Positions 1 to 64,000 of a stretch of 64,000 nucleotides of DNA are shown here, in pieces (within the stretch, counting starts at the first letter, position 1; each line of letters begins with the position of its first letter). Source of the stretch: Sandaracinus amylolyticus (GTDB lineage Bacteria; Myxococcota_A; Polyangia; Polyangiales; Sandaracinaceae); NCBI RefSeq assembly GCF_021631985.1, contig NZ_CP070225.1, forward strand, positions 5,394,001 to 5,458,000, written 5' to 3'. Under the pieces are notes generated by a model that saw only the letters and a list, made by a program, of their open reading frames with translations, made no database searches and was not told the DNA's origin. The translations under genes were made by a program, and so were the position numbers.

Positions 1-463
1 AGGCCTCGCCCAGCAGATCGCCGTGATAGCCGGTGACGACGTGCCAGAGGTCGTGGGTGTCGCGCAGGCGATCGCCGACGTAGAAGAGCTCGGCCTCGTC
101 GCCGCTCGCCGGCGCGGTGTCGGTGGAGCCTTCGATGCTCGCGGAGACGAGGCCGTCCGCGGTGATGCCCTCGGCGTCGAGGAACGCCAAGTAGGCGCGG
201 CCGAGGCTGCCCTCGGGCATCGCGGCGAGCGCGGCGCGATCGCGCAACGAGACCAGCAGATCGGGGCGCTCGCGGAGGATGCGACGGCCGTCGGCGCTGC
301 GGCGCATGCGATCGCGGGTGCGCTCGAGCTCGCGGAACGAGAGCGCCTCGATGATCGTGAAGACGTGCCGCGTGTCGTCGGGGTCGCGCAGCAGACGCCA
401 CATCGCTGGCGCGGCATCCCAGGGCCGCAGCGGCTTCTTGTGTGCGCTCGACGTGTCGTGCAT
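1..463 (-). CDS. Coq4-like ubiquinone biosynthesis protein (3' end cut by window edge)
   Basis: The visible N-terminal 154 residues start at an ATG and run off the left edge. Near the cut end is the motif HDLWHVVTGYHGDLLGE, which fits the HDxxH-x11-E metal-binding signature of the Coq4 family exactly. Coq4 proteins act in ubiquinone biosynthesis; in eukaryotes Coq4 is needed for the coenzyme Q complex. The upstream part (RDPDDTRHVFTIIEAL, RMRRSADGRRILRERP) also resembles the family. The start has a good ribosome site, AGGAG seven bases upstream. The gene is divergent from a TetR regulator, with repeats between them, so it is probably the regulator's target. The C-terminus cannot be judged. 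Confidence 0.75.
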   Translation of the reverse strand, partial: MHDTSSAHKKPLRPWDAAPAMWRLLRDPDDTRHVFTIIEALSFRELERTRDRMRRSADGRRILRERPDLLVSLRDRAALAAMPEGSLGRAYLAFLDAEGITADGLVSASIEGSTDTAPASGDEAELFYVGDRLRDTHDLWHVVTGYHGDLLGEA

Positions 464-483
464 CGTGGTGCTCCTCTCGCTGT

Positions 484-522
484 CGACAGGATTGTTGATA
501 GCTACCGACAGGATTGTCAACA
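484..522. promoter_or_regulatory. Divergent promoter and direct-repeat operator between coq4-like and tetR genes
   Basis: Two exact 12-base direct repeats, CGACAGGATTGT, lie at 484-495 and 506-517, 22 bases (two helical turns) apart. TGTTGA (493-498) and TCAACA (517-522) also form an inverted pair. On the minus strand TTGACA (520-515), an 18-base spacer and AACAAT (496-491) make a good promoter for the Coq4-like gene. The repeats cover it, so a repressor bound there would block transcription. Binding by the adjacent TetR protein is inference. Confidence 0.5.
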
Positions 523-1167
523 GTGACGAGCAGGGCGACCAAGAAGCGGACGAAGAAGGCGGAGAGCGTCGCGCCGCCGCGGGTGCGTCGCTCGGCGGAG
601 GACGCCCGGCGCGCGATCCTCGATGCGGCCGAGGTGCGCCTCGCGGAGCGCGGGCCCGACTCGATCCGTCTCCAGGACGTCGCGCGCGCGGTCGGGATGT
701 CGCACTCGACGGTGCTGCATCACTTCGGCAGCCGCGAGGCGCTGCTCGAGGCGGTCGTGCGCCGCGCGATGGAGCGCCTCACCGACGACATGCTCACGTC
801 GTTCGCGGCGGGCGAGGACGCGCGCGATCCCGCGGCGATGCTCGAGCGCGTGTTCGCGGCGTTCGGCGGCGGTCAGGCGCGCATGCTGAGCTGGCTGCGG
901 CTCACCGGGATCGACGTGAACGTCGACGAGCGCTACCTGCTCGACGTCGCGCGCGCCGCGCACGGGCTGCGCCCCGAGGGCACCGACGGGAAGAAGCCGC
1001 CCTTCGAGGACACGCTCTTCACGATGATGCTCGCGAGCCTCGCGGCGTACGCCGATGGCATCGCGGGCGAGCCGACGCGAAGGAGCGCGGGGCTGGGTGA
1101 CGATCCGGCGGCGGCCAAGCGCTTCCGCACCTGGCTCGCCCACCTGCTCTCCACCCACCTCGGCTGA
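523..1167 (+). CDS. TetR/AcrR family transcriptional regulator
   Basis: This is a 214-residue DNA-binding repressor type. The N-terminal helix-turn-helix is clear: RRAILDAAEVRLAERG, then LQDVARAVGMSHSTVLHHFG at roughly residues 40-70, ending in the typical FGSREALLEAV. The C-terminal ligand-binding half is unassigned. I chose the GTG at 523, which follows AGGA by nine bases. A TTG at 514 in the same frame would lie inside the repeat region and has no ribosome site. It is divergent from the Coq4-like gene and probably controls it and itself. The inducer is unknown. Confidence 0.85.
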   Translation: MTSRATKKRTKKAESVAPPRVRRSAEDARRAILDAAEVRLAERGPDSIRLQDVARAVGMSHSTVLHHFGSREALLEAVVRRAMERLTDDMLTSFAAGEDARDPAAMLERVFAAFGGGQARMLSWLRLTGIDVNVDERYLLDVARAAHGLRPEGTDGKKPPFEDTLFTMMLASLAAYADGIAGEPTRRSAGLGDDPAAAKRFRTWLAHLLSTHLG

Positions 1168-1198
1168 CGAGCTCGATCGTGCACGTGCACGTCGACGA

Positions 1199-3457
1199 TC
1201 ACCGCCGCCGTCGCACCACGAAGGCGAGCATCGCGATCACGCCGGCCCACGTCGCGGCGCGCCCATCACCGCGACCGGCCGCACGACACCCGCACCCACT
1301 CGACGTCGGCTCGACCTCGGTCGCGCCATCGACGCCGTTCGATCCATCCACACGCACGATCGCGCCGTCGATCGCGCCCGCGTCCTCACCCGGCGCGACG
1401 CCGCCGTCCATCTCGGGCTCGATCTCCACGCGCAGCCCGAGCTCGAGCTCGAGATCGAACGAGAGGTCGCTCGAGGTCGCGTTCGACTGCTTCACGACCG
1501 CCGCGATCCAGTTCTCGCCCACGACGAACGGATTGCCCGCGGCGAGATCGAGCGTCGAGTCGAGCGTCGCCTCGTCGCCCGCGCCGCTGGTCGCCCACGC
1601 CTCGTGCGCGAGATCGTCGACCAGCGCCGACGCGACCTGCGTGCCGTTCACGAAGATCGCGATGCCGTCGTCGTAGGTCGCGCGCACCCGCGCGAAGTCC
1701 ACCTCGCTCCCGAGCTCGATGCGGCGACGGAAGTACACGGTCGGGATGTTCGGCGTCGCGTCGCGCAGCTCCGTCGCTTCGTCACCGTCGCCGTAGCCGA
1801 GCTCGCCGCGACCTTCGGGCCACGTGCCGCCCGCGCCGGTCTGCCATCCATCGGCGTGCGCGGTGTCGTCGTCGGAGTACTGCCACACGTCGCCGAACGC
1901 GATCACGGTGTCGCGCGCCGACGCGGCGAGCACGAAGTCCTCGCTCTCGTCGACGTTCGTCGGGACGTCGCTCTCGCGGATGCGCACCCGCACGTGCTCG
2001 CTCTCGCGGCGCGGCGTGGTCCAGTCGTGCATGCCGTCGTTCTCGGTGCGCTCGGCGAGCGTCGTCCACGTCGCGCCGCCGTCGAGCGAGGCCTCGATCG
2101 TCACCGCTCCGACCTCACCCACGCTCGCCCACGCGATCGGCACCACGCCGCCCGCGAGGTAGCGCTCGCCGCCGCTCGGCCGCGCGAGGAAGAGCCCGTC
2201 GCGCTTCATCAGCGTGACGTGATCGGTCTCCGCGCCGTCGCCGCGGATGTTGCGCAGCGTGAGCTGCTCTCCGTCGACGTCGATGATGCAGCTGCCGTGC
2301 TCGGTCTCGCTGAAGAACATCACGGGATGCGCCGCGTCTCCGCCGACGCTCGCACCGCCGTGGCCCGCGACCACGTAGAGCGTGCCCTCGGTGCCGCTGC
2401 GATAGGGGCCGTCGCCGTCGAGCTGGCCGTCGCCGGTGTCGACGAGATGGCCGCCCGCGGTGGTCGGCGTGTCGAACGCGCCGCGCACCAGATAGCTGCG
2501 CTCGTAGATGTGCGAGTGTCCACCGAGCACGAGATCGACGCCGTGCGCCTCGAGGATCGGCAGCGCGTTCTGGCGCATGTCGATGTGCTGGCGCTCGGTG
2601 TCCGAGTCGTGCGTTCCGTCGGTGTACGGAGGGTGATGGAAGTACGCGATCACCCACGTCGCGTCGGTCGCCGCGAGGTCCTCGTCGAGCCAGCGCAGCA
2701 TCGCGCCCGTGGTGCCGCGCGGGCTCTCGTGCGAGTCGAGCACGACGAAGTGAACGTTGGCCCAGTCGAACGCGTAGTAGGCCTCGGTGCCGCTCGGCAG
2801 ACCGCCCGCGCTGCCGTCGGTCGGCAGCGTGTACGCGTCGTAATAAGGGCCGCTCTGCGTCGCGGAGTCGGAGCTCGATCCCTCGTGGTTGCCCATCGTC
2901 GGCCAGCACGGCGTCTGGCGCAGGATGTCCGAGTACATCGCGAAGAAGCGCGAGTCGAACTCGCCCGTCGTGCCCGAGTTGTAGGCCATGTCCCCCATGT
3001 GCAGGAACAGGTCGGGACGACGACCGCTCGTCGCGCCGAGCATCGCGTCGCGCACCGCGCGCTGGTTGCCGTCGCCGGTGCCCGAGTCGCCGACCACCCA
3101 CATGCGGAACGGGCGCGCGGTGCCGCGGCGGGGCGCGGTGCGGAACGTGTCGCGCGCGTCGCCGGCGCTCGCGGGCGGGCACGTGCTCTGCGCGGTCGCG
3201 TAGTAGTACTGCGTGTCGGGCGTCAGGCCGGTGATGCGCACCGTGTGATCGGTCGCCGAGCCGCTGCCCGCGCGATTCGTGAGCGCGCTCGGCGACGTGC
3301 CCCAGCACACCGTCGAGGTCTGCGCGCTCGTGCTGCGCCACCGAACGACGATCGACGTCTCGGTCGGGCTCTGCAGGTACGGCGCGCGCTGCGCGTGCGC
3401 GGTGGACACGATCCCCAGCGTGATCGCGATCGCGAGGATCGAAGCGCGTGGGCTCAT
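1199..3457 (-). CDS. Secreted purple-acid-phosphatase-like metallophosphoesterase with MYXO-CTERM tail
   Basis: The 752-residue protein begins with a signal peptide (ILAIAITLGIVSTAHA), then a fibronectin-like purple acid phosphatase N-domain (RAPYLQSPTETSIVVRW). The calcineurin-type phosphoesterase domain has all its metal motifs: GDSGTGD, HMGDMAY, MGNHE, YFHHPPY and GGHSHIYERS. Two beta-rich domains follow (around residues 420-660). The C-terminus is a MYXO-CTERM signal: SSGCGCRAAG, a hydrophobic helix and RRRR, which in myxobacteria directs myxosortase processing and surface anchoring. It likely hydrolyses phosphate esters outside the cell. It overlaps the upstream TPR gene by four bases (ATGA), so the two are probably translated together. 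Confidence 0.9.
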   Translation of the reverse strand: MSPRASILAIAITLGIVSTAHAQRAPYLQSPTETSIVVRWRSTSAQTSTVCWGTSPSALTNRAGSGSATDHTVRITGLTPDTQYYYATAQSTCPPASAGDARDTFRTAPRRGTARPFRMWVVGDSGTGDGNQRAVRDAMLGATSGRRPDLFLHMGDMAYNSGTTGEFDSRFFAMYSDILRQTPCWPTMGNHEGSSSDSATQSGPYYDAYTLPTDGSAGGLPSGTEAYYAFDWANVHFVVLDSHESPRGTTGAMLRWLDEDLAATDATWVIAYFHHPPYTDGTHDSDTERQHIDMRQNALPILEAHGVDLVLGGHSHIYERSYLVRGAFDTPTTAGGHLVDTGDGQLDGDGPYRSGTEGTLYVVAGHGGASVGGDAAHPVMFFSETEHGSCIIDVDGEQLTLRNIRGDGAETDHVTLMKRDGLFLARPSGGERYLAGGVVPIAWASVGEVGAVTIEASLDGGATWTTLAERTENDGMHDWTTPRRESEHVRVRIRESDVPTNVDESEDFVLAASARDTVIAFGDVWQYSDDDTAHADGWQTGAGGTWPEGRGELGYGDGDEATELRDATPNIPTVYFRRRIELGSEVDFARVRATYDDGIAIFVNGTQVASALVDDLAHEAWATSGAGDEATLDSTLDLAAGNPFVVGENWIAAVVKQSNATSSDLSFDLELELGLRVEIEPEMDGGVAPGEDAGAIDGAIVRVDGSNGVDGATEVEPTSSGCGCRAAGRGDGRAATWAGVIAMLAFVVRRRR

Positions 3458-4470
3458 CGCGCACCTCCGTCGATCGCCCGGCGCGCGCGGAGCTCGAGAT
3501 CGATCGCGTCGCCGAGCCGCGGTGCGAGCGAGCGAGCGCGGGTCGCCGCGGCGAGCGCGTCGTCCGCACGTCCGAGCGCGAGCAGCGCCTCGCCGCGCTC
3601 CACGTGGAGCGCGGCCGTGGGCCGTCTCACCAGGCGTCGCTCGATCTCGGTGAGCGCCTCGTCGCGTGCCGCGCGCGCCTCGCGCTGACGAGCGAGCGCG
3701 TCGAGCGCACGTGCCCGCAGCAGCAGCCATCGTGCGCGCGCCGGCGCCCGCGCGAGGCCCTCGTCGACGTGCACGAGCGCGCGGTCGGCGCGACCGATGC
3801 GAAGATCGAGCTCGATGCTCTCGACCCGCAGCACCGCGGCGTCGGTCACGCGCAGGCCCTCGTCGTAGCCGCGCGCCGCGTCCTCGATGCGCCCGAGCTG
3901 CTCGAGCAGACGGCCGCGCTCGAGGTAGAGCTCGACCTCCTCGCGCAGCGCGAGCGCCGCGTCGTAGTCGGCGACCGCATCGTCGAGGCGCTCCATGCGC
4001 ACCAGGATCCGCGCGCGCAGCGCGAGCAGCTCGGGGCCCGGCCCGGGCGCGCGCTCGACGTACGCGTCGAGCTCGGCGAGCGCCTCCTCGTGGCGCCCCA
4101 TCGCGTGCAGCACGACCGCGCGCTGTGCGTGCACGCGTGGCTCGTCGGGCGCGAGCGCCGCGGCGACGCGAAGGTCCGCGAGCGCGCCCTCCGGGTTCCC
4201 CTCGCGGCGGTAGAGCTCGCTGCGCTCGATGAGCGCGGCGACGTCGCTCGGGTGCGATCGCAGGTACGCGCTGAGCGCTCGCACGTCGTCGCGCACCGGT
4301 GGATCGGCGAGCGCGATCGTGGACGACAGACAGCTCAGCGCGCACACGATCGCGAGGAGGGTTCTCGACAGGAGTGCTCGGCCACGGCGAGCGCGCACGG
4401 AAGCGCGCGGAGCGCGCGGACGGGAGCGCTCGCCGTGGACGAGCCGATGAACTCGCTGGGTGTTCGGCAC
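3454..4470 (-). CDS. TPR-repeat protein with signal peptide, coupled to phosphatase
   Basis: The 338-residue reading frame is mostly tandem tetratricopeptide helices, for example AALIERSELYRREGNPEGALADLRVAAALAPDEP split across two lines of the repeat, and further repeats to the C-terminus. A hydrophobic export signal, LLAIVCALSCLSSTIALA, starts near residue 34. The long Arg-rich leader before it makes me suspect the true start is the GTG at 4398, which would give 314 residues and put the signal at the N-terminus. TPR proteins mediate protein-protein contact. The stop overlaps the phosphatase start, which suggests a partner role in the envelope. The substrate is unknown. Confidence 0.75.
   Translation of the reverse strand: MPNTQRVHRLVHGERSRPRAPRASVRARRGRALLSRTLLAIVCALSCLSSTIALADPPVRDDVRALSAYLRSHPSDVAALIERSELYRREGNPEGALADLRVAAALAPDEPRVHAQRAVVLHAMGRHEEALAELDAYVERAPGPGPELLALRARILVRMERLDDAVADYDAALALREEVELYLERGRLLEQLGRIEDAARGYDEGLRVTDAAVLRVESIELDLRIGRADRALVHVDEGLARAPARARWLLLRARALDALARQREARAARDEALTEIERRLVRRPTAALHVERGEALLALGRADDALAAATRARSLAPRLGDAIDLELRARRAIDGGAR
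4382..4438. repeat. 57-base inverted repeat at the 5' end of the TPR gene
   Basis: CCACGGCGAGCGC (4382-4394) and GCGCTCGCCGTGG (4426-4438) are perfect 13-base inverted arms around a 31-base centre. The element overlaps the alternative GTG start at 4398. The centre contains ACGGAAGCGCGCG, which recurs at 16412-16424. It may be a dispersed palindromic repeat or a hairpin that masks translation. Confidence 0.6.
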
Positions 4471-4536
4471 GGCCGATCACCCTACTCCGGTGCGCGTGAC
4501 GGGGGAACGGCAGCCACGTTTCATTCGTCGCGCAGA

Positions 4537-5136
4537 TCACAGATCGCGGAGGAGCTCCTCCTTCTTCCGCTGGAACTCCGCCTCGTCGATCAGCCCTGCG
4601 GCGCGCGCGTCGACGAGCTGGCGCAGCTTGTCGCGCAGGCTCGCGCTCGTGCTCTCGCCGCGCTCCTTCTCCGCCTTCTTCTCGCGGTAGCAGCGCTCGA
4701 AGAGCTCGCGCATCCCCTCGGGTCCGACGCCGCGGCCGGTGCGGAAGTAGTGATCGGCGACCTCGCCGATCGACCACGTCGTCGCGTACGCCATCGGCAC
4801 CGCGACCGCCCAGCCCACGAACGGCACGAGCCGCACCGCGCTCAGCACCGCGGCGCGCGCGAGCAGGCTCGCGCCGAGCGAGCTCAGCATCTCGAGCACC
4901 GCCTTCGCGTCGAGGCGGTAGCCGTGGATCGCGCCGATCGCGCGCACCATGCCGACGTGGATCGGCGCGAGGATCGCGAGGTCGACCAGCGGGATCGGCT
5001 GCACCGCGAGCGCGGCCGACGCGACGCTCGCGACGGTGATCACGTCGCGCACCGCGGCGCGCTCGTCCTCGTCGGTCGCGCCCTCCCACTCACCGGCGAG
5101 GACGCGATCGAAGGTGCTCGACGCGCCCCCGCTCAC
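4537..5136 (-). CDS. DUF697-like membrane protein with SHOCT-like C-terminus
   Basis: The 199-residue protein has the DUF697 pattern: AVQPIPLVDLAILAPIHVGMV, then AIGAIHGYRLD, then GASLLARAAVLSAVRLVPFVGW and AYATTWSIGEVADHYF, which together form a pair of hydrophobic hairpins. The last 30 residues (LRQLVDARAAGLIDEAEFQRKK) match a SHOCT-type short C-terminal helix pair. DUF697 domains are often found with GTPases such as YcjX/YcjF, but none is next to this one. The GTG start at 5136 overlaps the upstream stop by four bases (GTGA), so it is co-translated with the YiaA/B-like protein. Function unknown. Confidence 0.8.
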   Translation of the reverse strand: MSGGASSTFDRVLAGEWEGATDEDERAAVRDVITVASVASAALAVQPIPLVDLAILAPIHVGMVRAIGAIHGYRLDAKAVLEMLSSLGASLLARAAVLSAVRLVPFVGWAVAVPMAYATTWSIGEVADHYFRTGRGVGPEGMRELFERCYREKKAEKERGESTSASLRDKLRQLVDARAAGLIDEAEFQRKKEELLRDL

Positions 5137-5459
5137 GACGCACCTCGCGCGACGCCGTGGCCCTGGTTGCTCGTCTGCGCGCGCCCGTCGCTCAGCTCGT
5201 ACTCGCGCAGGATGCGCTCCGCCTTCGCCTCGCTGATGCGGCTGAGGAAGCGCTGCGCCTCGTGCTCGTCGCGGATCGTCTTGCTCAGCGTGAACGAGGA
5301 GCCGGTGGTGAAGAGCACGCCCATCGCGAGATAGCCCTTCATCCACGGATCGATCGGCAGGTACGCGATGCCGATCAGCGTCGTGCCGAACGCGAGCACG
5401 AACGAGGCCCAGACCTGGAAGCGCCAAGCAGCGGTGTCGCGGGGAACGTCGTGGGTCAT
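5133..5459 (-). CDS. YiaA/YiaB-type two-helix inner membrane protein
   Basis: The 108-residue protein has two membrane helices (VWASFVLAFGTTLIGIAYL and MKGYLAMGVLFTTGSSFTL) followed by SKTIRDEHEAQRFLSRISEAK, the usual layout of the YiaA/YiaB family. I placed the start at ATG 5459 (MTHDVPRD); longer upstream reading has no membrane-protein character. An AAGGAG lies further upstream. It is the first gene of a two-gene operon with the DUF697 protein. The family has no established biochemical function. Confidence 0.8.
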   Translation of the reverse strand: MTHDVPRDTAAWRFQVWASFVLAFGTTLIGIAYLPIDPWMKGYLAMGVLFTTGSSFTLSKTIRDEHEAQRFLSRISEAKAERILREYELSDGRAQTSNQGHGVARGAS

Positions 5460-5561
5460 CTCTCGAGGTCTCCTTCCCTCGAGCCGAGCCCTCAGCAGCC
5501 GACGTGCCGCGCACGGAATGCACGACGAACTCGCAACCATCACAATTCCATGACGATCCGC

Positions 5562-5592
5562 GCGTACATCCATTGCACCCATGCGTACATCC
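5562..5592 (+). promoter_or_regulatory. Direct repeat flanking a possible promoter of the sigma54 activator gene
   Basis: GCGTACATCC occurs at 5562-5571 and 5583-5592, 21 bases apart, so both face the same side of the helix. A weak -35 (TTGCAC, 5573-5578) and -10 (TACACG, 5597-5602) with an 18-base spacer interleave with them. Transcription would then begin near the ATG at 5609. A regulator binding these repeats is inference. Confidence 0.35.
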
Positions 5593-5608
5593 CGTGTACA
5601 CGGCCCGG

Positions 5609-7090
5609 ATGGCACGTCCTCTCGAACGGCTCGCCGCGCGCGACCGGGACTTCCTCGCGAGCGTCGCCGCCGCCATCGCGGCGAACCCCTTCGGCGAGGA
5701 GCGCCTCGAGATCGATCGCACCGTGGTCGGCGCGGACGCGGGCGTACCGCGCGCCGAAGTGCTCGGCCGCATGCTCGCGAAGCTCGATGCCCGGCTCGAA
5801 GGAATCGCGCGCGGACGACCGCTCGATCTGCGTCGCTTCGCCGGCGAGGATCGCGACCTCGTCGAGGCGGGGCTGCTCTTCGCGGTGTTCCATCGCATCG
5901 CCGATGCGCTCGACGAGCGCATCCGGCGCGAGGTCGCGGGCGAGCGCGGCACGGTCGGCTTCGCGCGCGAGGCGCTCTCCGAGCTCGCGTCGCGCGGCAT
6001 CGACGAGCCGCAGGCGCTGCACTACCTCGCGATCTTCTGGCAGATGCGGCGCGCGTTCTTCTTCGTCGAGACGTCGCTGCCCGGCACGAGCCCCTCGATG
6101 TGGCGGCTGCGCCAGTCGCTGTGGAACGACCTGTTCACCGCCGATCTCCGCCTCTACGCGCGCTTGTTGTGGCGACGCATGGAGGACTTCTCCACGTTCC
6201 TCGCGGGCGAGACCGGCACCGGCAAGGGCACCGCGGCCGCGGCGATCGGGCGCTCGGGGTTCATCCCCTACGACGCCAAGCGCGAGCGCTTCGCGTCGTC
6301 GTTCGTCGATGCGTTCCTCGCGATCAACCTCGCGGAGTTCCCCGAGACGTTGGTCGAGAGCGAGCTCTTCGGGCACGAGAAGGGCGCGTTCACCGGCGCG
6401 GTCGCGGAGCACGCGGGCGTGTTCGCGCGCGCGAAGGCGCACGGCGCGATCTTCCTCGACGAGATCGGCGAGGTCTCGCAGGCGGTGCAGGTGAAGCTGC
6501 TCCACGTGCTGCAGGAGCGGACGTTCCGACCGGTGGGCTCGCACGCGCCGCGTCGCTTCGAGGGCCGGGTGATCGCGGCGACCAACCGCACGATCGCGAC
6601 GCTGCGACGCGAGGGCACGTTCCGCGACGACCTCTGGTACCGCCTCTCCGCCGACGTGATCGAGATGCCCACGCTGCGGCAGCGCCTCGACGAAGATCCC
6701 GGCGAGCTCGACGTGCTCATCGCGGCGATCCTCGAGCAGATGCTCGGCGAGCAGCCGCGTGATCTGATCGCGCTGGTGCGCGAGGCGATCGCGCGCGACG
6801 TGGGCGAGTCGTATCGCTGGCCGGGCAACGTTCGCGAGCTCGCGCAGTGCGTGCGGCGCGTGCTGCTCACGCGGCGCTACGTGCCCGAGCTCGCGCAGAG
6901 CGCGGTCGCGGAGGACGCCGAGGACGCCCTGCTCGCGGCATCGGGAGGAGGCGCGTGGAAGGCCGAGGAGCTGATCGCGCGCTACTGCGCGGCGCTCTAC
7001 GCGCGGCTCGGTACCTACGAGGCGGTCGCCGAGCGCGTCGGGCTCGATCGACGCACCGTGAAGCGCCACGTCCTCGCGGCGCAGCGCTGA
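5609..7090 (+). CDS. Sigma54-dependent transcriptional activator (orphan enhancer-binding protein)
   Basis: The 493-residue protein carries a sigma54-interaction AAA+ domain: Walker A GETGTGKGT (about 200-208), GHEKGAFTGA at about 255-264 (the sigma54 contact loop), Walker B AIFLDEIGE (about 280-288), and WYRLSADVIEMPTLRQR. The C-terminal helix-turn-helix is GTYEAVAERVGLDRRTVKRHV. The first 190 residues are not a receiver, GAF, PAS or FHA domain that I recognise, so the input signal is unknown. I chose ATG 5609; no Shine-Dalgarno sequence precedes it, in line with a leaderless transcript. A candidate sigma54 promoter exists in this window at 55.3 kb, but nothing links the two. Confidence 0.92.
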   Translation: MARPLERLAARDRDFLASVAAAIAANPFGEERLEIDRTVVGADAGVPRAEVLGRMLAKLDARLEGIARGRPLDLRRFAGEDRDLVEAGLLFAVFHRIADALDERIRREVAGERGTVGFAREALSELASRGIDEPQALHYLAIFWQMRRAFFFVETSLPGTSPSMWRLRQSLWNDLFTADLRLYARLLWRRMEDFSTFLAGETGTGKGTAAAAIGRSGFIPYDAKRERFASSFVDAFLAINLAEFPETLVESELFGHEKGAFTGAVAEHAGVFARAKAHGAIFLDEIGEVSQAVQVKLLHVLQERTFRPVGSHAPRRFEGRVIAATNRTIATLRREGTFRDDLWYRLSADVIEMPTLRQRLDEDPGELDVLIAAILEQMLGEQPRDLIALVREAIARDVGESYRWPGNVRELAQCVRRVLLTRRYVPELAQSAVAEDAEDALLAASGGGAWKAEELIARYCAALYARLGTYEAVAERVGLDRRTVKRHVLAAQR

Positions 7091-7094
7091 ACGA

Positions 7095-7670
7095 TCACGC
7101 CTTCTTCAGGAACTGCGTCTTCAGGACGATGGCGACGCCGTTGACCTTGCCCTCGACGTGCGCGGGGTCGTCGGTCAGGCGGATGTTCTTCACGAGCGTG
7201 CCGCGCTTCGCGACGAACCCGGCGCCCTTCACGTCGAGATCCTTGATCAGCGTGACCGAGTCGCCGGTCGCGAGGGGCGCGCCGTGGCTGTCGAGCGTCG
7301 GTGCGTCGACGTCGGGCTCGGCCTCGGCGGGCACGTCGTCGGCCCACGCCTGAACCTCGTCGGGCACCCAGATCTGCGCGCGGAGCTCGGCTGCCCACGA
7401 CGCGTCCCCGAGGCGCGCGAGCAGCCGCAGACCGACGACCTGCACCACGGGCACCTCGCTCCAGATCGACTCCTTCAAGCAGAACCAGTGCGTCGGATCG
7501 AGCGCGGCATCGCCCGCGAGCTGCGCCGCGCACGTGCCGCACACCAGCACGCTCGTGTCGGGCGCGGCGCTCCGCGGAGGCACGACGTACACGCGCAGCG
7601 CCTCGGTCGCGCCACACAGCTCGCAGCGCCCGCCGGCTCGCGCTCCGAGCGCTCGATCCAGATCCGTCAT
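7095..7670 (-). CDS. PhnA/YjdM-like zinc-ribbon protein
   Basis: The 191-residue protein begins with a zinc ribbon (CELCGATEALRVYVVPPRS, then LVCGTCAAQL), a middle segment, and ends with the PhnA core DSHGAPLATGDSVTLIKDLDVKG and RGTLVKNIRLTDDPAHVEGKV. PhnA/YjdM proteins were named from an alkylphosphonate operon, but their biochemical role is not settled. It converges with the sigma54 activator, the two stops lying four bases apart. The start codon lies just beyond the stop of the broken transporter gene, so the two may share a transcript. Confidence 0.85.
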   Translation of the reverse strand: MTDLDRALGARAGGRCELCGATEALRVYVVPPRSAAPDTSVLVCGTCAAQLAGDAALDPTHWFCLKESIWSEVPVVQVVGLRLLARLGDASWAAELRAQIWVPDEVQAWADDVPAEAEPDVDAPTLDSHGAPLATGDSVTLIKDLDVKGAGFVAKRGTLVKNIRLTDDPAHVEGKVNGVAIVLKTQFLKKA

Positions 7671-7692
7671 GCGGCGCCTTCTAGCACGCGCA

Positions 7693-8734
7693 TCACGCGC
7701 GCCGCCGATCGAGGCGCGGCCCGAGCGCGAGCACGACGATCGCGAGCACCACCAGGGCCGCACCGATCAGCTCGCCGCGATCGGGCGTCGCACCGCCGAG
7801 CAGCCACGCGAGCAGCGCCGTCGCGAGCACGCCTGCGAGGATGCTCGACGCGCGGTTCACCGGGACGCTGAACGTGTTCTCTCGCGCATCGAGCAGCACG
7901 AGCGCGCCGAAGATCCCGGTCGCCTGGGAGCAGAGGCCGATCACCACGATCCAGCCGATCGCGCTGGTGCGCGGCAGATCGAGGAGTCCGTGCGCGAGCG
8001 TCGCGCCGACCACGCCGCAATCGAGGAGCGCGACCACGACGATCACGGCGAGCGATCGGCGTCGCCACGAGCTGCTCCTCGACGAAGAAGCGATGGCTCG
8101 CGTCGGGCTCGCCCTTCGCGAGCCGGCTCATCAGGCGCAGTCGCACGAAGTACGCGCCGAGGTAGATCGCGACGTCGAGCAGCGCGAGGGGCGCGATGCG
8201 CGCGTCGAGCGCGCCGAGGAGCGCGTCGCCGAGCGCCAGCGCGCTGAGCCCGAGCCCGATCCACGAGTACCAGCGCACGCGACGCCGGCTGACGAGATCG
8301 ACGATCGGCGCGATCACCAGCACGCCGCCGCGCATCATCAACATCATCGCGACGATGCTGGTGCCCTCGAACGTGTAGGCGAGCGTCGTCGTCAGCACGA
8401 TCGCGGCGGTGCACACGCCCGAGAGCAACGTCGCGCGGCGCGGCACCGGGATTGACGCGCCCAGGACGTGCGCGCGCGGCGCGAGCTGCCAGAGGCCGCT
8501 CGCGCCGAGGAACAACAGCATCCCGATCGCGGAGACCGCGGTCGAGATCGGGAGCAACGCGAGCCCTGCGATGCGCTCGGGCGCGCCGGGAAGGCGCCCT
8601 TCGGAGAGCGCCTTCGTGACGAGCCCGTAGGGCACGTACGCGAGGAAGTAGCCCGCGGCGTACGCCCAGATCGCGTGCTCGCCCGATGGGAGGCGAACGG
8701 CCGCGTGTGCCGATGCCGTTCGCGCTTCGCTCAC
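7693..8734 (-). pseudogene. DMT/EamA-like 10-helix transporter, disrupted by a frameshift
   Basis: Reading from GTG 8734 gives membrane helices (WAYAAGYFLAYVPYGLV, LALLPISTAVSAIGMLLFLG, ATLLSGVCTAAIVLTTTLAY, ALLDVAIYLGAYFVRLRLM) up to EEQLVATPIA near 8055. After that the frame becomes Arg-rich and non-membrane. Shifting by one base restores LAVIVVVALLDCGVVGATL and three or four more helices, ending at the stop 7693-7695. Two missing bases or one extra base at about 8046-8060 would join the halves into about 347 residues. The two-fold five-helix layout suggests a drug/metabolite-type transporter. It could be a true pseudogene or an assembly error. GTG 8734 overlaps the upstream stop (GTGA). 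Confidence 0.75.
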
Positions 8735-9099
8735 CGACGCTCGCTGGTCTCGCGCGACGCGGGCTGCGCGCGGAACGAGCGCGCCGCCTCGCTCAGGTTG
8801 CTCGCGAGCTCGCGCACGATCTCGTCGCCGTGCACGCCGGGGGTGGCGCCCAGCAGCTCGATCTTCTTCTCGATGCGGTTCCACGCGTCCTTCGCGTCGA
8901 GGCTCGCGAGGTGGAGCTGCACGCGAAGCTCGTCGCGCAGCTCCGCGAGCTCGTCGCCGACGCGATCGAGGTTCGCGCGATCCCACGCGTCCTTCGCGTC
9001 GAGACCGGCGAGGTGAGCGCGCACGCGCAGCTCCTCGCCGATGCGCTCCATGCGCTCGGCGAGACGTTCCAGGTTCTTCTTGGTCGTGGTGTCGGTCAT
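8731..9099 (-). CDS. Small amphipathic helical protein with an internal duplication
   Basis: The 122-residue protein is charged and almost wholly helical. It contains two near-identical segments, ELRVRAHLAGLDAKDAWDR and ELRVQLHLASLDAKDAWNR, about 40 residues apart, each following a heptad-like stretch (LERLAERMERIGEELRV). This points to an antiparallel or oligomeric coiled coil. The start has a strong ribosome site (GGAGG, eight bases spacing). It is upstream of the broken transporter and overlaps it by four bases. I do not recognise the family; phasin-like or membrane-associated helical proteins are possible but unsupported. Confidence 0.75.
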   Translation of the reverse strand: MTDTTTKKNLERLAERMERIGEELRVRAHLAGLDAKDAWDRANLDRVGDELAELRDELRVQLHLASLDAKDAWNRIEKKIELLGATPGVHGDEIVRELASNLSEAARSFRAQPASRETSERR

Positions 9100-9290
9100 G
9101 GCTCGATCCTCCGAGCGGACGCGCGATCGCGAGTCCAGGACGGCGCCGTCCATGCGATCCCCGCGCCAGCGGACGCGAAGTACACGCCGCGGCGGGCGTC
9201 GCAACGTTCGCACGTGTTCGGGACATTTCGCGACGGCTCTCTGCACGGCGGCCTTTTCGTCACGGCCGCGGCGGAGTAGAAGGCGCGCCG

Positions 9291-10184
9291 ATGAGCCGTC
9301 CTCGCCAGAAGAAGAAGTCGAGCTCGAGCGCGCGCACGCGCCTCGATGCGAGCAATGCCGACAAGCACGATCTCTATCAGCGCAGCGTGCAAGCGCCGGA
9401 GTACGAGATCCGATTCCTGAACCAGGCGTTCAAGCGGCACACCGGGCGCAAGCCACTGCACCTCCGCGAGGACTTCTGCGGCACTGCGCTGCTCTGCTCG
9501 AAGTGGGTCAAGAGCGATCCTGCGCGCACGGCGCTCGGGCTCGACATCGATCGCCCGACGCTCGACTGGGGCATCGCGCACAACCTCGCGCCGATCGGCG
9601 AGGCAGCGAAGCGCATCACGCTGCTCGAGCAGGACGTGATGCTCCCGACGCGCCGCAAGGTCGAGGTCATCGGCGCGTACAACTACAGCTATCAGATCTT
9701 CCAGACGCGCGATCTCCTGCGCCGCTATTTCGAAGCAGCGCGCAAGTCGCTGACCGACGACGGGCTCTTCGTGCTCGACGCGATCGGAGGGTGGGAGTCG
9801 CAACAGGAGCTCACCGAGCGACGTCTCTGCGACGGATTCACGTACGTCTGGGAACAGGCGGAGTACGACCCGATCTCGAATCACTTCGTCTGTCACATCT
9901 CCTACGAATTCAAGGACGGATCGAAGCTCGAGCGCGCGTTCACGTACGACTGGCGCCTCTGGCAGCTCGCGGAGCTGCGCGAGCTCTTGCTCGAGGCGGG
10001 CTTCGTCGGCGTGGACGCGTACTGGGAGGGCGAGGACGACGAAGGTCAGGGCACCGGCACCTTCCATCGCGTGACCAAGACGACCAACGATCCCGGGTGG
10101 AACGCGTACCTCGTCGCGAAGAAGAGCGAGCCGCTGGCGGGCAGCCCCGACGCGCAGAAGGCCGCGAAGAAGAAGGCGCGTTGA
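9291..10184 (+). CDS. Class I SAM-dependent methyltransferase
   Basis: The 297-residue protein has a methyltransferase fold with HLREDFCGTALLCSKWV as the SAM-binding motif I, TALGLDIDRPTLDWG as motif II and RITLLEQDV further on. The N-terminus (QKKKSSSSARTRLDASNADKHDLYQ) and C-terminus (AQKAAKKKAR) are basic. The DLYQRSVQ...DFCGTA pattern matches a conserved bacterial family of unknown substrate. The stop TGA is shared with the TTG start of the next gene (TTGA overlap), so the reductase is probably translated by coupling. Confidence 0.85.
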   Translation: MSRPRQKKKSSSSARTRLDASNADKHDLYQRSVQAPEYEIRFLNQAFKRHTGRKPLHLREDFCGTALLCSKWVKSDPARTALGLDIDRPTLDWGIAHNLAPIGEAAKRITLLEQDVMLPTRRKVEVIGAYNYSYQIFQTRDLLRRYFEAARKSLTDDGLFVLDAIGGWESQQELTERRLCDGFTYVWEQAEYDPISNHFVCHISYEFKDGSKLERAFTYDWRLWQLAELRELLLEAGFVGVDAYWEGEDDEGQGTGTFHRVTKTTNDPGWNAYLVAKKSEPLAGSPDAQKAAKKKAR

Positions 10185-11149
10185 GCGAGATCCTGATCGT
10201 CGGCGCCGGCGCGATCGGGCGCGTCTACGGGCACTGCCTCGCGGCGGGCGGCGCGCGCGTCTCGGTGCTGGTGCGCCCGCGCCATGCCGACGAGCTGCGC
10301 GCCGGCGTGCGGGTGCGGCGGGTGCCGATGCTCGGCGCGCGGCGCGACGCGCGCTTCGTGCCGACGGAGGTGCTCACCGACGTGACCGAGATCGCGGGAC
10401 GGCGCTTCGATCAGGTGTGGCTCGGGCTGCCGACCAACGCGCTCGACGAACCGTGGATCGATGCGCTGATCGAGGCGATCGGCGATGCGACGTTGGTGTC
10501 GCTGCAGCCCGGCGCGCGGGTTCGCGAGCGGCTCGGTCGTGCGCGCGCGCTGGTCTCGGGCGCGATCGGCGTCGTCGCGTGGGCGAGCCCGCTCGAGGGA
10601 TCCCGCGATGCGCGCGAGGTCGGAGCGCCCGAGGCGATCGCGTACTGGTTGCCGCCCCTCACGCCGACGATGTTCTCGTCGGACGATCGCGCGCGTGCCG
10701 AGCAGGTCGCGCGCGCGCTGCGGGCCGGAGGATGCCCCGCGCGTGTGGTGCCCGACGCGTCGCTCGAGCTCGCGAAGTCGTCCGCGATCCTCCTGCCGAT
10801 CGTCGCCGCGCTCGAGGCCAGCGGGTGGTCGCTGCGCGCGCTGCGGCGCGGGCCGGGCCTCGCGCGTGCGCTCGCGGGATCGCGGGTGCTGCTCGCGCTC
10901 GCGACGCGCTCGCGGCCGCCGTGGATCGCGTCGCTCCTGCGCGCGCCTCTGCTCGCACCGCTGGTCGCGCTCGTCCCCGCGCTCGCGCCCTTCGATCTCG
11001 AGCGCTACCTCGAGGTGCACTTCTCGAAGGTGGGCACCCAGACGCGCGCGCTGCTCGCCGAAGCGGAGCACGACGCGCGCGCCCTCGGGATGGACGCAGC
11101 GCCGATCCACGCGCTGCGCGAGCCGCTCGATCATCGACTCACGCCCTGA
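10181..11149 (+). CDS. Ketopantoate reductase-like (ApbA/PanE) oxidoreductase
   Basis: The 322-residue protein opens with the NADP-binding fold ILIVGAGAIGRVYGHCLAAGGARVSVLVRP and continues as FDQVWLGLPTNAL, matching the N-domain of 2-dehydropantoate 2-reductases. The C-domain is Arg-rich and diverges from typical PanE, so the substrate need not be ketopantoate. The start is a TTG overlapping the methyltransferase stop by four bases. No other start fits, because the GAGAIG motif begins only eight residues in. Translation probably depends on coupling to the upstream gene. Confidence 0.8.
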   Translation: MSEILIVGAGAIGRVYGHCLAAGGARVSVLVRPRHADELRAGVRVRRVPMLGARRDARFVPTEVLTDVTEIAGRRFDQVWLGLPTNALDEPWIDALIEAIGDATLVSLQPGARVRERLGRARALVSGAIGVVAWASPLEGSRDAREVGAPEAIAYWLPPLTPTMFSSDDRARAEQVARALRAGGCPARVVPDASLELAKSSAILLPIVAALEASGWSLRALRRGPGLARALAGSRVLLALATRSRPPWIASLLRAPLLAPLVALVPALAPFDLERYLEVHFSKVGTQTRALLAEAEHDARALGMDAAPIHALREPLDHRLTP

Positions 11150-11170
11150 GTCGCCGCAGGATCGAGGGAG

Positions 11171-11764
11171 ATGAGCCCTCCCCGCGCGATCCTCTTCGAC
11201 GTGATGGACACCCTCGTGCGCGATCCCTTCCACGAGGAGATGCCCGCGTTCTTCGGTGTCACGAAGCGCGAGCTGATCGCGACGAAGCACCCGACGGCGT
11301 GGGTCGACTTCGAGCTCGGGCGCATCGACGAGCCGACGTTCCTCGCGATCTTCATGGGAGATCGCGAGTGGGATCGCGACGCGTTCCGTGCGTGCGTGCG
11401 CGCCGCGTACGCGTGGCTGCCCGGCATGCGCGAGCTGCTCGACGAGCTCCGTGCCCGCTCGCCGCGCCCGACGCTCCACGCGCTCTCGAACTACCCGCCC
11501 TGGTACCGCTGGATCGACGAGCAGTGTGGCCTCGCGGCGCGCCTCGACTCGGCGTTCGTCTCGTACGAGCTCGGGGTGAGGAAGCCCGATCCCGAGGCCT
11601 ACCTCGGGCCCTGCCGCACGCTCGGTCTGCTGCCCGGCGAGGCGCTCTTCGTCGATGATCGCGCGAGCAATTGCGACGCGGCGCGCGCGCTCGGGATGGA
11701 CGCGATCGTGTTCGACGGAGCCGATTCGTTGCGCGACGCGCTCGAGGCGCGGGGCGTCTTGTGA
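11171..11764 (+). CDS. HAD-superfamily hydrolase resembling plant chloroplast FMN hydrolase
   Basis: The 197-residue enzyme has a HAD core: motif I ILFDVMDTLVRDPF, motif II SNYPP, the Lys/motif III RKPDPEAYL and motif IV LFVDDRASN. Motif I is FDVMDT rather than the usual DxDGT. From memory, this variant together with FHEEMPAFFG and a TKHPTAW segment is also seen in the plant chloroplast HAD protein described as FMN hydrolase and in cyanobacterial relatives. Phosphate ester hydrolysis is expected; FMN as substrate is inference. It follows the reductase by 21 bases. Confidence 0.85.
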   Translation: MSPPRAILFDVMDTLVRDPFHEEMPAFFGVTKRELIATKHPTAWVDFELGRIDEPTFLAIFMGDREWDRDAFRACVRAAYAWLPGMRELLDELRARSPRPTLHALSNYPPWYRWIDEQCGLAARLDSAFVSYELGVRKPDPEAYLGPCRTLGLLPGEALFVDDRASNCDAARALGMDAIVFDGADSLRDALEARGVL

Positions 11765-11775
11765 CCCAGGGTCAC
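11761..11775. repeat. Palindrome GTGACCC-A-GGGTCAC
   Basis: A perfect 7+1+7 palindrome that includes the HAD stop codon and ends 15 bases before the -35 element of the carboxylase promoter. TGAAT (11776-11780) and ATTCA (11785-11789) form a second short inverted pair beside it. The position suits an operator for the carboxylase operon. Confidence 0.35.
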
Positions 11776-11789
11776 TGAATCGCCATTCA

Positions 11790-11819
11790 TTGACGCGGCG
11801 GCCCCGTCTTGTTTAGCCT
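11790..11819 (+). promoter_or_regulatory. Promoter of the acyl-CoA carboxylase operon, probably leaderless
   Basis: TTGACG (11790-11795), an 18-base spacer and TAGCCT (11814-11819) precede the ATG at 11826 by six bases. Initiation about seven bases after the -10 would fall on the ATG itself. There is no Shine-Dalgarno sequence in the six bases left, which supports a leaderless mRNA. Confidence 0.55.
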
Positions 11820-11825
11820 CCGCGC

Positions 11826-13454
11826 ATGCGCTCCCAAGGCAAGCTCACGCAGGCCTATCCCGTGCTGCGCTCGCGCGCGGATCTGCGCTCCGAGATCGCG
11901 CAGAAGAACCGCGAGGCGAACCTCGCGTCGCTCGCGAAGCTGGAGAAGTCGCTCGCGAAGTCGCGCGAAGGCGGCGGCGAGAAGTACAACGCGCGCCACG
12001 TCGAGGCGGGCAAGCTGCTTCCACGCGAGCGCGTCGAGCGCCTGCTCGACCGCGACGGATGGTTCCTCGAGCTCGCGCCGCTCGCCGGGCTCGACATCCA
12101 GGGCCACGCGCCGGGCGCGAGCGTCGTCGGCGGCATCGGCGTGGTCAGCGGCGTCGAGTGCATGATCACCGCGAGCGAGGCGACCGTGAAGGGCGGCGCC
12201 ATGAGCGAGTACTCGGTGATCAAGTCGGGGCGCCTCTCCGACGTCGCCGAGCAGAACGGGCTGCCGTCGATCTCGCTGATCGAGAGCGCGGGCGCGGACC
12301 TGCCGAATCAGTCGAAGATCTTCGTGCCCGGTGGGCGCGGATTCCGCGACCTCACGAAGCGCAGCGAAGAGCGCACGCCCACGGTGTGCCTGGTGTTCGG
12401 CAGCTCGACCGCGGGAGGCGCCTACATCCCCGGGATGAGCGACTACGTCGTCATGGTGAAGAAGCAGGCGCAGGTCTATCTGGGCGGCCCGCCGCTCGTG
12501 AAGATGGCGACCGGCGAAGAGACGACGCACGAGGAGCTCGGTGGCGCCGAGATGCACTCGCGGGTGTCGGGCGCGAGTGATTTCCTCGCCGAGGACGAAG
12601 AGGACGCCATTCGCATCGGGCGCGAGATCGTCGCGCACCTGAATTGGAAGAAGGGCGGTCCGCCGCCCTCTCCGCAGGTCGACGAGCCGCTCTATCCGGC
12701 CGAGGATCTGCTGGGCATCGCGAGCGCGGACGTGCGCATCCCGTTCGACGCGCGCGAGGTGATCGCGCGGATCGTCGACGGGTCGCGGTTCAGCGAGTTC
12801 AAGCCGCTCTACGGGCCCGAATTGGTGTGCGGCTGGGCGCATGTGCACGGGCATCCGGTCGGCATCCTCGCGAACAACGGAATCCTGTTCACGAGCTGCG
12901 CGAACAAGGGCGCTCAGTTCATCCAGCTCTGCAATCAGAGCAACATTCCGCTGCTCTATCTGCAGAACATCGTCGGCTTCATGGTCGGTCGGAAATACGA
13001 GGAAGAAGGGATCATCAAGGCGGGCGCCAAGATGATCAACGCGGTGTCGAACAGCACCGTCCCCTCGATCACGATCATGATCGGCGCGAGCTACGGCGCG
13101 GGGAACTACGCGATGGCGGGCCGCGCGTACAAGCCGAATTTCCTGTTCACGTGGCCGAACCACCGCATCGCGGTGATGGGTGGAAAGCAGCTCGCGGGCG
13201 TGCTCGACATCATCCAGCGCGAGGCCGCGGCGAAGAAGGGCGAGACCGTCGACGAGCAGCGCCTCGGGGTCATGAAGCAGATGACCGAGGGCTTGATCGA
13301 TCAGGAGAGCGATCCGTTCTTCGCGACTGCGCGCGTGTGGGACGACGGAATCATCGATCCCCGCGACACCCGCAGCGTCGTCGGGATGTGCCTGTCGATC
13401 ACCCACACGAAACCGGTCCGCGGCACGACCAGCTGGGGCGTGTTCCGACACTGA
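11826..13454 (+). CDS. Acyl-CoA carboxylase carboxyltransferase (beta) subunit
   Basis: The 542-residue protein is a full crotonase-fold carboxyltransferase. The N-half has [23 protein letters not shown] and [17 protein letters not shown]. The central motifs are [17 protein letters not shown] and [16 protein letters not shown]. The C-half has [36 protein letters not shown] and [16 protein letters not shown]. It transfers carboxyl from biotin to an acyl-CoA. The order resembles methylcrotonyl-CoA carboxylase beta, but the [13 protein letters not shown] region departs from standard MccB, so substrate is uncertain. The biotin-carrying partner follows 20 bases later. Confidence 0.92.
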
Positions 13455-13474
13455 CCCGCTCGAGAAGGCGAGAG

Positions 13475-15505
13475 ATGCGCACCATCCGAAAGCTCCTTGT
13501 CGCCAATCGAGGCGAGATCGCCATTCGCGTCATGCGCACCTGCGCGAAGATGGGGATCGCGACCGTCGCGGTGTTCTCCGACGCCGACGAGCACGCGCTC
13601 TTCGTGCGCGAGGCCGACGAAGCGTTCCGCCTGGGGCCTGCGCCGAGCCGCGAGTCGTACCTGCGCGTCGATCGCATCCTCGAGGCCGCGAAGGCGACGG
13701 GCGCGGATGCGATCCATCCGGGCTTCGGCTTCCTCGCCGAGAACGCGGAGTTCGCGCAGGCGGTGCGCGACGCGGGGCTGATCTTCGTCGGGCCCACGCC
13801 TGCCGCGATCCGCGCGATGGGCCTCAAGCGCGAGGCGAAGGTCACCGCGGAGAAGGCCGGCGTGCCGGTGGTGCCGGGCTACGGCGGCGCGGAGCAGTCG
13901 ACGGACGCGATCGCGCGCGAGGCGAAGTCGATCGGATATCCGTTGCTGCTCAAAGCATCGGCGGGCGGCGGCGGAAAGGGCATGCGCCTCCTCCTCGGAG
14001 AACAGGTGCGCAGCGACGCCGCGCTCGTCGATGCCATCGAGAGCGCGCGGCGCGAGGCCGAGAGCTCGTTCGGCGACGGAACGCTGATCGTCGAGAAGTA
14101 CGTCGAGCAGCCGCGCCACGTGGAGATCCAGGTGCTCGGCGACGAGCACGGGAACCTGGTGCACCTCTTCGAGCGCGAGTGCTCGATCCAGCGCCGTCAT
14201 CAGAAGGTCGTCGAAGAAGCGCCCTCGCCCGTGCTCACGCCCGAGGTGCGCGCGCGCATGGGCGCCGACGCGGTGAAGCTGTGCAGCGCGATCGGCTACT
14301 CGAACGCCGGCACCGTCGAGTTCGTGCTCGATCCCAAGGGGCACTACTACTTCCTCGAGGTGAACACGCGCCTGCAGGTCGAGCACCCGGTCACCGAGGG
14401 CGTGATCGAGGGGCTCGATCTCGTCGAGGAGCAGATCCGCGTCGCGCGCGGCGAGCGCCTGCGGTTCACGCAGGAAGACCTCGCCTCGCGATGGCGGGGC
14501 GCGTCGATCGAGGTGCGCCTCTGCGCCGAAGATCCCGCGAGCGGGTTCCTCCCGCAGACCGGGCCCGTGCTCGACTTCCATCTCCCTGCGGAGCTGCTCG
14601 CGCAGGACTGGCTGCGCATCGAGTCGTCGGTGGAGAGCGGCGACGAGGTGCCGGTCCACTACGACTCGATGATCGCGAAGATCATCACCAAGGGCCCGAC
14701 GCGCGCCGACGCGATCCAGCGCTTGCGCCGCGCGCTCTCGGCGCTCTCGGTGCAGGGCCTCGTCACGAACCGCGCGTTCCTGCTGCGCGTGATCGATCAT
14801 CCCGACTTCCACGCGGGCGACTTCGACACCCACTTCATCGAGACGCGCATGCAGGGCGCGCTCGCGGAGACGATCGAGCCCGCACGCGCGCGCATCGCCG
14901 CCCTCGCCGCGACGCTCTTCGCGCAGCACACGCGGGCCGCGTCGCGCGCGATCCTGCCGAGCCTGCCGATCACCGGGTTCCGCCTCAGCCGCCTCCACGG
15001 CGAGCGCGTCGCGCACGACATCGAGGGCATCGGCACGGTGCACGTCGAGTACGTCGATCGCGGTGGCGGTGCGCTCGACGTGAAGGTCACGGGCGATGCC
15101 GGCGCGCTCGAAGGACGCGTGCGTCGCAGCGTGAGCGGACCGGAGATCGCGCTCGAGCTGCCCGGCGGTCATCGCGTGCGGGCTCGCGTGATCACCGACG
15201 GCGAGCGCCACTTCGTGCACGCCGACGGCGTCTCGATCGTCGTGCGCGAGCAGCCGCGCTTCCGCGATCGCGACGCCGAGGCCGCGGCCGACGGATGTGT
15301 CGCGCCGATGCCCGGAAAGATCCTCCAGGTGCTGGTCTCCGAGGGCCAGCACGTCGCGGCAGGCGACACCATCGTCGTGATGGAAGCGATGAAGATGGAG
15401 CACGCCGTCAAGGCGCCGCATGCAGGCCTGATCAGCGAGCTGCGCGTGCGCGCCGGCGAGCAGGTCGAAGGCGGTGTGCTGATCGCGGTGGTCACCGAGT
15501 CCTGA
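13475..15505 (+). CDS. Acyl-CoA carboxylase alpha subunit (biotin carboxylase + biotin carrier)
   Basis: The 676-residue protein combines biotin carboxylase (KLLVANRGEIAIRVMRTC, HPGFGFLAEN, ATP-grasp loop KASAGGGGKGMRLL, EVNTRLQVEHPVTE) with a C-terminal biotinyl domain. The biotin site is EAMKMEH, with the lysine near residue 641, preceded by APMPGKI. It carboxylates its own biotin using ATP and bicarbonate and passes the group to the beta subunit encoded upstream. The two-gene layout and length match methylcrotonyl- or geranyl-CoA carboxylase alpha chains. No liu/leucine-degradation neighbours are present to fix the substrate. Confidence 0.93.
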   Translation: MRTIRKLLVANRGEIAIRVMRTCAKMGIATVAVFSDADEHALFVREADEAFRLGPAPSRESYLRVDRILEAAKATGADAIHPGFGFLAENAEFAQAVRDAGLIFVGPTPAAIRAMGLKREAKVTAEKAGVPVVPGYGGAEQSTDAIAREAKSIGYPLLLKASAGGGGKGMRLLLGEQVRSDAALVDAIESARREAESSFGDGTLIVEKYVEQPRHVEIQVLGDEHGNLVHLFERECSIQRRHQKVVEEAPSPVLTPEVRARMGADAVKLCSAIGYSNAGTVEFVLDPKGHYYFLEVNTRLQVEHPVTEGVIEGLDLVEEQIRVARGERLRFTQEDLASRWRGASIEVRLCAEDPASGFLPQTGPVLDFHLPAELLAQDWLRIESSVESGDEVPVHYDSMIAKIITKGPTRADAIQRLRRALSALSVQGLVTNRAFLLRVIDHPDFHAGDFDTHFIETRMQGALAETIEPARARIAALAATLFAQHTRAASRAILPSLPITGFRLSRLHGERVAHDIEGIGTVHVEYVDRGGGALDVKVTGDAGALEGRVRRSVSGPEIALELPGGHRVRARVITDGERHFVHADGVSIVVREQPRFRDRDAEAAADGCVAPMPGKILQVLVSEGQHVAAGDTIVVMEAMKMEHAVKAPHAGLISELRVRAGEQVEGGVLIAVVTES

Positions 15506-15524
15506 CCGGACCAGGCTTGGGACG

Positions 15525-16376
15525 ATGCGCCTGCGCGCGATCGTCCGGCCCCGCAGAGCAGCGACCTGGCTCGCCCGCGCCGGTGTCGCGCTCTCGGTCC
15601 CGACGCTCGGTGCGCCGCTGATCGGCTGCACCAGCGTGCTGACGATCATGGCGGGCGTCGCGCTGACCCAGACACTCGGGCTCGATCCGACGTTCGGCGA
15701 GGCGAGCGTGGTCGGCGGAATCCTCGTCGGGCTCGCGACCGCGATCGGCGTGGGCCGTCACGCCGCGCACTCGTGGAACGCAGCGGGCCGTCTGCTCGAG
15801 GACGCGGGCGCGCTCGCGATCGGGGCCGACGGTGTGCGCTGGTCGTCGCGCGAGCGCGGCGACTGCTTCGTGCGGTGGTCGGAGGTCGAGCGCGTCGACG
15901 AGGAGCCGACGCTCGAGGACGAGCTGGGCACGCTCGTGCTGGTGCTCCGCGACGCAGAGCCCATTCGCTTCTTCGTCGAGGACTCGGCCGAGCTCGCGAG
16001 CGACGCGCAGCGCGCGCTCGACGCGTACCGCGCGGCCACCGTCGAGCGTGTGGTCGATCTCGAGCCGAACGGGCGCGACGTGCGCACGTGGATCACCGAC
16101 GTGAAGCGCCTCCTCCGCGCGGGCACCGGCACCTACCGCGCGGGCGCGGTGAGCGCGGAGCGGCTGATCGCGATCGCCACCGCCCCTGCGGCCCCGCGGG
16201 TCCAGCGCATCGGCGCGGCGGTCTCGCTCTCCCGCGCGCCCGAGCCGCTGCGCGCGAAGGTGCGTGTCGCGCTCACCGACACCGCGGACGACGAGCTGCG
16301 CGACGTGATGGAGAGCGCGCTGGACGGACGTGATCTCGACGCGCGCGCCGTCGCACGCGCATTGGCAGCGCGCTGA
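15525..16376 (+). CDS. Hypothetical membrane protein
   Basis: The 283-residue protein starts with a basic segment, then two hydrophobic helices (GVALSVPTLGAPLIGCTSVLT and VVGGILVGLATAIGVGR). The rest is soluble; LLEDAGALAIGADGVRW followed by DCFVRWSEVERVDE looks like a PH-like or bacterial membrane-anchored beta domain. The C-terminal 100 residues are helical. It sits 19 bases after the biotin carboxylase gene and may be read through from it. I do not recognise a family. Confidence 0.7.
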   Translation: MRLRAIVRPRRAATWLARAGVALSVPTLGAPLIGCTSVLTIMAGVALTQTLGLDPTFGEASVVGGILVGLATAIGVGRHAAHSWNAAGRLLEDAGALAIGADGVRWSSRERGDCFVRWSEVERVDEEPTLEDELGTLVLVLRDAEPIRFFVEDSAELASDAQRALDAYRAATVERVVDLEPNGRDVRTWITDVKRLLRAGTGTYRAGAVSAERLIAIATAPAAPRVQRIGAAVSLSRAPEPLRAKVRVALTDTADDELRDVMESALDGRDLDARAVARALAAR

Positions 16377-16450
16377 CGGGAGTGCTCGTCCCGGAGGGCC
16401 CGGACGGAAGCGCGCGCAGCGGCGAGCCGATATTCGCAGCGCGCTGACGG
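16363..16450. repeat. Short insertion flanked by a copy of the upstream gene's 3' end
   Basis: GCAGCGCGCTGACGG, which includes the stop of the preceding gene (16363-16377), is repeated with one extra GC as GCAGCGCGCGCTGACGG at 16434-16450. The 56 bases between contain ACGGAAGCGCGCG (16412-16424), also found inside the inverted repeat at 4382-4438. This looks like a small dispersed element with a duplicated flank, or a local tandem duplication. Confidence 0.45.
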
Positions 16451-16477
16451 ACGCAGGTCGCGTTACGCTCGCGCGTG

Positions 16478-17593
16478 ATGGCCCGCCTCGACGAGCTCGA
16501 GCGCGAGAACGCGGCGCTGCGGCGGGCGCTGCGCCTGCTCCACGATCTCGCGAACCTCGTGCGCGAGGCGGACGAGCCCGACGCGACCGCCTACGCGGTG
16601 CTCACCGGTGTCACCGCGGGCGTGGGGCTCGGGCTGAACCGCGCGATGCTCTTCGTGCCGAGCGCCGACGATCCGAACGTGCTGATCGGCGCGGCCGCGG
16701 TCGGCCCCGCGGATCGCGTCGAGGCCGATCGCGTGTGGCGCGCGATCGAAGCGGAGCGGCCCGACCTCGAGACGCTCTACGAGGTGGGCCTGCGTCGCGC
16801 CGATGCGCGCGGCGCCCTCGACGACGCGGTGCGCGCGCGCCGCGTGGATCTGCGCGCCCCCGCGCGCTCTCCGATCGCGGCGTGCATGCGCGAAGGGCTC
16901 GAGCCCGAGGACGATCTCGCCGGGCTCTTCGATCTTCCGACGACCATCGCCGCGCCGATGCGGGTGCGCAGCGAGCTCGTCGGCGTGCTCGCCGCGGACA
17001 ACGCGTTCACCGGTGTGGTGCCCGATGCGACCACGCGGCTCGTGCTCGGGCTCGTCGCCGATCACGCCGGGCGCGCCCTCGAGTCGGCGCGTCGCTTCGC
17101 GCGCGTGGCGAGCGAGGCGCGCACCGATGCGCTCACCGGTCTCGAGGCCCGACGCGTGGGGCTCGAGCTGCTGCACCACATGCTCGCGAACGGGCGCGCG
17201 CTCGGGCTGGTGCTGATCGATCTCGATCACTTCAAGCGCATCAACGACACCCACGGACATCCGGTGGGCGACGCGGTGCTCGCCGCGGTGGGCGAGCGCG
17301 TGCGTGCGCTCCTCTCGCGCGGCATGCGCGCGTTCCGCTACGGCGGCGAGGAGCTCGCGGTGATCGTGCCCGGCGCCGACGTGCTCGCCGCGCGGGCGAT
17401 CGGTGAGCAGATCCGCGCCGCGATCCGCGGGCTGCGGGTGCGCGCGCGCGGGGTCGAGCTCGCGATCACGGCGTCGGTCGGCGTCGCGAGCTCGCTCGAT
17501 CACGAGGGCGGCGCGCCCGCGCTCGTCCGCGCCGCGGACGATGCGCTCCTGCACGCGAAGTCACGCGGCCGCGATCGCGTGGAGATCGGCTGA
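16478..17593 (+). CDS. GAF-GGDEF diguanylate cyclase
   Basis: The 371-residue protein (GTG 16475 is an alternative start) has a short N-terminal coiled coil (RLDELERENAALRRALRLLHD), a GAF-like sensor (residues about 25-205, ending in AADNAFTGVVPDATTRLV) and a GGDEF domain. The active-site loop is RYGGEELAV; LVLIDLDHFKRINDTHGHPVGD is also intact, so c-di-GMP synthesis is expected. The RxxD inhibitory site five residues before GGEEL is absent (the position holds Met), so product inhibition at that site is not expected. It is cytoplasmic and has no membrane helix. A terminator hairpin follows. Confidence 0.93.
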   Translation: MARLDELERENAALRRALRLLHDLANLVREADEPDATAYAVLTGVTAGVGLGLNRAMLFVPSADDPNVLIGAAAVGPADRVEADRVWRAIEAERPDLETLYEVGLRRADARGALDDAVRARRVDLRAPARSPIAACMREGLEPEDDLAGLFDLPTTIAAPMRVRSELVGVLAADNAFTGVVPDATTRLVLGLVADHAGRALESARRFARVASEARTDALTGLEARRVGLELLHHMLANGRALGLVLIDLDHFKRINDTHGHPVGDAVLAAVGERVRALLSRGMRAFRYGGEELAVIVPGADVLAARAIGEQIRAAIRGLRVRARGVELAITASVGVASSLDHEGGAPALVRAADDALLHAKSRGRDRVEIG

Positions 17594-17602
17594 AAAACGC
17601 GC

Positions 17603-17635
17603 GCGGCGCGCGATCCACGAGGGACCGCGCGCCGC
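17603..17635 (-). terminator. Intrinsic terminator of the jelly-roll lipoprotein gene
   Basis: A perfect 10-base stem, GCGGCGCGCG (17603-17612) with CGCGCGCCGC (17626-17635), encloses a 13-base loop between two convergent genes. Read on the minus strand the stem is followed by GCGCGTTTTTC, a short U-run. The plus strand has no U-run, though the hairpin may also stop the cyclase transcript. Confidence 0.65.
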
Positions 17636-17655
17636 ATCGCTCGTTCAGGTCGAGC

Positions 17656-18738
17656 TCACTCGCAGACGGACTGGGTCTCGCCGAGCCAGGGCTCGCGCGA
17701 CCAGTCGGTCCACGCCTGGTCGAGCTTCCACACGCTCATGTCGTCCTCGAACATGACGACGTCGGTGTTGTCGCCGCTCGCGTAGAGGCCCCAGTGCCAC
17801 TGGCACATCTGCTTCGTCTGGCGCGTGATGCCGGTGACGTGCTCGACGCTGCGGCCGTCCTGCCAGACGTGCATCTCACCCGAGTAGAAGTTCACGTAGA
17901 CCGTGATGCGGACCCAGCGACCGAGCGGCATCGGCTGCGCGTCGGGCTCGATCGTGAGCGTGCCCTCGGGCCAGTGGTGCGCCGGGCGCAGGATGCCGTC
18001 GGGGTTGTCGAGGCCGAGCGTGATCACGCGCTCCGTGTAGCCGCACGTCGGGTTGATCGTGAAGAGGCTCACCCAGCGGCCGTTGCCGAACTCGTAGCCG
18101 GGCTCGAGCCACGTGTGGAACGTCGACACGATGCCGTTCGGCGCGTCGAGGCCGGTGCCGGTGTTGGTGTGCGCGGGGAGCACGTCTTCGCCGCTGAACT
18201 GCAGGCCGCCGTAGCCGCGGTGCACGCCGTCGGGCGACGACGAGGGGCACACGATCTCCGAGCGCTGCGCGTAGCGGCCGCTGTGCGGGTGCACGGTGCT
18301 GACCGCGGTGCTCTGGCAGGCGTCGCCCCAGGGGTCGCCGTAGCCCCGGCCGGTCCAGGCGGAGTTGTCGCCGGTCTCGAAGTCGTCGGCCCAGAGCTCG
18401 CGCGCGCGGATGCACGTGCAGCCTTCACCGACGCACGTGGTCGGCGGCTCGGTCGTGGGGGGCGTGGTCGGCGGGGTCGTCGGCGGAGGGGTCGGCGTCG
18501 CGGTGCCCGCGTCGGCGACCGGCGTGGTGGGCTCGGTCGGCTCGACCGCGGTGCCCGCGTCGTCGCCCGAGGGCGCGGTCACGCCTGCATCACCACCGAT
18601 GTCGGTGCCCGGGTCGACCGGCTCGTCGGTCGAAGGATCACGCGGATCCAGGTCCGCCGGGCTCGAGGTCGTCGCGCCGTCGCAGCCGAAGAAGAGAGCG
18701 GCCGCCAGCGCGGTGAAGAGCAACTGCTTGGAATTCAT
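17656..18738 (-). CDS. Lipoprotein with Pro/Thr linker and polysaccharide-lyase-like jelly-roll domain
   Basis: The 360-residue protein has a lipoprotein signal (LLFTALAAALFFGC, Cys19), then about 85 residues rich in Pro, Thr, Asp and Ala that act as a spacer. A globular domain follows: ELWADDFETGDNSAWTG, HPHSGRYAQRSEI, IVSTFHTWLEPGYEF, WVRITVYVNFYSGEMHVWQDG. This resembles concanavalin-like lectin/glucanase folds and family-20-type polysaccharide lyases. Sugar binding or cleavage is inferred from fold and from the polysaccharide genes next door. Catalytic residues cannot be assigned by eye. Confidence 0.7.
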   Translation of the reverse strand: MNSKQLLFTALAAALFFGCDGATTSSPADLDPRDPSTDEPVDPGTDIGGDAGVTAPSGDDAGTAVEPTEPTTPVADAGTATPTPPPTTPPTTPPTTEPPTTCVGEGCTCIRARELWADDFETGDNSAWTGRGYGDPWGDACQSTAVSTVHPHSGRYAQRSEIVCPSSSPDGVHRGYGGLQFSGEDVLPAHTNTGTGLDAPNGIVSTFHTWLEPGYEFGNGRWVSLFTINPTCGYTERVITLGLDNPDGILRPAHHWPEGTLTIEPDAQPMPLGRWVRITVYVNFYSGEMHVWQDGRSVEHVTGITRQTKQMCQWHWGLYASGDNTDVVMFEDDMSVWKLDQAWTDWSREPWLGETQSVCE

Positions 18739-18746
18739 CGGCGGCG

Positions 18747-18776
18747 TGAGTAGCCGATGAATCGAGTACGATACAA
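18747..18776 (-). promoter_or_regulatory. Possible promoter of the jelly-roll lipoprotein gene
   Basis: On the minus strand TTGTAT (18776-18771), an 18-base spacer and TACTCA (18752-18747) end eight bases before the ATG at 18738. Only three of six bases match the -35 consensus. The geometry repeats that of the other near-leaderless genes here. Confidence 0.3.
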
Positions 18777-18864
18777 GGGACCGAGGGTGCGCGTCAGGCA
18801 GCAGCGGAACGCGTCACCAATAACGGACTTCCATTGACTTTGTGTGCGGAATGTGCTCGCGGCG

Positions 18865-20295
18865 TCACGCCGTCGCCGGCACCACGCTGCGTCGCTGCGG
18901 CGGCTTGCTCCCGCGCGCGGCGGCACGCGCGGCCGGGCCTCTCCCCGGCGCGCTCGTGCGCGCGGCGGTGAACGCCGGGATCACGCCCGCCAGCACGCCC
19001 GAATAGAAGTACGGCAGGTACGAGAAGAGCCCGTTCGGCAGCAGGTCGACCGCGTTGATCGCGACGATCAGCGCGAGCGCGGCGACCATCTGGCGATCGT
19101 GATCGTCCGCGATGCGCTTGCGCGCTCGGTACGCGCTGATGATCGGCCAGAGCAGGATCCCGAACATGCCGATGTACCCGATCATCCCGCGCTCTCCGAG
19201 CTGGATGATCCAGTGCCCGTCGGTCACCGACAGATCCTCGCCGGTGATCGGATCGTACACGCGCTGCCGGCTGTACCCGCCCCACCCGAACCAGAGCCGC
19301 TCACGCGCGCGATCGAGCAGCGCATCCTCGTTCTCGAAGCGGAACCACAGCGAGAGCGCGCGGTCCTCGCTGATGCCCATGAAGAAGTCGGTGATCTGTC
19401 GCGTGGGGAAGAGGTCCGCGTGGCGCAGCAGCGGGAACGTGAAGACCAGCGCCGCGAGCGCGAGCGGGAGCCAGAGCTTCGGCTTCCGCACCACCGACAT
19501 CAGCGGGATCAGGAAGAGCCCGTAGACGATCGCGCCGGTGCTCTTGCAGAGCACGAACACCGCCGTGAGGTACGTCGGCACGTACCACTTCGACTCGCCG
19601 ATCTTCGTGCGCGCGATCGACGCGATGATCGAGCTCAGGAAGAACATCGCGACCGCGAGGCCGGTGATCATGCAGATGGTCGGACGGTATCCGCCGCCGC
19701 GCATCATCATCTCGAAGCTCGCGGGGTGATAGCCGTAGATCTGCCAGTGCGTCTGCGGGCTCATGCGGATCTCGAAGAGCGCGAAGAGCGAGTAGACGAG
19801 CCCCGCGACCACGAGCGCCTTGAGGAAGACCCGCAGGTCGTCGGGCGTGCGGAACATCGCGCGCCCGATGAAGAAGGGCAGGAAGACGAAGAGGACGTCC
19901 TTCACGACGCCCGCGAACGCGTCGTACATCGTGAGGCCCTGACGCACGACGGGGCCGGTCACGACGTCGTCGGGGTTCGTGATCGCGGTGCCGATGCTGC
20001 CCGCGAGCACGAGCCAGATGAACGAGTCGACGCCGCGCAGCGGCTTCGCGGACCAGACGCGATCACGCGCGCGCCACAGGCAGCCGATGAAGACCCAGAA
20101 CGCCGCGAGGGTCTGCTTGTCGATCGGCGGCAGCAGCGGCGGATCGAAGCGGATGACCTCTGGGAGGAACATCACCGCGCCGAGCATCGTGACGACCGTC
20201 GCGAGCACCGGCTGGAGCCGCGCGAAGAGCACCATCACGAGCGGCGCGAAGAGGACCAGCGCCGTCCACGAGAACCAATTCGGACTTCCATCCAT
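18865..20295 (-). CDS. O-antigen ligase/polymerase-like membrane protein
   Basis: The roughly 476-residue protein has about ten to twelve membrane helices, for example WTALVLFAPLVMVLFARL, FVFLPFFIGRAMF, PTICMITGLAVAMFFLSS and IGYIGMFGILLWPIISAY. A long periplasmic loop holds RERLWFGWGGYSRQRVYDP and DGHWIIQLGERG, the layout of Wzy/WaaL proteins that polymerise or ligate polysaccharide repeats. An in-frame GTG at 20328 would add 11 residues; I prefer ATG 20295. It lies in the polysaccharide locus, divergent from the GNAT-like gene. Wzy against WaaL cannot be settled from sequence alone. Confidence 0.75.
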   Translation of the reverse strand: MDGSPNWFSWTALVLFAPLVMVLFARLQPVLATVVTMLGAVMFLPEVIRFDPPLLPPIDKQTLAAFWVFIGCLWRARDRVWSAKPLRGVDSFIWLVLAGSIGTAITNPDDVVTGPVVRQGLTMYDAFAGVVKDVLFVFLPFFIGRAMFRTPDDLRVFLKALVVAGLVYSLFALFEIRMSPQTHWQIYGYHPASFEMMMRGGGYRPTICMITGLAVAMFFLSSIIASIARTKIGESKWYVPTYLTAVFVLCKSTGAIVYGLFLIPLMSVVRKPKLWLPLALAALVFTFPLLRHADLFPTRQITDFFMGISEDRALSLWFRFENEDALLDRARERLWFGWGGYSRQRVYDPITGEDLSVTDGHWIIQLGERGMIGYIGMFGILLWPIISAYRARKRIADDHDRQMVAALALIVAINAVDLLPNGLFSYLPYFYSGVLAGVIPAFTAARTSAPGRGPAARAAARGSKPPQRRSVVPATA

Positions 20296-20483
20296 CGCAG
20301 CGCCCCGAGCACCGGCGCGCGATGTCACCTCGCGCGCTCCGGCCCCTGACGCGTGACATGAGCGCGCGAGCGGCCGACCACACCCTGGTCGTCGCGCCCA
20401 CGGTGCTCATGGTGGGGTCGCCGACACGTGACCGGACGCCGTTGCGCTGCGCAGCGGGCTCCTCCACCATCCGCGACTCCGAC

Positions 20484-21614
20484 ATGGCGATTCACATCGT
20501 TCCGCACGATCCGCAGTGGAAGATGCGCGTGGACGCGTTCAACACGCGCATGCGCGAGGGCGGTTCGCAGTACGGCTTCTACGTCGACGCGCTCCCGGTG
20601 TGGCTGCCGAAGCGCACCACGGATCAGCCGGTGTGGCGCGAGTACTGGCTGGCGGTGGAGGACGGCGAGCACGTGCGCGCGGGCTACGCGCTCAAGCCGC
20701 AGGCGTGGTGGATCCACGGCCAGACCAAGATGGTGGCGGACTGGCAGGGGCCGTTCTCGGAAGGCGCGTACGACAACCGCTACGGCGCGCTGGGGCTGCG
20801 CTTGTTCCGCGACATGTTGAAGAAGCAGCCGCTGCTCTTCTCGTGGGGCCACGGCGGCGACGACGCGCCGGTGCTGCAGCTGCTGAACAAGCTGAAGTGG
20901 ACGATGATCCCGACGCCGTTCTTGCTGCGCGTCGTGCGGCCCTTCCACTTCGCGCGGAAGAACAAGTACCTGCGCGAGCAGCCGCGCACGCGCCTCGCGC
21001 TCGACCTCGCGGCGTTCAGCGGCGCGGCGTCGATCGGCGGGCGCGCGCTGCACGCGGGGCTGCGGCTGCGGTCGCTCAAGCGCTTCGGCGCGAAGGCCGA
21101 GGTGGTGTCGAGCTTCGGTCCCTGGGCCGATGCGCTGTGGGAGCGCGCGAAGCACGACTACGACGCGATCGCGGTGCGCGATGCGCGCGTGATGAACACG
21201 CTGCTGCCCGAGGGCGAGACGCAGCCCGAGTGGTCGGAGCAGATCCGGCTGCGGGTGCGCGATGCGGCGGGCGAGGATCTCGGCTGGGCCGTGGTCTGCG
21301 TGCGCGACATGAAGGGGCACCATCGCTACGGCGACTGTCGCGTGGGCACGGTGGTGGACTACCTCGCGCCGGTCGCGAACGCGGGCGAGGTGATCCACGC
21401 GGCGTTCGACTACCTGCGTGATCGGGGCGCGGAGCTCGTGATCGCGAACCAGGCAGATCCGCGCTGGGTGCGCGCCTTCGAGGACAACGGGTTCGTGAAG
21501 CTCGAGGGCAAGCGTCTCTTCTGCGCCGCGCCGCCGCTCGCAGAGGCGCTGGAGAACACGCGCGAGCGCTTCTTCGTGTCGAACATGGACGGTCACGGCC
21601 CGATGGGGCTGTGA
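20484..21614 (+). CDS. GNAT-like acyltransferase
   Basis: The 376-residue protein has two halves with acetyltransferase flavour. The first contains YWLAVEDGEHVRAGYALKPQ and GPFSEGAYDNRYGALGLRLFRDML. The second contains RVGTVVDYLAPVANAGEVIHAAFDYLRDRGAELVI in two parts, then RWVRAFEDNGFVKL, where a gain of function through a GNAT fold is plausible. Such proteins occur in exopolysaccharide loci and may modify sugars or act like FemAB-type transferases. It has no signal peptide or membrane helix. Upstream reading from 20322 lacks protein-like sequence, so I start at ATG 20484. Confidence 0.65.
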   Translation: MAIHIVPHDPQWKMRVDAFNTRMREGGSQYGFYVDALPVWLPKRTTDQPVWREYWLAVEDGEHVRAGYALKPQAWWIHGQTKMVADWQGPFSEGAYDNRYGALGLRLFRDMLKKQPLLFSWGHGGDDAPVLQLLNKLKWTMIPTPFLLRVVRPFHFARKNKYLREQPRTRLALDLAAFSGAASIGGRALHAGLRLRSLKRFGAKAEVVSSFGPWADALWERAKHDYDAIAVRDARVMNTLLPEGETQPEWSEQIRLRVRDAAGEDLGWAVVCVRDMKGHHRYGDCRVGTVVDYLAPVANAGEVIHAAFDYLRDRGAELVIANQADPRWVRAFEDNGFVKLEGKRLFCAAPPLAEALENTRERFFVSNMDGHGPMGL

Positions 21615-21663
21615 TTGCGCGCGGCGCTCGACGCGCGGCGCGCGGTCGGGGACGCTGGGGGCA

Positions 21664-23163
21664 GTGAAGCGCGCGAGCGTCGTCGTCGTGGCGATCGCGA
21701 TCGCGGTGGCGGTCGGGATCGCCGTCGCGCGCCCCGCGCACGCGCCCGATGCGCCGGTCGTGCAGGCACCGGTCGAGACGGTCGCGCCGATCGTCCCGGC
21801 GCCGATCGAGACGGTCGCGCCGCCACCGCCGCCGAGCGAGCCGCCTCCGATGCCGACACCGCGCGCCCGACCGCGCGTCGTCGAAGGCGCGGACGATCCC
21901 TGCGCGCCCGACGAGGAGGTCGAGGCCTTCGCGCGGCCCTCGATCACACAGGTGCTCGAGGCACGGCAGAGCGAGCTCGCGGCGCGGGCTCGTGCCTCGG
22001 CGGGCGCATCGGCCGCGCTGCGCGAAGGGCTCGATCGGCTCGCGCGCGGCGGTGACGTCGAGGGCGCGATCACGATGATCGCGAACGCGCCCGATCGTCT
22101 CGTAACCGGGTTCGATCACGCCGCCGCTGCCGCGCTGCACGTGGGGATCGGAGCGCTCTCGGAGGGCCGGCTTCGCGACGCGGAGCGCTGGGCGCGTCGT
22201 GCATCGTCGCTCTCACGCGAGGACCCCGCGGGGCCGGTGCTCGAGGCGCTCGTCGCGCTCCGCGACGACGACGAGGCGCGCGCCAAGGACGCGCTGCGCG
22301 AGGCGTTCTCCCGCGACGCCGAGGATCCCGCGATCGCGTGGGCCCTCGCGACGCGCACGGCGCGCAGCGAGGACGTGGAGCTCGCGATGCGCGCGCTCGA
22401 GGTGTACCTCGCCGAGTATCCCGAGGACGTGCGCGCGCGACGCATCCGCGCGCGTGCGAGGCAGCTCGCGATCGTTCTGCGCGGGACCACGCGACGCGTG
22501 CGGCGCGGCGTGGTGCTGCGCGCGCCTTCGGATCTCGACGCCGCGGTGATCGATCGCGCGCTCGCGACCGTCGACGACGCGCTCGGCGAGGCCGCGCGAT
22601 GGACGCGCACCACGCGCGCGACCGAGCTGCTCGTCGTGGTGCACCACGATGCGACGGCGATGCGCGCCGCGACGTGCGCTCCGACGTGGAGCGGCGCGCT
22701 CTTCGACGGATCGCTGCACGTCGACGCCGAGACGCTGCGTGGTCCCGAGGCGCGCGCGCGCATCGCGCTCCGGCACGAGTCGCTCCACGCGCAGCTGCAT
22801 GCGCGGCCCGGCGGCGGGAGGCGCGCGCCCTACTGGCTCGACGAGGGCATGGCGCAGCGCTTCTCGGGCGAGGAGAGCCCGGACCATCACCGCAGCTGGG
22901 CGATGATGGTCCGCTCGCGCATGTGGATCCCGATGGATTCGATCGCGGGCTCGTTCCTCGAGATCGACGATCCGAGCGATGCGCGGCTCGCCTACCACCA
23001 GAGCCTCGCGATGGTGCGTTATCTCGAGTCGACGCGCGGCGAGCGCGCGATCGGCGACGCGATCGCGGAGATCGATCGCGGCACGAGCCCCGAAGAGCTG
23101 CTCGCGCGGCTCGCACCGGAGCTCGACGGCGCGCGCCTCCTCGCGTTCCTGGCCGAGCGATGA
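21664..23163 (+). CDS. Secreted or anchored peptidase-MA-like metallopeptidase with TPR region
   Basis: The 499-residue protein starts with a GTG and an N-terminal hydrophobic anchor (VVVVAIAIAVAVGIAVA), then a Pro-rich spacer. Helical repeats follow (ALHVGIGALSEGRLRDAERWARRA, ALREAFSRDAEDPAIAWALA). The C-terminal domain has HESLH at residues 371-375, an HExxH zinc site, and YWLDEGMAQRFSG with Glu394 as the likely third ligand, which is the gluzincin peptidase-MA pattern. It should act outside the cytoplasmic membrane. Its place among polysaccharide genes is unexplained. The catalytic residues all appear intact. Confidence 0.8.
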   Translation: MKRASVVVVAIAIAVAVGIAVARPAHAPDAPVVQAPVETVAPIVPAPIETVAPPPPPSEPPPMPTPRARPRVVEGADDPCAPDEEVEAFARPSITQVLEARQSELAARARASAGASAALREGLDRLARGGDVEGAITMIANAPDRLVTGFDHAAAAALHVGIGALSEGRLRDAERWARRASSLSREDPAGPVLEALVALRDDDEARAKDALREAFSRDAEDPAIAWALATRTARSEDVELAMRALEVYLAEYPEDVRARRIRARARQLAIVLRGTTRRVRRGVVLRAPSDLDAAVIDRALATVDDALGEAARWTRTTRATELLVVVHHDATAMRAATCAPTWSGALFDGSLHVDAETLRGPEARARIALRHESLHAQLHARPGGGRRAPYWLDEGMAQRFSGEESPDHHRSWAMMVRSRMWIPMDSIAGSFLEIDDPSDARLAYHQSLAMVRYLESTRGERAIGDAIAEIDRGTSPEELLARLAPELDGARLLAFLAER

Positions 23164-23166
23164 GCT

Positions 23167-23733
23167 TCAGACACCGCCGAGCGGGATGCGCTCGGCGAGC
23201 TCGGAGGCCGCGGCGACCGCGCGATCGTAGAGACGGCCGAGGATCACGATCGGCGCCTCGAGCTGGAGCGCGCGCTCGTGCAGCTGGATCTCGACGGGCG
23301 TGCGCAGTCCGGAGCGCATCACGGCCCACGCGGGGAATCGATGCACCGCGCCGGCGCCCAGCGCACGCGTCACATCTTCCGCGCTCGGTCGCGCCACGGC
23401 GTAGCGAAACCGTCGCGCCCGCCATCCCATCCGCTCCACGCCACCGAGCGACCCGAGCGCATCGCGGACGCGCCGGATGCGCTGGCCCGCGCCCGCGAGC
23501 CACGACATCCCGCCAGTGCGGACCTCGAGCTCGGCGTCGTGCTCGACGACGACCACGTTCAGTCCGTCGAGCACGAAGTGATAGCCCGCCGGCTCGATCG
23601 AGAGCGACACGCGCGCGCCGAGCAGCGCCTCGGTGCGGTCACGCAGCCGCGGCAGGAGCGCGAGCGGGTCTTCGGTGCGGAACGCGGCGACCACCAGGCC
23701 CATGGCGCTGGCTTGCGCGAACGCCGCGCTCAC
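23167..23733 (-). CDS. Hypothetical protein
   Basis: The 188-residue protein starts at a GTG (MSAAFAQASAMGLVV; an ATG 30 bases later is possible). It has mixed alpha/beta character, for example RVSLSIEPAGYHFVLDGLNVVVVEHDAELEVRTGG, given here only as two beta strands, and a helical C-terminus ending ASELAERIPLGG. No catalytic motif, signal or membrane helix was seen. It converges with the peptidase gene (three bases apart) and lies ten bases downstream of the GT2 gene, so it is probably the last gene of the minus-strand polysaccharide operon. Confidence 0.65.
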   Translation of the reverse strand: MSAAFAQASAMGLVVAAFRTEDPLALLPRLRDRTEALLGARVSLSIEPAGYHFVLDGLNVVVVEHDAELEVRTGGMSWLAGAGQRIRRVRDALGSLGGVERMGWRARRFRYAVARPSAEDVTRALGAGAVHRFPAWAVMRSGLRTPVEIQLHERALQLEAPIVILGRLYDRAVAAASELAERIPLGGV

Positions 23734-23743
23734 GTCGAGCCGC

Positions 23744-24787
23744 TCAGGTCGACGCCCCCGCCGCGGACGTCAAACGCGGCGGGCGACGGCGGATGCGCCG
23801 ATTGACGAGTCGGACTCCGTACTTCTTTCCGACCACGAGCTGGAAGAGCTCGAATCGGCGCAGGTGCTTCAGATAACGCGGGTTGTCGTAGCGCTGATCG
23901 CGCTCCCACGCGCTCTTCAGATATCCGCGCAGGATCTCGATGCCACCACGCAATCGCGGCGGATCCTTCATGCGGAACACGCTCGCCGCGAGCACGTAGT
24001 ACCAGGAGGATCCCATGAAGTACTTGCCGCGTCCCCAGCGACGACGGCCGACGAGGATGTCGCCCTGGCTCGAGCCCATCGGGCGCAGGTGCACGAAGCG
24101 CATCTCGGGGTCGTCGATGCTCGCCGCGATCCATCCGTGCATTCGACAGAGGTGTCCGTCGATCCCGTCCCACGCGAGCTCGCGCACGAACCCGCCGATC
24201 TCGCGGAAGCACTGCACGCGATAGAACTTGATCGCGCCGATCGCGTTCTCGTCGCCCATGAAGAACGTCTTCAGCGACCCGTCGGACTGACGCTCCATCA
24301 TCTTGCCGCTGAGGTTCCCGATGTGCGGCTCGGCCTCCATCCGCTCCATCACGCGCTCGAAGTAGCGCGGCGGCATCTCGAGGTCTGCGTCGTACTTGCA
24401 GACGTAGTCGTAGTCATCGAGGCGCTCGGTCCGCAGGCCTTCGTAGAACGCCTCGATCACGCCGGGGCCGACCGCGCGTCTGCCGCGATCGGCGCGGGTG
24501 ACGACGCGGATGACGTCGTATCTCGCCGCGTACTCCGCGAGGATCTGCGGCGTCTCGTCGGTCGATCCGTCGTCGACGATCACCCATCGCGCCGGCGGGC
24601 TCGTCTGCGCGAGCGTCGTGTCGAGCGTGGTGCGCAGGTGCGCGGCCTCGTTGCGACACGGGGTGATCAGGAGATATCGACGTCCCGCGGGCGGCACGTC
24701 GAGCCTCGGCAGACGCACGACGCGCGAGCCCTCGCGCTCCATCGTCGTGCGCAGCGTCTCGATCATCGATTCAGAGCTCGAGCTCAT
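23744..24787 (-). CDS. Family 2 glycosyltransferase
   Basis: The 347-residue protein is a GT-A inverting glycosyltransferase: YLLITPCRNEAAHLRTTLD, WVIVDDGSTDET, then YVCKYDADLEMP, where DAD is the nucleotide-sugar/metal motif. It is cytoplasmic without clear membrane helices. The ATG at 24787 overlaps the asparagine-synthase stop by 17 bases; a second ATG at 24766 would leave a small gap. It probably adds one sugar of the repeat unit built by this locus. The donor and acceptor are unknown. Confidence 0.88.
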   Translation of the reverse strand: MSSSSESMIETLRTTMEREGSRVVRLPRLDVPPAGRRYLLITPCRNEAAHLRTTLDTTLAQTSPPARWVIVDDGSTDETPQILAEYAARYDVIRVVTRADRGRRAVGPGVIEAFYEGLRTERLDDYDYVCKYDADLEMPPRYFERVMERMEAEPHIGNLSGKMMERQSDGSLKTFFMGDENAIGAIKFYRVQCFREIGGFVRELAWDGIDGHLCRMHGWIAASIDDPEMRFVHLRPMGSSQGDILVGRRRWGRGKYFMGSSWYYVLAASVFRMKDPPRLRGGIEILRGYLKSAWERDQRYDNPRYLKHLRRFELFQLVVGKKYGVRLVNRRIRRRPPRLTSAAGAST

Positions 24788-26699
24788 GCGTTCGACACCA
24801 TCGCAAGAGGACGTAGAGAGCCCAGATCCGCGACCAGTAGATCCCGGGCGCGCCGTCGCGATACGCGCGCCATGCGCGCGCGACGGCTTCACCGTCGAGC
24901 CCTGCTCGATGGCAGAGCACGACGTCGGTGAGCGTGTGCTCGATCTCGCCCGCGAGTCGCTGTCGCGTCCACGCGGCGAGCGGCAGCTCGAAGCCGCGCT
25001 TCGGTCGCTCGAAGAGCGAAGGAGGCAGTCTCGAGAGCGCGAGATCGCGCAGGAGCTGTTTGCGCTGCGCCGGCAGGAAGCGGCGCGCGATCGGCACCTC
25101 GGCGAGGCGCTCGATCAGCACGTGATCGAGGAGCGGTACGCGCACCTCGAGCGAGACCGCCATGCTCGCCGCGTCGGTGTCGCGGAGCAGTCGCTCGCCG
25201 AGGAAGCCGGAGAGCTCGAGCATCGAGATCGCGTGGAGGTCGGGCTGGCCCTCGACGATCTCGCGCAGGTACGCGGCGCGCTCGGGCGGCAGGCCGCACT
25301 CGTTCTCGTCCTCGCGATGGCGCGTGAGCTCCGCGAGGAACGAGCGCGTGTAGAGCGCGTACGAGACCTGGTAGGCCTCGAGCATCTCGCCGCGCGTGGC
25401 GAGGAGATCCTCGAGCTTGCCCCAGCGCGTCTGAGGGCGGACCTCACCGGGCTCGCCGGTCGCGACGCGGGTCACGAGCTGCGCGATCATCGAGCGCGCG
25501 CGATCGGGGAACACCGCGCCGACCGACGCGGCCTCGCGTGCCAGCGGGATGTCGCGGAAGCTCGCGTACCCGCCGAAGAGCTCGTCGCCGCCGGTCCCCG
25601 CGAGCGCGACCGTGATCCCGGCGCGGCGCACCGCGCGGCTCACCAGCCAAGTGTTGATGCCGTCGAACGTCGGCTGATCGATCGCGCGCAGCGCGTCCTC
25701 GAGGCCCTCCTCGAAGTCCTTCTGCGTGAGGCGCACGTCGACGTGCTCGGTGCCGAGCACCGTCGCGACCGCGCGTGCGTGCGTCGACTCGTCGTACTCC
25801 GCCTCGTCGAACCCGACGTTGAACGTGCGCACCGGCGTCGAGCTGACCTCGCGCGCGAGCGCGGCGATCGCGCTCGAGTCGATGCCGCCCGAGAGGAACA
25901 CGCCGAGCGGCACGTCGCTGACGAGGTGCTGCGAGATCGCTTCGCGCAGCGCGTGCGAGACCGCGCGCACCGCGGCGCCTTCCTCGCGCGGGCGCGAGGC
26001 CGGCAGCGACCAGTAGCGCCGCTCCGAGCAGAGCGCGCCGTCGGTGGTCACCCACGCGAGCGTGCCCTCGGGCAGCAGCGAGACGTCCTTCACGATCGTG
26101 CGCGGCGACGCGACGACACCGTTCCACAGGAACGACGAGAGCCCGCTCGGATCGAGCCTCCGCGGCACGAGCCCGCTCGCGAGCATCGCGCGCAGCTCGC
26201 TCGCGAAGATCAGCGTCCTGCCCGCGGGCGCTCGCTCGACGCTCGACCAGTAGAGCGGCTTGATGCCCACACGATCGCGCGCGAGGAGCACCTCGTTGCG
26301 GCGCGCGTCGTAGATCGCGATCGCGAACATCCCGCGGAGGCGCTCGATCGCGTGCTCACCCCAGCGCGCGTACGCCTCGAGCACGATCTCGGTGTCGCTC
26401 GTCGATCGGAAGCGCGCGCCCTTCTGCTCGAGCTCCGCGCGCAGCTCGCGGTAGTTGTAGATCTCGCCGTTGAAGCAGATGACGTGTCCGTCCGCGTGCT
26501 CCATCGGTTGCTTGCCGAGCGGCGAGACGTCGAGGATCGAGAGGCGACGATGCGCGAACGCGACGCCGCGACCGCGCTCCACGCGCGCCCATTCTCCATC
26601 GGCGTCCGGGCCGCGATGCACTTGCGCGCCGTGCATGCGCACGAGCGCGTCTCGCACCCGTTCGTCGACGACGCCCACCGCTCCTGCGATGCCGCACAT
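24771..26699 (-). CDS. asnB: Glutamine-hydrolysing asparagine synthase-like amidotransferase
   Basis: The 642-residue enzyme has an N-terminal glutaminase domain with nucleophile Cys2 (MCGIAGAVG), HRGPDADGEW, FNGEIYNYREL and SDTEIVLEAY. The synthetase domain has the PP-loop FLSGGIDSSAIAAL and GTGGDELFGGY. Such AsnB homologues in polysaccharide loci often amidate sugar uronic acids rather than make asparagine. That is my reading here because GT2 and GT4 genes flank it directly. Both active sites look intact. Confidence 0.9.
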   Translation of the reverse strand: MCGIAGAVGVVDERVRDALVRMHGAQVHRGPDADGEWARVERGRGVAFAHRRLSILDVSPLGKQPMEHADGHVICFNGEIYNYRELRAELEQKGARFRSTSDTEIVLEAYARWGEHAIERLRGMFAIAIYDARRNEVLLARDRVGIKPLYWSSVERAPAGRTLIFASELRAMLASGLVPRRLDPSGLSSFLWNGVVASPRTIVKDVSLLPEGTLAWVTTDGALCSERRYWSLPASRPREEGAAVRAVSHALREAISQHLVSDVPLGVFLSGGIDSSAIAALAREVSSTPVRTFNVGFDEAEYDESTHARAVATVLGTEHVDVRLTQKDFEEGLEDALRAIDQPTFDGINTWLVSRAVRRAGITVALAGTGGDELFGGYASFRDIPLAREAASVGAVFPDRARSMIAQLVTRVATGEPGEVRPQTRWGKLEDLLATRGEMLEAYQVSYALYTRSFLAELTRHREDENECGLPPERAAYLREIVEGQPDLHAISMLELSGFLGERLLRDTDAASMAVSLEVRVPLLDHVLIERLAEVPIARRFLPAQRKQLLRDLALSRLPPSLFERPKRGFELPLAAWTRQRLAGEIEHTLTDVVLCHRAGLDGEAVARAWRAYRDGAPGIYWSRIWALYVLLRWCRTHELEL

Positions 26700-26771
26700 G
26701 GCTCTATCGACCTCCCCTTCGCGTCCGCCCGACGCAGCTCCGGAATCAGCACGCGAGGTGCCAGACTCGAT

Positions 26772-27857
26772 TCACGCCTTCTCGATCGCGCGGCGCAGCC
26801 CCGACTCGAACGCGCACGACGCATCGGCCCACGTATGAGAGTGCGCAGCGCGGTGTGCCGCCTCGCTCATGCGAGACCACTCCCGCTCTCGCATCGAGAG
26901 CACGTCGAGCGCGCGCATCGCCAGCGTCTCGGCGTCGTCGACGTCGACGAGGTAGCCACTCTCGCCCGGCGTCACGAGATCCGGCGTCCCTCCATAGCGC
27001 GTGGCGACGAGCGGCGTCCGGCACGCCATCGCCTCGAGCGCAGGAAGACCGAAGCCCTCGATGCGGCTCGACGACATCCACACATCCGCGCTCGCATAGA
27101 GCTCGGGGATGCGCGACTGCGGCGGACGCAGCTCGAACTTCGCGTCGCGCGGCAGCGGCTGGATCGTCTCCTCGTGCTCGGCGCCGAACCCGATCACGCG
27201 GAGCTCCGGCACCTGCTTGCGCACTCGCTCGATCGCCTCGCGCGTGACGTCGAATCCCTTCCAGTGCGAGGCCGCGTAGACGAACCCGAGGGTGGGACGC
27301 GGCTGCCGGCCGCGCGGCGGCGCATCGAACTGCGCTCCATCGATCGCGTTGCGCGCGAGGGTCACGTCCTCGTCGCCCGAGATGCGCCGCACGACGTCGG
27401 CGAGGAAGCGCGAGATGACGATCTTGTGATAGGGCAGCGCGAGCGTGGCATCGACGTCGTCGCCGGGCTGACCTTCGATGAAGCGCTCCCAGCCCTGGAC
27501 GAAATACGCCTTCGCGCCTTTGCGCCGCGGGAGATCGCGAATCCACTTCGCAGTCTCCCACCACGTCGCGACGACGACGTCGGCGTCGGGGAGATCGCGC
27601 TCGGTGATCGGGCGGTGCTCGCGCAGCCGCGTGAGCGGCACGCCCTGCGCGTCGAAGTGCGACTGCCTGCTCGGACGGCGCGGGAGTGGATCGCGCCGCA
27701 CGATGGCGCGCGCGTACTCGCGGACTGTCGGGCGACGCGGCGCGGGCGCGACGACGCGAACGTCGTGACCGAGCTCGCGCAGCCGGCGCGCGTGGATCGC
27801 GATGACTCGACAGCCACCCGAGAGGTCGGCGGCCGCGACGACGAACGTGATGCGCAT
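26772..27857 (-). CDS. Family 4 glycosyltransferase
   Basis: The 361-residue GT-B protein begins with RITFVVAAADLSGGCRVIAIHARRL in two strands and a helix, the usual N-terminal Rossmann entry. The C-terminal donor domain has LGFVYAASHWKGFD and SSSRIEGFGLPALEAM, which contains the EGFGLPALE version of the EX7E retaining motif, followed by TPLVATRYGGTPDLV. It transfers an NDP-sugar to the growing lipid-linked unit in the cytoplasm. It is 72 bases upstream of the AsnB-like gene on the same strand. Confidence 0.88.
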   Translation of the reverse strand: MRITFVVAAADLSGGCRVIAIHARRLRELGHDVRVVAPAPRRPTVREYARAIVRRDPLPRRPSRQSHFDAQGVPLTRLREHRPITERDLPDADVVVATWWETAKWIRDLPRRKGAKAYFVQGWERFIEGQPGDDVDATLALPYHKIVISRFLADVVRRISGDEDVTLARNAIDGAQFDAPPRGRQPRPTLGFVYAASHWKGFDVTREAIERVRKQVPELRVIGFGAEHEETIQPLPRDAKFELRPPQSRIPELYASADVWMSSSRIEGFGLPALEAMACRTPLVATRYGGTPDLVTPGESGYLVDVDDAETLAMRALDVLSMREREWSRMSEAAHRAAHSHTWADASCAFESGLRRAIEKA

Positions 27858-27964
27858 GGATGTGTGCCTCGCGCCCGCGCGACGGCGCGGGACGGATCAG
27901 GAGAGACGACGAGCCGCGCGCTCGAGCGTGTGTGGAGGGGGCACGCTCGGGCTCGCGCATGCGA

Positions 27965-28013
27965 CTGGATCACGACGCGTGCCGGTCTCGCGCGTGAAAT
28001 CCTCGTGATCCAG
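27965..28013. repeat. 11-base inverted repeat between the GT4 and flippase genes
   Basis: CTGGATCACGA (27965-27975) and TCGTGATCCAG (28003-28013) are perfect arms around 27 bases. An inner pair, ACGCG (27975-27979) and CGCGT (27991-27995), extends the structure. It lies in the 270-base gap downstream of the flippase stop. No U-run follows, so it could be an operator or an mRNA-stabilising or factor-dependent termination hairpin. Confidence 0.45.
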
Positions 28014-28127
28014 GGCGCCACAGCGCGCGTCCCCGCGACGCGTCATCCGCGCCTCGATGGACGCGGCCTGCCACGGGCGGACGCCGCGCGTGGTGTCGCG
28101 GAGAGCGTCGGTCGTCGCGCGTGTGTC

Positions 28128-29624
28128 TCACTCGGCGGGTGCGAGCGTGGTGCTCACCGCCTCGCCGCGGCGAGGGCGCAACACGCGCGACATCGGCTTC
28201 CAGGCGATCGGTGCCCAGCAGAGCGTGACGAGGATCGCCACGACCGCGGCCTCGATGCCCACCGCGACGCCCCACTCGCGCAAGCGCTCCGCGACCTGCC
28301 AGACGACGACGCCGACCACGCCGATCACGAGAGTGAGGAGCGCGTCGAGCCCCTTCGCGTCGAGGCCCACGCGCGAGACGCCCCAGAGCGAGATCGCGTA
28401 GCGGAAGATCTCCGTCCCCGCGAACGCGACGAGCGCGCCCGGGAACCCCGCGATCGCGTAGCCCACGGGGATGAGCACGATCATCGCGGCGAGCTTCGCG
28501 AGCGAGCCCGCGGCCACCCACTGCGGCTCGCCGCGCGCGAGCATCGCCGCGCCGTTCGTCGCCTCGCACACGAGGAACCACGACGACGCGGCGAGGATCT
28601 GGATCATCCATCCCGAGCCCCACCACGACTCTTCCCAGAGCAGGCGCATCGCGGTGGGGCCGCCCGCGATCAGCCCGCAGAGCGCCCAGCCACCGACGAT
28701 CTGGATCGGCAGGCGCGCGCGGCGGAACACCGGGCGCAGATCGTCGCCCGCGTGCACGACGCGCGCATAGAGCGGGAACACGACCTGACGCGAGACGTGC
28801 GAGAGCGCTTCCATCGGGAGCGACGCGAGCACCACCGCGTTGCCGTAGAGGCCGAGCACCGCGAGCGGGATCATCGTCCCGAAGATCCAGCGATCCGCGT
28901 AGCCGGTGAGGAACGTGAGCAACGTGCTGAGGAAGACCCAGCGCCCGAAGCGCACGAGCTCCTTCGCGACGAGCGGATCCCAGCGCAGTCGGTTCACACG
29001 ACCGGGCAGCACGACGTGGCTGAGGATCATCTTGGTGAACTGGATGGCGAGGCCGCCCATCACGAGCGACCACACCGTCGGGCTCAGCCACGCCCAGATC
29101 ACCTTCACGACGAACCCGACGATCTGCGCGCCGAGCTCCACCGCGGTGAGCCGGCCGAGCACGAGATCGCGGCTCGCCGTGAACACCTTCGTCGACGTGA
29201 AGCCGGTCGCGACCGCGGCGAGGCCGGCCACGGGGATCACGGACACGAGCTCTTCGTGCCCCATCGCCATCGCGTAGGGCACGGCGCCGATGCAGACCGC
29301 GGCCCAGAGCGTGAGGCCGCGGATCACCTGGATCGTCCACGCGACGTCGGTGAAGTCGGCGTCCGCACCGCGCTTGTTCTGCACGATGCTGGGACCGATC
29401 CCGAGATCGCTCAGCAGCTCGAACCCGATGACGAGTGGATTGACCAGCTCCATCAGGCCGCGAACGGCCGGCACGATGAAGTAGGAGATCAGCGGGTTCG
29501 AGATCAGCGCGAGCAGACGCCCGCCGCCGTACCCGAGCACCGACCAGAGCGCGCCACGGCGCGCACGACGTCCGAGATCCGACCCCACGGATGCCGGCGA
29601 TTCGTTCGGAGCAGGTTCGTTCAT
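28128..29624 (-). CDS. Wzx-like oligosaccharide flippase (MOP superfamily)
   Basis: The 498-residue membrane protein has 12 or more helices and starts with the family pattern ARRGALWSVLGYGGGRLLALISNPLIS. Further features are FELLSDLGIGPSIVQNK and FGRWVFLSTLLTFLTGYADRWIFG, both typical of Wzx/RfbX-type polysaccharide biosynthesis proteins. It would flip undecaprenyl-linked repeat units to the periplasm for the polymerase-like protein at 18.9-20.3 kb. No Shine-Dalgarno sequence is obvious before the ATG. It is divergent from the beta-helix lipoprotein. Confidence 0.87.
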   Translation of the reverse strand: MNEPAPNESPASVGSDLGRRARRGALWSVLGYGGGRLLALISNPLISYFIVPAVRGLMELVNPLVIGFELLSDLGIGPSIVQNKRGADADFTDVAWTIQVIRGLTLWAAVCIGAVPYAMAMGHEELVSVIPVAGLAAVATGFTSTKVFTASRDLVLGRLTAVELGAQIVGFVVKVIWAWLSPTVWSLVMGGLAIQFTKMILSHVVLPGRVNRLRWDPLVAKELVRFGRWVFLSTLLTFLTGYADRWIFGTMIPLAVLGLYGNAVVLASLPMEALSHVSRQVVFPLYARVVHAGDDLRPVFRRARLPIQIVGGWALCGLIAGGPTAMRLLWEESWWGSGWMIQILAASSWFLVCEATNGAAMLARGEPQWVAAGSLAKLAAMIVLIPVGYAIAGFPGALVAFAGTEIFRYAISLWGVSRVGLDAKGLDALLTLVIGVVGVVVWQVAERLREWGVAVGIEAAVVAILVTLCWAPIAWKPMSRVLRPRRGEAVSTTLAPAE

Positions 29625-29740
29625 TCGGCCGCGCGACGCTCAGCGCCGGAGGCGCGGCCGCACGTGGCTACGTACATGAGCACGCGTTCCCTGCACGCGA
29701 GCCCGTGTCGCGCGACGCGCGGTGCTCATGTGCTCGCGCG

Positions 29741-30820
29741 ATGCGCGGAATCGTCGTCGGAATCGCCGCGATCGCGATCGCGGCCTGCAGTCATCGCGAT
29801 CCATCGCCGCGGCCGCGCGCGCCCGTCGCAGTCCACGAAGAGCGCGTGACGAGACGCGACGAGCCCGCGCCGCCGGTGCATGCCGACGCACCCGCACCGG
29901 CGCGCCGCGAGCTCGGGCCGCTGCCCGGCGAGCTCGCCTCGCTGCGCTGGCCCGAAGCGCCGCGCATCACGCGCACCGTCGACGTGCACGACGCGGCGTC
30001 GCTGCAGCGCGCGGTCGACGAGCCGGGCACGTGCGCGCGCGTCCACGGAGCGATCGAAGGCGCGATCACGGTGCACGCGAGCGACGTCGAGATCCTGATG
30101 AGCGAGGGCGCGCGGCTCGGTCGCGTCACCGTCGTCCCGGGCACCCATCGCGTGCGCGTGTCGGGCGGGACGATCGACGGCATCGAGCTCTCTCCGCCGG
30201 CGCGGTGGAACCCCGAGCCTGCGTACGACGAGGCGCTGATGATCACCGACGTGCTGATCGAGCGCGTGCGCGCCGAGGCGAGCGACAGCGCGTTCGTGAT
30301 CCGCGGGCGGCGTGTCGCGATCGTCGACGCGGACGTGCGCGCCGAGCGTTATTCACTGTGGGCCGGCGACACCGGACCGCTCGACGGCGAGGATCTGATC
30401 GTGGCGGGCAACACGTTCCGCTCGGCGGGCCCGGAGTCGACGCTGCGCATCCACGACGTCGCGCGCAGCGTGGTCGTCGACAACGTGCTCTCGAACGGGC
30501 GCAAGCACGACTACCGCGTGCACGGTCGATCCGATCTCGCGTACGCCGCGCGCAACGTGCTGCTGCGCACCGGGATCATGATCGGCAACCAGCCCGGCGA
30601 CGCCGTGGGCAGCGTCGTGCTCGAGCGCAACACGCTCTACCTCGAAGAGCCGAGCATGCTCGAGATCGACGAGGCCGCGATCCGCCGTCTCGTGCTGCGC
30701 GACAACGTCGTCTACACCGATCGTTGGGACACGTTCTATCCGTATCCGCGCGTGCGCGAGGGCTGGATCGTCGAGCACAACGAGCGTCATCCGTTCCGGC
30801 CCTACGTCGCCGAGCGATGA
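29741..30820 (+). CDS. Lipoprotein with right-handed beta-helix-like repeats
   Basis: The 359-residue protein has a lipoprotein signal ending AIAIAAC (Cys16) and a polar spacer. The rest shows short beta repeats with hydrophobic and Asn/Asp alternation: GAIEGAITVHASDVEIL, RLGRVTVVPGTHRVRVSGG, VVVDNVLSNGRKHDYRVHG and SVVLERNTLYLEE. This is the look of pectate-lyase-type beta helices, which bind or cleave polysaccharide. No active site is evident. An upstream frame extends to 29591, but MRGIVVG gives a clean signal peptide. It closes the polysaccharide locus. Confidence 0.7.
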   Translation: MRGIVVGIAAIAIAACSHRDPSPRPRAPVAVHEERVTRRDEPAPPVHADAPAPARRELGPLPGELASLRWPEAPRITRTVDVHDAASLQRAVDEPGTCARVHGAIEGAITVHASDVEILMSEGARLGRVTVVPGTHRVRVSGGTIDGIELSPPARWNPEPAYDEALMITDVLIERVRAEASDSAFVIRGRRVAIVDADVRAERYSLWAGDTGPLDGEDLIVAGNTFRSAGPESTLRIHDVARSVVVDNVLSNGRKHDYRVHGRSDLAYAARNVLLRTGIMIGNQPGDAVGSVVLERNTLYLEEPSMLEIDEAAIRRLVLRDNVVYTDRWDTFYPYPRVREGWIVEHNERHPFRPYVAER

Positions 30821-30875
30821 GAACGAGACGATCCCGGCGACGAGTCGCCGGGATCGTTCGAGCGCACGGGGTCGA

Positions 30876-31421
30876 TCAGAGCGAGCCGGCGCAGCAGCTC
30901 GTCTCGAACGAGCAGTCCGCGGTCTCCTGCGTGCAGCGGGTCGAGTCACGACCGTCGAAGCAGTTGCAGCTGGTGCCGGTCGCGCCGGACCGACAGCTCA
31001 CCGAGCGAGTGATGTCGTCGACCGTGACCGAGTTGATGCACGCGGTCGCCTCGCTGCCCGGCGCGGGATCGCCGGGATCGGCCGGGTCGCCGGGATCGGC
31101 CGGATCGCTGGGATCGCTGGGATCGGCGGGCTCGCCCGCGTCCACGTCCTCCGGCGGCGGCGGATCGCCCACGCCCGCGTCGTCCTCGTCGACCGGACGG
31201 ATCTGCGACTCGATGCACGAGCGCAGCTGATCGCGACACAGCGCGAGCTCCTCGGACGAGGCCGCGTCGCGGATGCACTGGATGAACGGCCGGATGCAGC
31301 CACGCAGGCGCAGCTCGTCCGAGGTCGTCTCGAGATCGCTCGGCGCGCTCTGACATCCCGCGAGAACCGCAAAGGCACTGACCGCGAGCGTGGTGGTGAA
31401 TCGTCCAAAGGAAATTCGCAT
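30876..31421 (-). CDS. Cys-rich lipoprotein with Asp-Pro repeat
   Basis: The 181-residue lipoprotein has the lipobox VLAGC after LAVSAFA and a strong ribosome site (GGAGG, eight bases before ATG 31421). About 12 cysteines occur in pairs (CIRPFIQCIRDAASSEELALC, CRDQLRSC; C-terminal CRSGATGTSCNCFDGRDSTRC given in halves), which suggests disulfides after export. A run of Asp-Pro-x units lies in the middle, encoded by a nine-base tandem repeat. The family is not recognised. It has no close neighbour on its strand. Confidence 0.75.
   Translation of the reverse strand: MRISFGRFTTTLAVSAFAVLAGCQSAPSDLETTSDELRLRGCIRPFIQCIRDAASSEELALCRDQLRSCIESQIRPVDEDDAGVGDPPPPEDVDAGEPADPSDPSDPADPGDPADPGDPAPGSEATACINSVTVDDITRSVSCRSGATGTSCNCFDGRDSTRCTQETADCSFETSCCAGSL
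31066..31128 (+). repeat. Seven-copy 9-base tandem repeat inside the lipoprotein gene
   Basis: Seven units of the type GGATCG(N)(N)(N), mostly GGATCGGCC, GGATCGCCG and GGATCGCTG, run head to tail and encode the Asp-Pro-(Gly/Ala/Ser) stretch on the minus strand. Copy number may vary between strains, since each step keeps the frame. Confidence 0.75.
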
Positions 31422-31705
31422 CGTCTCGTCCTCCCGGGCCGCGGCCTTCAGCAACGCGTGTACCGAGGTCGATCAGCCCTCGGAGCAGCCCTCGCTCCGC
31501 CTGGCGCATCGCCGGCGCGAGATCGCTCGGAGCCCGCAGAACACAGCGCTTCCTGCGCGAACGAGACGGCGCTCGGCGTGCTCCGGCGATCGAGGTGGGG
31601 TCGGTGGTCGCCGGCATGGTGCACGCGGGATGCGCTCTCCGAGAGCGCGCCACGCTCTCCGAGGACGACTGCGCGACTGCGATCCATCGATTCTCGACTG
31701 GCACC
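31422..31705. other. Intergenic region before the metE promoter; no gene seen
   Basis: No reading frame here has a believable start or family resemblance. A 17-base palindrome, GCGCTCT-CCG-AGAGCGC, lies at 31632-31648. GGCACCTTGACA is followed directly by the similar GGCACCCTGACT, a 12-base imperfect tandem repeat that overlaps the -35 element just downstream. Confidence 0.5.
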
Positions 31706-31735
31706 TTGACAGGCACCCTGACTCCCGCGTAGTTT
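31706..31735 (+). promoter_or_regulatory. Promoter of the cobalamin riboswitch-metE transcript
   Basis: A perfect -35, TTGACA (31706-31711), an 18-base spacer and TAGTTT (31730-31735) place the transcription start at about 31742-31743. That is exactly where the riboswitch P1 helix begins, so promoter and RNA support each other. Confidence 0.7.
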
Positions 31736-31742
31736 GCGCCCC

Positions 31743-31954
31743 GTGCTGGTGCCAGGTGTTGTCCTGGCCTAGAGGGAACCCGGTCGGATTCCGGGGCTGC
31801 CCCGCAGCGGTAGACGAGAACGACCTCCACGACGAGCACTGAGGCTCTGTTAGCTACAGCGGTTGCTAGCTACAGCGTTCGGGAAGCGGTGGACAGTAGG
31901 AAATCGGCGTAAATTCGCGCCGAAATGCTCGTGAGCCCGAAGACCTGCCAGCGC
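31743..31954 (+). ncRNA. Cobalamin (B12) riboswitch upstream of metE
   Basis: The element has the family's conserved blocks in order: GGTGCCAGG at the start, AGAGGGAACCCGGT, ATTCCGGGGCTGCCCCGCAGCGG, GAGCACTG, GGGAAG and the 3' block GAGCCCGAAGACCTGCC. P1 closes perfectly apart from one G-U pair: GTGCTGG (31743-31749) with CCAGCGC (31948-31954). The variable region between GAGCACTG and GGGAAG carries TAGCTACAGC twice (31851-31860, 31867-31876). Known B12 riboswitches lower expression when adenosylcobalamin is abundant. Control of metE, the B12-independent methionine synthase, is the textbook logic. Confidence 0.93.
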
Positions 31955-32238
31955 CCGTCGTGCCCGTTCCTGGGGCTTGCGGGGAGACATCCCGACGACG
32001 GTTCGACCGGAGGCCTCGAGGGAGGGCGTGTCTGGTCCAGGGTGGCAGTCGGACTGCGATCGTCGTCGAATTGCGTCGCGCGAGCGATGCAATCAGCGCG
32101 TGAGTCGTCGCGAGCTCGTCGCCCTGCGGCGCTCGTGTGTCTCGTGCACGCGGACCGCCGGCGCACTGCAATTCCACGTTGCGCGCGCGACGAATCGCCG
32201 ACTCGAGGCTCGTTTTCCGATTTCCACGGAGGAGAGCC
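31955..32238 (+). other. Long metE leader after the riboswitch
   Basis: About 284 transcribed bases separate the riboswitch from metE. CCGTCGT (31955-31961) can pair with ACGACGG (31995-32001) directly after P1, possibly part of the expression platform. There is no U-run terminator. A strong GGAGGAG (32228-32234) precedes the TTG start, so control may act on translation or through Rho. No leader peptide was convincing. Confidence 0.4.
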
Positions 32239-34527
32239 TTGCGAGTCCATGCAGCGTGTCTGGGTCATCCGCGCATCGGCGCGGATCGCGAGCTGAAGCG
32301 AGCGCTCGAGTCGTTCTGGGCGGGGAAGTCGTCGCGCGAGGAGCTCGAGGCGAGCGCCGCCGCGCTGCGACGGCGGCACTGGAGCGCGATGCGCGACGCG
32401 GGGATCGACGCGATCCCGAGCAACGACTTCTCGCTCTACGACCACGTGCTCGACACCGCGATCGCGCTCGGCGCGATCCCGGCGCGCCATCGCGCGATCG
32501 ACGATCCGATCGCGCGCTACTTCGCGATGGCGCGCGGGCTCCAGGATCGCGCGAACGGGATCGACGTGCCGGCCCTCGAGATGACGAAGTGGCTCGACAC
32601 CAACTACCACTATCTCGTCCCCGAGCTCGACGCCGATCAGGTGTTCTCGCTCGATCCGTCGAAGATCCTCGATGAGGTGCGCGAAGCGCGCGCGCTCGGG
32701 CTCGAGACGCGCCCGGTGATCCTCGGACCGGTCTCGTTCCTCCTCGCGTCGAAGCTCGCGCCCGGGGCCCGCGGCGGGACGCGCACCCTCGATCTGCTCG
32801 ACCGCGTGCTGCCTTCGTACGAGGCGCTCCTCGCCCGGCTCGCCGCCGAGAACGTCGCGTGGGTGCAGCTCGACGAGCCCTGCCTCGTCACCGACCTCGA
32901 TGACGACGCGATCGCCGCGATCGGTCGCGCACTCGATCGACTGCTCGCGAGCCCGGCGCGGCCGCGCGTGCTGCTCGCGACCTACTTCCGCGCGATCGAT
33001 CCCGACGTGATCGCGCGCACCCGCCTCGACGCGGTGCACGTCGATCTCGCACGCGCGCCGCAGCAGCTCGACGCGGTGATCGACGCGCTCCCGCGCGAGG
33101 CCACGCTCTCGCTCGGCGTCGTCGATGGTCGCAACGTGTGGCGCACCGATCTCGACGCGGCGCGCGCGCTGGTGCGGCACGCGATCGATCGCCTCGGCGC
33201 GTCGCGGGTGCAGGTCGCGACGTCGTGCTCGCTGCTCCACGTCCCGGTCGATCTCGCGAGCGAGCGCGCGCTCGACCCCGAGGTGCGCTCGTGGCTCGCG
33301 TTCGCAGCCCAGAAGCTCGCCGAGGTCGCGGCGCTCGCGCGCAGCGCCACCCTCGAGTCGCCCGTCGATCCGCTCTTCGCCCAGACCCGCGAGGCGCTCG
33401 CGACGCGGCGGCGCTCGGCCCGGACCCACGACCCCGCGGTGCGCGAGCGCGCGGCGCGCGTCGACGACGCGATGCTGCACCGCGCGTCGCCCTACCCGGT
33501 GCGCGCGAAGGCGCAGCGGGCGCGCTTCGATCTGCCGCGCTTCCCGACCACGACGATCGGCTCGTTCCCGCAGACGAGCGACGTGCGCGCCGCGCGCGCG
33601 TCGTGGCGCGCCGGACGCACCACCGACGCGGAGTACCGCGCGTTCCTCGAGCGCGAGACGCGCGCGTGCATCGAGCGTCAGGAGCGCATCGGGATCGACG
33701 TGCTGGTGCACGGCGAATTCGAGCGCACCGACATGGTCGAGCACTTCGGCGAGCTGCTCGAGGGCTTCGCGTTCACCGAGCACGGCTGGGTGCAGAGCTA
33801 CGGCTCGCGCTGCGTGAAGCCGCCGATCCTCTTCGGCGACGTCGCACGCCCCGAGCCGATGACCGTCGACTGGGCGCGCTTCGCGCAGTCGCTCACGTCG
33901 CGACCGGTGAAGGGCATGCTCACCGGACCGCTGACGATCCTGCAGTGGTCGTTCGTGCGCGACGATCAGCCGCGCGCCGACACGTGCAAGCAGATCGCGC
34001 TCGCGCTGCGTGACGAAGTGCGCGACCTCGAGGCCGCGGGCATCGCGATGATCCAGGTCGACGAGCCCGCGATCCGCGAGGGCCTCCCGCTGCGCGCTCG
34101 GGATCACGCCGCGTACCTGCGGTGGGCGGTCGACGCGTTCCGCCTCGCGACGAGCGGCGCGCGCGACGACACCCAGATGCACACGCACATGTGTTACTCG
34201 GAGTTCCGCGACATCCTCGCCGAGATCGCGGCGATGGACGCCGACGTGCTCTCGATCGAGACCTCGCGCTCGCACATGGAGCTGCTCGAGGACTTCGGTC
34301 GGTTCCGATATCCGAACGAGATCGGCCCCGGCGTCTACGACATCCACTCTCCGCGCGTGCCGAGCGTCGCGGAGATGCGCGATCTGCTCGAGCGCGCCGC
34401 GCGCGTGATTCCGGCCGAGCAGCTCTGGGTCAATCCCGACTGCGGCCTCAAGACGCGCGGCTGGAGCGAGGTCGAGCGCGCGCTCACGAACATGGTCGAG
34501 GCCGCGCGCGAGGCACGCGCGCGATGA
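32239..34527 (+). CDS. metE: Cobalamin-independent methionine synthase
   Basis: The 762-residue protein matches MetE length and layout: [22 protein letters not shown] at the N-terminus, [33 protein letters not shown] opening the catalytic half, and zinc ligands in HMCYSEF and NPDCGLKTR. It methylates homocysteine from 5-methyltetrahydrofolate without B12. The start is a TTG preceded by GGAGGAG. The usual MetE N-terminus begins right there, and longer upstream frames do not align. Expression should fall when B12 is plentiful, through the riboswitch upstream. The stop overlaps the next gene (ATGA). Confidence 0.95.
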
Positions 34528-34757
34528 CGAAGGTCGACCCCACGCGCTGTCCGCTCTGCGGCGGCGACAACGAGTGCGCGCTGCTCGCGGGCGGCGGCAC
34601 CTGCTGGTGCTTCAGCGCGAAGCTCGCGCCCGAGGCGTGCGAGCGCGTGCCCGAAGCGGCGCGGGGCGTCGCGTGCGTCTGTCGCGCGTGCGGCACCGGC
34701 GAGCGCCCGCGCCGCGCAGTGCTCGCGCGGGCGCTCGATCTCCTCAGGCGCCGCTGA
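34524..34757 (+). CDS. Cysteine-rich CWC family protein
   Basis: The 77-residue protein has the CWC pattern: [13 protein letters not shown], then [11 protein letters not shown], then [10 protein letters not shown], giving eight cysteines suited to binding zinc. Its ATG overlaps the metE stop by four bases, so translation is probably coupled and it falls under the same riboswitch. The family has no known function. A link to zinc supply or methionine synthesis is inference from the gene order. It meets the oxidoreductase gene tail to tail with no gap. Confidence 0.85.
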
Positions 34758-35777
34758 TCACGGCACCATGACGACCTTGCCGACGTTCTTCCCGTGCTCG
34801 ATGCGCGCGAAGGCGTCGGCGGCCTTCTCGAACGGATGCACCGAGTCGAGGTGCGGCTTCACGACGCCCTTCTCGTAGAGCCGCACCAGCTCGTCCATCT
34901 CGGGACGCAGCATGTCGAGGCGATGCCAGAGGTGTCCGACGTTGAGCCCGGCGACGCCCTTGTTGTCGCCCATCATCTTCATCGGATCGAACTTCGGGAT
35001 CTGCAGCACCTGACCGAGCGCGTGCAGCAGTCGGCGCTTGCCCGGCACCTGCACGTTGGCCATTCCGAAACAGACCATCATCCCCGACTCGTTCAGCAGC
35101 GAATAACCCTTCTTCCAGTCGGGCCCGCCGAGCGGATCGAACACGTAGTCGACGCCGCGCCCGCCCTGGATCCGCCGCACTTCCTCGACGTAGTCCTTGG
35201 TGCGGTAGTCGATCGGATGCTGGCATCCGTGGCTGCGCGCGTAGTCGTGCTTGCTCGCCGAGCACGTGCCGAAGGTGGTCAGTCCGTCGACCGTGCGACA
35301 GAGCTGCATCGCGGCAGTTCCGACTCCGCCCGCGACCATGTGCACCAGCACCGAGTCGCCGCTGCGCACGCGCGAGATGCGGAAGAGCATGTGATACGCG
35401 GTCAGGTAATTGACCGGGATCGCCGCGCCCTCTTCGAAGCTCATCGAGTCCGGCATCGGGATCGCCTGGATCTCGGGCACGCACACCACGTCGGCGTGCG
35501 CGCCGAAGCGCTTCATGAAGATCACGCGCTGTCCCACGCGCAGCGAGGTCACGCCGGGCCCGAGCGCGTCGATCACGCCCGCGCCTTCGTAGCCCACCAC
35601 GCATGGAGGTTTCGGCGCGTCTGGATAGAGGCCCTGTCGCGCGGTGACCTCCGCGAAGTTGAGCCCCACCGCGTTCGCGCGGACGCGCACCTCCCCGGCC
35701 TGCGGCTCGGGGTCGGGCGTCTCGCGCACCTCGAGGACCTCCGGGCCCCCGTGCTTCCGGATCCACACCGCTCGCAT
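34758..35777 (-). CDS. Zinc-free medium-chain (quinone oxidoreductase/VAT1-like) reductase
   Basis: The 339-residue protein is a medium-chain dehydrogenase: MRAVWIRKHGGPEVLEVRE, VGLNFAEVTARQGLYPDAP, VGYEGAGVIDALG, and the nucleotide-binding VHMVAGGVGTAAMQL, ending HGKNVGKVVMVP. The catalytic and structural zinc cysteines are absent, as in NADPH quinone reductases and VAT1. The middle insertion (KMMGDNKGVAGLNVGHLWHR) fits the VAT1 branch. It likely reduces quinones or enones with NADPH. The start is ATG 35777; the extra upstream residues lack family resemblance. Confidence 0.87.
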   Translation of the reverse strand: MRAVWIRKHGGPEVLEVRETPDPEPQAGEVRVRANAVGLNFAEVTARQGLYPDAPKPPCVVGYEGAGVIDALGPGVTSLRVGQRVIFMKRFGAHADVVCVPEIQAIPMPDSMSFEEGAAIPVNYLTAYHMLFRISRVRSGDSVLVHMVAGGVGTAAMQLCRTVDGLTTFGTCSASKHDYARSHGCQHPIDYRTKDYVEEVRRIQGGRGVDYVFDPLGGPDWKKGYSLLNESGMMVCFGMANVQVPGKRRLLHALGQVLQIPKFDPMKMMGDNKGVAGLNVGHLWHRLDMLRPEMDELVRLYEKGVVKPHLDSVHPFEKAADAFARIEHGKNVGKVVMVP

Positions 35778-35837
35778 GGAGGCCGGGACTACAGCGATGC
35801 TGACTGCACCGCAAGACGGGTTCATCCTTCTTCATCG

Positions 35838-36065
35838 ATGCGAAACCATCGCAAGGAGCAGCTCGATCGCATGCCCGACGCGCGCGACGGGCTCACGCGC
35901 GTGGAGCGCGTCGTGCTGTGGCAGCTCGCCGAGCTGCAGAAGGAGCGCGGCGGGCGGGACGTGCCGACCGCGATGCTCTACGGGCGCGTGGTCGAGCACG
36001 TCGACATCTCGGTCGACGAGCTCCAGCGCACGCTGCAGCGGCTCGGCACGCTGAGGGTCAAGTGA
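35838..36065 (+). CDS. Small helical hypothetical protein
   Basis: The 75-residue protein (or 64 residues from ATG 35871, MPDARDGL) contains GLTRVERVVLWQLAELQKE and ISVDELQRTLQRLGTL, which together look like a small winged-helix or helical module. It has no signal or membrane helix. Its stop overlaps the GTG start of the DUF1415 gene by four bases, which argues that it is a real gene. Function unknown. Confidence 0.65.
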   Translation: MRNHRKEQLDRMPDARDGLTRVERVVLWQLAELQKERGGRDVPTAMLYGRVVEHVDISVDELQRTLQRLGTLRVK

Positions 36066-36748
36066 GCGACGACGCGCTGGTGCGCGAGTGTCTGCGCGTC
36101 TATCGGCGCTACGCGGTCGAGATCGTGGAGGCGCTCGACTTCTGTCCCTATGCCGCGCGCTGTCGCGAGGAGGCACGCACCCGCGAGGTCGTCGTGCTGG
36201 CGCGCGAGCTCGATCTCGATCGCGCGCTCGCCGAGGTCGCGCCGCTCGCAGAGGACACGCAGATCGAGGTCGCGCTGATGATCTGGCCGCGCGCGCGGTG
36301 CACGCGGCTCGAGCTCGCGCGCTTCGTCGAGCGACTGCGCAGCGCGCACCAGGCCGCGCCCGGCGGGCTCGTGATGGCGATGGAGGGCTTCCATCCCGAG
36401 GCCGACGCCGACCTGCGCGGCCCCGAGCGCCTCGTGCCCTTCGTGCGGCGCACCCCCGATCCGACGATCCAGCTGGTGCGTCACGCGGTGCTCGATCGCG
36501 TGCGGCGCGCTGCGCCCTCGGGCACGGCGTTCTTCGATCCGTCGCGCATGAGCCTCGACGACCTGATGCGCTCGCCCGCGCCGCGCCCGCTGCACGAGCG
36601 CATCGCCGAGGCGAACCACCAGACCGTGCAGCGGCTCACCGTCGAGCGCGTGCAGGCGTCGATGGACGACATCCTGCGCGATCGGGATCGCGCGTATGCG
36701 GCGCTGGGCGAGCCGCCGCGGTCGACGGGCGAACCGCCGGACGTGTAA
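36062..36748 (+). CDS. DUF1415 family protein
   Basis: The 228-residue protein opens VRECLRVYRRYAVEIVEALDFCPYAARC and continues with VALMIWPRARCTRLELARFVERL, ALVMAMEGFHPEADADL-like core (GLVMAMEGFHPEA) and RRTPDPTIQLVRHAVLDRVR, which matches the DUF1415 family. The family has no assigned reaction; conserved Cys/His positions suggest metal binding. The GTG start overlaps the small upstream gene (GTGA). Its 3' end contains the -10 of the following kinase promoter. Confidence 0.85.
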   Translation: MSDDALVRECLRVYRRYAVEIVEALDFCPYAARCREEARTREVVVLARELDLDRALAEVAPLAEDTQIEVALMIWPRARCTRLELARFVERLRSAHQAAPGGLVMAMEGFHPEADADLRGPERLVPFVRRTPDPTIQLVRHAVLDRVRRAAPSGTAFFDPSRMSLDDLMRSPAPRPLHERIAEANHQTVQRLTVERVQASMDDILRDRDRAYAALGEPPRSTGEPPDV

Positions 36749-36751
36749 CAT
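36722..36751 (+). promoter_or_regulatory. Promoter of the Ser/Thr kinase gene, near-leaderless
   Basis: TCGACG (36722-36727), 18 bases and TAACAT (36746-36751) overlap the end of the DUF1415 gene. Initiation seven to nine bases after the -10 would leave only two to four bases before the ATG at 36762, and no ribosome site is present. Confidence 0.4.
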
Positions 36752-36761
36752 CACAGCCTGG

Positions 36762-38291
36762 ATGACGACCCGTCCCGGCATCGAGTCACCGGGTTCGGCC
36801 GACGAAGATCGCGGCCGGAGCGGGCTCCGTCGTCACGTGAGCACACGGCCGATCGCTGGCTCGCCCTCGCTCGGGGCGGGCACGGTGGTCGCGGGTCGTT
36901 ATCGCGTGCGCGCGCTGATCGGCCAGGGCGGCATGGGCCACGTGTACCGCGCCGAGCAGATCGCGGTGCGGCGCGAGGTCGCGCTCAAGGTGATCCACGC
37001 GCCCGAGGGCGCGACCGAGGCGCGGCTGCGCTTCGAGCGCGAGGCGCTCGCGGCCTCGCGCATCACCAGCCCGCACGTCGTCACGATCCACGACTTCGGC
37101 CACGGCGAGCACGGCCTGCTCTACCTCGCGATGGAGCTGCTCTCGGGCGAGAGCCTCGCCCAGCGCATCCTCCGCGTCGGCACGCTGCCGGTGCACGAAG
37201 CGGTCGCGATCGCGCTGCAGATCGCGCGCGCGCTGCAGGTCGCGCACGCCGCGGGCGTGGTCCATCGCGACCTCAAGCCCGACAACATCTTCCTCGTCGC
37301 CGACGACACCGGCGCCGGTCACGTGAAGGTGCTCGACTTCGGCATCGCACGGATCACGAGCGGCGATCTCGGACCGAACGAAGCGCACCTCACGAGCACC
37401 GATCTCGTCGTCGGCACGCCGCTCTACATGAGCCCCGAGGCCTGCCGTCGCGGACCGATCAGCCCGTCGGCGGATCTCTACTCGCTCGGCGTGATCCTCT
37501 TCGAGACGATCACCGGCAAGACGCCGTTCGACGATCGCGAGCCGGTGCTCGTGATGAGCCGGCACCTCGAGATGCGCCCGCCGCGCATGCGCGAGCGCCG
37601 CCCCGATCTCGACATCCCCGAGGCGCTCGACGAGCTCGTCGATCGACTGCTCCGCAAGCGCCCCGAGGAGAGGCCGAAGAGCGCGGTCGATCTCGCGACG
37701 TCGCTGCGCGAGATCGCGGGCGGTCGCACCCGCGTGAGCGCGCCGCCGCCGAGCGTCGTGCCGATCCGCGTCGAGCCGACGGTGGTCGAGCATCCGTCGA
37801 GCGGTCTTCCGATCTCGTCGGCGACCGCGGCGTGGATCGTCGCGGGTGTGCTCGCGTGTTGCGCACTGCTCGCGGTGATCGCGTACCTCGCGCGCGCGCC
37901 GGAGCCCGAGATGGTCGTCGCGACGCTGCCACCCGCGCCGCCCGAGCCGCTGCGCGCGCCGACACCACCGCCGCCGGTGCCCACGCCGACGACGGTGGAC
38001 GTGCGCCTCGACGTGACACCCGAGGACGCGATCGTGCTCGTCGACGGCGCGGCGCTCGAGGGGCGCGTGCTCACCGTTCCGCGCGACGGCGCGCTGCACG
38101 TCGTCGAGATCCGCGCCGAGGGTCACGAGCCCCGCGCGCTCGAGGTGCGCGGCGACGTCGATCGTGTGATCACCGTCGAGCTCGCGACGCTGCCCGAGCC
38201 CTCGCGGAGGCCGCGCGCCACCACGTCGACGCGGCGACCGACCCGGCCGAGCGCGCCGCGCCCGCGCGATCCCCTCGTGCGACAGTGGTGA
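36762..38291 (+). CDS. Transmembrane Ser/Thr protein kinase with PEGA-like tail
   Basis: The 509-residue protein has a Hanks-type kinase domain: Gly-rich loop GQGGMGHVYRAE (54-65), Lys76 in VALKVI, HRDLKPDNIF (168-177), DFG (192-194) and GTPLYMSPEA. All catalytic residues are present. A single membrane helix (AAWIVAGVLACCALLAVIAYLA) follows a Pro-rich linker, then an extracytoplasmic PEGA-like domain (DVRLDVTPEDAIVLVDG, HVVEIRAEGHEPRALEV). It probably senses an envelope signal and phosphorylates cytoplasmic targets. A TPR/PEGA protein follows directly and may be a partner. Confidence 0.93.
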   Translation: MTTRPGIESPGSADEDRGRSGLRRHVSTRPIAGSPSLGAGTVVAGRYRVRALIGQGGMGHVYRAEQIAVRREVALKVIHAPEGATEARLRFEREALAASRITSPHVVTIHDFGHGEHGLLYLAMELLSGESLAQRILRVGTLPVHEAVAIALQIARALQVAHAAGVVHRDLKPDNIFLVADDTGAGHVKVLDFGIARITSGDLGPNEAHLTSTDLVVGTPLYMSPEACRRGPISPSADLYSLGVILFETITGKTPFDDREPVLVMSRHLEMRPPRMRERRPDLDIPEALDELVDRLLRKRPEERPKSAVDLATSLREIAGGRTRVSAPPPSVVPIRVEPTVVEHPSSGLPISSATAAWIVAGVLACCALLAVIAYLARAPEPEMVVATLPPAPPEPLRAPTPPPPVPTPTTVDVRLDVTPEDAIVLVDGAALEGRVLTVPRDGALHVVEIRAEGHEPRALEVRGDVDRVITVELATLPEPSRRPRATTSTRRPTRPSAPRPRDPLVRQW

Positions 38292-38295
38292 TCGA

Positions 38296-38325
38296 TTGAC
38301 CGCGCGAGAGCGTGCCGGATAGGGT
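38296..38325 (+). promoter_or_regulatory. Promoter of the TPR/PEGA gene, probably leaderless
   Basis: TTGACC (38296-38301), 18 bases and TAGGGT (38320-38325) end seven bases before the GTG at 38333. Initiation would fall on or next to the start codon. Confidence 0.55.
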
Positions 38326-38332
38326 CGGCACG

Positions 38333-39304
38333 GTGAGGCCCTTCCCTCCGCGGAGGAGCGCCGTCGTGCTGCTCGCGGCGACGATGACGGTCGCGTCGAT
38401 GCTCGTGATCGATCGCGCGAGCGCGCAGCCGAACGACGCGATGCAGGCGCGCGCGCTCTTCGAAGAGGGCGTCGCGCTCTCCGATCGCGGCGACTACGAG
38501 GCTGCGGTCGAGCGCTTCCAGCGCTCGCTCGCGCTCGTCGAGCGACCGAGCACGCTCTTCAACCTCGGCGTCGCGCTGCGCGAGCTGCGTCGCGACGAGG
38601 AGGCGATCGCCGCGCTCGAGCGCTTCCTCGAGATCGCCGACGAGTCGTTCGACGAGGTGCCGCGCACCCAAGCACGGTCCTGGATCGAGTCGATGCGCCG
38701 CGCGCTCGCAGAGCGCGGCGGGACGCTGGTGCTGGAGATCGATCCGCCCGATGCCCACGTGCGGGTCGACGGGTTCGACGTGACCGGCGAGAGCCCGATC
38801 GTGCTCGACGTCGCGTCGGGCACGCACCACGTCGAGGTCAGCGCGGACGGCGTGGGCGCGCAGCGCTTCGACGTGGTGCTCGAGGCCGGCGGTCGCGAGA
38901 CGCGACGCGTGGTGCTCGGCGCGCCCTCGTCGCGCGGCCTCGATCTCACCGATCCGCTCCGGCTCGCGGCGATCGTGACGATGGGCGGCGCGGTCGCGGT
39001 GATGGGCGGCGCGATCGCGGCGACCGCGGTGCGCGAAGAACAGGTCGCGCGGTACCACGGCGGCGGGTGCGCGCCGACCACGTGGGGCACGCGACGCGAT
39101 GCGTGCCCCGAGCTGCGCGCCGAGATCGACGTGACGACCGGCGCCGCGATCGCGACGTGGACCACCGCGGGCGTGCTCGCGGGCACGGCCGTCGTGCTCT
39201 GGCTCCTCGCGCCCACGCCCTCGACCGAGGCGCCCGTCGCCGCGATGTGCGCGCCCTCGCTCACGCCGTCGGAGATCGCGATCACGTGCGCCGGTCGTCT
39301 CTGA
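38333..39304 (+). CDS. Secreted TPR-PEGA membrane protein
   Basis: The 323-residue protein has a signal peptide (VVLLAATMTVASMLVIDRASA), tetratricopeptide repeats (ALFEEGVALSDRGDYEAAVERF, TLFNLGVALRELRRDEEAI), a PEGA domain (TLVLEIDPPDAHVRVDGFDV, GTHHVEVSADGVGAQRF) and two C-terminal membrane helices around residues 210-230 and 275-295. TPR-PEGA proteins are common in myxobacteria next to kinases with PEGA tails. I chose GTG 38333 because it suits the promoter and gives a clean signal. It overlaps the next gene by 19 bases. Confidence 0.8.
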   Translation: MRPFPPRRSAVVLLAATMTVASMLVIDRASAQPNDAMQARALFEEGVALSDRGDYEAAVERFQRSLALVERPSTLFNLGVALRELRRDEEAIAALERFLEIADESFDEVPRTQARSWIESMRRALAERGGTLVLEIDPPDAHVRVDGFDVTGESPIVLDVASGTHHVEVSADGVGAQRFDVVLEAGGRETRRVVLGAPSSRGLDLTDPLRLAAIVTMGGAVAVMGGAIAATAVREEQVARYHGGGCAPTTWGTRRDACPELRAEIDVTTGAAIATWTTAGVLAGTAVVLWLLAPTPSTEAPVAAMCAPSLTPSEIAITCAGRL

Positions 39305-40650
39305 TCCTCGCGCTCGCGACCCTCGCGTGCACCACGCCGCGCGACGACGATCGGCGCGACGCGTCGGTCGCGCTGATCGAGCAGTGCACGTCGCAGCGCG
39401 CGGGCGCGACCGGGTTCGACGACGATCTCGACGGCGCGATCGACGAAGGCTGTCCGCTCTTCGTGGGCACGCCGATGCCGCTCTCCGAGCTCCACCGCTC
39501 GAGCTCACCGCTGCTCTCTCCGTGGCTCAGCCCGGACAAGCTGCGGCTCTACCTCGTGAAGTCCGACACCGGCGAGCTCGTCGTCGCGCATCGGCGCAGC
39601 CGCGACTCGCGCTTCGGCGCGCCGGTGCTGGTCGCGCGCTGGGACGACGTGCCGGTGGTCGCGGCGACGCTCGGGAGCGACGAGCTCGAGGTGATCGTCG
39701 CGACACCGACCGCAGCGCTGGCGCGCGCGACCCGTGCCTCGCGCGAAGACGCGTTCGGCCCCCTCGAGCCGATCACGCTGACGATCGCGCCGCCGCATCA
39801 TCATCCGTCGATCTCCCGCGACGGGCGCGAGCTCTTCTTCGTCACCGCCGACGCGAGCGGGCTCTTCCTGGTGCAGCGCGCGGTGCGCAGCGCGCGCGGC
39901 GAGCCCTTCGGTCCGGCCGAGCCCGCGCTCGTGAGCGACGGCACCACGAACCAGCTCACGCCCTCGCTCTCCGACGACGGTCGCACGCTCTTCGTGTCGA
40001 TGAACGGCGCGCTCGCGAGCGCGGATCGCCTCGCGACCGGCACCTTCGCCGCGCCGGTGCTGATCGGCACGCTCGGGATCTTCCCGCACGTCGACGTGCG
40101 CACCCGCGAGATGTTCTTCGTCACGCAGGCCGCCGCGTGGTCACCGGTGCCCTCGGCGACGGTGTGGCGCGCGCCGATCTGCCGCGACGGCGCGTGCGCG
40201 CAGCGCACCATCGAGTGCGAGGGCGGCGCGCCGAGCCCCGACGGACAGCACTGCTACGTCGCGATCCGCACCCCGCTCTCGTGGGACGACGCGCGCGCCG
40301 ACTGCGAAGCACGCGGCGCGCACCTCGTGACGATCGCGTCGGCGGACGAGGCCGCGGTCGCGGTGTTCCTGCAGGCGGGTGCGGTGCAGTGGACCGGCGG
40401 GTTCGACGCGCGCGAGGACGCGCCCGAGTGCAACCTCGCGATCGCGCCCGAGGGCTGCGCGTTCGCGTGGATCGACGACGAGCCGTGGCTCTACGCGCCC
40501 TGGGCCGCGGGCGAGCCCTCGAACGCCGATCTCCTCGCGACCGGCGACGCGAACTGCGCGGCGCTCGGCGCCGACGGAACGATCGACGATCGCGCGTGCG
40601 ACACCGCGCTGCCCTTCGTGTGCGAGAGCGAGCGCGCGATCTCGTGGTGA
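39286..40650 (+). CDS. Lipoprotein with beta-propeller-like repeats and C-type lectin domain
   Basis: The 454-residue protein has a lipobox (LILALATLAC), a calcium-like acidic motif DDDLDGAIDEGCP, and WD40-like/PD40 strands (PSISRDGRELFFVTADASGLF, LTPSLSDDGRTLFVSMNG, FPHVDVRTREMFFVTQ). The C-terminus is a C-type-lectin-like domain: HCYVAIRTPLSWDDARADC, GAHLVTIASADEAA, then WAAGEPSN, NCAALG and CDTALPFVCE with the four expected cysteines. Surface sugar or protein binding is likely. The GTG start lies inside the end of the upstream gene. Confidence 0.82.
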   Translation: MRRSSLILALATLACTTPRDDDRRDASVALIEQCTSQRAGATGFDDDLDGAIDEGCPLFVGTPMPLSELHRSSSPLLSPWLSPDKLRLYLVKSDTGELVVAHRRSRDSRFGAPVLVARWDDVPVVAATLGSDELEVIVATPTAALARATRASREDAFGPLEPITLTIAPPHHHPSISRDGRELFFVTADASGLFLVQRAVRSARGEPFGPAEPALVSDGTTNQLTPSLSDDGRTLFVSMNGALASADRLATGTFAAPVLIGTLGIFPHVDVRTREMFFVTQAAAWSPVPSATVWRAPICRDGACAQRTIECEGGAPSPDGQHCYVAIRTPLSWDDARADCEARGAHLVTIASADEAAVAVFLQAGAVQWTGGFDAREDAPECNLAIAPEGCAFAWIDDEPWLYAPWAAGEPSNADLLATGDANCAALGADGTIDDRACDTALPFVCESERAISW

Positions 40651-40672
40651 GCCATCCGCGGTCCGTGTGCGC

Positions 40673-40701
40673 GTGACACGCCGCGCGAGCGCGTGTACCA
40701 G
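40673..40701 (+). promoter_or_regulatory. Promoter of the PIG-L deacetylase gene, probably leaderless
   Basis: GTGACA (40673-40678), a 17-base spacer and TACCAG (40696-40701) end eight bases before the GTG at 40710. The gap holds no ribosome site. Confidence 0.5.
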
Positions 40702-40709
40702 TCGCCGCC

Positions 40710-42011
40710 GTGACGATTCGTGGTGTCTGGATCGCGCTCGTGATGGCCGCGAGCATCGGGTGTGGGAACGGCTCGCGGGCGAGCGAGCAGACCGAGGCGC
40801 CGATCTGGATCGTCGCGCCGCATCCCGACGACGAAGCGCTCATGGCGTCGCACCTGATCGCGCGCGACGCGTCGCGCACGTTCGTGCACCTGATGACGAA
40901 CGGCGATCTCGGCTGCGAGCGCGACGGCTGGCAGCGCCAGCGCGAGACGCTCGCGGCGATGCGCGTGCTCGGCGTCGCGCCCGAGCGCGTCCGCTTCCTC
41001 TCGTACCCCGACGGATTCCTCGACGCGCTCGGCGTCGTCCCGCTCCCGCCGCGCGAGCGACGGATGGAGGACGGCACCTGCGGCACCGGCGCGACGACCT
41101 ACGCGCACGACGTGCACAGCGCGCTGAACGGCCACCCGGGCCCGTACGTCGCGGACAACGCCATCGGCGATCTCGCCGCGCTCCTCGCGCGCGATCGCCC
41201 GCGCGACGTGTACGTCTCGCATCCGTACGACGATCACCCCGATCACGCGACGACCTACATCCTGCTGCGACGCGCGATCGAGCGCGCGATGATCGAGGCA
41301 CCGCCGCGGGTGCACCGCGCGATCGTGCACGCGGGCGGATGCTGGCCCAACGGCAGCGAGCCGCACGAGCCGTGTGGCCCCGCGGGCCAGTCGCGCGGCG
41401 CGCCGTACCCGCCGCTTCCCGGAGCGCTCGCGCGCTACGTGCCGAACGAGCGCATCGCCGTGTCCGACGGTGGTGCGCTGGGGCGGCGCGCGATCGCGGA
41501 GTACCGCTCGCAGCTCCACGTCGACGTCGAGCACGACTGGCTCGGCGACTTCGCGCGCGGCGACGCGATCTACTGGGTCGAGTCGCTGGTGCGCGATCCG
41601 ATGCACCCCGAGCGGCTGGTGCGCGCGCCCGCGGAAGGCGCGTCACCGCAGCGCGTGTCGTTCGAGGCGCAGGTCGCCGCGGACGAGCGCGCGACGGTGC
41701 GCGTCGAGCACGACGCGGGCACCCGCTATGCGATCGAGATCGTCGGCGACCGCGAGGTCGAGGTGCGTGGCGCGGGCGATCGCGTGCTGCGCCGCGTGCA
41801 CATCCCCGACGACGCCGCGCGCCACGCGCAGCATCGCTGGGACCTCCGGATCGATCCGCGCCCCGAGGAGGGCGGCGTCGTCGAGCTCGAGGTGCGACGC
41901 GACGGTGCGCTGCTCGCAGTGCTGATCGATCCCCAGCCGTACGCCGGGGTCGCCCGCACGGTCACCGATGGGCCGGTCGACGATGTCGCGCTCGTGCCCG
42001 AGCCTCGCTGA
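40710..42011 (+). CDS. PIG-L family deacetylase lipoprotein
   Basis: The 433-residue protein has a lipoprotein signal (Cys18 in AASIGC) and a LmbE/PIG-L fold: WIVAPHPDDEALMAS at 33-47 with the HPDDE zinc motif, LMTNGD, and VYVSHPYDDHPDHATTY carrying the second His pair. Members remove acetyl groups from N-acetyl-glucosamine compounds. The C-terminal 120 residues are a beta-rich domain (RATVRVEHDAGTRYAIEI). The lipobox places it outside the cytoplasm, where it could deacetylate exopolysaccharide or peptidoglycan fragments. The membrane GT2 lies downstream on the same strand. Confidence 0.87.
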   Translation: MTIRGVWIALVMAASIGCGNGSRASEQTEAPIWIVAPHPDDEALMASHLIARDASRTFVHLMTNGDLGCERDGWQRQRETLAAMRVLGVAPERVRFLSYPDGFLDALGVVPLPPRERRMEDGTCGTGATTYAHDVHSALNGHPGPYVADNAIGDLAALLARDRPRDVYVSHPYDDHPDHATTYILLRRAIERAMIEAPPRVHRAIVHAGGCWPNGSEPHEPCGPAGQSRGAPYPPLPGALARYVPNERIAVSDGGALGRRAIAEYRSQLHVDVEHDWLGDFARGDAIYWVESLVRDPMHPERLVRAPAEGASPQRVSFEAQVAADERATVRVEHDAGTRYAIEIVGDREVEVRGAGDRVLRRVHIPDDAARHAQHRWDLRIDPRPEEGGVVELEVRRDGALLAVLIDPQPYAGVARTVTDGPVDDVALVPEPR

Positions 42012-42515
42012 GCGCCACACCTCCGCCGACCTGAACGTCGATCCCGTTCGCGAGGCGCGATGGATCTTCGTCGCGACGGCCATGCACGACCGTGTCGCTC
42101 TGCGACGGCCAGCGCAGTGGCCTCCTCGGGCGCCGGATGCGGCCAGCCGACACCAGCCAGCGCGCCACGAGCACGGCCTCGTCGCACCTCCGCGCCCCGC
42201 GTATCGCCGCGAAATTCACGAGAACGACACGCCCTCACCGCGGTCCTGGCAGCGCGCACGGTGTTTGCTCCGGAGCGCGTCGCGACGTGGGGGCGGCGAG
42301 GCTGCCGGAAGGACGCCCACGTTCGAACGACCATCGACGATGCACGAAGGAATCGGCGAGCAGAAAGCAGCGAATGAGATGATCGGCGAGCCGTCCAACG
42401 CCGCACCTTCGACCCAACCCGCCGAGCCTTCGCCTGAAGAGCGGCGCACCCCCAGCGCCCGCGCTACAACCCCGCGCCGCGTGTGACCCACGTGAGCCGG
42501 TCCGACGGAGACAGG
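42012..42515. other. 504-base region without a convincing gene
   Basis: All frames here are either Arg-rich composition artefacts or lack starts. A 10-base palindrome, GCTCCGGAGC, lies at 42267-42276. The last part must hold the promoter of the GT2 gene, but no strong -35/-10 pair was found. It could be a decayed gene. Confidence 0.4.
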
Positions 42516-44105
42516 ATGCCCTCGAAGAGGAACACGCTCGCGGAGCGAGCTCGCCCGCGTGCCTCGAGCCCAGGCCTTGCGGTGATCAGCAGCCAGGAGC
42601 TCGAAGAGATCGAGATGAGCGAAGGCGCCGCGGCGAACGAAGACCACGACGCGTACGAGGACGCCGACGTCGACCTCGGTGCCCGCGAGCACGCGGAGCT
42701 CAGCGCGCGTGGGTCCCACATGCGGCGCGTGCGCCGGCGCAAGTCGCGCCCCGCGGAGAGCGCAGTCGCGCCCCGTGGCGCGAGCGCGGCGCAGGGTCTG
42801 GCGTCGGACGCGGCGTTCACGAAGGGTCAGCTCACGTGGCGGCTCGGCGTCACGGCGGCGGTGGTCGCGGCGTTCGTCGCGGTGCTCGCGCACGGTGCGG
42901 CGTCGGTGCTGCTCGCGCCCGGCGCGTCCGCGCTCGCGATCGTGCTGACGGTGTCGGGCGCGGTGGCGACCTGGTACTTCGCGATGACGCTCTGGCACGC
43001 GCTGCGGTATCGCGCGACGCCGTCGTTCTCGGACGCGGCGCTGCCGCGCCTCACCGTGATCGTGCCCGCGTACAACGAGGGCGCGGCGGTGCGCGTGGCG
43101 CTCGAGTCGGCGCTCGCGAACGACTATCCCGCGGACAAGCTGCAGATCATCGCGATCGACGACGGGTCGAAGGACGACACGTGGTCGCACATCGAGGCGG
43201 TCGCGGCGGCGCACCCGGGTCGCGTGCTCGCGATCAAGCAGCCGAAGAACGCGGGCAAGCGCGAGGCGCTCGTCACCGGCTTCGCGAACGCCGACGGCGA
43301 TCTCGTGGTGACGGTCGACTCCGACTCGAAGCTCGAGCGCACCGCGCTGCGCGCGATCGTGGCGCCGATGATCGCGGACCCCGAGGTCGCGGCGGTCGCG
43401 GGCCGCGTGCTGGTGCTGAACCGCGAGGACAACCTCCTCACGCGGCTGCTCTCGGCGCGTTTCTTCATCACGTTCGATCTCGCGCGCGCCGCGCAGTCGG
43501 CGTACGGCGCGGTGCTGTGCACGCCGGGCGCGCTCAGCGCGTACCGCATGGACGCCGTGCGCAAGGTCGTCGAGCGCTGGTCGACGCAGACCTTCATGGG
43601 TCAGCCCTGCACGATCGCGGAGGACCGCGCGCTCACGACGTGGCTGCTGCGCGAGGGCTATCGCTCGGTCTACCAGCGCACCGCGGTGGTCGAGACGATC
43701 ATGCCGACGGATCTGAAGCGCATGTCGCGCATGCTGATCCGCTGGGAGCGCGGCAACATCCGCGAGGACATCGTGATGCTGCCGGTGCTCGCGACGCGCT
43801 GGCGCTCGCGCGACCAGTGGTGGCCGACGTTCGAGATCGTGTTCGAGCTGGTGCAGTACCCGCTCGCGTACATCGGTCTCACGCTGCTCGCGGCGCGCGT
43901 CATCGCGCAGCCCGAGGCGCTCATGACGATCGCGGGCGTCGTGCTCCTCGGCGCGGTGGTGCAGACGCTCTACACGCTCCGCAGCCGCCGTGGCGCGGAC
44001 TTCTTCTTCGGCGTGGGGTACGCGCTGTTCGCGTTCGTCGGGCTGTGGTGGGTCTTCCCCTACTCGCTCGCGACGGTGCGCGACGGTCGCTGGCTGACGC
44101 GCTGA
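42516..44105 (+). CDS. Membrane family 2 glycosyltransferase (polysaccharide synthase type)
   Basis: The 529-residue protein has an acidic/basic N-tail, two membrane helices ([39 protein letters not shown]), a GT-A domain (VIVPAYNEGAAVRVALESAL, IAIDDGSKDDTW, VVTVDSDSKLE) and further helices. TIAEDRALTTWLLREGY and MLIRWERGNIRED match the TED and Q/RxxRW motifs of processive synthases such as hyaluronan or poly-N-acetylglucosamine synthase. Pairing with the upstream deacetylase hints at a poly-GlcNAc-like polymer. ATG 42516 follows GGAG by five bases; an upstream GTG at 42483 is possible. Confidence 0.87.
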   Translation: MPSKRNTLAERARPRASSPGLAVISSQELEEIEMSEGAAANEDHDAYEDADVDLGAREHAELSARGSHMRRVRRRKSRPAESAVAPRGASAAQGLASDAAFTKGQLTWRLGVTAAVVAAFVAVLAHGAASVLLAPGASALAIVLTVSGAVATWYFAMTLWHALRYRATPSFSDAALPRLTVIVPAYNEGAAVRVALESALANDYPADKLQIIAIDDGSKDDTWSHIEAVAAAHPGRVLAIKQPKNAGKREALVTGFANADGDLVVTVDSDSKLERTALRAIVAPMIADPEVAAVAGRVLVLNREDNLLTRLLSARFFITFDLARAAQSAYGAVLCTPGALSAYRMDAVRKVVERWSTQTFMGQPCTIAEDRALTTWLLREGYRSVYQRTAVVETIMPTDLKRMSRMLIRWERGNIREDIVMLPVLATRWRSRDQWWPTFEIVFELVQYPLAYIGLTLLAARVIAQPEALMTIAGVVLLGAVVQTLYTLRSRRGADFFFGVGYALFAFVGLWWVFPYSLATVRDGRWLTR

Positions 44106-44121
44106 TTCCGCTCGATCGCTC

Positions 44122-44329
44122 GTGCTCGTTCCCGTCGCCTTCGGCGCCCTGACGCTCGCGGCCGCGCTGATGTGGCCGGAAGGGGTCATGGATGACCCCT
44201 TCCCCCCGCCCGGCAGAGCCGGCTCGGGGCCCCCCTTCCCTGAACGCTGCGCGCGGGGCCCCAGCCCCGCTTGCTCTCTCCCGTGATCGTTCCCGTCGCG
44301 TTCGGTGCCCTGACGCTCGCGGCCGCGCT
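44122..44329. repeat. Partial duplication of a gene start with a palindromic insert
   Basis: Bases 44122-44168 match 44283-44329 at 44 of 47 positions, offset by 161 bases. Both copies begin with a GTG and encode (V/L)VPVAFGALTLAAAL. The 114 bases between contain a perfect 12-base hairpin and two GGGGCCCC blocks. The first copy's frame ends at a TGA overlapping the second copy's GTG. It reads as an element inserted at the 5' end of the next gene with a duplicated flank. Confidence 0.7.
44178..44203. repeat. Perfect 12-base hairpin GGAAGGGGTCAT/ATGACCCCTTCC
   Basis: Arms at 44178-44189 and 44192-44203 are separated by GG only. It follows the GT2 stop by 72 bases. GGGGCCCC also occurs at 44226-44233 and 44255-44262. 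It may be a REP-like element or act as a terminator for the GT2 transcript. Confidence 0.6.
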
Positions 44330-46157
44330 CTTCGCGGCCCGGCTCGCGCCGGAGGCGACGCGCCTTTCGAGGGCCTGCGCGACCGCGGTCCTCGTCTACG
44401 CGCTCGCGATCGGCATCGTCTACGTGCTCGGTGCGATCGGTGCGATCGGCACGAGCGCGTGGATCGCCGCGACCCTCGCGTGTGCGCTCGCGGGCCTGGT
44501 GATCGGCGGGCCCGCTGCGTGGGCCGTGCTGTGGAGCGACGGCATCGCGATCCGCGATGGCTTCCGCGCGATGCGCGATGCAGGGCGCGACGCGATCCCG
44601 GCGTGGGGCGCGATCGTCGCCGCACTGATCGCGATCACGTTCGCCGCGCTCTCGACGTACCTGCTCGCGCCGTGGGCGTGGGACTCGCTCGGCTATCACC
44701 TGCCGATCGTCCACGACGCGCTGCAGACGGGGAGGCTCCGTCACGTGCCGACGAGCGTGGTCTACGTGAACGTGTACCCGCGCCTCGTCGACGTGTTCTT
44801 CATCGCGTGGCGGCTCTCGCTCGGCGACGAGACGTGGATCGAGCTCGGGCAGCTGCCGATCGCGCTCGGTGGGGTGATCGGCATCGCGGCGCTCGCGGAG
44901 CGCGCAGGCGTGCCGGCGTGGCGAGGGCTCGCGCTGGGGTGCCTGTGGCTCGCGGTGCCGGTGGTGATGCTCGAGCTCGCGGCCGCGTACGTCGACGTCG
45001 CGGTGGGCGCGCTGGGGCTCCTCGCGTTCGTGCTCGCGACGCTGCCGGCGCGCCCGGGGACGGTCGTCGTCGCGGGGATCGCGATCGGGCTGATGCTCGG
45101 GAGCAAGCCCTCCGCGCCGCCGATCGCGGCGATCGCGATGCTGGCGCTCCTCGTCACCGGCGCGCGGAACAGGCAGCAGCTCGGCGTCGCGATCGCGGGC
45201 TGCGCGATCGCGCTGGTGATCGGCGCGGGCAAGTTCGTCCAGAACGTCATCGAGTGGCACAACCCGATCTGGCCGGCGCACGTCGAGGTCGCGGGACACG
45301 TGGTGTTGCCCGGCAAGGCGAGCACCGCCGAGCTCGCGCTCGTGGGCATGCGCGAGCCCTACCTCTCGATGGGCTGGGCCGAGCGGGTGCTCGCGTCGTG
45401 GACCGCGTGGCCCGACGTCTGGGTCTACGACATGCGCATCGGCGGCTTCGGGCCGCTCTTCACGTTCGTGCTGCTGCCGCTCGCGATCGCGGTGCCGATC
45501 GGCGCGTGGCGCTCGACGCGGCTGCGGGCGGTGGCGCGCAGCGTGGGCGTGCCGGCGCTGCTGCTCGCGGCCGCGACGTTGATCAGCCCCGGCGCGTTCT
45601 GGGCGCGCTACACGGTCGCGATCCCCGGCGCGATGTTGGCGGTCGCGATCGCGGTGGCGCACGTGCTGCCGCGGCGATGGGGTCGTGTGACCGAGGGCGC
45701 AGGGGTCGTGCTCGCGCTGCTCGGCATCGCGCTCTCGTGGCGCGGCTTCACCGAGGACACGGCGCCGAGCTTGTTCGAGCTGATGTCGCGCCCCTCCGAG
45801 GAGCGGCACGCGGCGCAGGCGGTGGATGCACAGGAGCGCGACTGGCAGCGCGCGCGCGCGCTGGTGCGGCCTGGCGAGGCGTTCGGATACGACCCGAGCT
45901 TCAACCTGCCGGGGCGCTTGTGGCGCAGCGACGGGCGCGGGCGCGTGCTGTACCTCGAGCGCACCACGCCGAGCACGGAGGAGCTGCTCGCGTGGTGCGC
46001 GCAGCATCGGGTGCGCGTGATGGTGCTCGGCGAAGGCCCGACCGGCGCGGCGGACACCGCGCGGGCGCATCCCGATCGGTTCCGCGAGCTCTTCCGATCG
46101 CGCTACCCGCAGTGGCAGCCCTCGGCGGTGTTCGAGATCCTCGACGCCTCACCGTGA
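44283..46157 (+). CDS. GT-C-like polytopic membrane glycosyltransferase
   Basis: The 624-residue protein has about 12 membrane helices in its first 500 residues and a soluble C-terminal region. An early loop reads LAPWAWDSLGYHLPIVHDAL, where the Asp and YHLP resemble the first-loop motif of GT39/ArnT-type transferases that use polyprenyl-phosphate sugars. The C-terminus (QRARALVRPGEAFGYDPSF) is periplasmic in such enzymes. I chose GTG 44283; a TTG at 44271 is also in frame. The gene start is duplicated upstream. Its end overlaps the convergent next gene by nine bases. Confidence 0.7.
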   Translation: MIVPVAFGALTLAAALFAARLAPEATRLSRACATAVLVYALAIGIVYVLGAIGAIGTSAWIAATLACALAGLVIGGPAAWAVLWSDGIAIRDGFRAMRDAGRDAIPAWGAIVAALIAITFAALSTYLLAPWAWDSLGYHLPIVHDALQTGRLRHVPTSVVYVNVYPRLVDVFFIAWRLSLGDETWIELGQLPIALGGVIGIAALAERAGVPAWRGLALGCLWLAVPVVMLELAAAYVDVAVGALGLLAFVLATLPARPGTVVVAGIAIGLMLGSKPSAPPIAAIAMLALLVTGARNRQQLGVAIAGCAIALVIGAGKFVQNVIEWHNPIWPAHVEVAGHVVLPGKASTAELALVGMREPYLSMGWAERVLASWTAWPDVWVYDMRIGGFGPLFTFVLLPLAIAVPIGAWRSTRLRAVARSVGVPALLLAAATLISPGAFWARYTVAIPGAMLAVAIAVAHVLPRRWGRVTEGAGVVLALLGIALSWRGFTEDTAPSLFELMSRPSEERHAAQAVDAQERDWQRARALVRPGEAFGYDPSFNLPGRLWRSDGRGRVLYLERTTPSTEELLAWCAQHRVRVMVLGEGPTGAADTARAHPDRFRELFRSRYPQWQPSAVFEILDASP

Positions 46158-47381
46158 GTCGTCGCGCCGGGCGATCACCTCGACGACGAGGAGCGCGGCG
46201 AGCGGCAGGACCTGCATCCACCAGCGGTTCGCGAGCGTGCCGCCGAGCGCGAACGCGGTGAGGCGCTCGCCGCCGAGCAGGAGCGCGACGAAGAGCGCGG
46301 CGACCTGCGCGGTGAGCGCCATCGCGAGCGCGCTCGCGCGCGGCGAGACGAAGCGCGACGCCATCGCAGCGCCGATCGCGATCGGCCATGCGAGCCCCCA
46401 CGAGCGCACGTCGCACGTCGCGCGCGCGAGCTCGAGCACCAGCGCGCCGGCGCGCGCGAGCCCCGCGCCCTCGAGCGCGTGATCGCGGTTCGCGACGCCG
46501 TGCGCGACCAGCAGCACGCGCCATCCGAGCGTCGCGACGAGCGCAGCCGCGACCACCAGGAGCGCGTCGCGCAGCGCCTCGCGGCGACGATCGCGCGATG
46601 CCACGACGTGCGCCCCGGCGATCGCCAGCGCGTGCACCACGCCCTCGTCCTTGCAGCCCGCGACCAGGAACGCGGCGATCACCGCGGTGCAGGTCGCCCA
46701 CCGCTCGGCGCGCGCCAGGCCCGCTGCGATCGCGAGCGCGAGCAGGCCGATCGGGAGATCGAGGTACGCGCTGCGAGCGTGCACCCACGCGAGCGGCACC
46801 ATCGCGATCGCGATCGCCCATCCGACGCGGCGATCGGCGCGCATCGTGGCGAGCGCGAGCGCGAGGCAGAGCAGCAGCAGCGTGGCCGCGCCCGCGACCA
46901 TCGAGGGCACGTCGTCGCGGCCCATCGCGAAGAGGATCTCGGCGAGCGAGCCGACGATCGGATAGCCACGCGGGATGAGATCGGCCGCGGGGTCGAGCGC
47001 GGCGTCGCGCAGCGCGACCACGCCCATCCGCACCTTCGCGAGCCACACGTGCTCGTCCCAGTAGAGCGGCACCGGCACCCGGAGCGCGACGATCGCCGCA
47101 GCGACGCCGAGCACCACGAGCCCGGTGCGCGACGGCTCGGGCGTGCGTCGAGCCTCCGCTCGCGCAGTGCGTCGCTCGATCGCGAAGATCGCACCGAGCA
47201 CGATCGCGAGGAGTGGATGCACGATCGCGGCGAGCACCACGCTCGCGCCCGCCGCGATCCGGATCGCCCATCCGAGCGCGCCCGCGCGATCGAGCTCCCA
47301 TCGCAGCGCACGATCGAGCGCCCATCCCAGCGCACCGGCGCCGACGAGGGCCGGCACCGCGACCCAGAGCGGTACGATCAT
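46149..47381 (-). CDS. GT-C-like polytopic membrane protein
   Basis: The 410-residue protein has around 10 membrane helices. The first large loop contains PVPLYWDEHVWLAKVRMG, where WDEHVW resembles the acidic motif of GT-C transferases, and LIPRGYPIVGSLAEIL follows. It may glycosylate a lipid or surface protein using a lipid-linked sugar. ATG 47381 overlaps the stop of the small membrane gene upstream (ATGA), so they form a two-gene operon. The similarity in plan to the convergent 624-residue protein suggests related roles. Confidence 0.65.
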   Translation of the reverse strand: MIVPLWVAVPALVGAGALGWALDRALRWELDRAGALGWAIRIAAGASVVLAAIVHPLLAIVLGAIFAIERRTARAEARRTPEPSRTGLVVLGVAAAIVALRVPVPLYWDEHVWLAKVRMGVVALRDAALDPAADLIPRGYPIVGSLAEILFAMGRDDVPSMVAGAATLLLLCLALALATMRADRRVGWAIAIAMVPLAWVHARSAYLDLPIGLLALAIAAGLARAERWATCTAVIAAFLVAGCKDEGVVHALAIAGAHVVASRDRRREALRDALLVVAAALVATLGWRVLLVAHGVANRDHALEGAGLARAGALVLELARATCDVRSWGLAWPIAIGAAMASRFVSPRASALAMALTAQVAALFVALLLGGERLTAFALGGTLANRWWMQVLPLAALLVVEVIARRDDSR

Positions 47382-47890
47382 CGCGCGCGTCCGCACACGA
47401 GCGAGCGACCTCGCTCCTCGCAGTGCGCATCGAGCGCGCCCTCCCCCAGCACGATCGTCGCGGGCGCATCGCACTGCAGGCCCGCGAGCGCGAGCCGCGC
47501 GGCGGGCATGCACGCATCGCACGATGCCCAGCGCGCCTCCGCACAGCCGTGGTCCACCGCGAACGTGCGCATCCGGTCGTGGAGCACGATCGTGTCGCGC
47601 GCGGTGTCGCGCAGCGCCGACGGGCGATCGGCGCGCAGCGCGATCAGGGCCCATATGCCGGGGAACGCGGCGACGAGCGCGACGAGCACGATCCCGGGGG
47701 CGCGGATCGCGCTGGGGACGCGCCTCGACGAGAGCCACGCCGCGATGGCGACCGCCGCGACGAGCGTGGCTCCGACGTGGAGCCACTCGGCCCTCCCCGC
47801 GCCCGCGCGAGCCTCGCCGCACACGCCGTTCGCGCCGTCGAGGAGCAGCGCCTCCGGCGAGTCGAGGCAGATCGCGTCGAGCACGGGCAT
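47378..47890 (-). CDS. Small hypothetical membrane protein
   Basis: The 170-residue protein has two membrane helices (WLHVGATLVAAVAIAAWLSS and IRAPGIVLVALVAAFPGIWALIAL) and a Cys-rich C-terminal part (CAEARWASCDACMPAARL, LQCDAPATIVLGEG, AHCEERG) probably outside the cytoplasm. I chose ATG 47890 (MPVLDAIC). It overlaps the GT-C-like gene by four bases. No family is recognised. The hairpins upstream separate it from the Clp gene. Confidence 0.65.
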   Translation of the reverse strand: MPVLDAICLDSPEALLLDGANGVCGEARAGAGRAEWLHVGATLVAAVAIAAWLSSRRVPSAIRAPGIVLVALVAAFPGIWALIALRADRPSALRDTARDTIVLHDRMRTFAVDHGCAEARWASCDACMPAARLALAGLQCDAPATIVLGEGALDAHCEERGRSLVCGRAR

Positions 47891-47931
47891 CGCGCGAGTA
47901 GTAGCCCCGCACGGCCGCGTTGCACATCGCA

Positions 47932-47957
47932 ACACCATCGCCGGACGACGATGGTGT
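47932..47957. repeat. 9-base inverted repeat upstream of the small membrane gene
   Basis: ACACCATCG (47932-47940) and CGATGGTGT (47949-47957) are perfect arms with an eight-base loop. It lies 42 bases before the start at 47890 on the minus strand and could be an operator or the second half of a terminator region. Confidence 0.5.
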
Positions 47958-47984
47958 GCGTCGATGCGCGCGAAGGCTTACGTA

Positions 47985-48008
47985 TGTCATCGCCGTTCTG
48001 CGATGACA
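47985..48008 (-). terminator. Hairpin after the Clp ATPase gene
   Basis: TGTCATCGC (47985-47993) and GCGATGACA (48000-48008) form a perfect nine-base stem with a six-base loop, beginning eight bases after the Clp stop on the minus strand. No U-run follows, so it is a weak intrinsic or a factor-dependent terminator. Confidence 0.5.
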
Positions 48009-48016
48009 ACGTGTCA

Positions 48017-50512
48017 CTACTCGGCGGCCGCGTCCTCGGGCTCGACGCGATCGAAGCGCACCGCGCCCGCAGCGCCCCGCGCGACGACGCGATCACCACG
48101 CCGCACGCCGCCCGAGAGCACGAGCGAGGCGAGCGGAGCCTCCACGAGGCGTCCCACGGTGCGGCGCATCGGACGCGCGCCGAGCGCGGGATCGAACCCA
48201 CCGCCCGCGACCAGCGCGTCGATCGCGCTCGCGTCGATCACCAGCTCGATCGCGTGCTCGTCGCGCATCACCGCGATCACGCCGCGCAGCATGCGCCGCG
48301 CGATCTCCGCGACGTCGTCCTGCCCGAGCGGCGCGAAGAAGAGCGGCTCGTCGATGCGGTTCCACAGCTCGGGCGGCATCGCGCGGCGCGCCGCGCTCGT
48401 CGCACGATCCGCCGCGCTCGAAGTCGTCCTCGTCTCACCACCGCCGAACCCGATCGCGCGCGGCGCGCTCGTCGCGCTCTCCGACGCGCCGAGGTTCGAC
48501 GTCATCACGATCACGGTGTTGGTGAAGTCGAACGTGCGCCCACGTCCGTCGGTGAGACGACCTTCGTCGAGCAGCGGGAGCAGCGCGAGGAGCACGTCGG
48601 GATGCGCCTTCTCGATCTCGTCGAGCAGCACGAGCTGATAGGGACGACGACGCACGCTCTCGGTGAGCTGACCGCCCTCGTCGTGCCCGACGTAGCCCGG
48701 CGGTGCGCCGAAGAGACGCGCGACGCTGTGGGGCTCGCCGTACTCGCTCATGTCGAAGCGCGACATGCCGCCCGCTCCGAACATCAGCTCGGCGATCGCC
48801 TTCGCGGTCTCGGTCTTCCCGACGCCGGTCGGACCGAGCAGCAGGAACGTGCCGAGCGGACGGCGCCCGCGGAACCCGGCCGCGCCCTTGCGCAGCGCGT
48901 CGGCGACGCGCGCGAGCGGCCCGCGCTGACCGACCACGCGCGACGCGAGGTGCGACTCGAGCGCGAGCAGTCGATCCGCGTCGCGCACCAAGAGGCGCTC
49001 GAGCGGCACGTGCGCCTCGTCGGCGATGACCTTCGCGACCGCCTCGACGTCGACGATCGATCCGCCCGCGCGACGCACCCGCGCGGCCGCGAGGTCGAGC
49101 GCGCCGAGCGCCTTGTCGGGCAGGTGTCGCTCGGGAAGGAAGCGCACCGAGAGCTCGACCGCCGCGCGGATCGCCGCGGGATCGTAGGCGACGGCGTGGT
49201 GGATCTCGTAGCGCGGCGCGAGCCCGCGCAGGATGCGGATCGCCGCCTCGGGATCGGGCGCGTCGACGTCGATGCGCGTGAAGCGACGCGCCAGCGCGGG
49301 ATCGCGCTCGAGGTGCTTCTTGTACTCGGCGTCGGTGGTCGCGCCGATGCACGGCAGCTCGCCGCGCGCGAGCGCGCTCTTGAGCTCGCTCGCGAGATCG
49401 TCGGGGCCGTCGCCGCCGGCGATCGCGTGGATCTCGTCGAGGAACAAGAGCACGCGCCCTTCGCTCTTCGCGACCTCGTCGCGCAGCTTGCGCAGCTTGT
49501 CCGCGAGCGCGCCGCGCACCCCGGTGCCCGACACCAGCGAGCCCGCGCTGATCTCGACGAGCAGCTTGCCCTCGAGCCCCGGCAGCGGCGCGCCGGGCTT
49601 CGCCATCGCGAGCGCGAGGCCCTCGACGATCGCGGTCTTGCCCACGCCGGGCGGGCCCACGAGCAGCGGGTTGTTCGCGCGACGACGCCCGAGCACGTCG
49701 AGCAGCGCGTCGATCTCCTTGTCGCGACCGAACACCGGATCGATCGCGCCCGACGCCGCGAGCGCGGTGAGGTTGCGGCCGATCGCGGAGAGGATCGGGA
49801 AGCGCTCGCGATCGAGCTCGTGCGGGCACGTGTTCGCGGCGGGCTCGGTCGTGATCGCGCGCGGCGCCTCGGGCGGGGTCGTGGTGCGCGGCGTCACGCG
49901 GCGGTTCGTCGGGCGCGCGGTCGTGCTCGACGGCGGCGCGACCGAGGTGCGGGTGCGCGGGACCGGAGGAACGATCGGCGCCGGGCGCGGTCGCGCCGGC
50001 AGCGTGGGGCGCACGTCCTCGTCGGCGCGGCTCGTCGCGTCGGCGCGCACGATCTCCGCGCGGGGTGCCTCGATGCGGCGCGCCGGACGCGAGGGCTCGC
50101 TCGGCGCCATCGGAGCGATCGTCGCGACCAGCGCGTCCTCCACGCTCTCGCGCACGCGCGCGGTGTTCGCGCCGGTGTGCTCGAGGCAGCGATACGCCAT
50201 CGAGCGCGGCTCGCGAAGCATCGCGAGGAGCAGGTGCAGCGGTCGCACGTGCGCCGCGTGGGTGCGCGCGGCGAGCGCGGCCGCGCGCTCGATCGCGACC
50301 TCGAGCGCGCTCCCCGGCTCGTCGTCCGCGACCTTCAGCGCCGAGACGAGATCCTGCTCGCGAACCTGATGCACCGAGAGCACCCGCTGGGACTCGGGAT
50401 CGTTCTGCAGGATCGTGAGGAGCACGTGCGCGGTGCTGGCCGCCTGCTGTCGCGCGCGCGCCGTGCGCCGCGCCACGCCGATGAGTCCTTCGAGCGCTCC
50501 CGCGTGGGTCAT
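48017..50512 (-). CDS. ClpA-type two-domain AAA+ unfoldase
   Basis: The 831-residue protein has a Clp N-domain (EGLIGVARRTARARQQAAST), a Pro/Thr-rich linker (about 135-230), AAA domain 1 (Walker A GPPGVGKT 286-293, Walker B LLFLDEIH) and AAA domain 2 (GPTGVGKTE 560-568, Walker B LVLLDEIEKAHPDV). There is no ClpB-type middle domain. At 687-689 it carries IGF at the place where ClpA and ClpX have the loop that docks on ClpP, so it probably feeds a protease. GGAGG precedes ATG 50512 by nine bases. It is last in the GTPase/kinase operon, 126 bases after the response regulator. Confidence 0.9.
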   Translation of the reverse strand: MTHAGALEGLIGVARRTARARQQAASTAHVLLTILQNDPESQRVLSVHQVREQDLVSALKVADDEPGSALEVAIERAAALAARTHAAHVRPLHLLLAMLREPRSMAYRCLEHTGANTARVRESVEDALVATIAPMAPSEPSRPARRIEAPRAEIVRADATSRADEDVRPTLPARPRPAPIVPPVPRTRTSVAPPSSTTARPTNRRVTPRTTTPPEAPRAITTEPAANTCPHELDRERFPILSAIGRNLTALAASGAIDPVFGRDKEIDALLDVLGRRRANNPLLVGPPGVGKTAIVEGLALAMAKPGAPLPGLEGKLLVEISAGSLVSGTGVRGALADKLRKLRDEVAKSEGRVLLFLDEIHAIAGGDGPDDLASELKSALARGELPCIGATTDAEYKKHLERDPALARRFTRIDVDAPDPEAAIRILRGLAPRYEIHHAVAYDPAAIRAAVELSVRFLPERHLPDKALGALDLAAARVRRAGGSIVDVEAVAKVIADEAHVPLERLLVRDADRLLALESHLASRVVGQRGPLARVADALRKGAAGFRGRRPLGTFLLLGPTGVGKTETAKAIAELMFGAGGMSRFDMSEYGEPHSVARLFGAPPGYVGHDEGGQLTESVRRRPYQLVLLDEIEKAHPDVLLALLPLLDEGRLTDGRGRTFDFTNTVIVMTSNLGASESATSAPRAIGFGGGETRTTSSAADRATSAARRAMPPELWNRIDEPLFFAPLGQDDVAEIARRMLRGVIAVMRDEHAIELVIDASAIDALVAGGGFDPALGARPMRRTVGRLVEAPLASLVLSGGVRRGDRVVARGAAGAVRFDRVEPEDAAAE

Positions 50513-50588
50513 CCGGCGATTCCTCCGTGAGGACCCGCGGATCGCATGGACGCTGCGCGCCCGTCCAGTTTTCGACCGTCTCCCGGGA

Positions 50589-50621
50589 GGGGCTGTCGCC
50601 GGCCCCACCCCCGCTTGCGGG
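50589..50621. repeat. Paired small hairpins between the response regulator and Clp genes
   Basis: GGGGC (50589-50593) pairs with GCCCC (50602-50606), and CCCGC (50610-50614) with GCGGG (50617-50621). They lie in the 126-base gap inside the operon and could reduce read-through into the Clp gene. CCCCGCTTGC also occurs in the insert at 44.2 kb. Confidence 0.35.
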
Positions 50622-50638
50622 CGCGGCCCGGAGTGCTC

Positions 50639-51385
50639 TCAGGGCGCGCGAGGCTCGGTGGTGGGCGCGTGGTCGCGGACGCGCGCGCGGATGCGCTCGT
50701 CGAGCCACGCGACGAAGTCCTGCTTGTCGAGCACCTGCGACACGTGGAGCTCCCTCCACACCCGCGCGTCGCGCACCGTGCGATCGTTCGACTGCACGAT
50801 CACGGGCACGCGCGCGAGCGCGGGACGAGCGCGCATCGCGCGGATCAGCTCGACGCCGTTCATCACCGGCATGTGCACGTCCGCGATCACCAGATCGACC
50901 TGGCGCGACTCGAGCACGCCGAGCGCGTCGCGCCCGTTCTCCGCCTCGACGACGACGAAGTCGGGCTCGAGCACGAGCCGGTAGAGCTCGCGCGTGTCGG
51001 CCTCGTCGTCGACGATCAGGATCGTGCTGCGCACCGGACCGCGCGCGAGCACACGCCGGACCGCGGCGCGCACCTCGGACGCGGTCGCGGGCTTGCCGAG
51101 ATAGCCCGACGCGCCCGCGAGCACGGCGTCGGCCTCCTTCGCCGCGACCGAGACGAAGAGGATCGGCACGCGCCGGAAGCGCCGCGCCATGCGCGCGAAC
51201 ATGAGCCCGTCGATCTCCGGCATCAGGATGTCCGCCACCACGAGATCGGGAGACCAGTCGCCGAGGATCGTGAACGCCTTCGCGCCGCTCGCGACGGCAC
51301 GCACCTCGTGTCCCATCGCGGTCAGCGCGGTCGTCATCCACGCGAGCGTGCCGCGATCGTCATCGAGCAAGAGCAGCTTGGCCAT
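50639..51385 (-). CDS. Double-receiver response regulator
   Basis: The 248-residue protein is two receiver domains in tandem and nothing else. The first has LLLLDDDRGTLAW, phospho-acceptor Asp52 in VADILMPEIDG and Lys98 in LGKPA. The second has ILIVDDEADTREL, Asp169 in IADVHMPVMNG and Lys221. Both sets of catalytic residues are complete. With no output domain, it must act by protein contact. The gene overlaps the histidine kinase gene by 26 bases and has a strong ribosome site (GGAGG, six bases). Confidence 0.93.
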   Translation of the reverse strand: MAKLLLLDDDRGTLAWMTTALTAMGHEVRAVASGAKAFTILGDWSPDLVVADILMPEIDGLMFARMARRFRRVPILFVSVAAKEADAVLAGASGYLGKPATASEVRAAVRRVLARGPVRSTILIVDDEADTRELYRLVLEPDFVVVEAENGRDALGVLESRQVDLVIADVHMPVMNGVELIRAMRARPALARVPVIVQSNDRTVRDARVWRELHVSQVLDKQDFVAWLDERIRARVRDHAPTTEPRAP

Positions 51386-52484
51386 CGAGCACCTCCGTGT
51401 TCGCCGCAGCCGCGCGCAGCCGCACCCAGAACTTCGAGCCTCGCGGAGCGCGAGGCTCGTAGCCGATGCGGCCACCCCAGCCCTCCACCGTGATGCGACA
51501 GAAGTAGAGACCGAGCCCCGTGCCCCGGCGGTCGCGCCCGCGCGGGAGCTTCTCGAAGAGCTGCGGCAGCAGCTCGGGCGCGATCCCCGGGCCCTCGTCG
51601 GCGACCGTGATCACCACGTCGTCGTCCTTGCGCGTCACGCAGACCTCGACGGTGGCGCTCTCCGGGCTCAGCCGGATCGCGTTGTCGAGCAGGTTCGTGA
51701 CGACGCGGAAGAGCCGCGTGGGCTCCGCGATCACCTTCGCGGGCGCGGGATCGCGCACCATCACGAGCCGCACTGCGCGTCGCCGCGCGACGAGCTCGCG
51801 CTCCGCGAGCACCTGCTGGATCACCGCCGCGGCGTCGGGCGCCGACTCGCCGCGCTCGACGTTCGCACCTTCGCCTCCGTGCTCCGCGGAGAACACGTCG
51901 AGGATCTCGGCGATGAGATCGCGCTGTCGCATGCCGGCCTGGAGCGCGAGCCCCACCAGCTCTCGGGTGTCGATGCCCTCGGCGTTCTCCGCGAGCAGCG
52001 AGAGCGTGCCGAGCACGCTGTGGAGCGGCGCCGCGAGATCGTGCACCACCGCGTGCACCAGGATGTCCTTGGTCTCGATCTCGCGCGTGAGCGCGTCGTG
52101 CGCGAGGCGCTGCTCTCTCGCGCGCTGCAGCACGAGCTGCTGCTGGGCGTAGAGCCGCTCGTTGCGTCGGATCACGAGGGCGCGCGCTCCCCCGACGCGC
52201 ACCGCGGTCGCCTCGAGGTGGATCTGCTCGCCATCGACGCCGTCCTCGGTCCAGAAGTCCGAGTCCACGCGCGCGCCGAGTGGTGCCTCCCACGCCGCCT
52301 CCGCATCGGCGACGAACGCGGTCATGAACTCGAACATCTCTTCGACGACGAAGGGCTCGTCGAGCGGAGGCGGCTCGCGCGAGAGCGCGTCGCACCACCC
52401 CGGCGCGGGCGAGCGCGCGACGAAGCGACCATCGTCGAGACGCTCGAGCACCAGCTCGTCGAGCACGGCCGCGAGCACGCTCAC
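51360..52484 (-). CDS. Soluble sensor histidine kinase
   Basis: The 374-residue protein has an N-terminal sensor region of about 110 residues of PAS-like size, a coiled linker (RLYAQQQLVLQRAREQRLAH), the phospho-His segment LVHAVVHDLAAPLHSVLG with His148, and an ATPase domain with NLLDNAIRLS, VADEGPGIAP and GTGLGLYFCRI. No membrane helix was seen, so it senses inside the cell. Its GTG start overlaps the GTPase stop (GTGA) and its end overlaps the response regulator gene. The GTPase product is a candidate input. Confidence 0.92.
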   Translation of the reverse strand: MSVLAAVLDELVLERLDDGRFVARSPAPGWCDALSREPPPLDEPFVVEEMFEFMTAFVADAEAAWEAPLGARVDSDFWTEDGVDGEQIHLEATAVRVGGARALVIRRNERLYAQQQLVLQRAREQRLAHDALTREIETKDILVHAVVHDLAAPLHSVLGTLSLLAENAEGIDTRELVGLALQAGMRQRDLIAEILDVFSAEHGGEGANVERGESAPDAAAVIQQVLAERELVARRRAVRLVMVRDPAPAKVIAEPTRLFRVVTNLLDNAIRLSPESATVEVCVTRKDDDVVITVADEGPGIAPELLPQLFEKLPRGRDRRGTGLGLYFCRITVEGWGGRIGYEPRAPRGSKFWVRLRAAAANTEVLDGQAALAR

Positions 52485-52999
52485 GTCCACGCCGATCGCC
52501 TCCCCGCGAGGATCGCGTCCACCAGCAGATCGAACGCGCGATCGACGCCCGCACCGGTCTTCGCGCTCGTGAGCACGCAGGGCCATCCGCGCTGCGCGAG
52601 CTGCGCGGTGTCGCGCTCGCGGATCTCCCACGCCGCGACCATGTCGGCCTTGTTGATCGCGACCACGAACGGGATTCCGCGGATCGCAGCCTGCGCGCGC
52701 GAGTTGAGCACCGACGCGACGTCGAGCGTGTCGCGCCGCGTTCCGTCGGCGACGAGCAGATATCCGGCCGCGCCCCGTAGATACGCGGGCTGCACGTTCT
52801 GGAACTCGTCCTCGCCGCTGAGATCCCAGACGACGAGATCGACCGGGCGCTCGTCGCGCATCACCCGCCGGCTGAGGATCTTCACGCCGATCGTGGTCTC
52901 GTAGCGCTCCGAGAAGACGCTGTGGACGTAGCGCGCGACCAGGCTGGTCTTCCCGACCCCGGTCGCGCCGATCATGCAGAGCTTCAGCTTGAGGCTCAC
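52481..52999 (-). CDS. Ras/Rab-like small GTPase
   Basis: The 172-residue protein shows all five G motifs: P-loop GATGVGKTS (11-19), switch I Thr in YETTIGVK, DLSGEDEF (59-66), NKAD (116-119) and SAK (145-147). It is closer to eukaryotic Rab/Ras than to Era or Obg types. The residue equivalent to Ras Gln61 is Glu63, so intrinsic hydrolysis may be slow and depend on a partner. It overlaps both neighbours by four bases (GTGA), which suggests tight co-production with the OmpA-like protein and the kinase. Confidence 0.92.
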   Translation of the reverse strand: MSLKLKLCMIGATGVGKTSLVARYVHSVFSERYETTIGVKILSRRVMRDERPVDLVVWDLSGEDEFQNVQPAYLRGAAGYLLVADGTRRDTLDVASVLNSRAQAAIRGIPFVVAINKADMVAAWEIRERDTAQLAQRGWPCVLTSAKTGAGVDRAFDLLVDAILAGRRSAWT

Positions 53000-54762
53000 G
53001 GGCGTGCCTCCTCGCAGGGCGTGGGGCGCACCTCGAAGGTCGCGCGTCGCGCGGTCCCGGCGGCGCGCGGCTCGGGCGCTGCGACCTCGGGCATCAGCGC
53101 GCGCTCCGGGACCCCGCGCTCGCGCAGCGCATCGACGACGGCGCGCGCGCGCTCGACGCGCAGCGCGCCGGCACGTCCGCCGCCGCGCTCCTCGGCGCCT
53201 CCCGACACGACGACGCACGACTCGGGCGTCGCTGCGATCACCTCGCCTGCGTGGGCCGCCGCACGATCGAGCGATGCACGCGCGGTCTCGAGCAGCGCGG
53301 CCGATCCCGGCGCGAACGGGATCACCAGCCCCTCGAGCGCTTCGATCGCGGCGCGCTCGTCGACCGCGCGCAGCTGCGACTCGTCGACCCGATCCACGTC
53401 GGAGAGCACGGTGCTCGCGACCCGGGTGCGATCGATCCACGCGGGAGGCGCCTCGCCCGCGAACCGCAGCGTCCGGTCTTCGAGCGAGAGACGCACGCTC
53501 GGCGGCGGATCGAGCGCCGCACGCACACGCTGCTCCGCGAGCCTCGGATCGCGCGACTCGAAGGGCGCGAACGCGAGCTCCGCGCCCGCGAGCCCGCGCC
53601 GCGCGAGGATGTCCTCGGGCGCGCTCGCGAGTGGATCGCGGAGGCCGGTGATGCGACTGCGATCGTCGTCGTCGATCGCGGAGATCACCACGATCCCGGG
53701 CTCGGCCCGCAGCGCGTCGACCGAGGCCTCGAGCCGGCGCGCCGCGGTGGTGCGCCCCGACCACCAGGAGGCCAGCGCGCCTGCGATCGGCAGCGCGAGC
53801 AACGCGAGCGCGATCCCGAGCCAGACGTGCGCCCGCCGCGGCGGCGTCGCGCGCACCTCGCGCAAGCACTCGGAGAGCGTCGTCTCGGTGCTCGCGAACG
53901 GGCCGACGTCCGACGAGAAGCCGCAGAGCTCGGCCCGGCGCTCGATCGCGATCCGCTCGCGCGTGCCGCGCGCGAGATCCGCGAGCTCGCGCGGTGCCTT
54001 TCCGCGGACCACGAGCGCGACGGTGACCATCGCGTCGCGATCGATCCACATCGTGAGATCGCCCGCCTCGAGCTGGCCCACGTGCGCGCCGGGCTCGCCG
54101 GGCGCGAACGCGTCGACGACGAACGCATCGATCGCCGCGAGCATCGACGCGACCTGATCGGGATCGATCGCTCCGATCCCCGGTGCGGCCACGTGACGCA
54201 GCGCGACGCCGGAGGGCGAGTGGATCAGGAACACCTGCTCGACGCGGTACACGAGCGTGCGCGCGAGGACGATCTCCGCGAACGGAACGCCGGTCCGCCA
54301 CGCCTCGATCCGCCAACGCACGCTCTGCGGGGAGAGGCTCCGCTCGAGCACCGTGTCGATGCGCTGGAGCAGCGCCGCGAACGCCTGGCTCACCGCGCGT
54401 CGGACCGCCACGCCGATCGTCGGCGAGAGGATCTCCGCGAGCAGATCGGCATCACGCCGCACGATGCTCCGGACCGACTCGGTGACCGGACGCTCGAGCG
54501 CGACCGAGAGCTCGTGGCCGCGCGTGCGATCCGCGGTCTCGACGGCCTCGGGGAGCACGCCGCCGACCGTGCGCGGCGCGACGAAGGGCTGCTGCGCCTC
54601 GATGGCGTCGATCCGGGTGCGCTCGTCGCCGACGACGATGCGGCGGATCTCGTCGAGGCTCTTCGCCGCCTCCGCCGGCGTCGGCGCGGGGGCCGCGGCT
54701 CGCGGGCGAAGGCGCCGCCGCGGGCCGAGCGCGCCCTCAGTGCGCACGCGGCTCGGTTCCAC
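52996..54762 (-). CDS. Membrane protein with longin/roadblock-like N-domain and OmpA-like C-domain
   Basis: The 588-residue protein has a cytoplasmic N-part of about 310 residues, one membrane helix (VWLGIALALLALPIAGALASWW, about 313-334) and a periplasmic C-part. The region 170-275 (VYRVEQVFLIHSPSGVALRHV, MLAAIDAFVVDAF, GDLTMWIDRDAMVTVALVVRG) has the strand-helix order of longin/roadblock folds that regulate small GTPases. The C-terminal 110 residues resemble an OmpA peptidoglycan-binding domain (ARASLDRAAAHAGEVI, RVERARAVVDALRERGV). It could tether the GTPase to the cell wall. The GTG at 54762 overlaps the upstream gene by 26 bases; a GTG at 54747 is also possible. Confidence 0.75.
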   Translation of the reverse strand: MEPSRVRTEGALGPRRRLRPRAAAPAPTPAEAAKSLDEIRRIVVGDERTRIDAIEAQQPFVAPRTVGGVLPEAVETADRTRGHELSVALERPVTESVRSIVRRDADLLAEILSPTIGVAVRRAVSQAFAALLQRIDTVLERSLSPQSVRWRIEAWRTGVPFAEIVLARTLVYRVEQVFLIHSPSGVALRHVAAPGIGAIDPDQVASMLAAIDAFVVDAFAPGEPGAHVGQLEAGDLTMWIDRDAMVTVALVVRGKAPRELADLARGTRERIAIERRAELCGFSSDVGPFASTETTLSECLREVRATPPRRAHVWLGIALALLALPIAGALASWWSGRTTAARRLEASVDALRAEPGIVVISAIDDDDRSRITGLRDPLASAPEDILARRGLAGAELAFAPFESRDPRLAEQRVRAALDPPPSVRLSLEDRTLRFAGEAPPAWIDRTRVASTVLSDVDRVDESQLRAVDERAAIEALEGLVIPFAPGSAALLETARASLDRAAAHAGEVIAATPESCVVVSGGAEERGGGRAGALRVERARAVVDALRERGVPERALMPEVAAPEPRAAGTARRATFEVRPTPCEEARP

Positions 54763-55279
54763 GTCCCGTGCCCTCGTCGAACGCTTCGTCGGCCGGGCCG
54801 AGCTCGCGATCGAGAGTGGCCGCGACGTCGTCGCGAACGCGGCGCACCTCGTCGAGCGACGCCTTCGCCTGCTCGAGGATGCGATCGCGCAGCTCGCGAT
54901 GCGCGCGCACCTGCATCTCCTCCATCTTCGCGAGCCGCTGATCGAGCGACGACATCGCCTCGCGGTGCTCGCGCGCGAGCGCGCGGATCTGCTCGCGCGC
55001 CTCGCTCGTCTCCGCATCGAAGCGCGTGATCAGCAGATCGAGCTCGCGACGGAAGTGCCCCTGGAGCAGATCGGTCCGTCGCTTGAGCTCGTCCTCGACG
55101 TCGTGCGTCTTGGAGCTCACGTGCGAGTCGATGCGCTTCAGCTTGCGATCGAGCTCGCGCTGGGCTCCGCCGAACAGGATGTCGCGGAGCTGCTCGAGCG
55201 CCTCGCGCGGCGAGCCGTCACCGCGTGCACGGGTCTGCATCTCGATCCCCTGCGGCTCGCGATCGTCTTCCGGGTCCAT
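54737..55279 (-). CDS. Long coiled-coil protein, first gene of the GTPase operon
   Basis: The 180-residue protein is almost entirely heptad-patterned: ELDRKLKRIDSHVSSKTHDVEDELKRR (in two heptad blocks), DLLITRFDAETSEAREQIRALAREH and LDQRLAKMEEMQVRAHREL. The N-terminus (MDPEDDREPQGIEMQTR) is polar and disordered, then LEQLRDILFGGAQ. It has no membrane helix. It is cytoplasmic and may act as a scaffold or effector of the GTPase. The start ATG lies 14 bases from a sigma54-type promoter. Function unknown. Confidence 0.75.
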   Translation of the reverse strand: MDPEDDREPQGIEMQTRARGDGSPREALEQLRDILFGGAQRELDRKLKRIDSHVSSKTHDVEDELKRRTDLLQGHFRRELDLLITRFDAETSEAREQIRALAREHREAMSSLDQRLAKMEEMQVRAHRELRDRILEQAKASLDEVRRVRDDVAATLDRELGPADEAFDEGTGRGTEPRAH

Positions 55280-55595
55280 GCGGTGTCGAGGCTGCATCCG
55301 CGGTGCCACCGGACGCGGATCGCATCGCCCCGCGCGAGGGGTGATCGAGCGCGCTCGGGCCCGAGGACGAGGCCTGGCGCGGGTCGTCGCAGGGCGAGCC
55401 CCCGCGCCACGGCGCGCCGAGCTCCGGACCGAGCGGCGCGCGCGTGATGACGCGAGCGCGAGCAGGCGCGCGAGTGCGACGGTGTCGGCGTGAATCGCGC
55501 GCGCGTCGATGGCGTCGGGAGCCTCACTCCGCCGCGGATGACTGGCGACGCACACGTCTGCTAGCCTCGCGGGCCGTGACGAGAAGGAGCCCTCG
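55280..55595. other. Divergent intergenic region between the GTPase operon and a secreted-protein gene
   Basis: Apart from the sigma54 site at its left end, no gene is supported. Near the right end TAGCCT (55562-55567) could be a -10 for the plus-strand gene at 55596, but its -35 is poor. An activator binding site would be expected in this 316-base stretch; no clear inverted repeat was found. Confidence 0.4.
55293..55308 (-). promoter_or_regulatory. Near-consensus sigma54 promoter of the GTPase/kinase/Clp operon
   Basis: On the minus strand TGGCAC (55308-55303) is followed, after the correct spacing, by TGCA (55296-55293), so GG and GC are ten bases apart as sigma54 requires. Transcription would start about three bases before the ATG at 55279. 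Such promoters need an AAA+ activator like the one encoded at 5.6-7.1 kb. Confidence 0.6.
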
Positions 55596-56171
55596 ATGAC
55601 GTCTCGGAAGCCGCGCGCCCTCGCCCTTTTCGCCCTCGCTGCGATGTCGGCGCTCACCTTCGCGCTCGCGGGCGCAGTGCTGCCGAGCAGCGCGGTCCCG
55701 CACGCCGAGGCTCAGCGCCTGCGCGCGACGGTCTACGTGACGCAGGCCGCGATCCCGCGCGGGCTCACCGAGAAAGCGCTCGTCGGGTTCGGACGCGGCC
55801 ACCAGGCGCGCACGATGAACGAGAGCACCGAGGCCGAGATCGAGCAGCGCCACTGGCTCGCGAACATGATCGTGCAGTTCAACGCGCCGCCGGGCGACCT
55901 CGAGTATCACGCGCTCTTCTACAACGTGACCGACGGCGCGCGGAACTTCGTCGACGACATGGCGATCTACCTGAACGGCCGCGATCAGCGCACCTACGTG
56001 CAGCGCCTGAACCTCGCGCGCCCGCGCTTCCAGCCGAACAAGCGCTACGAGCTGGTGATCACGGTGCGTCGCGCGGAGGTGGGCTCGACCCGCTTCGAGA
56101 CGCGTGGCGAGGAGCCGCGGCGCTCGGGCCAGGTCGACTTCAGCGTCGAAGACACGCGCGCCCGAGACTGA
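55596..56171 (+). CDS. Secreted hypothetical protein
   Basis: The 191-residue protein has a basic start and a long signal peptide (LALFALAAMSALTFALAGAVL, cleavage likely near SAVPHAEA). The mature part is beta-rich: RLRATVYVTQAAIPRG, MIVQFNAPPGDLEYHALFYNV, YELVITVRRAEVGSTRF. GAAGGAG stands six bases before the ATG. It has no lipobox or anchor, so it is probably periplasmic or released. I do not recognise the family. It may be regulated divergently with the GTPase operon. Confidence 0.72.
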   Translation: MTSRKPRALALFALAAMSALTFALAGAVLPSSAVPHAEAQRLRATVYVTQAAIPRGLTEKALVGFGRGHQARTMNESTEAEIEQRHWLANMIVQFNAPPGDLEYHALFYNVTDGARNFVDDMAIYLNGRDQRTYVQRLNLARPRFQPNKRYELVITVRRAEVGSTRFETRGEEPRRSGQVDFSVEDTRARD

Positions 56172-56239
56172 GCGCGTCGACACTGCGCTTCGACTCGACG
56201 GACGCCACGCGGCGTCCGTCGTCGTTTCCGGAGACGGAC

Positions 56240-57283
56240 ATGAGCGAAGAACGAGACATCCAGAGCCTCCTCGCGGACGCACGCGCGGGGAATTGGCAGC
56301 CGGTCGTACTGCTCGTCGGCTCCGAGCGTTTCCTCGCCGATCGCGCGGCGAAGCTGCTGAAGAAGGCGGTCGTCGGCGACGGGCCGACCGGGTTCAACGA
56401 CGATCTCTTCCACGGCGCGCAGGTCGTCGCGTCGCGCGTGGTGAGCACGGCGAAGACGCTGCCGATGATGGCGAAGGCGCGCTACGTGCTGATCCGCGAC
56501 GCCGAGGACGTTCCGACCGCCGAGCTCGACGCGCTCGCGGCGTACGTCGCGGCGCCCTCGCCGAGCACGTGCCTCGTGTTGATCGCCGAGAAGATCGACG
56601 GTCGCAGCAAGCTCTCGAAGGCGGCGAAGAGCGCGGGCGCGTGGATCGAGTGCGAGCCGCTCAAGGGCCCGCTGCTCGAGCGCTTCGTGCTCGGCGAGGC
56701 GAAGCGACGCGGGCACACGATCTCGCCCGACGCCGGGCAGGCGCTGCTCGACGCGCTGGGGAACGATCTCGCAGCGATCGACGACGCGGTGGAGCGGCTC
56801 TCGCTCTACGTCGGCAAGGGCGCGCCGATCGATCTCGCCGCGGTCGAGGCGTCGATCGCGCGCATCCGGGTGGACTCGATCTGGACGGTCGTCGACGCGG
56901 TCGCGGCGCGCCGCAGCGCGGTCGCGCTCGAGGCGGTGGCCTCGCTCCTCGCGGATCGCGAGCCGCCGCTGCGCATCCTCGCGATGGTCGCGCGCCAGCT
57001 GCGCATGGTCGCGAAGGCGAAGCAGGCGCTCGCGGACGGGCTGCGCGGGCCCGAGATGGCGCGCTTCGCGGGCGCGCTGCCGTTCAAGGCGCGCGATCTC
57101 GAGGCGGCGGCGCGCAAGTTCGACGACGACGCGCTCCGCGCGGCGTTCCGCGCGCTGTCCGAAGCGGACCTCGCGCTCAAGGGCAGCAAGCGCCCGCCCG
57201 AGGTCGTGATGGAAGAGGTGATCCTCGCGCTCTGCGCCGGCCGCGATCTGCCGCTCGTCTCGGAGTGGCAGTTCCGCGTCTAG
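56240..57283 (+). CDS. holA: DNA polymerase III delta subunit
   Basis: The 347-residue protein has the delta-subunit order: PVVLLVGSERFLADRAAKLLKKAV, FNDDLFHGAQVVASRVVSTAKTLPMM in pieces, then LVLIAEKIDGRSKLSKAAK, GNDLAAIDDAVERLSLYVG and a C-terminal helical collar (ILAMVARQLRMVAKAKQAL). It loads the sliding clamp together with the tau/gamma and delta-prime subunits. It lacks a Walker A motif, as expected for delta. GGAG lies upstream of the ATG. The stop shares CTAG with the convergent DUF2288 gene. Confidence 0.92.
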   Translation: MSEERDIQSLLADARAGNWQPVVLLVGSERFLADRAAKLLKKAVVGDGPTGFNDDLFHGAQVVASRVVSTAKTLPMMAKARYVLIRDAEDVPTAELDALAAYVAAPSPSTCLVLIAEKIDGRSKLSKAAKSAGAWIECEPLKGPLLERFVLGEAKRRGHTISPDAGQALLDALGNDLAAIDDAVERLSLYVGKGAPIDLAAVEASIARIRVDSIWTVVDAVAARRSAVALEAVASLLADREPPLRILAMVARQLRMVAKAKQALADGLRGPEMARFAGALPFKARDLEAAARKFDDDALRAAFRALSEADLALKGSKRPPEVVMEEVILALCAGRDLPLVSEWQFRV

Positions 57284-57582
57284 TCGGCCTTCGGGTCCTG
57301 CAGCAGCACGTAGGGCTGCACGACGACGCTGATCCAGGTGCGACCCTCGTCGCTCGGCCACTTCTCGAGCTCGTCGGTGGTGGGCCGCCGCAGATCGCCG
57401 CTCGCGATCCAGCGCTCGACCGCGGCGCGATCGTCGGTCGCGATCGCGAGCCCGCACGCGACGAGATCGAGCTGCGGAGCCACGACGAACACGGCCCCGC
57501 GCTCGAGGTGGGCGGCGAGGTCGCTGTAGAGGACCGCGCCGCGGTGGGCCTCGAGGCGGTCGCGCAGATCGTCGGATGCCAT
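57280..57582 (-). CDS. DUF2288 family protein
   Basis: The 100-residue protein reads LYSDLAAHLERGAVFVVAPQLDLVACGLAI, then VERWIASGDLRRPTTDELEKW and ISVVVQPYVLLQDP, which matches DUF2288 along its whole length. The family has no known function. The start is ATG 57582; the frame upstream lacks resemblance. Its TAG stop and the holA stop overlap on the palindrome CTAG. Confidence 0.85.
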   Translation of the reverse strand: MASDDLRDRLEAHRGAVLYSDLAAHLERGAVFVVAPQLDLVACGLAIATDDRAAVERWIASGDLRRPTTDELEKWPSDEGRTWISVVVQPYVLLQDPKAD

Positions 57583-57638
57583 CGGAAGGACGCTGTTCCC
57601 GAGCGCCGAGCGGCGCAAGCAAGGCAGACGGAACGCCG

Positions 57639-57672
57639 ACGGCCGCGTCCCCTTGGCTCGGGGCGCGGCCGT
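57639..57672 (-). terminator. Strong hairpin downstream of rpsT
   Basis: ACGGCCGCGTCCCC (57639-57652) pairs with GGGGCGCGGCCGT (57660-57672) with one bulged T and a seven-base loop, 47 bases after the rpsT stop. No U-run follows on the minus strand. It is the most stable hairpin near rpsT and probably its terminator or 3' end. Confidence 0.6.
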
Positions 57673-57718
57673 TCGCTGCGGGCGATCACTCACGAGCAGA
57701 GCGCTCGCGAGGACCGGC

Positions 57719-57982
57719 TCACGCCATCTTCTGGACCTGCTCGGTCAGGCGCGAGATGTAACGCGAGCCCGTCTTGTGGTGGTAGACGCCCTTGCTGACC
57801 GCCATGTCGATCTTGCGGATCGCCTCGGCGAGCGCGGTCTGGGCCGCGGCCTTGTCGGTCTTGGCGAGCGCCTCGCGCACGCGCTTCACGTGGGTGCGCA
57901 CGGTCGTGCGGATGTGACGGTTGCGGAGGGTGCGCTTCTCGGTCTGGCGGATGCGCTTCTTCGCCGATTCGACGTTGGCCAT
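57719..57982 (-). CDS. rpsT: 30S ribosomal protein S20
   Basis: The 87-residue protein is typical S20: MANVESAKKRIRQTEKRTLRN, IRTTVRTHVKRVREALAK, ALAEAIRKIDMAVSKGVYHHKTG, ending in SRLTEQVQ. It binds 16S rRNA in the small subunit body. GGAG stands six bases before the ATG. It has its own promoter, which overlaps the prmA stop, so it is transcribed apart from prmA. Confidence 0.97.
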   Translation of the reverse strand: MANVESAKKRIRQTEKRTLRNRHIRTTVRTHVKRVREALAKTDKAAAQTALAEAIRKIDMAVSKGVYHHKTGSRYISRLTEQVQKMA

Positions 57983-58011
57983 TCGGGCTCCGGAAACTGG
58001 AAAGGGCGCAG

Positions 58012-58039
58012 AGATTAGCCGGGTGACCCCGGGTGTCAA
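58012..58039 (-). promoter_or_regulatory. rpsT promoter
   Basis: On the minus strand a perfect TTGACA (58039-58034), a 16-base spacer and TAATCT (58017-58012) give a leader of about 22 bases before the S20 start. The -35 overlaps the prmA stop codon. Confidence 0.65.
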
Positions 58040-58869
58040 GGCGCGGGATCGAGCGTGAGCTCGATGCAGCCCCAGCCCCCGCGCCTCGCGCGCGCGGCCA
58101 CCCGCAGCCCATGGGCCGCGAACGTTCGCGCGATCTCCCCGGAAGAAGAGGCCGCGAACCCCGAGAGCAAGAGGCGTCCCCGGGGCGCGACCCGCGACGC
58201 GAGGGCCCGCGCCTCGGCAATCAGCACGTCGCGATAGAGGTTCGCGACGACGATCTCGAAGCGCTCGCGCGGCATCCCGGCGCGCACGATCACACGATCG
58301 CCGAGCCCGTGCCGGCGCACCGCGTCCTTCGCGGCGCGCCGCGCGAGCGGGTCCACGTCGGTCGCGATCACCCGTGATGCCCCGCGCAGCGCGCACACGA
58401 TCGCGAGCACACCGGTGCCGGTGCCCACGTCGAGCACCGACGCGCGGCGCAGCGACCACGACTCGATCGCCGCGACGCAGAGCGCGGTGGTCGGATGCGC
58501 GCCGTCGCCGAACGCCTCCGACCCTGCGAGGTGGAGCGCGGTCCGCCGGCGCCATCGCGGGCCCGGCTCACCCTCCCCCGTGACCACCACGAAGCCGCGC
58601 CCGAGGGGCACGCAGCGCGGCGCGCTCGCGATCTCGGGGACCGCCTCGATCGCGATCGATACGCCGGGGAGCGCGCGGCGCAGGCGTCGCTCGGCGCGAC
58701 GCGCATCCGCCGCGGGCACCCAGAGCCGCACGATCACGCGGCCGCGCGGCGCGCCGACGTCCTCGTCGACGATCTCGAGGCCCTGCACCCCGAGCGCGTA
58801 CGCCGCCTCCTCGAGCTCCTCGCGCCGGGCGCCGGGCCCCTCGATCACGATCGCGACGATCGACGACAC
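58036..58869 (-). CDS. prmA: Ribosomal protein L11 methyltransferase-like protein
   Basis: The 277-residue protein has the PrmA layout: an N-terminal substrate-binding domain, EAFGDGAHPTTALCVAAIE (PrmA family FGTGxHPTT, here FGDGAHPTT), SAM motif SVLDVGTGTGVLAIVCALRG, IATDVDPLARRAAKDAV and VVANLYRDVLIAEA in place of VVANI. It should trimethylate L11 in the cytoplasm. The N-domain is shorter and more divergent than in E. coli PrmA, so I give it moderate certainty. It is followed by rpsT and preceded by the ferritin-like gene (three bases). Confidence 0.82.
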   Translation of the reverse strand: MSSIVAIVIEGPGARREELEEAAYALGVQGLEIVDEDVGAPRGRVIVRLWVPAADARRAERRLRRALPGVSIAIEAVPEIASAPRCVPLGRGFVVVTGEGEPGPRWRRRTALHLAGSEAFGDGAHPTTALCVAAIESWSLRRASVLDVGTGTGVLAIVCALRGASRVIATDVDPLARRAAKDAVRRHGLGDRVIVRAGMPRERFEIVVANLYRDVLIAEARALASRVAPRGRLLLSGFAASSSGEIARTFAAHGLRVAARARRGGWGCIELTLDPAP

Positions 58870-58872
58870 GCG

Positions 58873-59673
58873 CTACGGAAGCAGATCGAGCGGGCGCAGG
58901 CGAGGCGCGAGTGTCTCTTCCGTCGCGCGACGCAGCACGAGCGACTGGCGCTCCTTCGTGAACAAGCCGAGCGCGGCGAGCTCGGGCTCGGGCAGATCCG
59001 CGAGGGTCGTGCCTGCGGCGTCGAGCTTCGCGAGGATCGGATCGGTCGCGCGTCGATGGGGCTCGAGCGTGCGCCGCACCAGCTCGCGCCAGTCCGCGCG
59101 CGTGCTCTCGGGGAAACGCGCGAGCGCCTTCTCGACGTAGGCCCAGCCGAACGCGTGGTGCGTCTCCTCGTCGTCGAGCGTCGCGTCGAGCACGCGCTTC
59201 ACCGCGGGATCGCCGCACCGCGCCCGCAGGTCCTCGATGAACGCGACCGACAGCGTCTCGTTCACGCAGAGCATCGCGATCGCGGTGTGGAGTGCGCGCT
59301 CCGCCGCGGGCGCGCGGGTGTACGCATCGGGCTCGCGCAGCTCGATCGGATCGGGGAACACCGGCGCGCCACCGAGCGCCTCGCAGAGCGCGACCGTGAG
59401 CCGCACGTGGCGCAGCTCGTCGACCACGAGATCCGCCGCGCCTGCGTAGACCTCGATCGGATCGCCCGCCGCGATCACCTCGCCGAGGAAGCGATTCATG
59501 ATCTGCACGCTGCGCAGCTCGGTGCGGACGCGCTCGGCCCACACGCGGCGCGCCAGCTCGATGCGCGCCGGAGGATGCGCGTCGAGGCGCAGATCCGAGA
59601 GGTCCACGACGGGCCCGAGCACCTCGTCGCTCAGCGACGCGAAGAGCCCGCGCTCGTGGCGGATCGGACGCAT
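58873..59673 (-). CDS. Ferritin-like di-iron protein
   Basis: The 266-residue protein is all-helical with two ExxH metal motifs: ADLVVDELRHVRLTV and DDEETHHAFGWAYVEKAL, plus CVNETLSVAFIEDL, a third helix bearing Glu. This is the four-helix di-iron arrangement of ferritin-like oxidases. Substrate unknown. The ATG shares one base with the stop of the upstream lipoprotein gene (TGATG), and the stop lies three bases before prmA, so the three are probably one operon. Confidence 0.72.
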   Translation of the reverse strand: MRPIRHERGLFASLSDEVLGPVVDLSDLRLDAHPPARIELARRVWAERVRTELRSVQIMNRFLGEVIAAGDPIEVYAGAADLVVDELRHVRLTVALCEALGGAPVFPDPIELREPDAYTRAPAAERALHTAIAMLCVNETLSVAFIEDLRARCGDPAVKRVLDATLDDEETHHAFGWAYVEKALARFPESTRADWRELVRRTLEPHRRATDPILAKLDAAGTTLADLPEPELAALGLFTKERQSLVLRRATEETLAPRLRPLDLLP

Positions 59674-60251
59674 CAGCCGGGACAGCCGCTGCCCGGCGGG
59701 CTCGCGCAGTAGCCCTCGCCGCAGTCCTCGAAGAGCCCGTAGTTGCACACCGCGCCCGCGGGGCAGAAACACAGATCGATGCGCCCCTCGGCGTTGCAGC
59801 AGCGCTCCCAGTCTCCGGGCTCGCCCGCGTCGGGAAGGCCGCCATGGGGCGCGGCGCAGAACGCCTCGGGGTCGCTCGAGTGCTCGTACGTGCATCGACC
59901 GTCGTCGCACACGACGAGGCCGAGCCCGTAGTTGCACGACGCGCCTCCCGGGCAGAAGCACGTGTCGAGGCGCCCGTCGGTGCAGCACGGCTCCCACGTG
60001 CCACCCGCGTCGATCTCCGCATCGCGACGGCCCCCGTCCTCGCCCACCCGCGCGTCGGTGCCGACCACGCGCGCGTCCTGCGGGACGCTCGCGTCGCGTG
60101 TCGCCTCGCGCGACTCGCTGCACGCGCCGAGCACCAGCGCGACGAGCATCACCATCGCGCCCACCCACGCGCCGCCGGGCCCACAGCCCGCCAGCGCGAG
60201 CGCGAAGAGGGCCAGCGCCGCGACCCGCACCGTCGAGACTCGATCGCCCAT
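59673..60251 (-). CDS. Lipoprotein with duplicated Cys-rich module
   Basis: The 192-residue protein has two successive lipobox-like sites, ALALAGC and, 20 residues on, LVALVLGAC after a second hydrophobic stretch, so either cysteine may be lipidated. A polar spacer leads to two homologous modules: EPCCTDGRLDTCFCPGGASC with NYGLGLVVCDDGRC, and ERCCNAEGRIDLCFCPAGAVC-type with NYGLFEDCGEGYC. Each has about eight cysteines, likely disulfide-bonded outside. ATG 60251 follows GGAGGG by six bases. Family unknown. Confidence 0.75.
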   Translation of the reverse strand: MGDRVSTVRVAALALFALALAGCGPGGAWVGAMVMLVALVLGACSESREATRDASVPQDARVVGTDARVGEDGGRRDAEIDAGGTWEPCCTDGRLDTCFCPGGASCNYGLGLVVCDDGRCTYEHSSDPEAFCAAPHGGLPDAGEPGDWERCCNAEGRIDLCFCPAGAVCNYGLFEDCGEGYCASPPGSGCPG

Positions 60252-60394
60252 GCGTGCCCTCCGGAGTGCCACGGAACGCCGTCGCGCAGCAACGGGCGTG
60301 CCTCGGAATTCCGCGCGAAGCTGAGCTCGATGGTGTGCCAGGCCGAGCCGGGAAGTTGCGGGGGTGGGCTCCGTCGTCTCAACGTCGAGGCCCC

Positions 60395-62020
60395 GTGACG
60401 GACGAGAAGGAGCGCGCACCGAGCGCGGCGAGCGAGCGCGCGGCGCTCGCGGGGAGAGCCGGCATCGTGGCGGCGGGCACGCTCGTGTCGCGCGTGCTCG
60501 GCGTGGCGCGCGAGTCGGTGATGGCCGCGTGCTTCGATGCCGCGCTGATCGATCTCTTCGTCGTCGCGTTCACCATCCCGAACACGCTGCGCGGGCTCTT
60601 CGCGGAGGGCGCGGCGTCCGCGGCGTTCGTGCCCGTCTACTCCGATCTGCGCGCCAAAGAGGGCGCGGCCCGCGCCAAGGAGTTCCACGCGCGCGCGGCG
60701 GGCGTGTTGATGATCGCGCTCGCGGTGCTGAGCATCGTCGGCGTGATCGCGGCGCCCGCGCTCGTCGTCGCGTTCGCGTCGGGCTACCTCGAGGATCGGG
60801 CGCGCTTCGACGACACCGTGGCGCTCACGCGCGTCCTCTTCCCCTACATCTTCTTCATGGGGATGGCCGCGCTCTCGGCGGGCGCGCTCAACGCGAACCG
60901 TCGCTTCGCCGTGCCCGCGCTCGCCCCCGCGCTGCTCAACGTCGCGCTGATCGCCGCGCCCTTCACGATGATCCCGATCGCGCTCGCGATGGGCCTGCCC
61001 ACCATCGGCGCGCTCGCGATCGGCGCGCTCGTCGGCGGCGCGCTGCAGGTGATCGCGCAGTGGCCCGCGCTGCTGCGCGCCGGGCTCTGGGTGCGACCGC
61101 GCGCGACGCTCCAGGATCCCGCGGTGCGACGCGCGATCGCGCTGCTCGGCCCGGTCGCCGCGGGCCTCGGGGTCTACCAGGTCAACCTGATGCTCTCGCG
61201 CTCGCTCGCGTCGTGGCTCCCCGCGGGCTCGCAGGCGTACCTCTGGTTCGGCACGCGCCTCGTCGAGATCCCACAGGGCGTGTTCGCGATCGCGTTCGCC
61301 ACCGCGCTGCTGCCGACGCTCTCCGATCTCGTCGCGCGCGGCGAGCACGACGAGCTGCGCCGCACGTTCACCTTCGCGCTGCGCTCGATGCTCTTCGTCG
61401 CGCTGCCCGCGAGCGTGCTCCTGATCGTGCTCGCCGAGCCGCTGGTGACCGCCGTGTACATGCACGGCCGCTTCGGCTGGGACGAGACGGTGCAGACCGC
61501 GCGCTCGCTCCTCTGGCAGGCCGCGGGCGTCTGGGCGATCGCGTCGGTGCGGGTCGTGGTGCCGGTGTTCCACGCGCACGGCGACACGCGCACGCCGGTG
61601 ATCGCGAGCGTGGTGAACCTCGTGGTGTTCGCGGGGCTCGGCATCGCGCTGAGCCGCGTGCTCGATCACGTCGGCATCGCGATCGCGATCAGCGCGGCGG
61701 GCGCGCTGCAGCTCGTGATGTTGCTCGCGATGCTGCGCCGGAAGATGGGGCGCCTCGGGCTCTCCGAGGTCGCGAAGGGCACGCTGCGGATCGCCCTCGC
61801 GTGCGCGGCGATGGGCGCGACGTCGTGGGCCATCGCGCGGCTGGTGCGATGGGACGACGGCGCGAGCGTGGTCGACATGCTGGTGCTCGCGGGCGCGATC
61901 GCGGCGGGCGGCGTCGTGTACCTCGGCGCGGCGTGGCTGATGCGCGCGCCCGAGCTCGAGGCGGTGCTCGGTCGCGTGCTGAAGCGCTTCCGCCGGGGGC
62001 GTGCGACCGCAGCCCGTTGA
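60395..62020 (+). CDS. murJ: Lipid II flippase MurJ
   Basis: The 541-residue protein has 14 membrane helices and MurJ hallmarks: IVAAGTLVSRVLGVARESVMAACF at the N-terminus, VAFTIPNTLRGLFAEGAASAAFVPVY, PYIFFMGMAALSAGALNANRRFAVPA and VEIPQGVFAIAFATALLPTLS. It flips lipid II for peptidoglycan synthesis. The start is GTG 60395, close to the first conserved helix. It is divergent from the Cys-rich lipoprotein gene. The promoter of the next gene lies over its stop codon. Confidence 0.95.
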   Translation: MTDEKERAPSAASERAALAGRAGIVAAGTLVSRVLGVARESVMAACFDAALIDLFVVAFTIPNTLRGLFAEGAASAAFVPVYSDLRAKEGAARAKEFHARAAGVLMIALAVLSIVGVIAAPALVVAFASGYLEDRARFDDTVALTRVLFPYIFFMGMAALSAGALNANRRFAVPALAPALLNVALIAAPFTMIPIALAMGLPTIGALAIGALVGGALQVIAQWPALLRAGLWVRPRATLQDPAVRRAIALLGPVAAGLGVYQVNLMLSRSLASWLPAGSQAYLWFGTRLVEIPQGVFAIAFATALLPTLSDLVARGEHDELRRTFTFALRSMLFVALPASVLLIVLAEPLVTAVYMHGRFGWDETVQTARSLLWQAAGVWAIASVRVVVPVFHAHGDTRTPVIASVVNLVVFAGLGIALSRVLDHVGIAIAISAAGALQLVMLLAMLRRKMGRLGLSEVAKGTLRIALACAAMGATSWAIARLVRWDDGASVVDMLVLAGAIAAGGVVYLGAAWLMRAPELEAVLGRVLKRFRRGRATAAR

Positions 62021-62045
62021 AAGTCGCACTTACGACTCCTAGCAT
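62017..62045 (+). promoter_or_regulatory. Promoter of the alpha/beta-hydrolase lipoprotein gene, probably leaderless
   Basis: TTGAAA (62017-62022), a 17-base spacer and TAGCAT (62040-62045) end eight bases before ATG 62054. The -35 overlaps the murJ stop. It favours ATG 62054 over GTG 62048, which would lie upstream of the expected RNA start. Confidence 0.6.
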
Positions 62046-62053
62046 CCGTGTCC

Positions 62054-63271
62054 ATGACGAGGATGCGCGCTTGGGCGGGGGCGCTGGCCCTCTTCTTCGT
62101 GGGATGCGGTGGTGACGACGACGCGAGCGCGCCCGTCGACGCCGGCGCGGTGGACGCGGGGCAGAGCCCAGTCGACGGCGGGCCGCGCGAGCGGACCGAC
62201 GCGGGCGCGACGGCAGTCGGGTGCGCCTCGTCGACGCGCCTCGAGGTGCCCGACGAGCCCGAGGCGCGCGGGCCGTGGCCCGTCGGCGTGCGCACCGTGA
62301 CGGTGGGCCGCCTCACCGCCGACGTGTGGTACCCGGCGCAGCTGGGCAGCGAGGCCGGCGTCGCGCCCGCGACCTACGACATCCGCGACTGGCTCCCCGA
62401 GAGCCAGCGCGGCGACGCGGTGATCCCCGACGCCGACAACCTGCTGCAGACCTGCGACTGCCATCGCGATCTGCCCGTCGACGCCGACCACGGGCCCTAC
62501 CCCGCGATCGTCTTCGTGCACGGCACCGCGGCGTTCCGCACCCAGTCGCTCTCGTTCCTCACGCACTGGGCGAGCCGCGGCTTCGTCGTGATCGCGACCG
62601 ATCATCCCGGCCTCTACCTCGGCGATCTGCTCGCGCTCGTGTGCCGCGATCCGCGCATGGGACCGCGCATGCTCGAAGAGGACGTCGACGCGATGCTCGA
62701 TGCGCTGCGCGCGACGAGCGGCGATCTCGCGTGGCTCGCGGAGCGCGTCGATCCCGCGCGCATCGGCCTCGCGGGCCACAGCGCCGGCGGCATCGTCACG
62801 AGCCTGAGCGATCGCGCCGGCGTGCGCGTCGTGATCGGCCTCTCGTCGAACGGCGCGGCACGCGAAGATCCCGGGCTCGAGGGATCGCTCTTCGTCGCGG
62901 CGACCGACGACGCGGTCGTGCCGTACGCGTCGACCGTCAGCGCGTACGAGGGCTCGCCCGATCCCAAGTGGCTCGTCGGCATCGAGGGCAGCGGGCATCT
63001 CGCGCCGAGCGACCTCTGCGATCTCGAGAACGCCGATGGGCAGAACATGCTCGAGGTCGCGCAGGAGCACGGCGTGTGCGGCGCGCAATTCGCAGGGATG
63101 CTCTTCGACTGCCAGGAGGGCCACATCGATCCCGAGGCCGCGCGCGTGGTCGGTCGCGCGATCACGACCGCAGTGCTCGAGCAGATCCTGTGGTGCACCG
63201 ATCGCAGCGCGGCGATCGCCGCGATCCCCGAGCGCCTCGAGCACGTGGAGGAGCTGCGCAGCGCGCCGTGA
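62054..63271 (+). CDS. Alpha/beta-hydrolase lipoprotein
   Basis: The 405-residue protein has a lipobox (ALALFFVGC) and an Asp/Ala/Gly spacer. The hydrolase core has VFVHGTAAFRTQSLSFL, the nucleophile elbow LAGHSAGG, TDDAVVPYAS (acid region) and GSGHLAPSDLC with the catalytic His. The fold is closest to dienelactone-hydrolase/PAF-acetylhydrolase-type lipases and cutinase-like esterases. Paired cysteines (TCDCHRD, CDLENADG) suggest disulfides outside the cell. Substrate unknown. No ribosome site is present, in keeping with the leaderless promoter. Confidence 0.85.
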   Translation: MTRMRAWAGALALFFVGCGGDDDASAPVDAGAVDAGQSPVDGGPRERTDAGATAVGCASSTRLEVPDEPEARGPWPVGVRTVTVGRLTADVWYPAQLGSEAGVAPATYDIRDWLPESQRGDAVIPDADNLLQTCDCHRDLPVDADHGPYPAIVFVHGTAAFRTQSLSFLTHWASRGFVVIATDHPGLYLGDLLALVCRDPRMGPRMLEEDVDAMLDALRATSGDLAWLAERVDPARIGLAGHSAGGIVTSLSDRAGVRVVIGLSSNGAAREDPGLEGSLFVAATDDAVVPYASTVSAYEGSPDPKWLVGIEGSGHLAPSDLCDLENADGQNMLEVAQEHGVCGAQFAGMLFDCQEGHIDPEAARVVGRAITTAVLEQILWCTDRSAAIAAIPERLEHVEELRSAP

Positions 63272-63317
63272 CGGGTTGGAAACCCAGCGCGGTTCGTGCG
63301 ACCACCGAAGGATGTCG

Positions 63318-64000
63318 GTGGCCCGATACGGGATCCTCGTCGCGAGCGTGCTCCTGATCGCGGGGTGCACCGCGTCCGGCAGCGACGTCACACCCGAGGC
63401 CGACGCGGGCTTCCCGATCATCGACGAGGGCGGATGCCCACCCGTCCTCTGCACCGGGTTCGGCTACGTGTGCCGCGAGGGGCGCGTGCACGAGAGAGTC
63501 CCGGTGCCGGCCGCGTGCGACGCGCCGCCGACCGAGTGTCCCGACGGGATCGTCGCGTACGTGTGCACGCTCGGATGCGTCGAGGGCAGCACCGATCCCG
63601 GCGACCCGTTCGCGCTCTGCGCCGAGAGCACGCTCCCGCGCGTCGGCACGCCCTGCGCGAGCGACGACGACTGCACGCCGAGCGCGCCCCACATGGAGCT
63701 CCGCTGCGACACCGCCCTCGGCACGTGCACGCAGCAGCAGCCCGAGGTCTGCAATCGCACCGACGACGACCGCGACACGCTCGTCGACGAAGGGTGCACC
63801 TGCGAGGCGCGCGTCGTGGCGACGATCGAGGAGCCCGTGTCCCCGGTCGAGTCCACGATGACCCACGATCGCATCGCGCTGCTCGCCATGTCGGGCGATC
63901 GCAGCACCGCTCGCGTCCACGTGATCGACCGCGACGGGAACACGGTCTACGAGGTCGACGACATCCCGTTCGCGGCGCGCGTCCAGCGGGTCGGCGACGA
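63318..64000 (+). CDS. Cys-rich lipoprotein (3' end cut by window edge)
   Basis: The visible 227 residues start at GTG 63318, five bases after AAGGA; an ATG at 63312 is in frame but overlaps that ribosome site. The lipobox is VLLIAGC. The mature part is Cys-rich (CPPVLCTGFGYVCREG, CDAPPTECPDG, YVCTLGC) and includes CASDDDC and the myxobacterial-type acidic motif NRTDDDRDTLVDEGCTC, often seen in large secreted myxobacterial proteins. A beta-propeller-like region begins at MTHDRIALLAMSGDRST. It runs off the right edge. Confidence 0.78.
   Translation, partial: MARYGILVASVLLIAGCTASGSDVTPEADAGFPIIDEGGCPPVLCTGFGYVCREGRVHERVPVPAACDAPPTECPDGIVAYVCTLGCVEGSTDPGDPFALCAESTLPRVGTPCASDDDCTPSAPHMELRCDTALGTCTQQQPEVCNRTDDDRDTLVDEGCTCEARVVATIEEPVSPVESTMTHDRIALLAMSGDRSTARVHVIDRDGNTVYEVDDIPFAARVQRVGD

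Follow-up and report, generated by a model that had tools for sequence, protein, structure and literature searches.

The 16-bp sequence TGGCACCGCGGATGCA, located on the minus strand at 55308–55293 of the window (the whole 64,000-nt stretch of Sandaracinus amylolyticus DNA that was analyzed), is likely the sigma54 promoter of an operon that extends from gene 1, encoding a coiled-coil-like protein, to a receiver gene. We consider it one of a class of start-codon-abutting sigma54 promoters found across the genome. In a broader reading, to which we give nearly the same credence, the order holds a large undescribed class of sigma54-switched leaderless genes, in which the −24/−12 element is joined to the start codon and which often encode lipoproteins or other exported proteins. 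The site at 55308–55293 is real and apparently one member of this class. Sequence statistics argue strongly for the promoter and for leaderlessness of the class, and moderately for leaderlessness of gene 1.

The −24/−12 site and its operon

The −24 GG of the candidate promoter occupies 55307–55306 and the −12 GC 55295–55294, with 10 bp separating them; the sequence is as described in the earlier note, which had reported TGGCAC and TGCA at sigma54 spacing on the correct strand. The predicted transcription start, 12 nt beyond the C of the GC, is at 55282 (± ~2 nt, minus strand), three bases 5′ of the ATG at 55279–55277. The sigma54 consensus used for our 12-position count is TGGCACG-N4-TTGCW; the site scores 10/12, with two positions off consensus.

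The claim that such a pattern is rare in 64 kb depends on stringency. With at most one mismatch to TGGCACN5TTGCA, the site is the sole match within the window, and TGGCACN6TGCA occurs 11 times in the entire 10.96-Mb genome, or ~0.06 times per 64 kb. With at most two mismatches the window holds 4 matches vs 6.5 in shuffles, an absence of excess that makes loose matching uninformative. A reversed-pattern control for TGGCACN6TGCA (63 vs 11 matches) was set aside: the reversed pattern contains ACG and is thus made of other dinucleotides, so wrong-spacer controls were used instead. The top sigma54-like site of the window is not the one at 55308–55293. It is AGGCACGCCCGTTGCT at 60303–60288 (minus strand, 11/12), which lies 5′ of a lipoprotein-like gene (59673–60251) with a predicted 26-nt leader containing a Shine-Dalgarno (SD) sequence. 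Sites scoring 10/12 are also found at 26748–26763 and 5494–5509 (both on the minus strand), with predicted leaders of 38 and 24 nt to called genes.

No sigma70-type consensus was found in 55150–55700. An enhancer would have to reside in the upstream intergenic region (55309–55595), which is common to the operon and a divergent gene at 55596–56171 (plus strand). This GC-rich stretch contains many GC-rich inverted repeats, none of them distinctive as an enhancer.

The genes downstream of the site are all on the minus strand. Gene 1 (54737–55279) encodes a coiled-coil-like protein of 180 (or 167) residues that belongs to no Pfam family. It is followed by gene 2 (52996–54762, start uncertain), encoding a membrane protein whose C-terminus is weakly OmpA-like (PF00691, E = 0.0012, and 2.5e-7 in the G015 ortholog); gene 3 (52481–52999), a Ras-like small GTPase (PF00071, E = 1.9e-30, 106 bits against a cut-off of 21.6); gene 4 (51360–52490), a histidine kinase (PF00512, PF02518); and gene 5 (50639–51385), with two receiver domains (PF00072 in two stretches) and no sigma54-activation domain. 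Gene 6 (48017–50512) comes after a 126-nt gap, and its membership in the operon is uncertain. It encodes a Clp-like AAA protein that fails to reach the curated cut-offs of the ClpA, ClpB, ClpK, ClpG, and TssH models.

The S. amylolyticus genome (10.96 Mb in two contigs, ~70% GC) contains one PF04552 match (RpoN, E = 1.6e-65) and 87 PF00158 matches (enhancer-binding proteins), of which 72 have E-values no higher than 2.3e-39. No enhancer-binding protein is encoded among the genes of the operon; the sole strong match within the window, at ~6182–6652 (plus strand, E = 1.2e-44), has no link to it.

Sigma54-type sites between genes and next to start codons

Our sample of the S. amylolyticus genome was the window plus eighty 20-kb stretches, 1.664 Mb in total, and a further 0.8 Mb came from a congener, G001. 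Genes were called by a purpose-written codon-usage script, a crude caller, and control sites had a spacer altered by 1–2 bp (wrong-spacer). Among matches of at least 10/12, right-spacer sites are intergenic in 43/69 cases in S. amylolyticus, vs 43/476 wrong-spacer sites, and in 23/36 cases in G001, vs 25/231; 8.9% of random positions are intergenic. The intergenic excess of right-spacer sites argues that most right-spacer sites of at least 10/12 are under selection, most simply as promoters.

Leader lengths were predicted for intergenic sites that score at least 9/12 and lie at most 250 nt from a called start. Leaders of 0–6 nt follow 17 of 88 right-spacer sites in S. amylolyticus (a total uncorrected for L140, whose start is called too far downstream as judged by its ortholog) vs 6 of 153 wrong-spacer sites; the corresponding values for G001 are 15 of 38 and 4 of 67. 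Pooling the two genomes gives 32/126 vs 10/220 (Fisher P = 2.6e-8). When only S. amylolyticus sites of at least 10/12 are considered, a 0–6 nt leader is predicted for 9/69 right-spacer and 1/476 wrong-spacer sites. ATG counts that do not depend on the gene caller reveal the same offsets in both genomes: downstream of the 69 S. amylolyticus sites of at least 10/12, five ATGs begin at offset 14 and five at offset 15 from the C, vs 0.77 per offset further downstream, and the 36 sites of G001 are followed by three and three, vs 0.46.

Genes of this class differ from other genes around the start codon. SD-like 4-mers precede the start in 5/32 leaderless-class genes, 42/76 leadered sigma54 genes (leader of at least 18 nt), and 855/1976 genes overall. 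In 26/32 leaderless-class genes, vs 47% overall (P = 7e-5), a C directly precedes the start codon, as expected if transcription began at the codon's first base with a pyrimidine-purine step. Lipobox-like N-termini are found in 11/32 leaderless-class genes vs 302/2060 genes (P = 0.005); they are also present in 22/76 leadered sigma54 genes and are thus a trait of the sigma54 set rather than of leaderlessness alone. In many leaderless-class genes a signal sequence starts at the called start, supporting those starts. Among 437 genes that have 40 nt or more of intergenic DNA upstream, positional k-mers suggest a second, sigma70-type leaderless class, marked by TTGC/TTGAC around −39 and GGTA/GCTA around −17 relative to the start codon.

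Two leaderless ortholog pairs were found between the S. amylolyticus and G001 samples. In L110/L173, TGGCCGCGCGCTTGCT and TGGCCGCCGGCTTGCT are each located 12 nt 5′ of an ATG, and the intervening bases have partly diverged. In L140/L167, CGGAACGCGGGTTGCG is 12 nt 5′ of a GTG and TGGAACGCGCGTTGCG 13 nt 5′ of an ATG. Two leadered pairs, the site at 60303–60288 with L170 of G001 and L104 with L179, retain both the site and the SD. The L136/L190 pair has a site in one member's scan only, or its start is unclear, and L185/L104 is a paralog-like match without a site.

Across 177 genomes of the order, GGCACGN5TGC followed by an ATG after 12–15 nt yields 3875 matches, vs 1597 with the spacer lengthened by 1 bp and 1163 with the ATG after 32–35 nt. 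The leaderless layout outnumbers the spacer +1 control in 144/177 genomes; the three counts are 45/16/10 in S. amylolyticus and 41/10/13 in G001. The earlier note had taken a very short leader as unusual for sigma54, a view that these numbers and the pooled counts of predicted leaders contradict: the layout is common in the genus and in much of the order. Right-spacer matches do not outnumber wrong-spacer matches in the 13 genomes of family f5 (105 vs 136) or in the 6 genomes of genus g48 of family f12 (121 vs 161), and barely do so in the 3 genomes of g267 (74 vs 69). Within the phylum, a stricter consensus occurs in 300/356 genomes, far above the reversed pattern, and among the matches listed there is a weak peak at gaps of 12–17 nt (37/139 vs 27 if flat). 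The missing excess in f5 and f12-g48 and the weak phylum-wide signal argue that the class is lineage-dependent. One 4.8-Mb genome (G247) contains 52 occurrences of TGGCACG-N4-TTGC before an ATG, near-identical up to GACCGACTCGATG among the matches listed; they form a repeat family or else mark a large regulon whose genes are alike.

Orthologous loci, the start of gene 1, and rival readings

A three-sequence profile finds homologs of gene 1 in 19/183 genomes of the order (the final two hits being weak) and in 18/377 genomes of the phylum, several of them weak. The two closest orthologs, in G015 and G033 (family f7), each have an exactly spaced site. In G015, gene 1 is likewise followed by the membrane protein (41% identity) and the GTPase (53%), and TGGCCGCGCGCTTGCA precedes the only ATG by 14 nt, measured from C to A; this ATG lacks an SD. 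In G033, where gene 1 and the membrane protein are kept (36% identity for the latter), TGGCCGACAAGTTGCT places the predicted +1 ~160 nt before an SD-led ATG; thus, the short-leader layout is not conserved in G033. Each site is the single best of its locus, by a first score that was set after both sites had been seen, and a neutral 12-position count gives 9/12 for each. At the S. amylolyticus rate of 1.78e-4 per nt, ~8.5% of 500-nt stretches would hold a 9/12 site by chance, so that the ortholog-site argument alone is worth roughly 0.007. Retention of the site upstream of orthologous operons, on which the earlier note had staked its reading, is seen in the two closest orthologs; upstream of the distant homologs no comparable sigma54 site was found. 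Three f12-g267 genomes (L068, L069, and L070) share a conserved TCGCAY or GCGCAT-N5-TTGCG ~33 nt before the gene 1 ATG; its spacing is sigma54-like, but the GG is broken and it was not counted as a site.

Gene 1 has two candidate start codons. ATG 55279–55277, which is not preceded by an SD, would give a near-leaderless transcript with 3 nt before the start codon, and the peptide MDPEDDREPQGIE is the predicted product only if translation begins there. The 13 codons that follow (to 55241) have a coding score of 9.0 bits, a value reached by 23% of 1338 coding segments and 0.7% of 605 upstream non-coding segments, the latter figure being biased somewhat low by the caller's choice of starts. The in-frame ATG 55240–55238 is preceded at a distance of 6 nt by the SD AGGGG (55251–55247), whose pairing of −6.5 kcal/mol compares with a gene median of −5.6. 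This ATG could be the true start of a message with an ordinary 42-nt 5′ UTR made from a real sigma54 promoter, ATG 55279 being incidental, a reading that we regard as rather unlikely. It is favored by the SD, by GGGGATCGAGATG, which is common to gene 1 and its homolog in L075, and by the protein alignment of gene 1, which starts near ATG 55240. However, it leaves the coding-like score of the 13 preceding codons without a role, the only ATG of G015 is 14 nt from its site and lacks an SD, and the existence of a leaderless sigma54 class makes ATG 55279 unsurprising. On the strength of the coding-like codons and the matching G015 geometry we moderately favor ATG 55279, and both starts could be used. 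The near-absent leader proposed in the earlier note would hold only if ATG 55279 is the start; from the SD-led ATG 55240 the predicted leader is 42 nt.

Two further readings dispense with a leaderless promoter altogether. The −24/−12 match could be a chance string, with another promoter transcribing the operon. Its two departures from the consensus and the abundance of loose window matches, no greater than in shuffles, are in line with this idea, which nonetheless seems improbable given that a 0–6 nt leader follows 1/476 wrong-spacer vs 9/69 right-spacer sites, that both closest orthologs have sites, and that 55150–55700 lacks a sigma70-type match. Alternatively, sigma54 sites adjoining start codons could obstruct or tune transcription that originates farther upstream. 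Our evidence is sequence, and a fixed site just 5′ of a start codon would suit a block as well; yet a block explains neither the loss of the SD in the leaderless class alongside its retention in leadered sigma54 genes nor the C before the start codon that points to a pyrimidine-purine start, and we regard this reading as very improbable. The site at 55308–55293 is probably a working sigma54 promoter on the right strand, and this reading of the earlier note is backed by RpoN, by the many enhancer-binding proteins, by genome-wide enrichment of such sites 5′ of genes, and by the sites in the two closest orthologous operons.

Proposed mechanism and relation to known systems

In the mechanism that we propose, sigma54-RNA polymerase would wait on 55308–55293 as a closed complex, which one of the cell's many enhancer-binding proteins would open, and the promoter would drive the gene 1-membrane protein-GTPase-kinase-receiver operon. 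Throughout the class the GC element is located ~14–17 nt before the start codon, which would put the 5′ end of the mRNA at, or a few bases before, the AUG or GUG, and these mRNAs would be translated without an SD leader. In gene 1, the SD-led start at 55240 may serve instead of or alongside ATG 55279. If the model is correct, activator-dependent transcription is coupled to SD-independent translation, and whole regulons lack a 5′ UTR: there is no SD, riboswitches and small RNAs have no leader on which to act, and leaderless translation would begin once the activator fires. The class also provides a rule by which start-codon annotation in these genomes can be corrected.

Our searches of the open-access literature turned up no paper that describes a class of leaderless sigma54 genes. 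In the parts of each source that we draw on, bacterial leaderless genes were identified through a −10 box only (PMC3160421); leaderless mRNAs were associated with an extended −10 motif, RpoN motifs being handled separately (PMC4842269); 171 starts were reported as leaderless and 112 as carrying RpoN motifs, with no cross-tabulation in the parts covered (PMC3616915); leaderless mRNAs were abundant and sigma54 sites few in Leptospira (PMC5243855); distances of sigma54 sites were given in 100-nt bins (PMC3162934); and the algorithm used did not find RpoN motifs (PMC9045368). A class with leaders of 0–6 nt could escape both the −10-only survey and the 100-nt bins, as far as these parts describe them.

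The GTPase of the operon resembles prokaryotic single-domain Ras-superfamily GTPases, a likeness drawn at the superfamily level, in that it is likewise a single-domain Ras-like protein; it differs in that its gene adjoins genes for a coiled-coil-like protein and an OmpA-like membrane protein. With canonical sigma54 promoters, the site at 55308–55293 shares the GG and GC elements, their spacing, and a genome that encodes RpoN and enhancer-binding proteins, and enrichment 5′ of genes is seen here as in the portion of PMC3162934 on which we rely. In contrast to canonical promoters, the GC is so near the start codon, at 14–17 nt, that an SD leader cannot fit between them. The −10-box leaderless genes, as presented in the parts of PMC3160421 and PMC4842269 considered here, resemble the present class in that their start codon coincides with or adjoins the predicted 5′ end and no SD precedes it. 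They use a sigma70-type −10 element, whereas the class described here has a −24/−12 element and would need an activator.
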